A DNA stretch of 36,856 bases from contig ONBI01000013.1 of assembly GCA_900316035.1 (NCBI GenBank), forward strand, positions 1 through 36,856, given 5' to 3'. Positions 1-36,856 of the stretch are shown here, in pieces. A model generated the notes under the pieces. It saw nothing but the letters and a program-made list of their open reading frames with translations, ran no database searches and was not told where the DNA came from. The translations under genes were made by a program, and so were the position numbers. How positions within the stretch are numbered: the first letter of the stretch is position 1; every line of letters starts with the position of its first letter. Origin of the DNA: an uncultured Eubacteriales bacterium. Its GTDB lineage: Bacteria > Bacillota_I > Bacilli_A > RFN20 > CAG-288.

Positions 1-82
1 CGATATATGGTCCTGCTGAAGACAAATGAGCTAATCGTTTATTAGTCAAATTGCCTAGGAGTATGATATCACAGCGAGCCGC

Positions 83-114
83 CTCATCCATAACAGAATT
101 CTGTTATGGATGAG
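83..114. repeat. Perfect 32-bp palindrome
   Basis: Sixteen-base arms meet at a central GAATTC with no spacer and no mismatch. The right arm is followed by AATTTT. It lies in a non-coding stretch left of the IS66 remnant. It could form a hairpin or cruciform, or be a dimer-binding site. Its role is unknown. Confidence 0.85.
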
Positions 115-166
115 AATTTTGTATACCTATATATCGATTCATCACAAAAACCAAAAATATATATAC

Positions 167-193
167 TTGACAATTTAGAAAGTCAAATATAGA
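167..193 (+). promoter_or_regulatory. Weak candidate promoter before the IS66 remnant
   Basis: A consensus TTGACA (167-172) is followed by TATAGA (188-193). The 15-base spacer is shorter than the usual 17, so activity is uncertain. It reads towards the hairpin at 227-266 and the IS66 remnant. The rest of 1-226 contains only the palindrome at 83-114 and no credible gene. Confidence 0.3.
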
Positions 194-226
194 CCACGAA
201 TTTTCTAGGCTCCTGGCATGTGCTTT

Positions 227-266
227 AATCCTCCCGATGTTCAAAACGGAACCGGGAGGATTTTTT
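227..266 (+). terminator. Rho-independent terminator ahead of the IS66 remnant
   Basis: A 10-bp GC-rich stem (AATCCTCCCG with CGGGAGGATT) is extended inside by GTTC/GAAC and followed by a run of T. It would stop transcripts entering the element from the left, which many insertion sequences do to avoid being switched on by neighbours. Part of it could instead mask the ribosome site (GGGAGG) of the ATG at 273. Confidence 0.65.
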
Positions 267-272
267 AAAGGC

Positions 273-660
273 ATGGTACACAGGGATAAGGAAGAGTTCT
301 ACAAGGGAATACAGAAGGATGCGGAGGACAAGGGAGACGACCCTTTTCTCCGTCTGCCTCTCCAGAGGGATAAGCTACAACACATTCCAGCACTGGAAAG
401 ATAGGCATCCCGCCTCCTTCGGGAAGCAGCCTCCGGATGAGGGTCCGGAAGAGCCTACGGAGGTTATCCACTTCAGGCCGGAAGAGGAAGAAAAGACCGA
501 TAACGGAGAAATTTACGTAGACGACAAACAGAGAAATGCCGGCGGAAGGGAATCCGGGGACGTCGAGATCACCATGACGATAAGCTGCCCGGACCCGAGG
601 AAGCTGGCAAGGATAATGGAGGCGATCGCCGATGTATAGAAGGGAGACGAAGCCGGAGAT
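273..660 (+). pseudogene. IS66-family TnpA (accessory protein) remnant plus first codons of tnpB
   Basis: The frame open from 319 to 639 encodes a small protein resembling IS66 accessory protein TnpA. It has an N-terminal helix-turn-helix-like segment (SRGISYNTFQHW) and a C-terminal stretch (GDVEITM...RKLARIMEAI) typical of that family. A second frame, from ATG 273, reads MVHRDKEEFYKGIQKDAEDK, which would make a natural N-terminus. I therefore suspect a frameshift near 335-350. The stop at 637-639 overlaps an ATG at 635 that opens a next gene (MYRRETKPEI), as expected for tnpB. That gene is cut off after about ten codons by the IS21-like element. IS66 elements normally need TnpA, TnpB and TnpC, so this copy is dead. 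An intact short gene starting at 319 is the alternative. Confidence 0.55.
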
Positions 661-700
661 TATTAGTGCTAACTTAGAAATGTACAAAATCGCTAACCAG
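661..700 (+). repeat. IS21 left terminal inverted repeat
   Basis: It pairs with 2821-2860. The innermost ten bases (CGCTAACCAG) are identical to the other end, and the outer TTAGTG and AAATGTA-like blocks are shared. The outermost two bases are TA here and TG at the other end. IS21 ends are normally TG...CA. Confidence 0.85.
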
Positions 701-726
701 AAAATGATCAGCTGAGTACGTTTCTT

Positions 727-764
727 TTTCTTTGGGGAAGGTCCTAGGACCTTCCCCAAAGAAA
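727..764. repeat. Perfect 38-bp palindrome between IS21 left end and istA
   Basis: Nineteen-base arms are centred on CCTAGG between 745 and 746, with no mismatch and no loop. It lies just inside the left repeat, in the leader of istA. As RNA it would form a very stable hairpin. It lacks a T-run on the plus strand, so it is not a classical terminator in that direction. A likely role is blocking readthrough into, or translation of, the transposase. Confidence 0.9.
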
Positions 765-823
765 TCGACGATAATGTTCTCCGTCAAGGGAGGACAAACA
801 GGAAAGACTATCTGATCAGCGTC

Positions 824-2020
824 GTGCAGTTCTACAGGGAGAGGAAAATGAAACCAAACTATTCGAAGCTGGCGGAACAGAACCATGCCGACCGCCGCAC
901 GGTGAAGAAGTACTTCGAGCATCCTGAGACAAAAAGAAAGATCCCCGAAAGGCACTCGATGCTCGAGCCTTTCGACGCCCTCATCGCCGATAAGATGGCA
1001 ATACCCGGCGTCACGATGGCGGGCGCTTACGCCTTCTTAGCAAAGGAGAAGGTACTTCCGGGGAAGTACGTGACGTTCACTTGGTACTGCCGGAAGAAGG
1101 GCTACGCCCCGAAGCCGGAGGGGACGGCCCACGTCCGCTTCGAGACCGATCCGGGCCATCAGGTCCAGGTCGACTGGAAGGAGGACCTGAAGCTGAGGTC
1201 GAAGGACCGGAAGACGGTGTTCGTCTTCAACGTCTACTCCGCCACGCTGGGCTTCTCGAGGAAGCATTTCTTCTACTACTCCGAGAGCAAGACCGAGCAG
1301 GACTTCATGGCCTGCACCAACAGGCTCCTGAGGAAGATGGGAGGCTCGGTCGACGAGATCCTCACCGACAATATGTCGGCGATCGTCTCCGTGTCGGGGG
1401 ACGGGAAGGACGGAAGGCGCCGCAAGCATCCGGGCATCCTGCAGTGGGAGAAGGACTCCGGGATCGCGATAAGGCTGTGCAAGGTCAGAAGCCCGCAGAC
1501 GAAAGGGAAGGTCGAGTCGTCGAACAGGTTCGTCGACAGACTCCTGGCCTACGACGGCGAGGTGGAGAACGTGGCCGACATAGAGAAGGCCATCCTGGCC
1601 GTCCAGAACGAGGCCAACGACAAGATCAACCCGGACACGGGGATGTCCCCTCAGAGCCTGTTCGAGATGAAGGAAAAGCAGGCCCTCGGAAAGCTTCCGA
1701 ACATGAGCCTGCTTGATTCGTTCACGGACGGAGGAACGAACGCGAAAGTGCCTTCAACGCTTCTCGTGACGTTCCTCGGAAGACAGTACTCCGTGCCTCT
1801 GGGATACACCGGAAAAAGCGTCAGGATCCTCAGGGACGGGAATAGCGTCAGAATCTATTATAACAGACAGCTGATAGCCGAACACCCCTTCGACCAGGAT
1901 AAGAAGATCAACTACCTCCATGAGCACTACAGGGCCGGGCTGGCCTCGGCGATGGGCGGCGGATGCGACGACCTCGACAGACTGGCGGAGAAGAACCTGA
2001 AAGGATTCGAGGGAAAATGA
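824..2020 (+). CDS. istA: IS21-family transposase IstA
   Basis: IstA is the DDE integrase-type transposase that cuts and joins IS21 DNA. The 398 residues show an N-terminal helix-turn-helix-like part (YSKLAEQNHADRRTVKKYF), the RNase H-fold core beginning at GHQVQVDWKEDL (first acidic residue) and LTDNMSAIV (second). The third follows in PQTKGKVESSNRFV, and a basic C-terminal DNA-binding part completes it. The only start seen here is GTG 824, but the same frame is open upstream to 716 and encodes plausible residues (NRKDYLISVVQFYRER). The true start is therefore uncertain, and a rare start such as CTG 812 behind AGGAAAG is possible. The stop overlaps istB by ATGA. Length is at the short end for the family. 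Confidence 0.9.
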   Translation: MQFYRERKMKPNYSKLAEQNHADRRTVKKYFEHPETKRKIPERHSMLEPFDALIADKMAIPGVTMAGAYAFLAKEKVLPGKYVTFTWYCRKKGYAPKPEGTAHVRFETDPGHQVQVDWKEDLKLRSKDRKTVFVFNVYSATLGFSRKHFFYYSESKTEQDFMACTNRLLRKMGGSVDEILTDNMSAIVSVSGDGKDGRRRKHPGILQWEKDSGIAIRLCKVRSPQTKGKVESSNRFVDRLLAYDGEVENVADIEKAILAVQNEANDKINPDTGMSPQSLFEMKEKQALGKLPNMSLLDSFTDGGTNAKVPSTLLVTFLGRQYSVPLGYTGKSVRILRDGNSVRIYYNRQLIAEHPFDQDKKINYLHEHYRAGLASAMGGGCDDLDRLAEKNLKGFEGK

Positions 2021-2805
2021 CGGAATCGTATCAGAGACTCAAGGCGGGGCTCACGGCGCTCAGGCTCGATGCCATGCACGACGGGCTCGACCGCGCGATA
2101 GACAGGGTCAACGACGGGGAGCTTAGCTTCGTGGACGCCCTTTCGCTGCTCGTGCAGGCGCAGGTGAGGGCATCCGAGACCAAACGGACGGAGGCGCTCA
2201 TCGCCGCCGCCCACTTCCCCGCGAAGAAGACCTTCGGGGGATTCGACTTCGGCTTCCAGCCGGAGCTCAACAGGGAGGAGGTCCTCGACCTTGCCAACCT
2301 GAGGTTCATGGAGGACGGGTCGAACGTCCTCTTCGTCGGGATGCCGGGAGTCGGGAAGACCCACCTGGCGATAGCGACGGGGATGGAGGCCTGCAGGGCC
2401 GGGAAGTCGGTCTGCTTCGTGACGTGCAGCGCGCTCCTCGCCGACCTGAGGAGGGCCAAGGCGGAGAACCGGCTCGACTACCGGCTGAAGCACTACGTGT
2501 CGTTCTCGCTGCTGATCGTGGACGAGGTCGGCTACCTTCCGCTGGACACGGAGGCGGGCAACCTGATCTTCGAGCTCGTGGCGAGGCGCTACGAGCGGAA
2601 GTCGACGATAATCACGACGAACAAGCCGTTCGGGAAGTGGGGCGAGATGTTCGGCGACCCGATGGTCGCCAACGCCATGCTCGACCGGCTCCTGCACCAC
2701 AGCAGGGTGTTCACGATAAAAGGGCCCTCGTTCCGCACGAAGGACTATGCGGCGGAGGCCCAGGGCGTCCCTATGCCATCAGCTGATGGCATAGGGAACA
2801 GGTGA
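2017..2805 (+). CDS. istB: IS21-family ATP-binding helper IstB
   Basis: IstB is a DnaC/DnaA-like AAA+ ATPase that assembles on target DNA and activates IstA. The 262 residues contain Walker A GMPGVGKTHLA, Walker B LLIVDEVGYLP and the sensor-1 region TTNKPF. I chose ATG 2017 because it overlaps the istA stop (ATGA), the normal coupling in this family. An in-frame ATG at 1963 would add residues encoded inside istA and lacking family character. The last codons run through the perfect palindrome at 2768-2797, so the C-terminus (GVPMPSADGIGNR) is an unusual addition. Confidence 0.95.
   Translation: MTESYQRLKAGLTALRLDAMHDGLDRAIDRVNDGELSFVDALSLLVQAQVRASETKRTEALIAAAHFPAKKTFGGFDFGFQPELNREEVLDLANLRFMEDGSNVLFVGMPGVGKTHLAIATGMEACRAGKSVCFVTCSALLADLRRAKAENRLDYRLKHYVSFSLLIVDEVGYLPLDTEAGNLIFELVARRYERKSTIITTNKPFGKWGEMFGDPMVANAMLDRLLHHSRVFTIKGPSFRTKDYAAEAQGVPMPSADGIGNR
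2768..2797. repeat. Perfect 30-bp palindrome at the 3' end of istB
   Basis: Fifteen-base arms meet at CAGCTG with no mismatch, inside the final codons of istB and just before the right terminal repeat. It mirrors the 38-bp palindrome at the left end, though the sequences differ. Confidence 0.9.
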
Positions 2806-2820
2806 TAAGGTGTACATATT

Positions 2821-2860
2821 CTGGTTAGCGAAATCATACATTTTAATATTGACACTAACA
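2821..2860 (-). repeat. IS21 right terminal inverted repeat
   Basis: This is the reverse complement partner of 661-700. It ends in CA as expected for IS21. The IS66 tnpC remnant resumes immediately after it. Confidence 0.85.
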
Positions 2861-2861
2861 C

Positions 2862-3035
2862 GCCGTCCTCGTCAGCCTCGTCAAATGCGCCGAGGTCAAC
2901 GGCCTCTATCCGGACATGTACATCTCATGGTGCCTTGAGAAAATCAGGGACGGAGCGGATCCGTCCTCCCTTATGCCGTGGGCGAAGGAATGCGAGAGAT
3001 TCCGGATTCCGGACGCGACTAAAAAGAAGAAGTGA
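2862..3035 (+). pseudogene. IS66-family transposase TnpC, C-terminal remnant
   Basis: Fifty-seven codons remain. They read VSLVKCAEVNGLYPDMYISW, then CLEKIRDG and SLMPWAKE, the characteristic C-terminal tail of IS66 transposases, where the family reads roughly ETAKANGLdPyaYL...LLPW. The frame runs from the IS21 boundary to TGA at 3033-3035. Everything upstream (tnpB and more than 1.3 kb of tnpC in a normal element) is missing. It pairs with the TnpA remnant at 273-639 as the two ends of one dead element. Confidence 0.75.
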
Positions 3036-3087
3036 AATTTACGAAAGTCCTTACACGGGCTGACGAATTTTCGCACAGGCAAAAATG

Positions 3088-3111
3088 GCCGGGCTCTGAA
3101 CCCGGCTTTTT
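3088..3111 (+). terminator. Rho-independent terminator after the IS66 remnant
   Basis: GCCGGG and CCCGGC form a 6-bp GC stem with a loop of about 7 bases, followed by TTTTT. It probably belongs to the original IS66 element. Confidence 0.7.
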
Positions 3112-3168
3112 CCGTCAGTTTTTCCGAAAAATTCCGAAGGGAAATCATTTGATGACACAATTATTCTG

Positions 3169-3214
3169 AAAAGAGCTCCAAATTGCCTTAGCCACGGCAT
3201 TATGGAGCTCTTTT
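3169..3214. terminator. Bidirectional terminator hairpin
   Basis: A 12-bp perfect stem (AAAAGAGCTCCA with TGGAGCTCTTTT) has A and T runs on opposite sides, so it can work on both strands. It lies between the plus-strand insertion sequences and the minus-strand ATPase gene and could end both transcripts. Confidence 0.7.
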
Positions 3215-3386
3215 GACTTCCGGAAGCGGCAAACTCGGGACTTATCGCCATACGAATAAAACACATTCAGATGAGGGTCCCTTAAGCCAGCCAAATCAAG
3301 ATTCATTTGCTATGCTCCTCTCCGTTTTTTCCATATCCTAACTACCTAATGGTACAAGAATTGGGTATGGTTCATACTCCGAAAAT
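3215..3386. other. Non-coding part of the 3036-3386 gap
   Basis: The gap from the IS66 remnant to the ATPase stop contains the two terminators at 3088-3111 and 3169-3214. I see no gene in the remainder. I looked here for an IS66 terminal repeat matching the region left of 273 and found none that I can defend. Confidence 0.5.
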
Positions 3387-4736
3387 TTACAGCTCTTCCA
3401 AAACGAAAGGAAGCATATAGATCGGATAGAACTTCAGCATACCCTCATGACCCACATCCTTTTGGGACAGAAGAATCGAAGTCAGCACTTTCGAAGAGTA
3501 CTTTTTACTGAATTCCGTAATGGATTCGTGTTTTTTTATTGCGGAGGACTTCACTTCGATAGGAACGAGCTTTGTCTTGGAAGTGAGAAGGAAATCCACC
3601 TCATAGTGATGAGAACTGTTTTCTTTTTTCCAGGTATGGTAAAAGAGAGATCTACCGGAACTGACAATCATCTGGGCAACCGCATTCTCATAAAGATAAC
3701 CTAGATCCTCCGAAAGAGAATCGCTAAGCAGTTTCTCATAGATATGTTCATCGGTTTTCTCTCCCGAATGGAAAATAGAAGTAGTGAACAATCCGATATC
3801 GGCAAAATAGAGCTTGAAAATATCAAAATCTTCGCTCTGAGCCAAAGCAAGGCTAGGATCATGGACATCGTAACAAGGAAGGACGGTTCTCGAATCGACC
3901 AGATCCTGGAAGCGTTCCACATCCTTATCTATCTTCTTTTTCTTCGTGGCTTTCGAAATGATGTAGCGCTTTTTGTTCGTAGCCAGTTGACTGGGAATGG
4001 CATCATACATTCTACCGATCAAACCGGTCCCGTCGATACGATAGAAATCATCTTTATAAAGATCGATGATGCGTTTTTTCACTTCATCGATCTGCTCGAA
4101 GTTCTTTCCTTCGACATAGGCTTCCACAGCCTGAGGCATGCCGCCTACTGCCATATACATGCGGAAATCCCTCATCAGTTTCTGGTTTGTCGCTTCGCCC
4201 ACTGGTTTATGGAGCTGATACAGCTGACGCAAGACATCATAAGTATCATTTCCCGTAGCCCACATAAACTCCTCATAGTCCATGGGATAAATCGAAATCT
4301 TCACTTCCTCCGAAGGAAGAACAATACCTTTGATGCTTTTCTTAATACTGATGAGAGAACCCGTTTCGATATAGTCATATCGTCCATCGGCAACAAGATA
4401 TTTGATTGCCTGTCTCACTTTTGGCTGAAGTTGAATCTCATCAAAAATAAGGACGGATTGGCGTTTATATAAGGTAGTATGGGTAACCGTCTGTAGGCGA
4501 AGGAAGAAAACATCCAAGTCGGCAATATCCTCAAAAACATCCAAGACATTCGGTCCGACGTTTGCAAAATCCACGCGGATATAGGATTTGTATTCTTTCT
4601 TAGCAAACTCTTCCGCTATCGTCGATTTCCCGACACGTCTGGGGCCTTCTAAAAGGGCAGCATAATGCGGAGCATCGTTTTCCTTCCATTGCTTCAGCGC
4701 ATCCAAGGCTTTTCTCTTAAAAATTCTTTGTTCCAT
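3387..4736 (-). CDS. AAA-family ATPase with DUF4143 C-terminal domain
   Basis: A 449-residue protein of the common but poorly understood ATPase/DUF4143 group. Walker A is GPRRVGKST (residues 31-39) and Walker B is VLIFDEIQ (about 93-100). The sensor-like motif ETGSLISI follows. The C-terminal part has a PD-(D/E)XK-like pattern: YENAVAQMI, then YEVDFLL, then PIEVKSS. These supply the E, D and ExK positions of a nuclease-like fold. Members are often strain-variable and are suspected of roles in stress or defence, but no function is proven. It is transcribed alone, divergently from the gene at 5043. Its promoter overlaps three 33-bp tandem repeats, suggesting tight autoregulation or regulation by a dedicated repressor. 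Confidence 0.85.
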   Translation of the reverse strand: MEQRIFKRKALDALKQWKENDAPHYAALLEGPRRVGKSTIAEEFAKKEYKSYIRVDFANVGPNVLDVFEDIADLDVFFLRLQTVTHTTLYKRQSVLIFDEIQLQPKVRQAIKYLVADGRYDYIETGSLISIKKSIKGIVLPSEEVKISIYPMDYEEFMWATGNDTYDVLRQLYQLHKPVGEATNQKLMRDFRMYMAVGGMPQAVEAYVEGKNFEQIDEVKKRIIDLYKDDFYRIDGTGLIGRMYDAIPSQLATNKKRYIISKATKKKKIDKDVERFQDLVDSRTVLPCYDVHDPSLALAQSEDFDIFKLYFADIGLFTTSIFHSGEKTDEHIYEKLLSDSLSEDLGYLYENAVAQMIVSSGRSLFYHTWKKENSSHHYEVDFLLTSKTKLVPIEVKSSAIKKHESITEFSKKYSSKVLTSILLSQKDVGHEGMLKFYPIYMLPFVLEEL

Positions 4737-4775
4737 GACTAAAATCTCCCACAGATTCCACGCTTTTCTGTATAT

Positions 4776-4804
4776 AGTTTAAGTTCAAACTACCGTTTTT
4801 TCAA
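4776..4804 (-). promoter_or_regulatory. Promoter of the DUF4143 ATPase gene
   Basis: Read on the minus strand, TTGAAA (complement of 4799-4804) and TAAACT (complement of 4776-4781) are separated by exactly 17 bases. The -35 box lies inside the first unit of the 33-bp tandem repeat, so a protein bound to the repeat would block RNA polymerase. Confidence 0.55.
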
Positions 4805-4894
4805 GTTTTAAAAAGCTAAATACTACCGTTTTTTCAAGTTTTAAAGTAGCAAAAACTACTGTTATTTCAACTTTTAGAGTGGCAAAAACTACCA
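4789..4894. repeat. Three 33-bp tandem repeats (iteron-like)
   Basis: Units start at 4789, 4822 and 4855, with a partial fourth at 4888. Each begins ACTACCG or ACTACTG, followed by a T-rich TTTTTTCAAGTTTT-like block. Units 1 and 2 are closest and unit 3 is more diverged. The exact 33-base period (about three helical turns) puts every copy on the same DNA face, as expected for a cooperative operator. The array fills most of the 306-base gap between the divergent ATPase and the gene at 5043. No other gene is seen in that gap. Confidence 0.85.
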
Positions 4895-5042
4895 TATTAA
4901 AAGCATTCCTCATGAGTCGATTTGAATGCTTCTGTTATCCCTTTTTCCTTCCGGAAGAGCTGAGGCCTTTCTATCTATCTGTCCTTCCTTCTCCATAACA
5001 ACCTCTATCGCAGAAATCCCGAAAAGACTTACAATAGAAACT

Positions 5043-5396
5043 ATGAAACACGACCCATTCAATACAGCGCTATTAAAAGAGTTCCCTCTCTTTGAGAAGT
5101 ACTATCAAGAAGTAGGAAAAAGCACCTTTGATCTAGATACTCCTTCTCTTAATTTCTTAGATTCTCTTTTTACTCCTTACTTCCTTCTCCAGGTAGAAGA
5201 ACAGAACGACGAAGAAGTGAATCATGTTCTTCTCTATATTGAGAACATCTTAGAAGACGAAGAAAAAGAAGAAGAACAGAATCTCTTCTATCAGGGGTTC
5301 TTCTGTTCTCTCTATGAAAGAGGATGCGATCTTCTTTCTCTTCCCTTAGGAGAGAAAGAGAAAGAATACGTGAAGGATTGGTTAATGAAGGCATAG
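5043..5396 (+). CDS. Small acidic hypothetical protein
   Basis: It is 117 residues from ATG 5043. The frame extends upstream to ATG 4926, but those residues look non-native (MLLLSLFPSGRAEAF) and the conserved-looking part begins MKHDPFNTALLKEFP. The ribosome site is weak for either start. The protein is soluble and mostly helical, with a run of acidic residues (EDEEKEEEQ) mid-protein. It faintly resembles the small cytosolic DUF7674-like proteins of Bacillota, but I would not assign a function. It is alone in its transcript and ends at a strong terminator shared with the convergent permease gene. Confidence 0.6.
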   Translation: MKHDPFNTALLKEFPLFEKYYQEVGKSTFDLDTPSLNFLDSLFTPYFLLQVEEQNDEEVNHVLLYIENILEDEEKEEEQNLFYQGFFCSLYERGCDLLSLPLGEKEKEYVKDWLMKA

Positions 5397-5448
5397 AAAA
5401 AGACGGACTCAGAGAAGATTCCTTTCTTCCCTCGGTCCGTCTTTTTTT
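5397..5448. terminator. Bidirectional terminator between convergent genes
   Basis: The stem AGACGGAC/GTCCGTCT (5401-5408 with 5435-5442) is extended by AAAA/TTTT and followed by a T-run. The A-run on the left makes it usable by the minus-strand permease as well. Confidence 0.8.
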
Positions 5449-5451
5449 GTC

Positions 5452-6504
5452 CTAAGCAAACATCGGAAGCGTCGCTACCACTTTCACAAGAACGAAATAA
5501 AGAGGAAGAGTGATGATGGAAAGAACCGTAGAAAGCATGACCGCATCGCTAGCGACATAGGATTCCTTGTTGTAGTTGACACAGAAGACGGCTAAGACCG
5601 CTCCGACCGGAGCGGCATTACCGATGATGAGAGCGGCTAACTGGATCTCGTTGAAATGGAATAATCCGGATGCCTGTAAACCGATGGTAAGAGCTAAGAA
5701 TAAACCTGGGATAATCAGCATTCTTCCTAGGGCGATGATCCAGGCGGTCTTGTTTTTGAAGGCGGTCTTGACGTTACTAGCTCCTAAGGTGACACCGATT
5801 AAGAACATCGAAAGAGGAGTCGCTAAGACATCCCCGAAATGGAAGACCATATATAAAGCCGGTAAGGTCTTATCGATGCGCAAGGCGGAATAATAGGCTC
5901 CGTCAATTTCGGCTTTCGGAAAGACATCCTGAGTGACCCAGATGAGGAAACCTAAGAACATCAGGATCATGACCGGAGTCACAAAGATTCTTCGCATACT
6001 TGGCCAGAAGGTCTTCTTGGTTATCTTCTGTTCACTGATGACGATATAACCGTAGATATAGACAACTAGTCGGAAATCCACCGACATCAGGGAAGTAGGA
6101 ATCAATACCCCGGAAGCAGAACCATAGACCTCTTTGAGAATCGGCATCGAGAAAAGAGTCAATTGTCCTACCGCTAAAAGGAGAGCATAGATCTGTCTTG
6201 CGGTTTTGCCTTTCTTGAGAAAGAGAAGATTTCCTAACAATATAAAGATCAGATAGAAAACAAGGTCATAGACAAAAAGAACGATGTTGGTGAGGAACTC
6301 CTCTTCCTTGAAATCGCTCATGAAGGCGCAGAAAGCCATACAGGGGATAGCGATATCAAGGACTAAGACATTGAGAACGTCTTTCGCTCCCTCTTTTAAG
6401 ACGCCGATATGACGGAGAAGGAAGCCTAAGAAGATAAAGACGATCGAACCTAAGATCGCTCCTAGAAAGTTCTGATCCGTCAATACCTCTTGGACAACTT
6501 CCAT
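5452..6504 (-). CDS. AEC (auxin efflux carrier) family permease
   Basis: A 350-residue integral membrane protein with about ten hydrophobic segments in two halves, the layout of AEC transporters. The N-terminal half begins FLGAILGSIVFIFLGFLLRH and is followed by LNVLVLDIAIPCMAFCAFM, the conserved unwound-helix region. The second half has QLAALIIGNAAPVGAVLAVF and VMLSTVLSIITLPLYFVL. Bacterial members move organic acids such as malate, or other anions. With an oxaloacetate decarboxylase island 9 kb away a C4-acid substrate is tempting, but the sequence does not show it. It is convergent with the gene at 5043 and divergent from feoA. Confidence 0.8.
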   Translation of the reverse strand: MEVVQEVLTDQNFLGAILGSIVFIFLGFLLRHIGVLKEGAKDVLNVLVLDIAIPCMAFCAFMSDFKEEEFLTNIVLFVYDLVFYLIFILLGNLLFLKKGKTARQIYALLLAVGQLTLFSMPILKEVYGSASGVLIPTSLMSVDFRLVVYIYGYIVISEQKITKKTFWPSMRRIFVTPVMILMFLGFLIWVTQDVFPKAEIDGAYYSALRIDKTLPALYMVFHFGDVLATPLSMFLIGVTLGASNVKTAFKNKTAWIIALGRMLIIPGLFLALTIGLQASGLFHFNEIQLAALIIGNAAPVGAVLAVFCVNYNKESYVASDAVMLSTVLSIITLPLYFVLVKVVATLPMFA

Positions 6505-6562
6505 TTTCTATTTTTCTCCTCTTTCTTCGCCAAAAACCTCTTTAGTGTAGTCGCTCAAAAAG

Positions 6563-6639
6563 GTTAGTGCTATTTAACTTAAGCAGCTTCTTTCTGAATG
6601 TGCTTTCTTTCCGCTTGAGGTTAGTGTTCTTTAACACTA
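6563..6639 (+). promoter_or_regulatory. Operator-like repeats upstream of feoA
   Basis: GGTTAGTGCTATTTAAC (from 6562) and GGTTAGTGTTCTTTAAC (from 6619) are two near-identical boxes. The second contains a perfect inverted repeat TAGTGTT-CTTT-AACACTA (6622-6639). They resemble metalloregulator sites of the DtxR/Fur type in spacing and in position before an iron uptake operon. No regulator gene is in the window. Confidence 0.55.
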
Positions 6640-6668
6640 TAGTGGAGGAGTCACAAGGAAAAAGAATT

Positions 6669-6980
6669 ATGTCTATACCGGATGAAACAAAACACCGACA
6701 GAACCTCAAAGTCGGAGATTACGGGCATCTCTCCGACCTGAAAAAAGGGCAAAGAGGAATCGTCCTGGATTTCCATAACAACAACGAAGCCTTACGGAGA
6801 CACTTATTGGATATGGGAATCACCAAAGGAGTAATCATCGAAGTCAAGAAGGTCGCTCCCTTTGGCGATCCTGTCGATATCAAGCTAAGAGGATACGAAT
6901 TAGCGATGCGCTTAGACGAGATGAAAGGCATCGATATCAAGGTGCTTCCGCCGGAAGAGAAAAAGGAGCAAGACAAATGA
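6669..6980 (+). CDS. feoA: Ferrous iron transport protein A
   Basis: FeoA is a small SH3-fold cytosolic protein needed for Fe(II) uptake through FeoB. From ATG 6669 (ribosome site AAGGAAA) it has 103 residues. The core KKGQRGIVLDF, then RRHLLDMGITKGVIIEVKKV and FGDPVDIKLRGYELAMR is the complete FeoA domain. The frame is open further upstream to 6567 but crosses the operator-like site, so that start is unlikely. Its TGA overlaps the feoB start by ATGA. Confidence 0.93.
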   Translation: MSIPDETKHRQNLKVGDYGHLSDLKKGQRGIVLDFHNNNEALRRHLLDMGITKGVIIEVKKVAPFGDPVDIKLRGYELAMRLDEMKGIDIKVLPPEEKKEQDK

Positions 6981-9073
6981 AAATCGGTCTTATCGGAAAC
7001 CAGAACGCCGGAAAGACCACTCTCTTCAATGCTCTTACCGGCATGAATGCGACGATCGGGAATTGGCCCGGCGTCACGATCGAACGCAAGGAAGGCTATA
7101 TCAAAGGGAACAAGGATCTCCTTTTAGTCGATACCCCTGGTGTCTATTCTCTTTCTCCTTATACCGCGGAAGAGAAAGTCACCCGAAGCTTCTGTCTTGA
7201 TCAGGATCCGGATCTGATCATCAATATTGTCGATGCTACTGCTTTAGAGCGTTCTTTATATTTAACTACTCAGTTAGCGGAACTCGACTGCGATGTGATC
7301 GTGGCTTTGAATATGACGGATATCTTAGTCAAGAACGGTATCACCCTCGACGAAAAGAAACTCGAAGTGAAACTTGGTTTAACCGTCATCAAAATCTCCG
7401 CTAAGACCGGAGAAGGTATCCCTACCCTTATCGAAACCATCGAAAAGAGAACCTATCGGAAGAATCCGAAGCTCAAGATCTATCATCCCGATATCCAAAA
7501 AGAGATCGACCATATCGAAGGGGATCTCCATAACGAACTCGAAGAGAGCAAAAACGCCCGCTTCGGAGCAGTCTGCCTTTTTGAGTCCGACCCCTACTTC
7601 AAAGCTCTGACCAACACCTCCACCAAAGCGGAAGTAGCTGCCTTAGAGAAAGTCTATGACATGGATGCCGAACAGATCATCGCCGATCAGCGCTATCAGT
7701 TCGTCACTTCTCTGACCAGCGCCTGTGAAGTGAGAAAAGAGATGCCGGAATCTCTGACCGATAAGATCGATAAGGTCGTTCTCAACAAATGGGCCTGTTT
7801 CCCTATCTTCCTACTCGTCATGGCCTTCATGTACTTTATCTCGGTCGGAGTCGTCGGTTCCTTGACTAGCGACTTCATCTCCGCCTGCTTCAACGGTTCC
7901 GAAACCATTGAAGTCTTCTTCCGGGAAGTCCCCTTTGCCTGTAAAGGATTAGGACCGATCTTAGGAGATGCGATTCTCAATGCCGGAGGATCCATGTGGG
8001 CTGCCGATATGGTAGCAAACGGCTTGATCGGTGGTATTTCTACCGTTCTTGCTTTTATCCCACAGCTGGTGATGCTCTTTTTATGCTTATCCATCTTAGA
8101 AGGTACCGGCTATATGTCCCGTATCGCCTTCTTCTTAGATAAGTTATTCAAGAAATTCGGTCTATCCGGTAAATCCATCATCCCCTTCATCGTCGGTACC
8201 GGTTGCTCGGTTCCCGGTGTCATGACCGCCAGAACCGTCGAAGATCCGGATGAAAAAGAGATGACCATCATGCTTACTCCTTTCATTCCCTGCAATGCAA
8301 AGCTTCCTATCATGTCGTTACTTGCCAGTGTCATCTTTCCGAAATATGGATGGGTCATCTCCTTTGTCTGCTACTTGATGGCTATCGCTATCATCCTTAC
8401 GACTTCTTTGATTCTGAAAAAGCGTTTCTTCAAAGTCGAAAACGACTCCTTTATCTCCGAACTCCCTAGCTACAAGTTACCCAATGCCTACTATTGCTAT
8501 CGGGATGTCAAAGATAAAACGATGGACTTCCTTGAAAGAGCAGGAACTACAATCTTCCTTTGCACCTTCTTAGTCTGGCTTTTTACCCGTTACACCTGGT
8601 CTTGGAAATATGTAGGACCCACGGATTATACGGATATGACTACCGCTAACATCGCCGATTCCATGTTAGCTTCTCTCGGTAAGATCCTTGCCTATCTCTT
8701 CATCCCTAGCTGGGGTGGACACTATTCCTGGGGACTGACGGTCTCGGCAATACAAGGCTTAGTCGCTAAGGAACAGGTTGTCTCTTCGTTGGCCGTTATC
8801 GCCGGCGAAGATATTCTCTCCTTAAACGGGCCTTTTGCTTTCTTAGCCGATGGTTCTTTCGGTGCTCCCTGGATTGCCTTATCCTTCTTATCCTTCAACC
8901 TCTTCTCGATTCCCTGTGTATCGGCAGTATCCGCTATGCGAAGAGAATTAGGTTCTACAAGAAAACTCTTAGCCGCTATGGGTATCGAACTAGCCTGGGC
9001 TTATCTCATCTCCACCTTCTTCGGTGTCATAGGTTGGGGAATCAACGGTTTTAACGGGGTGATCGGTTTATGA
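6977..9073 (+). CDS. feoB: Ferrous iron transporter FeoB
   Basis: FeoB is the membrane Fe(II) permease with an N-terminal GTPase. The 698 residues begin with G1 GNQNAGKTTLFN (7-18), followed by G3 DTPGVYSL and G4 NMTD, then the helical regulatory domain. The membrane part has the paired gate regions FIVGTGCSVPGVMTARTVED and PFIPCNAKLPIMSLLASV, each with the conserved Cys, and the usual C-terminal helices. Length is normal. It sits in an operon with overlapping starts on both sides (feoA and the small membrane protein at 9070). Confidence 0.97.
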   Translation: MKIGLIGNQNAGKTTLFNALTGMNATIGNWPGVTIERKEGYIKGNKDLLLVDTPGVYSLSPYTAEEKVTRSFCLDQDPDLIINIVDATALERSLYLTTQLAELDCDVIVALNMTDILVKNGITLDEKKLEVKLGLTVIKISAKTGEGIPTLIETIEKRTYRKNPKLKIYHPDIQKEIDHIEGDLHNELEESKNARFGAVCLFESDPYFKALTNTSTKAEVAALEKVYDMDAEQIIADQRYQFVTSLTSACEVRKEMPESLTDKIDKVVLNKWACFPIFLLVMAFMYFISVGVVGSLTSDFISACFNGSETIEVFFREVPFACKGLGPILGDAILNAGGSMWAADMVANGLIGGISTVLAFIPQLVMLFLCLSILEGTGYMSRIAFFLDKLFKKFGLSGKSIIPFIVGTGCSVPGVMTARTVEDPDEKEMTIMLTPFIPCNAKLPIMSLLASVIFPKYGWVISFVCYLMAIAIILTTSLILKKRFFKVENDSFISELPSYKLPNAYYCYRDVKDKTMDFLERAGTTIFLCTFLVWLFTRYTWSWKYVGPTDYTDMTTANIADSMLASLGKILAYLFIPSWGGHYSWGLTVSAIQGLVAKEQVVSSLAVIAGEDILSLNGPFAFLADGSFGAPWIALSFLSFNLFSIPCVSAVSAMRRELGSTRKLLAAMGIELAWAYLISTFFGVIGWGINGFNGVIGL

Positions 9074-9306
9074 ACTGGGTAGATATCCTTATCGTTCTTG
9101 TAACGGTTCTGATTCTTCTTGCGATTCTTTTCTATAAGTTTGTGCTTCCTCCTCTCAAGAGGAAGAAAGGAAAACCTTCTTCCTCCTGTTGCAGGGAAGG
9201 AGCGAAGACTTCGAAACGCATCATCGATGCCTACTATCACGAGAAACGCAAAGAAGAAAAGAAGAAAGCAAAAGAAGCCAAGAAAGCAGAGAAGAAAGAG
9301 GAATAG
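9070..9306 (+). CDS. Small FeoB-associated membrane protein
   Basis: A 78-residue protein with one N-terminal helix (ILIVLVTVLILLAILFYKFV) and a very basic, Lys/Glu/Ala-rich tail. Its ATG overlaps the feoB stop. The position and the CC pair (residues 40-41) match the FeoB-associated Cys-rich membrane proteins, which usually carry several more cysteines. The long charged coiled-coil-like tail (residues 55-78) is unusual. It probably helps FeoB, but the mechanism is unknown. Confidence 0.7.
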   Translation: MNWVDILIVLVTVLILLAILFYKFVLPPLKRKKGKPSSSCCREGAKTSKRIIDAYYHEKRKEEKKKAKEAKKAEKKEE

Positions 9307-9316
9307 ACTTACGTGG

Positions 9317-9341
9317 AGGAGGCTGCAAAAACCTCCTTTTC
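9317..9341 (+). terminator. Weak terminator after the feo operon
   Basis: AGGAGG (9317-9322) and CCTCCT (9332-9337) form a short stem with a purine loop, followed by TTT. It separates the feo operon from the helicase gene. Confidence 0.5.
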
Positions 9342-9447
9342 CTTTGACAAGGAACGCATAACAGGAAGAAAAGTTGCATATTTTGATCCATCTGTTCAAA
9401 ATTTTTCTTCCAAGCGCTTTTCTATGTGGTATCCTTTCTTTGGCAAG

Positions 9448-9502
9448 ATACTTTCCTAAGTATCAAAAGCCGGAGTGTCACCGTTACATTGTGTGGGTGA
9501 CA
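9448..9502 (+). promoter_or_regulatory. Two hairpins in the leader of the Ddm-like operon
   Basis: GATACTT-TCCT-AAGTATC (9448-9465) and TGTCACC/GGTGACA (9476-9482 with 9496-9502) lie between the feo terminator and the helicase start. The second ends one base before the ribosome site GAAAGGAA, so it could influence translation. They could also be dyad operators. I could not place a convincing promoter. Confidence 0.45.
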
Positions 9503-9516
9503 GAAAGGAAAAAGAG

Positions 9517-12500
9517 ATGAAAGAATCTCTCATTAAATTTCTGGAACGCAGCCAGAACAATTCTGCAAATGGTACCAAGAGTACCGGTCTTTTCGTTGTC
9601 GAAATGCCGACAGGTTCTGGGAAGACGTATCAGTCGATGGATTTTGTCCACGACTATCTCGAAGGCAAGTTAGAAGAGTATAAGCTTTCCCACATCTTTT
9701 ATCTGACACCATTACGGAAGAATATCAAAAGCGCCTATCAGGAACTAGAAGACAAATTCGATACAAAAGAAGGGAAAGAACTTCTCCGCAACAATTCTCT
9801 TATCATACCTGCCAATTCCGAATCGGTTATCGATGCATTAAGCGATAATCAGTTCACGATTCGTGAGAGCGAAATCATGAGGCTTCGTACTTTTTCTCCT
9901 CTTCTAACGCATGTCCGTGCACTGAATAAAGCGGACCCAACCCTTCAGTCGGATTTCCGAGAAATGATTCAGAACGATTATGAACCAGCTTTCCGTAAAG
10001 AGCTGAGAAATTATCTGAGACGTGTTTTACTTGGGCAAAACTACGACGAAAAGCTGAAGAAAATACAAGACGATTATCCTTGGTTGCTGAAGGCATATCC
10101 AGCGATTCTCACAAAGAAGAGAAAAGTCATCCTTATGAGCGTTTCCAAGTTTTATGCTGGAAACGATCCAATTATCGAAAGCACTTATTCTTTCCTCGAT
10201 AACAACATCACGGATGACTCGGTGATTCTTATCGATGAATCGGATGCAGCAAAATCGTATCTTCTGAAACAGCAGATTGAAAACTGCGTTGACTATAAGC
10301 TGGATCTGCTTACGCTGGTCAACCGCCTCTATCATTCCACCAATAAAGATGAAGTCCCCTCTGCCCTTTTCCACCAGATCAAGAAAGAAGACTTGGACGA
10401 AGACAAGACGACCAAATGTGCTTACAAGAAACTCTGCAGTGTCTGCAAAGAAACCTATGACGATCATAATCTCGCCTATCAGTTCAAATTGGATGCCGAT
10501 GCAGATTCCCAGAAATTCTTCCTTTTCCACGATTACACAACCACGACCATTTATGGCGATGATCAATCCAAAAAAGTCAACATCTTCATCAAAAACGATT
10601 CCGATAGAAAATTGAATGTCATCTCCCTCAAAGAAGAGGAAAAGTCCGATAATTTCAACTATCTTGTCCGTTCCTTACAAGGTGCCGTTAATTACTTTAT
10701 CGGTTTTACTACGGTTGCCGCCTGGAATTACATGGAATACGTCAACAGCAAAGACCGCAAAACGGAACCTCTACAGTTCCCAGATGCCGTCTCTTCCGTT
10801 TTGAATGATTTCCACCTTGAAAGCAAAACGGTCACTAACCTGCAACGCATCGTTCTTAATAACCGCAAGCTGTCAATTCTGAAGAATCAGAAAAATCCTC
10901 TGAATTATGACTTCTATAGCGAAGGATTCGAGTATTACAGTTTCTCAAACGACGACTCCCATGATATGAATACGTTCCTCGCAATGACTTTCCTCGACGA
11001 CACCCCAGAAAAATTCGTTCTGGCCGCCGCCAACAAATGCCGTGTGGTTCTTTTCTCTGCTACTGCTGAAGCGGATACCGCCATCGGGAACTTCAATCTT
11101 CGCTATCTTCAGGAACAACTCGGGGATAGATATTATCTCCCTGATGAAGAAGATCGAAAGCGTATCAAAGAAAACTACGAAAAGAGATTAAAGAAAAATC
11201 AGATTCATCCGGAGGCCATTCGGATTCTCGATGAAAAAGCGCCTGCCGATAGTCTTTCGCTTTCTCCTGCAGCAAAAGAAAATCTTTGCGCGATTCTCAA
11301 TCAATATTCAGAACAGGAAAACAAAGATACTGGTGGAATGTTCCACATAGACCGTTTCGTCCGCTGTTTGATAGCTATCCGCAAATTCCTCGAGTGCCCC
11401 TCTTCTCGCGTTCTACTCATGATGACGAATTCTCTTCTAAAAAAGAGTGGAGAGCTATTCTCCTTCGATAATCTCAACAGTGGAATTCAGATTGTCTGTA
11501 AGGATTTGAATATCGAGCAACCGGTCCTCATTGCTCTTAACAGTTCCGAATACAATTCGCAACTCAAGCTCTTCCAGGAAGCTGTTAAAAAAGGCAGAGT
11601 GATTTTGGTAACGACGTATCATACTGCCGGCACAGGGCAGAATATCAATTACAGCGATGAACTCGATAACGAAGAATACGATATCGACTCTATTTACCTT
11701 GAAAAACCAACCTATATCATCTCCAGGATCGAAAGTCGCTCCGATGAAACCGACATCGTCAATTTCATCTATCAGGTTCTTTCCCTAAGAGAAGCCGGTG
11801 AAATTACCAATAGTGAATCCCGCCTTTTGGTTCAGACCGCTTTCCAGAACTACCAGAAGCTCAAAGCAGAGAACAATCTGATTATGGTAAAAATTTATGG
11901 CTCGGATGATGTCAACAACTGTGCGGTGTCCATTCTGAAGCAGGCTGTCGGAAGAATCAGTCGTTCCAAGAAAAAGCGGGACATTTCCCACGTTTTCATT
12001 GATGATGAAATTGTCAACAAGTTGGATTTCGCAACCGAGAGAGGACATTTGGAGACACCGGAATTCCAGGCTTTGATTGACTATTGCGAAGGCAAAGTAG
12101 ACAAACACGTAAGTCAGGACGCGAAGCAACGTTACTCCGTCCTCAATCGAATTGACCAGATTACTACCATCTATCACAAGCTGATGAAGAGAAACAATCG
12201 CGGAGAGTGGAGTGAAGATAACATTCGTGTTTGGAAAGAACTTCGTGAATTTGTTTTGAAGCATCCAACCATTTCCGAAACAGAATTGAATAAAGAAGAA
12301 AACGAATCGATGCGGAATCTCTATCTTCCGAAAAGGGTCAATTCCGATGGTATCGAGGAATATTACTGTGCCTTCTCTCCTTCAAAGGCAGGAGACGAGA
12401 AAACGATTACCGATTATTCCTATTTCCAAAACGGGAATTGCAATCGAAGAATCAGTGCCAGTGCCCTCTATTTAGATGACATCATGAATTGCGAAGCAAA

Positions 12501-13020
12501 ATACGCCCACAACTATTTCATAATGCAAGGTTATGCACAAAGCTTTGAAAAGAACGACTACATTCTTCTTCCGAATATCATCCATGATATCTATTTAGGG
12601 GCTTTAGGAGAAGAAATCGGAAAGTGCGTTTTGAAATGGTTGGTTCATAGAGATCTTGTCCCTATAGAAAATCCGAAAGATTTTGAAAAATTCGATTTCC
12701 AGCTTGCGGAAGATAAGGATATCTATTTTGATTTCAAATACTGGATTTCCTATCGTCCTCTCGAAAAAGAACAGCTGAACAAGTTTGCAAAGAAGCTTGC
12801 GGAAGTCCATGGAAAAGCCGCCTTCATCATCAACATCTTCGTGGATTCGAGGAACAAATATCAATGCTACAAAGCTGAAAGTTCGAACCTCTACATGATT
12901 CCGGATCTTTACACCATTCAGAACGGAAAAGCTATCCTTGACGATACGAAATTAGAGTTCCTTAAGGAAAGCATTAGTAAGGAAATGCAACGGCATGAAT
13001 TTAAGAACAAAGACAAGTGA
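9517..13020 (+). CDS. ddmD: DdmD-like SF2 helicase-nuclease
   Basis: DdmD is the effector of the DdmDE plasmid-elimination system: a helicase-nuclease recruited by the Argonaute-like DdmE to degrade invading DNA. This 1167-residue protein has Walker A MPTGSGKT (K36) near the very N-terminus, a long insertion, then Walker B VILIDESD (D240, E241). Helicase motif V follows as TTYHTAGTGQNINY and motif VI as QAVGRISR (809-816). The C-terminal part has a PD-(D/E)XK nuclease pattern: GALGEEIGK (E1032/E1033), KFDFQL (D1060) and YFDFK (D1072, K1074). Order, spacing and length fit the family. ATG 9517 is chosen for its GAAAGGAA site; an in-frame GTG at 9475 lies inside a leader hairpin. It overlaps the next gene by 26 bases. 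An unrelated helicase-nuclease paired with an Argonaute-like protein is the main alternative. Confidence 0.75.
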   Translation: MKESLIKFLERSQNNSANGTKSTGLFVVEMPTGSGKTYQSMDFVHDYLEGKLEEYKLSHIFYLTPLRKNIKSAYQELEDKFDTKEGKELLRNNSLIIPANSESVIDALSDNQFTIRESEIMRLRTFSPLLTHVRALNKADPTLQSDFREMIQNDYEPAFRKELRNYLRRVLLGQNYDEKLKKIQDDYPWLLKAYPAILTKKRKVILMSVSKFYAGNDPIIESTYSFLDNNITDDSVILIDESDAAKSYLLKQQIENCVDYKLDLLTLVNRLYHSTNKDEVPSALFHQIKKEDLDEDKTTKCAYKKLCSVCKETYDDHNLAYQFKLDADADSQKFFLFHDYTTTTIYGDDQSKKVNIFIKNDSDRKLNVISLKEEEKSDNFNYLVRSLQGAVNYFIGFTTVAAWNYMEYVNSKDRKTEPLQFPDAVSSVLNDFHLESKTVTNLQRIVLNNRKLSILKNQKNPLNYDFYSEGFEYYSFSNDDSHDMNTFLAMTFLDDTPEKFVLAAANKCRVVLFSATAEADTAIGNFNLRYLQEQLGDRYYLPDEEDRKRIKENYEKRLKKNQIHPEAIRILDEKAPADSLSLSPAAKENLCAILNQYSEQENKDTGGMFHIDRFVRCLIAIRKFLECPSSRVLLMMTNSLLKKSGELFSFDNLNSGIQIVCKDLNIEQPVLIALNSSEYNSQLKLFQEAVKKGRVILVTTYHTAGTGQNINYSDELDNEEYDIDSIYLEKPTYIISRIESRSDETDIVNFIYQVLSLREAGEITNSESRLLVQTAFQNYQKLKAENNLIMVKIYGSDDVNNCAVSILKQAVGRISRSKKKRDISHVFIDDEIVNKLDFATERGHLETPEFQALIDYCEGKVDKHVSQDAKQRYSVLNRIDQITTIYHKLMKRNNRGEWSEDNIRVWKELREFVLKHPTISETELNKEENESMRNLYLPKRVNSDGIEEYYCAFSPSKAGDEKTITDYSYFQNGNCNRRISASALYLDDIMNCEAKYAHNYFIMQGYAQSFEKNDYILLPNIIHDIYLGALGEEIGKCVLKWLVHRDLVPIENPKDFEKFDFQLAEDKDIYFDFKYWISYRPLEKEQLNKFAKKLAEVHGKAAFIINIFVDSRNKYQCYKAESSNLYMIPDLYTIQNGKAILDDTKLEFLKESISKEMQRHEFKNKDK

Positions 13021-14749
13021 AATTACTCTATCTTTTGATGTAGAAAAGTTGGATGAAACCTATGATTTCTTCTATTTTCGGACATCGGAGAAATACATTC
13101 AAAGAGGAGCAAGAATCTTAGACCTTCCAGATCTACCTGCCAAAGCTTTAAGTATCACTTTTGACTATGGAGCGAGTTTCTTTGCCATGTTTGAAAAAGG
13201 TGGCATCAAGCTAAGCGAATTACAGCATAGTGTCAATGATGAAAATATCGCTATCAAAAAGGTTTCTTCTCAAGATCTCAAGCCTCAAATCCTAGGGAGG
13301 CTTCTCCTCTGTTCCCTTGCCAATTCCAATTACCAAGAAAATTACTTCAACAATCTTACAGGAAAGCTTTACTGGTTTCTTCCGGAAAAGCAGAAGAAAT
13401 TTCTCAAAGCCGTTCAGATCGATATCGGACTTTACCAGTCCCATATGATTTTGGAAGCCACTTCTACGACTTTTACTAGAATCGATGTCTTCAAGAATCA
13501 AAAAGTTCTTAAGGTGTATCCGAAATATACTTTCTCCTATAACGGAAAACTGAAGCGAAGTCTGGACGAAAAAGAGGATTCCTCTCTCTATGTCCACAGA
13601 GTACCAGCAGAAAGCAAGACCCATCTGGATTTTTTAGATTTTTCCAAGACTAGAATTAAAGAGACACGTGCCTATCTTTTAGATACGACGTTGCATGCTT
13701 TCAATGATAAATTCCAAGGGCTTGCTTCGATGCAGTTTGTCGAGCAGGAAATTCAAGAACGAATCACTAATAAGAAAGACGAGGACTTCTTTGAAGGGGT
13801 AAAGCAGGCTCTCATCGGAAAGACACTGAACTTCATCAACCTCGATAAAACTCCGGAAGATCAGGAAGCTTTCTCCATTCTGAAAGAGAAGCTTCTCGCT
13901 TTGGCCCCCTATTGTTTTGAAAAAGAGAGTCTTGAATTCGATAACGAATCCCCGAATATTGTCTTCCTTCATGATCGGGACTATTACATCAAAAACGAGC
14001 TGGAAGATCCCTATCCCAAGCTTCCCCGGAATTGTGTTATCCAATGTGTGACAAGAGAGAATGCTTTGGCTGTCGATACCGAGGTTGTCTATAAGACAAT
14101 TCTCAAAGAAACCGCCATCAAGGAAGATATTATTCACCAAAGAAGATTCACATTGGATGACTGGAGCATGTTTGGGTTTACTGGAAACTGGATTTTCGGT
14201 ATTGAAGAAGACGATGCTGCCTATTTCTTGGAAGTCGCTCCGGATGGAAGTTTTGAGACGATAAAACCAATAGGCCTTTTTCAAGCCTATAAGTCCCCGA
14301 TTTACCAGGACATGGCTTTGACTCTCCATTCGGAAGCTGGGAAAGGAAAGACCATCATTGCCGATGATAAAGGCAATATCAACGTCATCGCTTCTACCGG
14401 GATTCTCACTTTACCGGATAGTGAAGTGTTCACTGCTCCTAGCCGGAGCAAAGACTTTGTAGAAAACCATCTAGCGGGTCTTACAGGAATCAATCTCTAC
14501 GAAAAAGATAACAATACCTTCTATAACTGCGGTGCTTTTGCTCAAGGGTTGAACAAATCCTTGCCAACCGGTTCTCTTCTTTATGCTGTCACTCCGATTC
14601 AGGGCAAGGTCATCATCAAAGAACTTCTTGAAACCATGAGTGTCCTTTTTGTCCGCTGGAATTCTTATACGGTCTTACCTTATCCAGTGAAATATCTTCG
14701 GGAATGGGTAGAGATAGAGAAAAATAGTAAGCCAATCGAGAAGAAGTAG
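12995..14749 (+). CDS. ddmE: DdmE-like prokaryotic Argonaute-related protein
   Basis: DdmE is a catalytically inactive Argonaute relative that uses short DNA guides to find plasmid DNA and load DdmD. I recognise the 584-residue product mainly from its second half and its partner. A MID-like segment runs from IVFLHDRDYY (322-331) through CVIQCVTRENA (347-357) to YKTILKETAIKEDI, which holds candidate 5'-phosphate-binding lysines. A PIWI-like strand GNWIFGIEEDD follows. The C-terminal VLPYPVKYLREW (560-571) matches the LPYPxxYA ending of Argonautes. At the first catalytic position, where active enzymes read GID, it has Glu (404-405), and I see no clear DEDX tetrad, so it is probably non-cleaving. 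The N-terminal 320 residues are unassigned. It starts inside the helicase gene with site AAGGAAA, so it is translationally coupled. Confidence 0.65.
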   Translation: MNLRTKTSEITLSFDVEKLDETYDFFYFRTSEKYIQRGARILDLPDLPAKALSITFDYGASFFAMFEKGGIKLSELQHSVNDENIAIKKVSSQDLKPQILGRLLLCSLANSNYQENYFNNLTGKLYWFLPEKQKKFLKAVQIDIGLYQSHMILEATSTTFTRIDVFKNQKVLKVYPKYTFSYNGKLKRSLDEKEDSSLYVHRVPAESKTHLDFLDFSKTRIKETRAYLLDTTLHAFNDKFQGLASMQFVEQEIQERITNKKDEDFFEGVKQALIGKTLNFINLDKTPEDQEAFSILKEKLLALAPYCFEKESLEFDNESPNIVFLHDRDYYIKNELEDPYPKLPRNCVIQCVTRENALAVDTEVVYKTILKETAIKEDIIHQRRFTLDDWSMFGFTGNWIFGIEEDDAAYFLEVAPDGSFETIKPIGLFQAYKSPIYQDMALTLHSEAGKGKTIIADDKGNINVIASTGILTLPDSEVFTAPSRSKDFVENHLAGLTGINLYEKDNNTFYNCGAFAQGLNKSLPTGSLLYAVTPIQGKVIIKELLETMSVLFVRWNSYTVLPYPVKYLREWVEIEKNSKPIEKK

Positions 14750-14805
14750 GTCTAATTAAGAACAAAAGTTTCTTTCTTTTTCTAGGTGAGAAGAAAATTA
14801 TGTTC

Positions 14806-14811
14806 TAAAAT
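14806..14811 (+). promoter_or_regulatory. Possible -10 box of a leaderless bioY mRNA
   Basis: TAAAAT ends nine bases before the bioY ATG, and no Shine-Dalgarno sequence lies between them. Transcription would start at about 14818-14821, giving an mRNA with almost no leader. No good -35 box is visible. Read-through from the Ddm-like genes is the alternative. Confidence 0.35.
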
Positions 14812-14820
14812 GAATCCGTT

Positions 14821-15372
14821 ATGAAAAGCAGCGTCAAAAAGATCTGTCTCATCGCTATGTTTACGGCCCTAATGTGTGTTTTAAGTCCTCTTTCGATCCC
14901 GATCGGACCGGTACCGATCTCGCTATCTACTTTTATGGTTTATCTGATCGGAGCCTTATTCGATTGGAAAATCGCTCCTTTGATTGTCGGTCTCTATATC
15001 GTCTTAGGGGTTATCGGTGTACCGGTCTTTTCTTCCTTTAAGGCAGGACCGGGAGTTATCGCCGGACCGACAGGCGGCTTCATCATCGGGTATTTATTCG
15101 GTGTCTTAGTCGAATCTTTATTACTTACGTACTTCAAAAACAAGAAGTGGATGTATCCGGCTTCGATGGTCTTAGCTACTTTCTTCATCTATGGTTTCGG
15201 TCTTATCTGGTTCATGATCTTCATGGGCGATAAATACACCTTTGAAAAAGCTCTGATGGTCTGTGTTGTCCCCTTCTTAGGAGGAGATACGATCAAGATT
15301 GTCGTCTCCACGATGATAGCGATTCCATTACGGAAGCTCTTCGATGCGCAGAATGCGGTGAAACAGAGGTAG
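14821..15372 (+). CDS. bioY: Biotin ECF transporter S component BioY
   Basis: BioY binds biotin in the membrane and works alone or with the shared ECF energizing module. The 183 residues carry about six hydrophobic helices and the signature AGPTGGFIIGY, with the preceding SIPIGPVPISLST typical of the family. It lies just before the biotin-dependent oxaloacetate decarboxylase genes and biotin ligase, so it plausibly supplies their cofactor. No biotin synthesis genes are present here, suggesting reliance on scavenging. No ribosome site precedes the ATG. Its stop codon lies inside its own terminator. Confidence 0.93.
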   Translation: MKSSVKKICLIAMFTALMCVLSPLSIPIGPVPISLSTFMVYLIGALFDWKIAPLIVGLYIVLGVIGVPVFSSFKAGPGVIAGPTGGFIIGYLFGVLVESLLLTYFKNKKWMYPASMVLATFFIYGFGLIWFMIFMGDKYTFEKALMVCVVPFLGGDTIKIVVSTMIAIPLRKLFDAQNAVKQR

Positions 15373-15387
15373 TTTCACCGCTTTTTT
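15355..15387 (+). terminator. Terminator of bioY
   Basis: A perfect 10-bp stem GCGGTGAAAC/GTTTCACCGC with a 7-base loop is followed by TTTTTT. The left arm is inside bioY and the TAG stop runs through the loop into the right arm. Confidence 0.9.
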
Positions 15388-15408
15388 CTTGCTAACTATG
15401 CAGCATTT

Positions 15409-15463
15409 ATGCAAATTGTGAGCAAAATGAGCAAAACGAACAAATGTACTTAATCGTTTGCAT
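15409..15463 (+). promoter_or_regulatory. Repeats in the oadA upstream region
   Basis: Three 9-base units (TGAGCAAAA at 15419, TGAGCAAAA at 15428, CGAACAAAT at 15437) lie between inverted ATGCAAA (15409-15415) and TTTGCAT (15457-15463). A TAGAAT box (15474-15479) follows and may be the -10 of the oad operon. The arrangement suggests a binding site for a regulator of the operon. Confidence 0.45.
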
Positions 15464-15545
15464 TCTTCTGTTGTAGAATATTGATGATTTCGGTCTTAAA
15501 GGAGACTGAAAACATAGAGTTAAGGAAAAATCAGGAGGTAATTCT

Positions 15546-16898
15546 ATGGGAGTCAAAATTGTCGATACGGCTCTAAGAGACGGATCTCAGTCCTTGATCG
15601 CCACCCGTCTTACGACCGATGAAATCCTCAAGGTCGCTCCGCTTTTGGATCAGGCTGGTTACTACGCTCTTGAAGTCTGGGGAGGAGCAACGTTCGATAC
15701 CTGTCTCCGTTTCCTCAATGAGGATCCCTGGGAGAGATTAAGAGCGATCCGCAAAGCCTGCCCGCACGTGAAGCTTCAGATGCTCTTCCGTGGACAGAAC
15801 ATCCTCGGTTATCACCATTATCCGGATGATATCGTCGAGAAATTCGTCGAATTATCCGCGAAAAACGGTATCGACATCATCCGTGTCTTCGATGCGTTGA
15901 ACGATGTCCGTAACCTCAAGAGTGCCGTCGATGCCTGTAAGAAGTATCACGTCCACTGCCAGATTGCTCTCTCCTATACGACTAGCCCTGTCCATACCGT
16001 CGATTATTACGTCGAATTAGCGAAGAAAGTCGAGACCATGGGTGCGGATTCTCTCTGCATCAAGGATATGGCCGGCGTCCTTCTTCCGGCGACAGCCTAT
16101 GAACTGATCACCCGTTTAAAGAAAGATACAAACCTTCCTATCGAACTTCATTCACATTGTACCGGCGGTATCTGCCAGATGACCTATCTCAAGGCAATCG
16201 AAGCCGGTGTCGATATCATCGATACCGCTTTATCTCCTCTTTCCGGTGGCACTTCTCAGCCTTGCACGGAATCCTTTAACTATGCTTTACAGGGTACGGA
16301 GTATGATCCGCATCTTGATGCCGATAAGCTCAATCAGGCCGCCTCTATCTTAGATAAGATCAAGCAGAAGTATCTCAAGAGCGGTATCCTCAAGGTCAAG
16401 GCCTTAGGCGTCAATCCGAATATTCTTAAGTATCAGGTTCCTGGTGGAATGCTCTCTAACCTTATGAACCAGCTGGATAAGCAGGGAGCTATGGATAAAT
16501 TCGATGATGTCTTAAAGGAAGTTCCTAAGGTCCGTAAGGATCTTGGTTATCCGCCGCTTGTCACTCCTCTTTCCCAGATGGTCGGAACCCAGGCGGTCAT
16601 GAATGTCATCACCGGTGAGAGATACAAGATGTCTCCGAAAGAGATCAAGGATTACTTATTAGGAAAGTACGGAGCTGCTCCTGCTCCGATCGATCCGGAA
16701 GTAAGAAAGAAGATCATCGGAGACGAACAACCTATCACCTGCCGTCCTGCCGATCTTCTCAAGCCCGAGTTTGAAGAGCTCAAGAAGAAATATAAGGATA
16801 TTGCCCAGTCGGATGAGGATGTTCTCTCGATCGCCCTCTTCGATCAGGTCGCGATCAACTTCCTCAAGAAGAAGTACGGGTACTCGATTGAATTATGA
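15546..16898 (+). CDS. oadA: Oxaloacetate decarboxylase alpha subunit (carboxyltransferase)
   Basis: This subunit moves the carboxyl group of oxaloacetate to the biotin carrier, releasing pyruvate. The 450 residues form the TIM-barrel carboxyltransferase domain: DTALRDGSQS (D12 is a metal ligand), CIKDMAG (K173, the carboxylated lysine) and ELHSHCTGG (H202 and H204, metal ligands). A conserved C-terminal domain (TPLSQMVGTQAVMNV) follows. The biotin domain found at the C-terminus of many OadA proteins is absent here and is encoded separately at 17291. The start has an excellent AGGAGGT site. Its stop overlaps oadG by ATGA. Confidence 0.95.
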   Translation: MGVKIVDTALRDGSQSLIATRLTTDEILKVAPLLDQAGYYALEVWGGATFDTCLRFLNEDPWERLRAIRKACPHVKLQMLFRGQNILGYHHYPDDIVEKFVELSAKNGIDIIRVFDALNDVRNLKSAVDACKKYHVHCQIALSYTTSPVHTVDYYVELAKKVETMGADSLCIKDMAGVLLPATAYELITRLKKDTNLPIELHSHCTGGICQMTYLKAIEAGVDIIDTALSPLSGGTSQPCTESFNYALQGTEYDPHLDADKLNQAASILDKIKQKYLKSGILKVKALGVNPNILKYQVPGGMLSNLMNQLDKQGAMDKFDDVLKEVPKVRKDLGYPPLVTPLSQMVGTQAVMNVITGERYKMSPKEIKDYLLGKYGAAPAPIDPEVRKKIIGDEQPITCRPADLLKPEFEELKKKYKDIAQSDEDVLSIALFDQVAINFLKKKYGYSIEL

Positions 16899-17287
16899 AC
16901 ACATTCTTAAGAGTACTTGCGGATAATACGACTCCGAGCGGTAGACAACCGCTCTGGGAGATCAACAACTTCGGCGATGCGGCTCTCTTCTCCCTTATCT
17001 GTATCCTCTTAGTCTTCGTCGTTCTGATCGTCATCGCACTGATCATCGCTTTGATGAATAAGATTCCGGCTTTGGAAGATAAGCCACATGCGACGATGAA
17101 GGACGGAACGGAACTCGATGATGACGCGATGGCTGCGGTCTTCGTCGCCACGATGGAATTCCGTAAGACGAAGAAACAGGACTGCAAAGTCGTCTCGGTA
17201 GAACTTCTTGAAGATGAGAAGGTCGAAAAGAAAAAGGCCAAAGAAGAAGCCAAAGCCAAAGAAAAAGCTGAGAAAAAAGGAGAGTAA
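16895..17287 (+). CDS. oadG: Oxaloacetate decarboxylase gamma subunit
   Basis: OadG is the small membrane anchor that holds the decarboxylase complex together and often carries zinc. The 130 residues have one strong membrane helix (LFSLICILLVFVVLIVIAL), a middle region with EDKPHAT and DDDAMAAVFVATMEF that matches OadG family proteins, and a Lys/Glu/Ala-rich tail. ATG 16895 overlaps the oadA stop. The soluble hydrophilic N-terminus before the helix is short. Assignment rests on this topology and on its place between the alpha subunit and the biotin carrier. Confidence 0.85.
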   Translation: MNTFLRVLADNTTPSGRQPLWEINNFGDAALFSLICILLVFVVLIVIALIIALMNKIPALEDKPHATMKDGTELDDDAMAAVFVATMEFRKTKKQDCKVVSVELLEDEKVEKKKAKEEAKAKEKAEKKGE

Positions 17288-17290
17288 TGT

Positions 17291-17659
17291 ATGACTACCT
17301 ATAAAATCAAAGTCAATGGTAAGACGTATGAAGTCAAAGTTGTCTCCGTCGATGAAACAGAACCGACTCCGGTGACGCATTCTGCAGCTCCGGCTGCGGC
17401 TAGTGCTCCGGTAGCCACTGCTCCTGTCGCTAAACCGGTGGGAGAAGGAACTCCGCTTCCTTCTCCGATGCAGGGAACGATCCTTGAAGTCAAGGTGAAG
17501 GTTGGCGATACTGTCAAAGCCGGTCAGACGGTCGTGATCCTCGAAGCGATGAAGCTTGAAAACGAGATCAAGGCTCCTTCTGCCGGTACGGTCACCTCGG
17601 TCCTTGTCAGCAAGGGCCAGCAAGTCAATAGCAAGCAAACTCTCCTCACCATCGCGTAA
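17291..17659 (+). CDS. Biotin carboxyl carrier protein of the decarboxylase
   Basis: This subunit shuttles the carboxyl group from OadA to OadB. The 122 residues have a short N-terminal domain (TYKIKVNGKTYEVKV), an Ala/Pro-rich flexible linker (about 31-50) and a biotinyl domain with LPSPMQGTILEV and the biotin-accepting EAMKLENE (K88). It starts three bases after oadG with an AAGGAG site. In many species this domain is fused to OadA. The separate gene resembles the methylmalonyl-CoA decarboxylase arrangement, but the alpha subunit is of the OadA type. Confidence 0.93.
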   Translation: MTTYKIKVNGKTYEVKVVSVDETEPTPVTHSAAPAAASAPVATAPVAKPVGEGTPLPSPMQGTILEVKVKVGDTVKAGQTVVILEAMKLENEIKAPSAGTVTSVLVSKGQQVNSKQTLLTIA

Positions 17660-17667
17660 TTAACGAT

Positions 17668-18879
17668 ATGATTCTCTTACAAAACGATTTCGTGGAGTTC
17701 TTCAAGGATTTCTGGGACTCCACCTCAATCGCCGGGATCTTCCAGGATGGTGGATGGAAGAATCTGATCATGATTCTCATCGCTTTCTTGCTGCTCTATC
17801 TTGCTATTGCCAAGAAAGCGGAACCGTATCTTCTCATCCCGATGGCGATTGGCTGTCTCTTATCCAACATTGCTGACTTAGGTTTCCGTGGCCCTAACGC
17901 CGCCAATAACCCGATCTTCTTCGAATATGTGGATACCGAAGGACACACCAAGTATTCGGGTCTTATCGGTTATCTCTATCAAGCCGGTATCACAACCGAG
18001 ATCTTCCCTTGTCTCATCTTCTTAGGTATCGGTGCAACGACCGATTTCGGTCCTCTCATCGCTCAGCCTTCGATGATGATCTTAGGTGCTGCTGCTCAAC
18101 TTGGTATCTTCATCACTTTCTTACTTGCGATTCCGATGGGCTTTACCGCTCAGGAAGCCGCTTCAATCGGTATCATCGGCGGTGCCGATGGCCCGACGGC
18201 GATTCTTACGGCTTCTACCTTGTCTCCTAAGTTACTAGCCTCTATTGCCATTGCTGCTTATTCCTATATGGCTTTGATTCCTTTCATTCAGCCTCCGATC
18301 ATCCGACTACTGACCACCAAGAAGGAAAGAAGAATCCATATGGACGATATCAAACCGGTCTCGAAGAAAAAGAAGATTCTCTTCCCGATCGTTGTTACCG
18401 CCATCACTTCTTTAATTGTTCCTTCCTGCGCTCCTCTGATCGGTTGCCTGATGCTTGGTAACTTAATCAAGGAATCCGGTGTTGTTCCTAAGTTAGTCGA
18501 AACCTCCGCAAACGCTATCCTTTATACCTCTACCATCATGATCGGTATCTGTGTCGGTGCTACCGCAACAGGCGAAACCTTCCTCAACCTTCAGACTCTT
18601 GAGATATTCGCTTTAGGTATCTTCGCCTTCGTCATGGCGACTGCCGGTGGCGTCCTGATCGGTAAACTCATGGAAGTCTGCACACATGGTAAAGTCAACC
18701 CGATGATCGGTGCTGCCGGTGTCTCGGCTGTCCCGATGGCCGCCCGTGTGGTTCAGAAAGAAGCACAGAGAGAAGATTCTTCGAACTTCTTGCTCATGCA
18801 GGCTATGGGTCCGAATGTCGCCGGTGTCATCGGTTCGGCGGTTGCCGCTGGCTTATTCATCATGGCTTTCGGAGGCTAA
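17668..18879 (+). CDS. oadB: Oxaloacetate decarboxylase beta subunit (sodium pump)
   Basis: OadB decarboxylates carboxybiotin and exports Na+ across the membrane. The 403 residues contain the conserved GGADGPTAI motif (D174) with the membrane-buried Asp used for Na+, the GNLIKESGVV region and PMIGAAGVSAVPMAARVV near the C-terminus, with about nine to ten helices. Length is normal. The ribosome site is weak, so it may be translated by coupling from the carrier gene nine bases upstream. This family also includes methylmalonyl-CoA and glutaconyl-CoA decarboxylases; OadA next door favours oxaloacetate. Confidence 0.93.
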   Translation: MILLQNDFVEFFKDFWDSTSIAGIFQDGGWKNLIMILIAFLLLYLAIAKKAEPYLLIPMAIGCLLSNIADLGFRGPNAANNPIFFEYVDTEGHTKYSGLIGYLYQAGITTEIFPCLIFLGIGATTDFGPLIAQPSMMILGAAAQLGIFITFLLAIPMGFTAQEAASIGIIGGADGPTAILTASTLSPKLLASIAIAAYSYMALIPFIQPPIIRLLTTKKERRIHMDDIKPVSKKKKILFPIVVTAITSLIVPSCAPLIGCLMLGNLIKESGVVPKLVETSANAILYTSTIMIGICVGATATGETFLNLQTLEIFALGIFAFVMATAGGVLIGKLMEVCTHGKVNPMIGAAGVSAVPMAARVVQKEAQREDSSNFLLMQAMGPNVAGVIGSAVAAGLFIMAFGG

Positions 18880-18889
18880 CTAAGCCACA

Positions 18890-19639
18890 ATGAATTTCTC
18901 CGTTACGACCTTTGAAGAAATCGATTCGACCAACGAATATCTGAAGAGAGAGGCGGACAAGCTTCCACAAGGAAGCGTTGCCCGCGCTCTTCATCAGACG
19001 GCCGGAAAAGGGAGGAGAGGAAGGAAATGGGAAGACGATAAGGATTCCCTGATGTTCTCTCTTCTCCTGAAGGATAACCTCAATCCCGACCGTGTCTCCC
19101 TGTTACCGCTTCTTACGGGCGTGGTTCTCTATGAAACCCTTGAGGATTACGGAATTCAGACGAGTCTGAAATGGCCGAACGATGTTCTTCTTCACGATAA
19201 GAAATGCTGTGGAATTCTCCTAGAAGGGATGAGCGAAGGCTCTTCTCTGAAAGCTCTGATTCTCGGAGTCGGTCTTAACCTCAATGCAAAGAGGTTCCCT
19301 CCGGAGTTAGAGAAGAAAGCGACTTCTCTCTATCTTGAGACGGGAAAGACCTATGACGGAAAAGAGGTTCTGAATCACTTCTTAACTCATTTCGATAAGG
19401 AGTATTCGAAATATCTTGCAAACAAGGATTCCTATCTCGATATTCTCCGAAAGCATTCTTATCTCGATGGGAAGAAGGTTCTTCTCAACTACTACGGAGA
19501 AGGAAAAGAAGTGACGGTAGTAAGAGTCGAAGAAGATGGTAGACTTAAGGTAGTGGATAAAGAGAACAAACCTCTCTATCTCAATGCCGGAGAAGTCACC
19601 TTGGAAAGCGTCTATTCTCATCAAAATGAGACGAAATAG
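18890..19639 (+). CDS. birA: Biotin-protein ligase
   Basis: BirA activates biotin to biotinyl-AMP and attaches it to the carrier lysine, here presumably K88 of the neighbouring biotin carrier. The 249 residues contain the biotin/AMP loop GKGRRGRKW (39-47), SLKWPNDVLL, CCGILLEG and the C-terminal SH3-like domain. There is no N-terminal helix-turn-helix, so it is a ligase only and cannot repress biotin genes. It follows oadB by ten bases, with GGAGG inside the end of oadB as probable ribosome site. Confidence 0.95.
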   Translation: MNFSVTTFEEIDSTNEYLKREADKLPQGSVARALHQTAGKGRRGRKWEDDKDSLMFSLLLKDNLNPDRVSLLPLLTGVVLYETLEDYGIQTSLKWPNDVLLHDKKCCGILLEGMSEGSSLKALILGVGLNLNAKRFPPELEKKATSLYLETGKTYDGKEVLNHFLTHFDKEYSKYLANKDSYLDILRKHSYLDGKKVLLNYYGEGKEVTVVRVEEDGRLKVVDKENKPLYLNAGEVTLESVYSHQNETK

Positions 19640-19695
19640 AGAAGATACGATAAGGGATGAAAAGCTCTATATGCAAAGGAGGAAACACAAAAACT

Positions 19696-21303
19696 ATGGA
19701 ACCGAAAGATTTAGAGCAGTACGGGATTAAGGATGTCAAGGAAGTCGTCTACAATCCTTCCTACGAAGATCTCTTCAAGGCCGAAACCGATCCGTCTCTG
19801 ACCGGCTATGAAAAAGGTCAGGTCTCGGAGTTAGGTGCGGTCAACGTCATGACCGGTATCTACACCGGCCGTTCGCCGAAGGATAAATTCATCGTTGTCG
19901 ATGAAAACTCCAAGGACACCGTCTGGTGGACTTCTAAGGAGTATCCAAACGATAACCATCCGGCTTCTAAAGAGGCTTGGGCTGCCGTTAAGGATATCGC
20001 GAAAAAGGAGCTCTCCGGCAAGAAGCTTTATGTCGTCGATGGCTTCTGCGGCGCCAACAAGGATACCCGTATGGCTGTCCGCTTCATCATGGAAGTCGCA
20101 TGGCAAGCTCACTTTGTCAAGAATATGTTCATCCGTCCGACCGAGGAAGAACTGAAGAACTTCAAGCCGGATTTCGTTGTCTACAATGCCTCGAAGGCCA
20201 AAGTCACCAACTGGAAAGAGTTAGGACTTCATTCCGAGACGGCCGTCATGTTCAACATCACTTCGCATGAACAGGTCATCGTCAACACTTGGTATGGCGG
20301 TGAAATGAAGAAGGGTATGTTCTCCATGATGAACTACTATCTCCCGCTCAAGGGTATCGCTTCGATGCACTCTTCCGCCAATACCGATTTAAACGGTGAG
20401 AATACCGCTGTCTTCTTCGGTCTTTCCGGAACCGGTAAGACCACGCTTTCGACCGATCCGAAGAGATTACTCATCGGGGATGATGAACACGGCTGGGACG
20501 ATAATGGTGTCTTCAACCTCGAAGGTGGTTGCTACGCGAAGGTTATCGACCTCGATAAGGATGCCGAACCCGATATCTATCACGCTATCAAGAGAAATGC
20601 TCTTCTTGAGAACGTCACTCTCGATAAAGAAGGTCATATCGATTTCCACGATCGTTCGGTGACCGAGAATACCCGTGTCTCTTATCCTATCTATCACATC
20701 AAGAATATCGTTAAGCCGATCTCTCATGCTCCGGCTGCCAAGAACGTCATCTTCCTTTCCGCGGATGCTTTCGGTGTCTTACCTCCGGTCTCTATCCTCA
20801 CTCCGGAACAGACCCAGTATTACTTCTTAAGCGGCTTCACCGCGAAACTTGCGGGTACCGAAAGAGGTATCACCGAGCCGACTCCGACTTTCTCTGCCTG
20901 CTTCGGTCAGGCCTTCCTTGAACTCCATCCGACCAAGTATGCCGAAGAGCTTGTCCGTCATATGAAGAAGTCCGGTGCAAAGGCTTACCTTGTCAACACC
21001 GGTTGGAACGGTACCGGAAAGCGTATCTCCATCAAGGATACCCGCGGTATCATCGATTGCATCTTAGACGGTGCGATTCTCAAAGCTCCGACCAAGAAGA
21101 TCCCGTACTTCGATTTCGAAGTCCCGACTGCACTTCCTGGAGTCGATCCGAAGATCTTGGATCCGAAGGATACCTATAAGGATCCTGACGAATGGGATCG
21201 TAAGGCGAAAGATCTTGCTTCCCGCTTCATCAATAACTTCCATAAATATGAGACCAACGAGAAGGGCAAAGCTCTTGTCGCTGCCGGTCCGCATATCGAC
21301 TGA
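19696..21303 (+). CDS. pckA: Phosphoenolpyruvate carboxykinase (ATP)
   Basis: PckA interconverts oxaloacetate + ATP and PEP + CO2 + ADP. From ATG 19696 it has 535 residues, the usual length, with the kinase-1a loop [14 protein letters not shown] (242-255), the metal-binding [14 protein letters not shown] and the substrate region TGRSPKDKF. The frame is open to ATG 19657, but AAAGGAGG at 19676-19683 sits between the two starts, favouring 19696. It lies 56 bases after birA without an obvious terminator and is probably in the oad operon. Codon use is strongly biased (CCG, GGT, ATC, GTC), consistent with high expression. Confidence 0.97.
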
Positions 21304-21315
21304 TTCTGTCACTCT

Positions 21316-21347
21316 GCCTTGCCTCCTATTGGGGGCAAGGCTTTTTT
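21316..21347 (+). terminator. Terminator of the oad-birA-pckA operon
   Basis: GCCTTGCC (21316-21323) and GGCAAGGC (21334-21341) form a strong stem followed by six T. It lies just after the pckA stop. Confidence 0.9.
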
Positions 21348-21358
21348 CTTCGTACCTG

Positions 21359-21470
21359 TAAAGTCCGATAAAGAATTTCTCAAACAGAAATCGGTAAAAA
21401 AGCTCGACATCTACGCGAGTTTCTGTTGAAGTATTCTTTCCTAGGTTGTCAATAACGGAATCGGACTTTA
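21359..21470 (+). repeat. Long-range inverted repeat overlapping the dlt promoter
   Basis: TAAAGTCCGAT (21359-21369) is exactly inverted as ATCGGACTTTA (21460-21470). The right arm runs into the -10 box of the dlt promoter. A smaller dyad ATTTCT/AGAAAT lies just inside the left arm. Two sites for one dimeric regulator, or a looped operator, would explain it. Confidence 0.6.
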
Positions 21471-21474
21471 TAAT
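21446..21474 (+). promoter_or_regulatory. Sigma-A type promoter of the dlt operon
   Basis: TTGTCA (21446-21451), a 17-base spacer and a perfect TATAAT (21469-21474), 23 bases before the dltA ATG. Confidence 0.8.
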
Positions 21475-21497
21475 GGTAAAAGGCTTTTTTCAAACCT

Positions 21498-22919
21498 ATG
21501 GAATCAATTGTTTTTCTGCTTGCAAAAGAAGCTAAGGATAATCCTCAGAAACCGCTCTTTGTCGATGAAGAAAAGATAATCTCCTACCAGGAGTCTTTTA
21601 CGACTATTCAAAGAGTAGCTTCTTATTTCATCAATAAAGGAATCAAAGGAGAGAATATCCTTGTTTCGGTCTCAAGGAATGCGGATTGTCTTCTTCTCTT
21701 TTTAGGGATTGCCCTAAGTGGCAATACCTATGTTCCTTTTGATGAAACTTATCCCGAAGAGAGAAAGAAAGATATCCTAGAGATAGGAAAGATCAAGTAT
21801 GGTTTTTCTCCTTCGGCTCCTGTCGTTTTAAAGAAAGAAGAAGCTTTTAAGGCTCCTATCGTACCTTTACCGGAAGAAAAGAGAGAAGATCCCTGTTATC
21901 TGATGTTCACTTCGGGATCGACCGGAAGACCGAAAGGGGTCTTAAAATCCAAAGGCAATGTCCTTGCTTTCTTAGAGAACTTCTCACTTTCTTTCCCCTC
22001 TTTTCCAAGAGGGTTATCCTTCTGTAATCAGACTCCCTTCTCTTTTGATGCTTCGGCAAAAGATATCTATCTGACGATCGCTACCGGTGGTACTCTTTAT
22101 ATTCCTTCGAAGGATAGGTTTGCTCTACCGAGTGTGATAGCCGAATACTTAGAGAAAAACAAAATCGATGTTCTTCTTTGGGTACCGAGTGCTTTAACCT
22201 TATTCAGCAAGATGAAGATACTGGATTATTATTCGCTTCCTTCCTTAAAGTATGTTTTCTTTATCGGGGAACCCTTTATGCCGAAGTATCTCAATTACTG
22301 GATCACTCATTGTCCGAAGGTCCATTTCTATAACTGGTATGGATCGACCGAAGTAGCAGGAGCAATCCTATATCATGAGATCAAAGAAGAAGTACCCTTA
22401 GATTCAAAGATTCCGATTGGGAAACCCTTAGGAAACAACGAGGTCTTCTTAGAGAACGGCGAAATCTGTGTTTCTTCTCCTCAGGTAGCTCTCGGTTACT
22501 TAGAAGAAAAAGAGAAGAATGCTCTTACTTTCCGTAACGAGAATGGAAAAAGAGTTCTTCATACCGGAGACTATGGAGAGATCGATAGGAACGGAGATTT
22601 CGTCTTTGCCTCAAGGAAAGATGATCAGGTGAAGCATATGGGATACCGTATCGAGTTAAGCGATATCGATGTGGTTCTTTCTTCGCTTCCTTATATCGAA
22701 ACCGGTTGTACGGTTCTCAATCGGAAAAGAGATCGGTTAGTTTATTTTTGCTCTTTGAATGAGAAGATGGAGAATCCGATTCCTACGATCCTTAAGGAAG
22801 CCAAAGAGAAACTGGCTTTCTATATGGTTCCTAACGAAGTGAAGATATTACCTTCTTTACCTCTCAATCCAAACGGAAAAGTAGATAGATTACGTTTAAG
22901 CAATAGTGTGAATGCATAA
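21498..22919 (+). CDS. dltA: D-alanine--D-alanyl carrier protein ligase
   Basis: DltA adenylates D-alanine and loads it on DltC for teichoic acid modification. The 473 residues are an ANL-type adenylation domain: P-loop-like MFTSGSTGRPKGV, NWYGSTEVAGA, HTGDYGEID and the C-terminal lysine motif LPLNPNGKVDR. All core motifs are present. The ribosome site (AAAAGG) is far from the ATG. It is first in an A-C-B-D operon. A gene for DltX, usually a roughly 50-residue protein before dltA, is not seen. Confidence 0.9.
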   Translation: MESIVFLLAKEAKDNPQKPLFVDEEKIISYQESFTTIQRVASYFINKGIKGENILVSVSRNADCLLLFLGIALSGNTYVPFDETYPEERKKDILEIGKIKYGFSPSAPVVLKKEEAFKAPIVPLPEEKREDPCYLMFTSGSTGRPKGVLKSKGNVLAFLENFSLSFPSFPRGLSFCNQTPFSFDASAKDIYLTIATGGTLYIPSKDRFALPSVIAEYLEKNKIDVLLWVPSALTLFSKMKILDYYSLPSLKYVFFIGEPFMPKYLNYWITHCPKVHFYNWYGSTEVAGAILYHEIKEEVPLDSKIPIGKPLGNNEVFLENGEICVSSPQVALGYLEEKEKNALTFRNENGKRVLHTGDYGEIDRNGDFVFASRKDDQVKHMGYRIELSDIDVVLSSLPYIETGCTVLNRKRDRLVYFCSLNEKMENPIPTILKEAKEKLAFYMVPNEVKILPSLPLNPNGKVDRLRLSNSVNA

Positions 22920-22935
22920 GCAGGAGAACAGGACA

Positions 22936-23181
22936 ATGGAAGAAAAAGAAGTACGGGAACAGGTATTATCCTTATTGAAAGACCTTCATCCGGAAAGCGA
23001 AGATCTTGAGACCAATAAAGAATTGGTCCATTCGGGAGAACTCAATTCGCTGGATATCGTCACCTTAGTCAGTGAACTGAGCGACACCTTCGATATCGAG
23101 ATCTCCCCGAAAGAGATCGTCTACGAGAACTTCGATTCTCTCGATGGATTAGTCAAGATGGTTCTTCGTCTTTCGGACTAA
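22936..23181 (+). CDS. dltC: D-alanyl carrier protein
   Basis: An 81-residue acyl-carrier-like protein with the phosphopantetheine site GELNSLDIV (S38 from ATG 22936). ATG 22936 is chosen for the CAGGAGAA site nine to ten bases upstream. An in-frame ATG at 22912 inside the end of dltA would add MHKQENRT. The carrier accepts D-alanine from DltA and passes it to the membrane protein DltB. It lies between dltA and dltB, whereas most operons have dltC after dltB. Confidence 0.9.
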   Translation: MEEKEVREQVLSLLKDLHPESEDLETNKELVHSGELNSLDIVTLVSELSDTFDIEISPKEIVYENFDSLDGLVKMVLRLSD

Positions 23182-23190
23182 GGGAAGACG

Positions 23191-24804
23191 ATGACACCTC
23201 TTTCTTTTTCCTTTACATCGATTTACTTTCTCTTCTTCTTTCTCGGAGCTCTACTCATATACTGGTTCACTCCACGGAGATACCGGTATATTTCCCTTTT
23301 GTTCCTTTCTCTTCTTTTTATTGCTCTGATCTCCTGGGCTTCTCTGTTCTTCCTCTTTTTCTCGATTACGGTCATGTACTTCTGTGCCAGAGGTATCTCC
23401 GACAATAAGGAAAAAGAAAAAGAATACCTCCGGGAACATAAAGGAGAGATGAGCCTAGAAGAAAAGAAAGACTATAAAAAACACGAGAAAAGAAAAAGAA
23501 AATCTCTCTTAGCACTAGGTATCTCTCTTAACCTTGTAAGTCTAGCGGTGATGAAGTATATCAACTTCTTCATCGACACCCTAAACGGCATGATCCATTG
23601 GGGAGCAGAGAATACCTCGATTCCTAGAATCACCCAGTGGTTTTTACCACTAGGTATCTCTTTCTATACCTTCCAGGCGATCGCGTATCTTGTCGATGTC
23701 TACTGGGAGAAAATCAAACCCGAGAAGAACTATCTCAAGTTCTCTCTGTTTTTAGCTTACTTCCCGAAGATCCTTCAGGGACCTATCGTCCGCTACGAAG
23801 AGATGGAACAGACGCTCTTTGAAGAAAAAGAGTTCTCCTATCCGCAATTTACCGACGGTTTGAAGAGAATGCTTTTCGGTTACTTCAAAAAGATGGTCGT
23901 AGCCGATACTCTCTATGTCTTTATCCAGTTTGCTTTCGGCCATGTCGCGGATCTATCCGGTAGCGAAGCACTCTTAGCCATCGTTCTTTATTTCTTACAG
24001 GATTACTGTGATTTCTCCGGGTATATGGATATCGCGATTGGTTTAAGCGATACCCTAGGGATCAAATTACCGGAGAACTTCAGGCAACCATATCTAGCCG
24101 AGAACATCGATGACTACTGGCGAAGATGGCATATCACGTTAGGTACCTGGTTTAAGGACTATATCTTCTATCCTTTATCGTTGAGCAAGTTCTCTTTGAA
24201 GCTAGGAAAAGCTTCGAAGAAACTCATGCCTAACTTCGGAAAGAAAGTCCCTGCCATCTATGGTCTATTCATCGTCTGGTTCTTAACGGGACTCTGGCAT
24301 GGAGCAAGCTGGAACTATGTCTTATGGGGACTATACTATGGCGCTATCATCATTTTAGAGATTATCTTAGAACCACTCACGGAGAAATTCCTTTCTCTTA
24401 CCCATCAGAGTAAAAAAAGTGTCCCTTATAGGATCTATGAACATCTTGTCTGTATCTTCTTACTAGCAATAGGAAAGATCCTTTTTATGTGTTCTTCTTT
24501 AAAGGATACCGATATCTTCATCACGAAGATCTTCTCCGGTAGTAACACCTACTTCGATATCACGAACCTCAACAACCAGTTAGGATATCTCTCCGTCATC
24601 TTCGCCAGTGTTTCCTATTTGCCGGTATTGGTGATCGATATCCTTCAGGAAGCAAAACCCAATACGACCTTCTTAACAAAATTCGATTCTCTGAAGCTTT
24701 ATATCCAGTGGCCTTTATTGATCCTCTGTGGAATCGCGACCGTATGGTGGGGATTCTACGGTAGCGGATTACCGCATTTTGCTTTCGGTTATACCCAGTT
24801 CTAG
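23191..24804 (+). CDS. dltB: D-alanyl transfer protein DltB (MBOAT family)
   Basis: DltB is a membrane O-acyltransferase that carries D-alanine across the membrane. The protein shows many helices and the MBOAT signature around LTGLWHGASWNYVLWG with the catalytic His. Upstream are DYCDFSGYMDIAIGLSDTLG and NIDDYWRRWHITLGTWFKDY, both typical. At 537 residues it is clearly longer than the usual 390-420. The extra length includes a charged cytoplasmic loop near residues 72-98 (KEKEKEYLREHKGEMSLEEK onward) and a C-terminal extension with further hydrophobic segments. It starts nine bases after dltC. Confidence 0.92.
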   Translation: MTPLSFSFTSIYFLFFFLGALLIYWFTPRRYRYISLLFLSLLFIALISWASLFFLFFSITVMYFCARGISDNKEKEKEYLREHKGEMSLEEKKDYKKHEKRKRKSLLALGISLNLVSLAVMKYINFFIDTLNGMIHWGAENTSIPRITQWFLPLGISFYTFQAIAYLVDVYWEKIKPEKNYLKFSLFLAYFPKILQGPIVRYEEMEQTLFEEKEFSYPQFTDGLKRMLFGYFKKMVVADTLYVFIQFAFGHVADLSGSEALLAIVLYFLQDYCDFSGYMDIAIGLSDTLGIKLPENFRQPYLAENIDDYWRRWHITLGTWFKDYIFYPLSLSKFSLKLGKASKKLMPNFGKKVPAIYGLFIVWFLTGLWHGASWNYVLWGLYYGAIIILEIILEPLTEKFLSLTHQSKKSVPYRIYEHLVCIFLLAIGKILFMCSSLKDTDIFITKIFSGSNTYFDITNLNNQLGYLSVIFASVSYLPVLVIDILQEAKPNTTFLTKFDSLKLYIQWPLLILCGIATVWWGFYGSGLPHFAFGYTQF

Positions 24805-24819
24805 AAAGAAGAAAAGAAG

Positions 24820-25998
24820 ATGGAAAACGAAAAAGAGAATAGTAATAGCAATACCGAAATAAAAGAAGAAGAGAGAACCTCTCTTCCTGCTCCCATAGAA
24901 AGCAAAAAGAAGAGGATCGGAAAGAACATCTTCCGTTTCGTCTCCTTTTTTGCCTGTTTCTCCGCATGTCTTAGTTTAGTTGCCCATTATCTCTTCTTCT
25001 CTCTGGAAGAAGGAACTCCCTATGGTCTTTTCTATAAAGAGGAAGAGAAATCCCTGGATGTCGTGATGATCGGTTCTTCCACTATCCGCCACGGTTTTAT
25101 CCCGATGGAGATGTATGAGGAGACCGGACTTACCTCTTACTCGATCGTCGCCAGTCCGAATCATCTGGAAACCATCGAAATCCAGATCAGGGAAGTCATG
25201 CGGAAACAGAATCCGAAAGTCGTCTATATTGATCTCAACGGCATCAACAACCAGACCAAGAAAGAAGCTCCTTCCTTTGTCAAACAGTATTACGAAGCGA
25301 TGCCGGAAGGAGAAGCCAAAAGAGAACTCAAGCAGAAATATCCCTATCTCAAAGAACAGAAATATGAGCTCTTCCCCGGTCATAACTCCTTCCGTCAGCA
25401 GTCGTACTGGGAAACCCTGGTATACGGCGTAAAAACCTTCGATAAAGGGTATTCCCCGATGAAAGCTACAAAACCCGTTAAAGTAACCAAAGTCGATAAA
25501 GAGAAAACCTTACCGATACCGGAAGACGGCTTGAACTATCTCAAAGAGATCCTTTCGATCTGCAAAGAATATCCGACCGTCAACTTCCTCTTCGGGGAGA
25601 TGCCTCGCTACTTAGACGATACCATCTCCTCTTTCGATCTTTATCAGGTACGTTCTCCTTTGGATGCTTACTATGTGGTGAAAAGTGCAAAACCCTATGT
25701 GGAGGAAGCCGGATTCACCTTCTTAGATTACTTCTCCGATGAAAAGATTCTTCCCGACTATATCGGCTTAGACCCGGAAAAAGATCAATACGATGCCGAA
25801 CATCTCAACCATCGGGGAGCAAAGAAATTCACGAAGTTCTTCTCCTCTTATCTTCTTAAGAACTACTTCAACGGCAAAGCACCCGAACATTCCTCCGATA
25901 TCACCTCTTCCTTTGAAGAATGCCTGAAGAAATATCACGAAGAAGATGAGAAGATCGAAGAGAAAATGAACGGGAAAGACAAAGACGACGAGGATTGA
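24820..25998 (+). CDS. dltD: DltD-like protein
   Basis: DltD is anchored in the membrane and acts outside the cell in the last step of D-alanine transfer to teichoic acid. The 392 residues have a charged N-terminal cytoplasmic stretch, one membrane helix (FVSFFACFSACLSLVAHYLF) and an SGNH-like hydrolase domain. That domain begins VVMIGSSTIRHGF (catalytic Ser in GSS) and ends with YDAEHLNHRGAKKF, holding the Asp/His pair. The C-terminus is very acidic (EKMNGKDKDDED). It follows dltB by 15 bases and ends the operon. Confidence 0.85.
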   Translation: MENEKENSNSNTEIKEEERTSLPAPIESKKKRIGKNIFRFVSFFACFSACLSLVAHYLFFSLEEGTPYGLFYKEEEKSLDVVMIGSSTIRHGFIPMEMYEETGLTSYSIVASPNHLETIEIQIREVMRKQNPKVVYIDLNGINNQTKKEAPSFVKQYYEAMPEGEAKRELKQKYPYLKEQKYELFPGHNSFRQQSYWETLVYGVKTFDKGYSPMKATKPVKVTKVDKEKTLPIPEDGLNYLKEILSICKEYPTVNFLFGEMPRYLDDTISSFDLYQVRSPLDAYYVVKSAKPYVEEAGFTFLDYFSDEKILPDYIGLDPEKDQYDAEHLNHRGAKKFTKFFSSYLLKNYFNGKAPEHSSDITSSFEECLKKYHEEDEKIEEKMNGKDKDDED

Positions 25999-26347
25999 AG
26001 ATACCCGAGGAAACCTTACGCTTTTTCCGTTTTTCCAGGAGATCCGAATCTTCTTTCTGCTCCTTCCTGAAAGATGAATATCTTCCTTTCCTTTTCCTTT
26101 GTGTCTTCCGAAGATACTCTCTTTTCTTTCTTTTCCTAGGCAAAGATAAAAAAGTGCTCTTGGGGAAGCTCCTCTAAAACAGGATCTTCAAAAAGAGAAG
26201 TCGAATAGAATATTCTCTCGGTGAGAATACTTTAAAAAGGTCACCTCAAGCATAGCGGATAAAAGAAACAACGAAAGAGAGCAGCGAAGTTTTCGGATAG
26301 ACTTCCGACAAGGAAAAGCAAAGATGAACAGGTTGCTTCTATAGTTT
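25999..26347. other. Intergenic region after the dlt operon
   Basis: This stretch lies between two convergent transcripts. It contains a hairpin TATTCTC/GAGAATA (26211-26217 with 26223-26229) that may terminate one or both, plus a small TCGGA/TCCGA dyad near 26297. Short open frames here are low-complexity Phe/Arg/Ser translations without ribosome sites. I see no real gene. Confidence 0.5.
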
Positions 26348-27106
26348 TCATCGATCGATACCGGTGTAGACCGGCATCGTAAAATGACACTTTGAACAGG
26401 AAACATAGCTTTTCCCGTCCGATCCGGTATAAGGGAAAGAGAATTCATGCTCTTCGAAGACGGATAGGTCCCCTTTCCAGCAGATATGGTAATGCCCCAG
26501 TCTTGGATCATAATCATGACGGAACGGATCACAGGAATAGAAGGTGAGCTCATGAACATGGAGGCCTTTCAAAAAGTAATTGCCTTCACTATCTTCCATA
26601 AAATTAACCAGCGAATCCAAATTGTGAAGACAAACGGAACAATGAATATAGTATAGACCGCGAGGGGACACACGGAAATAAATTTCCTCTTCCCGAGGCA
26701 GATAAAAATCATAAAAAGAATAGTATTCGTATTCTTGCCCATCAGAATGAAAAGCACCGGTCAGAGCGACTTCTTTTCGGTTTTCAGGCGAGAACCCTTC
26801 TATCTTTTCGTGATAGGGCTCGAGGCAAACAGGCTTAGCGGAATGTATGTATATTGCGAATTCTGGATTTTCTGAAAACCTGTTTTTGAAATGAAGCCAA
26901 GCATAATCCCCACCCTCTATGTAAAGTCCAAAACCGAAAAAAGAAATCTCCTGAACAGGATGTTGTGCCTCGGAACTTGTACTTGACTCTACAGAAGAGT
27001 CGCTATCTGAAATGTTTCTCGAGCTGCTGAAGTCAGAGGGCGAGCAGGAAGTAGATAAGAGAAGGAAAAGAAAAGAGCAGATCAACGGTATTTTTCTGTT
27101 CCGCAT
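26348..27106 (-). CDS. Putative lipoprotein with two CxxC pairs
   Basis: It has 252 residues from the ATG at 27106, chosen for a clean GGAGGAAT ribosome site. A further in-frame ATG at 27148 lies inside the upstream gene. The N-terminus is a lipoprotein signal (PLICSFLFLLLSTSC, lipobox LSTSC), followed by a Ser/Asp-rich linker. The secreted part is aromatic- and Glu-rich and contains two Cys pairs, YIHCSVCLHN and YVSCSKCHFT, each preceded by a similar aromatic strand. They look like a divided metal site such as zinc. The second reads CxxCH, but one such motif does not make this a cytochrome. No family is recognised. The gene begins four bases after the stop of the frameshifted gene at 27111, so the two were coupled. 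Confidence 0.7.
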   Translation of the reverse strand: MRNRKIPLICSFLFLLLSTSCSPSDFSSSRNISDSDSSVESSTSSEAQHPVQEISFFGFGLYIEGGDYAWLHFKNRFSENPEFAIYIHSAKPVCLEPYHEKIEGFSPENRKEVALTGAFHSDGQEYEYYSFYDFYLPREEEIYFRVSPRGLYYIHCSVCLHNLDSLVNFMEDSEGNYFLKGLHVHELTFYSCDPFRHDYDPRLGHYHICWKGDLSVFEEHEFSFPYTGSDGKSYVSCSKCHFTMPVYTGIDR

Positions 27107-27110
27107 TAGC

Positions 27111-27618
27111 TTATTCCTCCGGAAGAGCCGGGAAGAGGAAGAAATCAAAACGGCTATCTTTTACAGGGTTGCCGTTTTTATCAGTGGCAGAAGTAGCAAG
27201 ACAGGAAATGGAAACCATAGACTGAGCATAGAGGGAGAAAGTATAGAAATCGCTATCTTGCTTACAATAGGGATAATATAGGTTTGCGCTATCGACAATG
27301 CTAGTGAAGCCACTGTAATTTCCTAAAAAAATGGTCATTCCAATCCATAAGGGAAGTGGAATTCTCAATAGATTGGTTGGGAGTCTGGCCGAAATCGAAT
27401 TCGTCTAGATAAAGCTTTTCGGACTTTTTCTCCGTCTCCCAGGAATCGTGCAGATAAGACTTGACATAATAGGTGGGATGCGGAAAAGAAGAAGCAGAGC
27501 AGGAAGAAGAAGAGGAATCCTGAGAGGCAGACATGGCTACCGAAGGAGGAGTGACAACAGAAACGCCGGATGAAGCGGTCAAGGTCGAAGCGAGAACGAG
27601 CGACAATAGCGCTGACAT
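27111..27618 (-). pseudogene. Secreted protein gene with frameshift at a T7 run
   Basis: Two overlapping frames join into one sensible protein. From the ATG at 27618 (AAGGAG nine bases upstream) the first frame gives a signal peptide (MSALLSLVLASTLTASS), a Ser-rich stretch and KLYLDEFDFGQTPNQS, then ends soon after DWNDHFF. The second continues LGNYSGFTSIVDSANLYYPY to FDFFLFPALPEE and a stop at 27111. The switch falls on seven T on the minus strand (A7 at 27325-27331). A run of six would restore one frame of about 168 residues. It may be a mutation, phase variation, polymerase slippage or an assembly error. Function is unknown. The pairing with the lipoprotein downstream suggests a surface role. 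Confidence 0.65.
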
Positions 27619-27640
27619 TGGCAAGAGCTCCTTTTTTGAT

Positions 27641-27669
27641 AGGGTAGTTCTTCCCTTTCCGCTTGTCAA
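27641..27669 (-). promoter_or_regulatory. Promoter of the secreted-protein gene pair
   Basis: On the minus strand a perfect TTGACA (complement of 27664-27669) and TACCCT (complement of 27641-27646) are separated by 17 bases, about 23 bases before the chosen start at 27618. Confidence 0.6.
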
Positions 27670-27782
27670 GAAAGAAGGAAGGAAAAATTTATTTCTTTTT
27701 TATTTCACGTTACGAAACAAGTGACAAAATTCAATTCTTATCACTATAAAATAGCAGAAATTATCATTTTTTCTCTAATTCT

Positions 27783-28442
27783 TTAACTTATCTTCTTTCC
27801 CAATCTCTGATAGATCTTATCCAGTTCCGAGAGCAACCATTTCCGATCTTCCGGATTCTCCTTGATGTCTCTTTGGTCGACATCCACTACGAGAAGTGGG
27901 CTTGCTTTATAGGAATGAAACACCCATTCGTCATAGTCTTTCCAAAGGTCGTGATAATAGTCAACGAGAGAAGGAGCCAGTTCAAAGCTTCTTCCTCTTT
28001 CTTTGATTCTTTTTAAGACCGTAGGGAAAGTGCCTTTGAGATAGACCATCACATCCGGAGCTTTCTTCGGCATTCCGTCTATCTCGGACATCATCTCTTT
28101 CAGTAAGTCACAATAGAGAGAATACTCTAAGTCACTCATTCTCCCTTGGTCATGGATCTTAGAAGCGAAATACTGATCTTCATAGATGGAGCGGTCTAAG
28201 ACCGCATTATCATGAAGAAGAGCTTCCTTGATCGCATGGAAGCGGGTCGTGAGGAAATTGAGCTGTAAAAGGAAAGGATAGCGGTACTTCTGCTGTTCTT
28301 CTTCGCTGGCCGTATAGTAAAGCGGAAGCACTTTGTTTCCTTCGACGGATTCATAATAAACCGGAAGGGAAAGTTCTTTCCCGATGATCTCGGCAACCGT
28401 TGTCTTCCCTAAACCGATCATTCCCCCGATAACAATCACCAC
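27783..28442 (-). CDS. Deoxynucleoside kinase
   Basis: This enzyme phosphorylates deoxynucleosides (deoxyadenosine or deoxyguanosine in close Bacillota relatives) for nucleotide salvage. The 219 residues contain the P-loop GGMIGLGKTT (6-15), the substrate Glu region YYESVEGN, the DRSIYED motif and the lid region KRIKERGRSFE. The start is GTG behind GAGGAGGG. It stands alone after the terminator of the gene at 28517. Confidence 0.92.
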   Translation of the reverse strand: MVIVIGGMIGLGKTTVAEIIGKELSLPVYYESVEGNKVLPLYYTASEEEQQKYRYPFLLQLNFLTTRFHAIKEALLHDNAVLDRSIYEDQYFASKIHDQGRMSDLEYSLYCDLLKEMMSEIDGMPKKAPDVMVYLKGTFPTVLKRIKERGRSFELAPSLVDYYHDLWKDYDEWVFHSYKASPLLVVDVDQRDIKENPEDRKWLLSELDKIYQRLGKKIS

Positions 28443-28470
28443 GTTACCCTCCTCAAAAGATAGTGACGGA

Positions 28471-28497
28471 AAAAAGAAGGTCTGAAAGAGACCTTCT
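28471..28497 (-). terminator. Terminator of the gene at 28517
   Basis: AGAAGGTCT/AGACCTTCT (28475-28483 with 28489-28497) with a 5-base loop. On the minus strand it is followed by TTTTT. It separates this gene from the deoxynucleoside kinase. Confidence 0.85.
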
Positions 28498-28516
28498 CTA
28501 AGAATGCGAAAGAGTA

Positions 28517-28981
28517 TTACTTCTCTTCGACGTAAAGGACAGCCCAGCGCTCCGTGCTTCCTTGGTTCTCTTTATCGTAGAAACGGAGATAGAGCTTATA
28601 GACTTTCTTCGGATCTCCGATAAAGTGAAGCTCGGATTTCTTGGTGGTATAAGAGAAAAGACGCTTTTCGCTTTCGGAATAGATATTAAGAGCATTACGG
28701 ACTTCAAAGATCTTCGGAGCGACACCTTCCAAAGTGAAGCCGTGGTTGAAACCTTCCATCTCCGGGAAGATCTCTTTTAAGCCTTCGCCACCGACAAAGG
28801 CAATCTTGCCATGATGGAGTTTTCCTTCATAGACATATTCTTTTCCACCGACCGAAGCTTCCTGCTCGGTAAGAGGAAGAATATTTCCATAGGTGATTTC
28901 ATCCAGGTAGAGTCCGGGTTTGACATCCGTCAGATTGAGTTTTTTCTTCGGAACACGATTTCTTTTTACTGGTTTTGCCAT
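28517..28981 (-). CDS. Hypothetical soluble protein
   Basis: It has 154 residues from the ATG at 28981 (MAKPVKRNRVPKKK), behind an AGGAAG site. The frame is open to 29011, but those residues are Lys/Glu filler derived from the ribosome site. The N-terminus is very basic and the rest looks like a small beta-rich domain (GKEYVYEGKLHHGKIAFVGG). No signal peptide, membrane helix or known motif is seen. It is a single-gene unit with its own terminator. The basic tail could bind nucleic acid, but that is a guess. Confidence 0.65.
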   Translation of the reverse strand: MAKPVKRNRVPKKKLNLTDVKPGLYLDEITYGNILPLTEQEASVGGKEYVYEGKLHHGKIAFVGGEGLKEIFPEMEGFNHGFTLEGVAPKIFEVRNALNIYSESEKRLFSYTTKKSELHFIGDPKKVYKLYLRFYDKENQGSTERWAVLYVEEK

Positions 28982-29135
28982 ACTTCCTTTTTCTCCTTTC
29001 TCCTTTATCAAGACAAAAGGAATACTACTTCTATTATCTTATCGTATCGTTTCCTCTTTTTAAAGGTGAAACACCCGATGGAACAGCGCTTTCTCGCTTG
29101 TTAACGCTTAGAAAAGAGAAAAGAAAGTTGAAACC

Positions 29136-29744
29136 TTAAATAAGAGGAGGAACTTTGCTTTCCTCTTTCTTTTTTTCTTTCTTGAAGAAGTTCTCGTGTT
29201 TATAGCGATAGGTGAAGTAATGGTACTCTACCGGTACTACCTGATGGATATGATAGATATGCTCGATAACAAAGAAAACAACTAGATTTATAAGGATCAA
29301 AGGCCAATGAGGATAAGCGACCGAGATCGAGACACCACCGTTAGGAAGAGGAGTCTCAACATACTTCGTCGTGATACTGGTAAGAAGAAGAGAACCGATA
29401 AAAAGAGCTAATCTCAAGAGTAGAATCGTAAGGAAAGCCGCTTTATTCTTTATAAAATGATATTTTGCGTCTTTTTGGAACAACCCATAAGCTCCACCTA
29501 AGAACATCAGTCCATAAAGAGAGACGAAAAAAACGGTGAACATAAACGTAAAAGGCCAAGTCGTCACCATGATTTTGAAACTGTTCAGATAGACAAAAAC
29601 AATATAGACCGTACCTAATATACGGCTATCCGATAAAAGGAGAAAAGGCCACCAGATCTTGGTATAGGGGATATCTTCTAGGATATCGGTATCTACCCAG
29701 GCTAACTCCCTATCGATAACATTGATCCGATGTAAGGTCCGCAT
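29136..29744 (-). CDS. Hypothetical four-helix membrane protein
   Basis: The 202 residues contain about four membrane helices: ILGTVYIVFVYL, FTFMFTVFFVSLYGLMFLGG, FLTILLLRLALFIGSLLL and LILINLVVFFVIEHIYHIH. A Lys/Glu-rich cytoplasmic tail follows. Helix 4 carries a cluster of His residues (EHIYHIH). I recognise no family. It is divergent from the PAP2 phosphatase gene and alone on its strand here. Confidence 0.65.
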   Translation of the reverse strand: MRTLHRINVIDRELAWVDTDILEDIPYTKIWWPFLLLSDSRILGTVYIVFVYLNSFKIMVTTWPFTFMFTVFFVSLYGLMFLGGAYGLFQKDAKYHFIKNKAAFLTILLLRLALFIGSLLLTSITTKYVETPLPNGGVSISVAYPHWPLILINLVVFFVIEHIYHIHQVVPVEYHYFTYRYKHENFFKKEKKKEESKVPPLI

Positions 29745-29872
29745 ATCCCTATTCCCTCTTCTGTTCTTCCGCTGTTTTTATCTTAACGTAGTGGGGTTTC
29801 ACCATAAAAGAGAAATCCACGGATTCTTTTCGATTTTCTCTCCTTTTCCTAAGAAAGCCCTTCTCTAGCTTG

Positions 29873-29881
29873 TGATACAAT
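29873..29881 (+). promoter_or_regulatory. Extended -10 promoter of the PAP2-Nudix operon
   Basis: TGATACAAT (TG at 29873-29874, TACAAT at 29876-29881) lies 32 bases before the ATG at 29914. No clear -35 box is seen, which is common for extended -10 promoters. Confidence 0.5.
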
Positions 29882-29913
29882 AACCTCAGACAACAAAGGG
29901 ACAGAAAAAGGTT

Positions 29914-30873
29914 ATGAAAAAACGTTACTTCGGATTGCCGCTTCCGTATTATCTTGCTATTTTCTCTTTTTCGCTTGTTTTGATTCTCTTCGGTTCTTTC
30001 TTCGACTATAAGCTTTCAAAAGCACTTGTCGATCAGAAAGATGCCATCGGTCTTTTTATCGAGACCATGGGACAGGTATTCGGGTTTGCAACGATTCCTT
30101 TTGGAGCTGTTTTAGTCTTTAAATCCATGAATAAGAAAGAAGGAATCGGATTCAAGATCCTCGGATGGGCTTTATTCTTAATCGCCTTAATCATGAGTGT
30201 CTATAACCTCGGCGATGCGATGTGCATCAAAGAGGGAAGCGGATACTACGGGTATCGGTTTACGCCGGTAGTTGCTTATCTGATTTCGGTATTGCTGAAT
30301 GCGGTTCTCTTTGTCACGGCGTTCTTAGTACTCAAGAATGAATATTCAAAAGAGATGTTCTTCTTAGGTCTTATCTTCTTACTAGGAGAACTTTTACAGT
30401 GGTTGATCGTTAAACTTTTCAAGCATATTGGATGCCGTCCCCGTTACCGTTTCCTTCTTTCGGAAGAAGGAATCTCGAATCATGTCGTCTTCCGTTCCTG
30501 GTGGGAGTTTCAACCTTTTAAATATAGCGGAGATAACTACTATTCCTGGCCGAGTGGGCATAGCGCTTCGATCGCTCAGGTCTTGATGTTCCCGGCGATT
30601 ATTCCTTTTTTGAAGTATCCTTTCAAGAATGAGAAAGTCACTTTCTATTCTCTGGCTATTGCCTTAGCTTTACTGGTTCCCTATTTCCGTATCCGGGTAG
30701 GAGCCCATTATTTATCGGATGTCGGTTTCGGATTGCTCTTCGGTAGTCTGATCGATTTTGCTTTGTTAGCTCTTTTCTCACTAAATCCAAAGAAAAAAGA
30801 AGAGAAAGAAGAAAAGAACAAAGCAAAGAATGCTAATATCTTCTCTAAGAAAGAAGGAAGAAAACAGGCATGA
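29914..30873 (+). CDS. PAP2-family membrane phosphatase
   Basis: The 319 residues have about six helices and the three phosphatase motifs: KHIGCRPRYRF (motif 1), WPSGHSAS (motif 2) and RIRVGAHYLSDV (motif 3 with the catalytic His and Asp). Such enzymes remove phosphate from phosphatidic acid, phosphatidylglycerol phosphate or undecaprenyl pyrophosphate. The substrate cannot be told from sequence. A Lys/Glu-rich tail (EEKEEKNKAKN) extends into the cytoplasm. The stop overlaps the Nudix gene by ATGA. Confidence 0.9.
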   Translation: MKKRYFGLPLPYYLAIFSFSLVLILFGSFFDYKLSKALVDQKDAIGLFIETMGQVFGFATIPFGAVLVFKSMNKKEGIGFKILGWALFLIALIMSVYNLGDAMCIKEGSGYYGYRFTPVVAYLISVLLNAVLFVTAFLVLKNEYSKEMFFLGLIFLLGELLQWLIVKLFKHIGCRPRYRFLLSEEGISNHVVFRSWWEFQPFKYSGDNYYSWPSGHSASIAQVLMFPAIIPFLKYPFKNEKVTFYSLAIALALLVPYFRIRVGAHYLSDVGFGLLFGSLIDFALLALFSLNPKKKEEKEEKNKAKNANIFSKKEGRKQA

Positions 30874-31487
30874 AGTGGACACTCAAAAAAGTCATCAAAG
30901 AGACAAATCATCCTTTTCTAAACTATTACACTCTCAAATACGATGTCGAAAAAGAAGACGGGAAACACTATGACTACGATTACTACATGGTTTCTAGAAG
31001 AGATCTCGAACATCTTTTACCGAAAACCCATGCTTATCGTAGACCCGATGCGGTCATGTTTCCTCTTTATAAAGTCGATAAAGACAATAAGATCGAAATC
31101 CTTTTTACCCGTCAGTTCCGTCCCGCTATGGGAACCTATCTGATGTCTTTTCCGGCAGGATTGATGGATCCCGAGGATAAAACCATCGAAGATACGATGC
31201 GAAGAGAAGCCAAAGAAGAAGCCGGAGCCATCATCGATGATATCGAGATACTCTCTTATCCGGCTCCTACTTCTTCCGGCTTTTCCGATGAGATCAATGC
31301 CTTGGGGATGGCGCGTATTGTATCGCTTGGAAATCAACACTTAGAAGAGTTTGAAGATATCTCAAGAAGATTGATTCCTCTAGGAGAAGTACCGGAGATG
31401 ATGAAGCATCCGGAGACTTATTATTTCCCCTGTAATGTGACTCTTTTCCTTCTTTATTTCTTAGAACGTTATAAAGGTAGATACTGA
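30870..31487 (+). CDS. Nudix hydrolase (ADP-ribose pyrophosphatase-like)
   Basis: The 205 residues carry the Nudix signature FPAGLMDPEDKTIEDTMR followed by REAKEEAGA. The catalytic REAKEEAG core is intact. There is one extra residue between the Gly and the core, and Asp where the first Glu is usual, compared with Gx5Ex7REUxEExGU. The preceding LFTRQFRPAMGTYLMSFPAG matches ADP-ribose pyrophosphatases. It is translationally coupled to the PAP2 gene before it and to the gene after it (TGATG). Confidence 0.88.
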   Translation: MKWTLKKVIKETNHPFLNYYTLKYDVEKEDGKHYDYDYYMVSRRDLEHLLPKTHAYRRPDAVMFPLYKVDKDNKIEILFTRQFRPAMGTYLMSFPAGLMDPEDKTIEDTMRREAKEEAGAIIDDIEILSYPAPTSSGFSDEINALGMARIVSLGNQHLEEFEDISRRLIPLGEVPEMMKHPETYYFPCNVTLFLLYFLERYKGRY

Positions 31488-32008
31488 TGTTAGAGAAAGA
31501 AGTCACTTTGGAAAGAGGTCTTACTCTCTATAAAGAAGAGAAGAAACTCCTAGAAGAACTGAAAGCGAAGAAGATTCCTTATCAAAGAGGAATCCACAGT
31601 CTTCAGTTTACGTATTCTCTTTTCGGAAAACCTTTTCTTTTCCGTCTCTACTGTGAGAAGAAGGAGGTCTACTTCTTTTCCGCTTCCTATGTGTTCCGTA
31701 ACGAGAGCGAGGAAGAGAAGGAGAACCTCGAAAAGGAAATCTCCTCTTTCCTGATCTCTTCTTTCGGAGAAGAGGGAGAGAGAAAGGAAAACAGCCTCTC
31801 ATTGAAAAACGGAAACATCTATTTCGAATATCAGAACACCCCTCAGGGAAGAGGAGAGACCTTCAAGGATCCGAACCTCTTCGTTCGGATCACTTATCAG
31901 GACCTGAAGAACCAGGAAGAGAAACACGAGTTTCTTCCTTACCTTTTTCTTTTTCTGTTTCTGATTCTCCTCTTAGTCGGAATCCTCTGTTTTGCTCTTC
32001 TTCGGTAA
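31487..32008 (+). CDS. Tail-anchored hypothetical protein
   Basis: The 173 residues are mostly hydrophilic with a single C-terminal hydrophobic helix (FLFLFLILLLVGILCFALLR), so the bulk faces the cytoplasm. The N-terminal third is Lys/Glu-rich. A beta-rich middle contains FTYSLFGKPFLFRLYCEKKE. No known domain is recognised. The start codon shares bases with the Nudix stop (TGATG), so it belongs to that operon. Confidence 0.7.
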   Translation: MLEKEVTLERGLTLYKEEKKLLEELKAKKIPYQRGIHSLQFTYSLFGKPFLFRLYCEKKEVYFFSASYVFRNESEEEKENLEKEISSFLISSFGEEGERKENSLSLKNGNIYFEYQNTPQGRGETFKDPNLFVRITYQDLKNQEEKHEFLPYLFLFLFLILLLVGILCFALLR

Positions 32009-32077
32009 GAAGAGAAAACGCTATCTTCTCTCTTTGGAGAAGAACCCTCTCCGACCAGAGAAGCGCCCTTGACTTTA

Positions 32078-32086
32078 TGGTATAAT
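32078..32086 (+). promoter_or_regulatory. Extended -10 promoter giving a leaderless mRNA
   Basis: TGGTATAAT is a perfect extended -10 element ending seven bases before the ATG at 32094. Transcription would begin at the start codon or within one or two bases of it. The TTGACT at 32069 is too close to act as its -35. Confidence 0.6.
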
Positions 32087-32093
32087 CAAACCG

Positions 32094-32813
32094 ATGGAAG
32101 AAATTGTTTTCTGCCCGCATTGTCATCATCCGAATCCGAAAGATGCCAAGGTCTGTGAAGCCTGTGGTGCTTCTCTTTTAAATGAAGAAGAATCGGAACT
32201 CGAAAACGAAGAAGAGATTCCTTCTTCGGACGATATCTTTGCTCCTGCCTATAAAGAAAGAAGAAGACCGAGCGGAGAACCGATCCAGGTTCTCAGTGAA
32301 CCCCATTCCTATACCTATGGAATCGCCGTCCGCATCTGTTTTGAGATGAATCTTCCGCAGATCCTTGTCGATATTGTTCTTCTTATTTTCTGCGTCGCCT
32401 ATTTAGCGTATTGGGCTTATACCAAAGCCGATTATAATTTCTCTTTCTTCCTTATCATCATCCTGATTGTGCTGGAAATGTCTTCTTTACTGAATTATCT
32501 TCTCTTTTTACCCTTGCGAATGAAAAGAACCTCGAAAGAGAATAAACCCGATGTCTTTCGGGTAGAGATCTACGAGGATGGGATCCTGATGAAACAGAGT
32601 GTTCTTCTCAATGACGAAGAGAAGATTCTTCATAACAAAGTTCTCTTCGAAGATCTCTTCCGCATCAAGGAATATCGGGATATTTTCCTTCTCCGGTATT
32701 CTTCCCCATCGAGTGAAAGCACCGTCCTTGTCTTCCTTAAAAGCAGTCTCAGCGATAAGACGATAAGCCATATCGAATCATGGAAAGCAAAACTGAAACA
32801 AGAACGCAAGTAG
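32094..32813 (+). CDS. Zinc-ribbon membrane protein 1
   Basis: The 239 residues start with a zinc ribbon (Cys 7, 10, 21, 24; FCPHC then VCEACGASL), followed by an acidic linker, two membrane helices (ILVDIVLLIFCVAYLAYWAY and FFLIIILIVLEMSSLLNYLL) and a cytoplasmic C-terminal domain. That domain has strands such as VEIYEDGILMKQSVLL and FRIKEYRDIFLLRYSS, which resembles a YcxB-like domain. Function is unknown. It overlaps the next zinc-ribbon gene by 34 bases, and both share the same C-terminal pattern, suggesting duplication or a two-part complex. Confidence 0.75.
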   Translation: MEEIVFCPHCHHPNPKDAKVCEACGASLLNEEESELENEEEIPSSDDIFAPAYKERRRPSGEPIQVLSEPHSYTYGIAVRICFEMNLPQILVDIVLLIFCVAYLAYWAYTKADYNFSFFLIIILIVLEMSSLLNYLLFLPLRMKRTSKENKPDVFRVEIYEDGILMKQSVLLNDEEKILHNKVLFEDLFRIKEYRDIFLLRYSSPSSESTVLVFLKSSLSDKTISHIESWKAKLKQERK

Positions 32814-33763
32814 AAGAAAAACCGAAAGCCAAAGTAGAAAAGGTAGCGACCGCTTCGATCGATCCCGAAAGCGGGCTTTTAGGCGGTTACCCGAAATATC
32901 TCCACGAGAAACTCAACGCCTTTGTCTTCTTCACCTGGATCGCTACTTTCTTAGCTTCTTTAGGTTGTTTGATTCTTCTGTTAGTCGATTATAGTCAATT
33001 GAATCCGGGTTCCTCTTTACCGGAAAGCCATCTGACAGCAAGTCTATTTATGTTTCTTCTTTCCGCTATCTTCTTTTTGTTCTTCCTCATCACTTTCGTA
33101 AGATACCAAAGCAATAAACCGAAGATCATCGCTTACTCCAAAGAAGCTCATACCGTTCTCTGTCCGAAATGCCACGGGGAGAACAAAATCGGAGCGAGAG
33201 TCTGTATCCACTGCGGAGCAGATCTCTTATCTTCTCCTCTTGTCAGTGAAACCGGCTATCCGCATAGACCCTATGGTGTCGTCTTAAAAGGTCTTTTCTA
33301 TCAGGATTATTTCACTCCGGTATTCTTTAGTACTCTTCTCCTTGTCTTCTTGATTCTTACCATCTTAGGTTTTGCCGGATTCTTCCCTTTGGGAGCTACT
33401 ATTTTCTATCTTTCTTTTGCTTTTGTTCTTCTATTGGTTTCTCTTTATCATTTCTTATTGGTCCCTCTGAAATACGCTTCTCCGAAAGAAGACAAAAAGA
33501 AAAAACACGCTTATCATTACTATTCCGATCGGTTAGAAGAAGTAACCATCCTTAAAACCAAGAAAGGCGAAAAGAAGATCGAAAGCGAACTTTATTTTAA
33601 AGACGCTCTCAAAGCCAAGAAGATCAAGAACTACTATGTCTTCGTCGGAAAAGGAGACAGAGGAAATCTTCTTTTCTTCCTCGATGAAACCAAACTTCCG
33701 AAGGAATATATCTCGATCCTAGACGGGCAGATGAAGGAGATTATCTCCTTAAATGGCAAATAG
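32780..33763 (+). CDS. Zinc-ribbon membrane protein 2
   Basis: The 327 residues contain two membrane helices near 50-110, a central zinc ribbon (VLCPKCHGENKIGARVCIHC, four Cys), two further helices (VFFSTLLLVFLILTILGF and FYLSFAFVLLLVSLYHFLL) and a C-terminal domain. That domain reads YYSDRLEEVTILKTKKGEKK and IKNYYVFVGKGDRGNLLFFL. The C-terminal half mirrors the whole of the preceding gene product (ribbon, two helices, strand-rich domain). Starts inside the preceding gene; overlaps the pseudouridine synthase gene by 11 bases. Confidence 0.75.
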   Translation: MESKTETRTQVEEKPKAKVEKVATASIDPESGLLGGYPKYLHEKLNAFVFFTWIATFLASLGCLILLLVDYSQLNPGSSLPESHLTASLFMFLLSAIFFLFFLITFVRYQSNKPKIIAYSKEAHTVLCPKCHGENKIGARVCIHCGADLLSSPLVSETGYPHRPYGVVLKGLFYQDYFTPVFFSTLLLVFLILTILGFAGFFPLGATIFYLSFAFVLLLVSLYHFLLVPLKYASPKEDKKKKHAYHYYSDRLEEVTILKTKKGEKKIESELYFKDALKAKKIKNYYVFVGKGDRGNLLFFLDETKLPKEYISILDGQMKEIISLNGK

Positions 33764-34415
33764 AAAAGCCCCCTATTCTCTTCTTTATGAAGATGAGGAT
33801 ATTTTGGTTGTCTATAAAGAAAGAGATGTCTTCTCGATCCGCACCAAAGCCAAGAACACCTTCTCCCATAATCTCTATCACTATCTGAGAGAATATCTCC
33901 TCAAAAAAGGAGAATCTCTTTTTATCGTCCATCGCTTAGATTATGAAACCAGCGGTATCATGATCTTTGCCAAGAAAAGAAATATACAGATTCTTCTTCA
34001 AAAAGCCTTTGAAGAACATCAGGTAGAACGTCACTATGAAGCCGTGATTCAGGAAAGAATCCCCTTAGGAAGCAAGTATCATGTCGTTCAGTATCTGAAG
34101 GATATCTCGTATCGGAGTGTTATCTGTAACAAAGACGAAGGAAAAGAAGCGATCACCGATATCCTCGCTACAAACTATATTCAGATAGGTACCGCCCTGG
34201 ATATCCGCATAGAAACCGGTAGACACAATCAGATCCGAGTAGCTTTAGCCTCCCTCGGTTTTACGCTTTTAGGGGATAAAAGATATAGCCATAACGAAAA
34301 TAAAAGACTGTATCTCAATGCCTATTCTCTTTCTTTTCCTTCTTCTCTTCCTCTGAAGCGCTTTTCTTTTTCTCTTTCTCCTCTCTGGCTTGAAAGGAAG
34401 AAGGAAGCCCTCTAG
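33753..34415 (+). CDS. RluA-family RNA pseudouridine synthase
   Basis: The 220 residues contain the catalytic HRLDYETSG motif (D63), LLYEDEDILVVYK at the N-terminus, ERHYEAVIQ and the late motif ETGRHNQIRVALASLGF. There is no S4 domain, so it is at the short end of the family. It modifies uridines in rRNA or tRNA; the target site cannot be told. It is the last gene of a run of overlapping genes. Confidence 0.92.
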   Translation: MANRKAPYSLLYEDEDILVVYKERDVFSIRTKAKNTFSHNLYHYLREYLLKKGESLFIVHRLDYETSGIMIFAKKRNIQILLQKAFEEHQVERHYEAVIQERIPLGSKYHVVQYLKDISYRSVICNKDEGKEAITDILATNYIQIGTALDIRIETGRHNQIRVALASLGFTLLGDKRYSHNENKRLYLNAYSLSFPSSLPLKRFSFSLSPLWLERKKEAL

Positions 34416-34490
34416 AATAACCACTAGCAAGCAAGAGAAAGAACATCTTTTACTTCCTATTTTCTTTTTGTTTTAGAAAGGAGAAAAAGC

Positions 34491-35084
34491 ATGCGTCACA
34501 ATAAAAGCGTCTTACGACTTTGCTTAGATAGCATGATGGCTGCTCTTTTTGTTCTCCTTTCCTATTTCTCTTTCCGGATTGGGAACATCACTCTTTCTTT
34601 GGCTTCTTTACCTTTGTTGCTGGTCTCTCTTCTTTATCCTCCTTACGATGCCGTCTTTGTTGCTCTGATAGGAGAATTCCTCAGCCAGGTTCTCCGTTAT
34701 GGAGTAGCACCGACAACAATTCTATGGATGCTACCGAGTGCTTTAAGAGCCCTCCTTGTATCTTTGATAGCTGCTCTTTATCGTAACAAAGGAAAATACC
34801 TGGAAGAACATCTTCTTCCTTATTACCTGACCATGATCCTTTCTTCTCTCTTCATGACCTTAGCCAATACCGGAGTCATCTATCTCGATGCTTATCTTTA
34901 TCAGTATCCTGCCGAATATACCGCTTTTGAAACTCTTTACCGCTTCTTGACTTCCTTTATCACTTCTCTTCTTATCTCGACGATGCTACTACCTCTAATC
35001 AAAGCTCTCAATCATGTCTCCTTCTTAGAAAGAGCTCCCAAGAAAGAAAAAGCGTTCTCTCAGGAGAAAAGGAAAATCCAATAA
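34491..35084 (+). CDS. ECF transporter S component
   Basis: The 197 residues have about five to six helices (MMAALFVLLSYFSFRIG, LASLPLLLVSLLYPPYDAVF, YYLTMILSSLFMTLANTGVI, FITSLLISTMLLPLI). SLPLLLVSLLYPPYDAV, followed by GEFLSQVLRYG and WMLPSALRALL, follows the pattern of vitamin-binding S components of the folate/pantothenate type. The vitamin is not certain. AAGGAG lies eight bases before the ATG. It uses the shared ECF module, which is not in this window. Confidence 0.8.
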   Translation: MRHNKSVLRLCLDSMMAALFVLLSYFSFRIGNITLSLASLPLLLVSLLYPPYDAVFVALIGEFLSQVLRYGVAPTTILWMLPSALRALLVSLIAALYRNKGKYLEEHLLPYYLTMILSSLFMTLANTGVIYLDAYLYQYPAEYTAFETLYRFLTSFITSLLISTMLLPLIKALNHVSFLERAPKKEKAFSQEKRKIQ

Positions 35085-35112
35085 AAAGTCGATTGCCTTC
35101 GCTCCGATTCTC

Positions 35113-35142
35113 AGGAATGGATGTTACCGATTCCTCTTTTTT
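35113..35142 (+). terminator. Terminator of the ECF S component gene
   Basis: AGGAAT (35113-35118) and ATTCCT (35130-35135) form the stem, followed by CTTTTTT. It lies about 30 bases after the stop. Confidence 0.65.
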
Positions 35143-35182
35143 CTATAAAGCCGTCCTGAAAAACTCAGGAGACATATAGCAA

Positions 35183-35240
35183 CGAATTTCGGAAAATGAA
35201 AAATTTCACGCTTTTCGGAAATTCGGCTCCTAGTAGGAGC
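35183..35240. repeat. Structured non-coding element (two adjacent inverted repeats)
   Basis: CGAATTTC-G-GAAAA (35183-35196) pairs with TTTTC-G-GAAATTCG (35212-35225): thirteen base pairs and one G-G mismatch, with a further TGAAA/TTTCA dyad in the loop. A second hairpin GCTCC/GGAGC (35226-35240) follows directly. It lies between two convergent terminators. It could be a small RNA, a degenerate miniature element or an extra terminator. Confidence 0.5.
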
Positions 35241-35305
35241 TTCTGCTTTTCATCAAAATCTTTAATCTACCATCACTTTTTTCTAAATTCTATTTTATTT
35301 TCTCG

Positions 35306-35340
35306 TAAAAAGGCAGACTTTGAAGTTATAAAGCCTGCCT
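35306..35340 (-). terminator. Terminator of the trigger factor gene
   Basis: On the minus strand AGGCAGGCTTT pairs with AAAGTCTGCCT (11 pairs including one G-T), with an 8-base loop and a following T-run. It begins 21 bases after the stop. Confidence 0.85.
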
Positions 35341-35361
35341 CTGTGTATTGCAAGGTTCCTA

Positions 35362-36294
35362 CTAGTCGTTATTCGCTAATAAGAAGTCCCCTACTTTCTC
35401 CTGGGTGCATTCTAATGCGAGTTCTTCTTTTTCCTGTTCCAGAAGCTGTTTCGCTTTCTCTTCGTCCAGATGATAGTAGTTCTTAAGATCCTCTACTTTA
35501 TGCTGAATATCTTCGTCGGTTGCCTGAAGGTTTTCTCTTTTTGCGATGTATTCGGTTAGAACATCGGTCTTCGCCGTATTCTTTGCTTCTCCGTCGATTG
35601 CGGCATCAAAAGCCTCTCTTGTCATTCCTAAGGCAGAGATATAGTCATCCAATCCCATCCCGTAACGGATCAGAGCGTTCTGATAAGTAGTCAAGATCTT
35701 CTCTTTGCTCTTTCTCACTTGTTCCGGTGTGACATCGATGGTAGAAGCTTTGACTAAGAAACGGAGAAGAGACTCAAGGTATTCGCTATCGATCTTGGCT
35801 TTCTTTTCCTGTTCGATATTCTCCTTGACGGCTTTTCTTAAGTCTTCCAAGGTATGGAAACCGAGTCTTCTGGCAAAGTCATCATCGAGATGGCATTGGA
35901 CTTTCCGTTTTACTTCATGGACTTTGCACTGGAAGATAACGGCCTTTCCGGCTAAGTCTTTCGCTTGGTAGTCCGAAGGGAAAGTGACATGGACATCCAC
36001 ATCTTCAGAGGCGCTATGCCCGACTAGGGCTTCTTCAAAACCGGGGATAAAGGTATGGGAACCTAATTCGAGATCATAGTTTTCTCCTTTTCCGCCTTCA
36101 AAAGGAACCCCGTCTAAGAAACCTTCGAAATCGATATTGACGATATCGCCGTTCTCGGATGCTCCTTCTTTCTTCTCGGTGAAGACATTGTTCTGAAGAA
36201 GAGAATCGAGTTCTTTCCGGATCTCTTCTTCCTTGGCAGGCGAAGGGATCTCCTTCCCCAGATGGTTTTTCGTATAAGCCGCAAATAGATTCAT
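35362..36294 (-). CDS. tig: Trigger factor-like chaperone lacking the ribosome-binding domain
   Basis: Trigger factor is a peptidyl-prolyl isomerase and chaperone for new proteins. This 310-residue product has the FKBP-type domain at the very start (NGDIVNIDFEGFLDGVPFEG, then LGSHTFIPGFEEALVGHSA) and the helical SurA-like C-terminal domain (TPEQVRKSKEKILTTYQNAL and onward). The normal protein is about 430 residues. The missing part is the N-terminal ribosome-docking domain with its GFRxGxxP loop. The ATG at 36294 has a perfect AAGGAG site seven bases upstream, so this is a genuine start rather than a fragment. A group II intron lies 94 bases upstream on the same strand. Loss of the N-terminal domain might be linked to its arrival. 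Confidence 0.85.
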   Translation of the reverse strand: MNLFAAYTKNHLGKEIPSPAKEEEIRKELDSLLQNNVFTEKKEGASENGDIVNIDFEGFLDGVPFEGGKGENYDLELGSHTFIPGFEEALVGHSASEDVDVHVTFPSDYQAKDLAGKAVIFQCKVHEVKRKVQCHLDDDFARRLGFHTLEDLRKAVKENIEQEKKAKIDSEYLESLLRFLVKASTIDVTPEQVRKSKEKILTTYQNALIRYGMGLDDYISALGMTREAFDAAIDGEAKNTAKTDVLTEYIAKRENLQATDEDIQHKVEDLKNYYHLDEEKAKQLLEQEKEELALECTQEKVGDFLLANND

Positions 36295-36352
36295 GTTTTT
36301 TCTCCTTGCTAGGTAACGTTAGTAGTATATCGGTTTAGGATTTCTTTTTCCT

Positions 36353-36384
36353 CTAGAATCTTCAAAATCTTTGAAGTTTTCTAG
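36353..36384 (-). repeat. Hairpin in the intron's 3' exon
   Basis: CTAGAA+CTTCAAA pairs with TTTGAAG+TTCTAG (13 pairs, 3-base loop). It begins only four bases from the intron boundary. It may be a degenerate terminator or part of the leader of the trigger factor gene. Confidence 0.6.
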
Positions 36385-36387
36385 GCG

Positions 36388-36856
36388 AATCGAGTAGGCT
36401 AGGAAATGGAAGGTCCTCTTCCATTTCCGTCGCCTCTCACACCACCCATCATGCCGTTCGGCAATGGGCGGTTCAATCCTACTACAGACCCAACATGGTC
36501 TGCTGTCTTTTCTCCTTTCCGCATCCATGTAGGTTGTCCTATATTTCTTATGTTCTTCACCAAGGATACGCCTTGATTTGTAACCGGTGTCGGACTCCAG
36601 CACGGAACATACATTCGAATCGACAAATCGGATTGTTCGGTCCTTCCCTGTTTCCAGGTACTATGACCTCTGCTGACTCCTCACACTTCGATTTTCTAGG
36701 TGTTACCCTGTGTGAGGTCTCATGGGATAAGTCAATGCTCTTTCCTCGTCTACCCTTGTGATTTACACCCTGGAACTACGGTTGTCTTTTGGGCTTTGTT
36801 ACTTCTTGCCAACTCACCCGTCCAAAGCGCCTTGGTATCACATTTCTATCCGTAGG
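36388..36856 (-). mobile_element. Group II intron, 3' part, without reverse transcriptase gene
   Basis: On the minus strand, domain V is at 36441-36472: a 9-bp stem ACCGCCCAT/ATGGGTGGT, a TG bulge and TGCC/GGCA closed by GAAC. Domain VI follows (about 36391-36436), with an 11-bp stem GGAAATGGAAG/CTTCCATTTCC and a lower stem GAGAGGC/GCCTACTC that leaves a single bulged A (36395), the branch-point nucleotide. The intron ends GAT or GATT at 36389 or 36388. Upstream is the conserved GAGTCAGCAGAGGTCATAG (36663-36681) and GGACCGAAC that usually stand just before the reverse transcriptase gene. Between that point and domain V are only about 170 bases with no reverse transcriptase frame. The 5' end is beyond the window. 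Confidence 0.82.

Follow-up and report, generated by a model that had tools for sequence, protein, structure and literature searches.

What does a tandem array of 33-bp units do at the promoter of a DUF4143 ATPase gene? The question arises in a window of 36,856 nucleotides (the whole stretch of DNA analysed here, contig ONBI01000013.1 of an uncultured Eubacteriales bacterium), for which a sequence-only reading had described three in-phase copies with a 33-base period, the first containing the -35 box, and had proposed a dedicated operator limiting expression as for toxic or defence genes. We compared this array and its gene with those of relatives.

The array and the ATPase gene in the window

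Across the whole window, TRF placed the array at 4787-4893 (minus strand; period 33, 3.2 copies, score 142) and scored the runner-up tandem repeat at 61, making the array the strongest of the window, while a direct-repeat search returned three copies spaced 33 and 33 bp apart, two of them 80% and 76% identical over 46 nt to the reference copy. The upstream lag score of the window gene (49; row L011) was reached by none of 100 dinucleotide shuffles, and the three in-phase copies are thus confirmed. Read on the gene strand, the array consists of three units with core AACTTGAAAAAACGGT, the distal copy being slightly altered: exact 16-bp cores lie gene-proximally at 4792-4807 (AACTTGAAAAAACGGT) and in the middle at 4825-4840 (all minus strand, in a register set by expectation maximization (EM) over 100 arrays), and the gene-distal core at 4858-4873 reads AAGTTGAAATAACAGT, in the same register and matched in the genome search. 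The gene-proximal core includes a -35-like TTGAAA (4799-4804, minus strand), found by motif search and placed in line with the 17-bp spacing peak among relatives, and a -10-like TAAACT follows at 4776-4781 (minus strand). The claim that the first copy contains the -35 box fits, since the gene-proximal copy holds TTGAAA 17 bp from TAAACT; the pair is sigma-70-like but weak (9/12 matches), above all in its -10 box. No RNA family matched the array in an Rfam search of the whole window at gathering thresholds. The only Rfam matches of the window were two group II intron pieces, both at 36640-36856 on the minus strand, at its far end.

The gene (3387-4736, minus strand; open reading frame and domain search) encodes an AAA_14-DUF4143 ATPase of 449 aa, with both domains above their curated cut-offs (AAA_14, E = 6.9e-21, 75 bits, cut-off 27; DUF4143, E = 1.1e-17, 64.6 bits, cut-off 28.1). 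Its product matches seven PADLOC PDC-S01 models, the best at E = 4.5e-96 over residues 5-445, and these models also match five further family members, drawn from clades A-D of the tree described below. The AAA+ ATPase domain (about residues 1-160; 4257-4736, minus strand), delimited by domain search, alignment and model, carries the Walker A motif GPRRVGKS. A helix-turn-helix-like segment was assigned to about residues 236-310 (3807-4031, minus strand) from the secondary structure of the AlphaFold2 model, which is helix-turn-helix-like at residues 259-310, and from its divergence, which tracks that of the core best among four domains. The C-terminal part (about residues 311-449; 3390-3806, minus strand) is a predicted PD-(D/E)XK nuclease fold, on the evidence of the domain model, structural matches and invariant residues. 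E378, D380, E393 and K395 (E-x-D and E-x-K, numbered as in that alignment) are invariant in 28 sequences, and we take them to be the active site of this fold.

The AlphaFold2 model of the whole protein (pLDDT 88.1) best matched two archaeal AAA+ ATPases, 2qen (Z 16.3, 4.7 A, 273 aligned, residues 1-321) and 2fna (Z 15.3, 4.2 A, 262 aligned, residues 1-320), and also CED-4 (4m9s; Z 14.3, 5.2 A, 279 aligned, residues 1-396), beside which plant NLRs rank, with Orc/Cdc6 chains lower. The matches to 2qen and 2fna stop before the nuclease-fold domain. The helix-turn-helix-like segment may be a winged helix, as 2qen, 2fna and CED-4 contain one and as the secondary structure of the model suggests. STAND NTPases, of which CED-4 is one, usually add C-terminal sensor repeats; in the present protein, a nuclease fold takes that place. 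The C-terminal 138 residues, modelled alone (pLDDT 82.1), matched McrC (6hz4; Foldseek E = 9.9e-05; Z 9.7, 2.7 A, 109 aligned) and Can2 (7bdv; Z 9.4, 3.2 A, 108 aligned), with Hjc-type Holliday junction resolvases and restriction enzymes lower; the fold of these nucleases is alike, but here one chain combines it with AAA+ and helix-turn-helix-like parts. Sequence searches for solved relatives gave none that was convincing.

PDC-S01 has been described as an ATPase fused to a PD-(D/E)XK superfamily member and listed among single-gene candidates awaiting validation, most PDCs being without experimental validation (PMC12988326). The window gene shares its domains and model matches, whereas an operator or repeats are absent from the passages describing PDC-S01 in that paper (PMC12988326). 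The comparison with toxic or defence genes is supported only indirectly, by a match to a candidate system that itself awaits validation and by the modelled PD-(D/E)XK fold. Around the gene, IS21-type istA-like and istB genes lie at 824-2805, just past its 3' end. A divergent neighbour at 4926-5396 is weakly DUF7674-like (below cut-off) and could use the same intergenic control region.

A 33-bp step on the promoters of relatives

For the comparison, we collected the 30 best-placed loci from a search of 196 related genomes (117 of which had a match) and 80 named GTDB-contig loci, and self-aligned the 200 bp upstream of each gene. This left 107 distinct genes with usable upstream DNA, namely the window gene and 106 relatives; L044 (short upstream stretch) and the duplicates L088 and L102 were dropped, and the fragment L067 was retained as a negative. 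The best upstream lag was 33 in 92 genes and 34 in 8 (together 100/107), and 89/107 reached p <= 0.01 against dinucleotide shuffles. At lag 33, the controls stood at 3/105 for downstream stretches, 3/107 for gene interiors and 12/364 for other genes of the same loci; two of these 12 were inspected and proved to be a repetitive frame (L062) and a DUF4143 gene with a different 33-bp array (L065). Genes without a clear array comprised 15/107 with a lag other than 33 and 18/107 with p > 0.01, among them L055, whose product is 74% identical to the window protein. With phyla taken from record titles, many of them metagenome bins, lag 33 or 34 was found in 72/78 named loci: 43/47 in Bacillota, 17/19 in Bacteroidota, 8/8 in Spirochaetota, 1/1 each in Fibrobacterota and Pseudomonadota, and 2/2 where no phylum was given.

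The copies are few and regular. Three chained copies were found in 54/107 genes and four in 33/107, and the steps in arrays scoring > 8 were 33 bp in 160 cases, 34 in 14 and 32 in 6. Setting the register by EM on the 100/107 genes above the score cut resolved each unit into a 16-bp core and a 17-bp spacer; the core has a loose consensus, ATnTTGnRRWWW, followed by a variable tail. Neighbouring copies agree at 65-92% of core positions versus 36-60% of spacer positions; therefore, the spacing has been kept although the spacers have drifted, which would not be expected of a simple duplication. Likewise, by eye, four orthologues that are 87-94% identical and come from four genomes have nearly invariant cores and variable spacers and flanks. 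Tandem repeats do arise by slippage, and the near-identical loci L208 and L210 of two genomes differ in their arrays by one exact 33-bp unit; a chance or slippage-made duplication without function is nevertheless hardly credible, given a 33-bp step that is constant across phyla despite diverged spacers and orthologue cores that are better kept than spacers and flanks.

The register also places the units on the predicted promoter. Among 79 non-Bacteroidota arrays, TATAAT-like boxes are most frequent at 23 bp from the first base of the core TTG (32 boxes versus 3-6 at the two flanking offsets on each side), an offset equivalent to a 17-bp promoter spacer, and 38/79 arrays have a box at 22-24 bp, compared with a fraction of 0.15 in shifted frames. 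Further peaks occur at offsets 14 (23 boxes) and 26 (14 boxes). The peak at 14 is less easily explained: in some of these arrays the core lies between both promoter boxes, and the group is mixed. With offset 14 included, which was picked post hoc, 58/79 arrays have a box versus 3-21/79 across 15 shifted frames. In the 21 Bacteroidota arrays, the peaks of a TAnnTTTG-like box are at 22 and, less easily explained, at 27; 17/21 have it within 22-27, a count without a shifted control. These positions indicate that the gene-proximal copies sit on the core promoter. Because copies preceding a -10 box lie upstream of the transcribed part, we take the array to act mainly as DNA.

This anatomy by itself fits activation or repression equally. 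The array might be a gene-specific site at which the ATPase activates the promoter or finds an assembly platform rather than represses, with in-phase direct repeats that end at the -35 box recruiting polymerase or loading the AAA+ protein; three or four copies in 87/107 genes, reaching upstream of the -35 box at a constant step, are indeed activator-like. We regard this version as unlikely, however, as a copy supplies the -35-like TTG in 38/79 arrays and, by eye, a copy reaches the ribosome-binding site in L030, L031 and L080, both of which favour blocking.

Private letters that diverge with the protein

We next asked where the letters of individual units occur. The source genome (1.86 Mb in 93 contigs, 75% complete) holds 20 DUF4143 matches, and, with up to 3 mismatches allowed, a 20-base stretch of the window unit had no sites in it outside the array except one, on contig C68, which carries none of the 20. 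This site (L024, about 1501-1550) has three mismatches, and by eye a second decayed core follows 33 bp further on, so the pair may be a relic array. One unit common to all paralogues of the genome is thereby ruled out, the unit being confined to the window gene and this decayed pair; several other DUF4143 genes of the source genome are, by eye, preceded by other repeats. The pattern is similar elsewhere. In genome G034, the unit of L213 has three exact sites, all in its own array, and no others with up to 3 mismatches. In G029, the sites with at most one mismatch are the four array copies of L217, and at two mismatches the unit has 7 sites against 6 for the reversed pattern, that is, background level. 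Within the examined loci, no copy scoring >= 0.88 was found outside an array; as copies scoring >= 0.85 lie outside the array on 3/144 locus strands, versus 0.1% with the units of other loci, additional sites may exist near a few arrays. We saw no extra avoidance of similar units inside a genome: at matched identity, pairs from one genome resemble each other about as much as other pairs do, and in the bins covering 45-75% identity their units are more alike, at 0.81, 0.70 and 0.76 (2, 5 and 2 pairs). The sequence-only reading had looked to other DUF4143 genes for the same repeat unit, and had named as refutation an array that occurs at this gene alone and is not retained among relatives. The outcome is divided: the letters proved unique to their own gene bar the one decayed site, whereas the 33-bp layout recurs in relatives. 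Across the clade, then, the 33-bp layout on the gene's promoter is conserved and the letters are gene-specific.

The letters change with the protein. Over 91 of the 100 register-aligned arrays, core distance tracks protein distance (Mantel r = 0.455, a value reached in 0 of 1000 permutations). For arrays of different genomes, the cross-match stays at the shuffled level below 60% protein identity (about 0.59 versus 0.60) and rises to 0.65 at 60-75% identity and 0.78 above, compared with 0.90 for a gene's own array. A separate, possibly global, host regulator that reads the arrays is very improbable against this background: the weak family-wide, TTG-containing consensus would suit it, but not a cross-match at the shuffled level between distant proteins with own arrays at 0.90, nor arrays shared along with the gene between families, nor the lack of a recurring adjacent regulator gene. 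Among neighbours in 72 loci, no family occurred in more than 11, that one being a transporter ATPase by eye, and the second commonest (6 of the 72 loci) resembles other DUF4143 ATPases.

We then partitioned the correlation along the protein. The partial correlation was highest for residues 236-310 (0.167), followed by the nuclease domain (0.107), the linker (0.064) and the AAA+ domain (0.004); therefore, the C-terminal two thirds, not the AAA+ motor, carry most of the co-divergence signal. The helix-turn-helix block ranks top in 83% of subsamples, but the signal is not confined to it: the highest-scoring 75-residue window is 351-425, in the nuclease domain (0.214), with window 226-300 at 0.164. 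Scanning in 25-residue windows for a single specificity domain gave several peaks, none of them decisive.

The four orthologues, which come from two families, were also compared by blastn, and their homology spans 1.43-1.52 kb. In comparisons of L248 with the other three, one limit of the homology falls at most 8 bp beyond the stop codon, and the other lies 2, 74 and 93 bp upstream of the first core. Homology so limited means that gene and array occur together in unlike surroundings. These endpoints, shared between families, would suit a single-gene mobile element in which the array is an end or the site of action: the nuclease would cut or recombine at these repeats, and array and gene would move together. 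Also consistent with this are a copy number that shifts by one exact unit (L208 versus L210), the clustering of DUF4143 genes and a host locus adjoining tmRNA. However, the other end lacks the related repeat that transposon ends would have: lag 33 occurs downstream in 3/105, by eye the four orthologues have no common sequence after the stop codon, and at the one locus examined for a precise empty site, none was present. We therefore hold this explanation to be quite improbable. The locus examined is that in L248, where a clade A gene and its array (4327-6329) adjoin tmRNA; a clean empty site was sought beside tmRNA in the related genome G062, and other DNA occupies that spot. As for clustering, L251 has three genes with DUF4143-type Walker motifs, and L250 and L247 have two each.

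A putative self-read operator and its place in the family

Taken together, the array is probably the ATPase gene's own operator, and the ATPase is predicted, from sequence comparisons, to bind its cores and repress its own promoter. The "dedicated operator" of the sequence-only reading is well supported, in that the spacing is conserved in relatives and the unit is gene-specific. Under autorepression, the ATPase would bind the 16-bp cores through its helix-turn-helix-like segment, probably with the help of the nuclease-fold domain, and the AAA+ part would let adjacent molecules assemble on copies spaced by about three helical turns. Such an assembly, perhaps ATP-dependent and spanning three or four sites, would cover the -35/-10 region and keep transcription of the gene low, and the ATP state, DNA damage or an invader might release or remodel the complex. 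Each of the many paralogues in a genome would read its own array only.

Beyond the 33-bp arrays, we examined an order-wide sample, taken as the top of the E-value-ordered matches listed and hence non-random. Among 129 loci handled, 84 were parsed first, 36 of the remaining 45 in a second pass and 9 never; L015 (short upstream stretch), L020, L153 and duplicates were dropped, leaving 115 rows. In a FastTree phylogeny of these 115 DUF4143 proteins, array type changed 18 times, versus 59 on average with shuffled labels; array type thus follows the protein tree. Clade A (53 rows, including the window gene) has 39 significant 32-34-bp arrays, 9 genes at lag 33 with p < 0.2 and 5 others. In clade B (19 rows, Walker A mostly GPKxCGKT), the period is 22-23 bp in 18/19, with one read as 46, and the 23-bp units are again gene-specific (e.g., L002, L145, L151, L185, L186 and L190). 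Clade C (37 rows, mostly GIRRxGKS) includes 30 genes without a significant direct repeat and 7 with one at scattered lags, once 34; inverted repeats scoring >= 12, a cut chosen post hoc, precede 14/37 of its genes versus 4/110 control genes, with long examples upstream of L018, L159, L239, L010 and L017. Clade D (6 rows) has no direct arrays and one strong inverted repeat. Inverted repeats as a family-wide rule were rejected (21/115 at p <= 0.05 versus 14/110 controls).

Plasmid-borne members follow this pattern in part. Among 17 plasmid regions hand-picked for spread from 59 + 269 matching records, 11 reached p 0.01 and 6 did not. Arrays of 32-33 bp, found with a clade A query, occur on plasmids of Agathobacter, Segatella, Collinsella, Glaesserella and Criblamydia, and 23-bp arrays, found with a clade B query, on those of Collinsella (twice), two Bacteroides, Prosthecochloris and Lentilactobacillus. 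A 3.9-kb segment carrying a Fic-like gene and an ATPase gene with a 23-bp array is common to L244 and L245; both contain a repeat of about 170 bp, which was considered as a cassette end and discarded, as it overlaps the end of the Fic-like gene.

These array types invite a broader and more tentative proposal, which we advance as speculation. The DUF4143/PDC-S01 ATPases might form a large repertoire of orthogonal DNA-address readers, each with a private array in a layout fixed by clade (33-bp direct, 23-bp direct or inverted), in which AAA+ assembly on the array would go beyond an operator and restrain or aim a sequence-directed nuclease, and loss of, or competition for, the array would be the trigger. 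Such triggers could be invading DNA with similar sites or the shut-off of transcription.

Some known systems resemble the proposed autorepression. The repressor RptR acts on its own promoter by way of three direct repeats; the -10 box of a defence operon overlaps with two of them (PMC12255303). The likeness lies in three direct repeats at the regulator's own promoter, binding here being predicted from sequence; RptR differs in being a dedicated regulator that reads 9-bp repeats with a 6-bp palindrome (PMC12255303), whereas here 16-bp cores lie 33 bp apart and each gene has its own version, presumably read by the ATPase-nuclease itself. RNA of the Thermus DUF4143 gene TT_P0211 was 6.6-fold up with a plasmid in Argonaute-positive cells (PMC4406477). 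Among the papers listed in our open-access literature searches, none was seen to report such arrays. Initiator/iteron and Orc1/Cdc6-origin systems likewise pair a gene with nearby direct repeats that its product, a DNA-binding and in some cases AAA+ protein, binds; here, by comparison, one genome has many such genes, each with its own unit.

One survey counted 29,494 occurrences of PDC-S01 in bacteria and 9,986 in archaea and ranked it as the fourth most common defence system across prokaryotes (PMC12988326); among individual loci of rumen genomes, it is reported to be the most frequent (PMC13356809). The array pattern is itself widespread: many genes of this ATPase-nuclease family carry private, evenly spaced repeats on their promoters. 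Array types allow the family to be sorted, and gene starts and promoters to be fixed, from sequence alone, and a conserved, predictable DNA ligand before many PDC-S01-type genes provides a testable handle on binding, control and the part of the protein that sets specificity.
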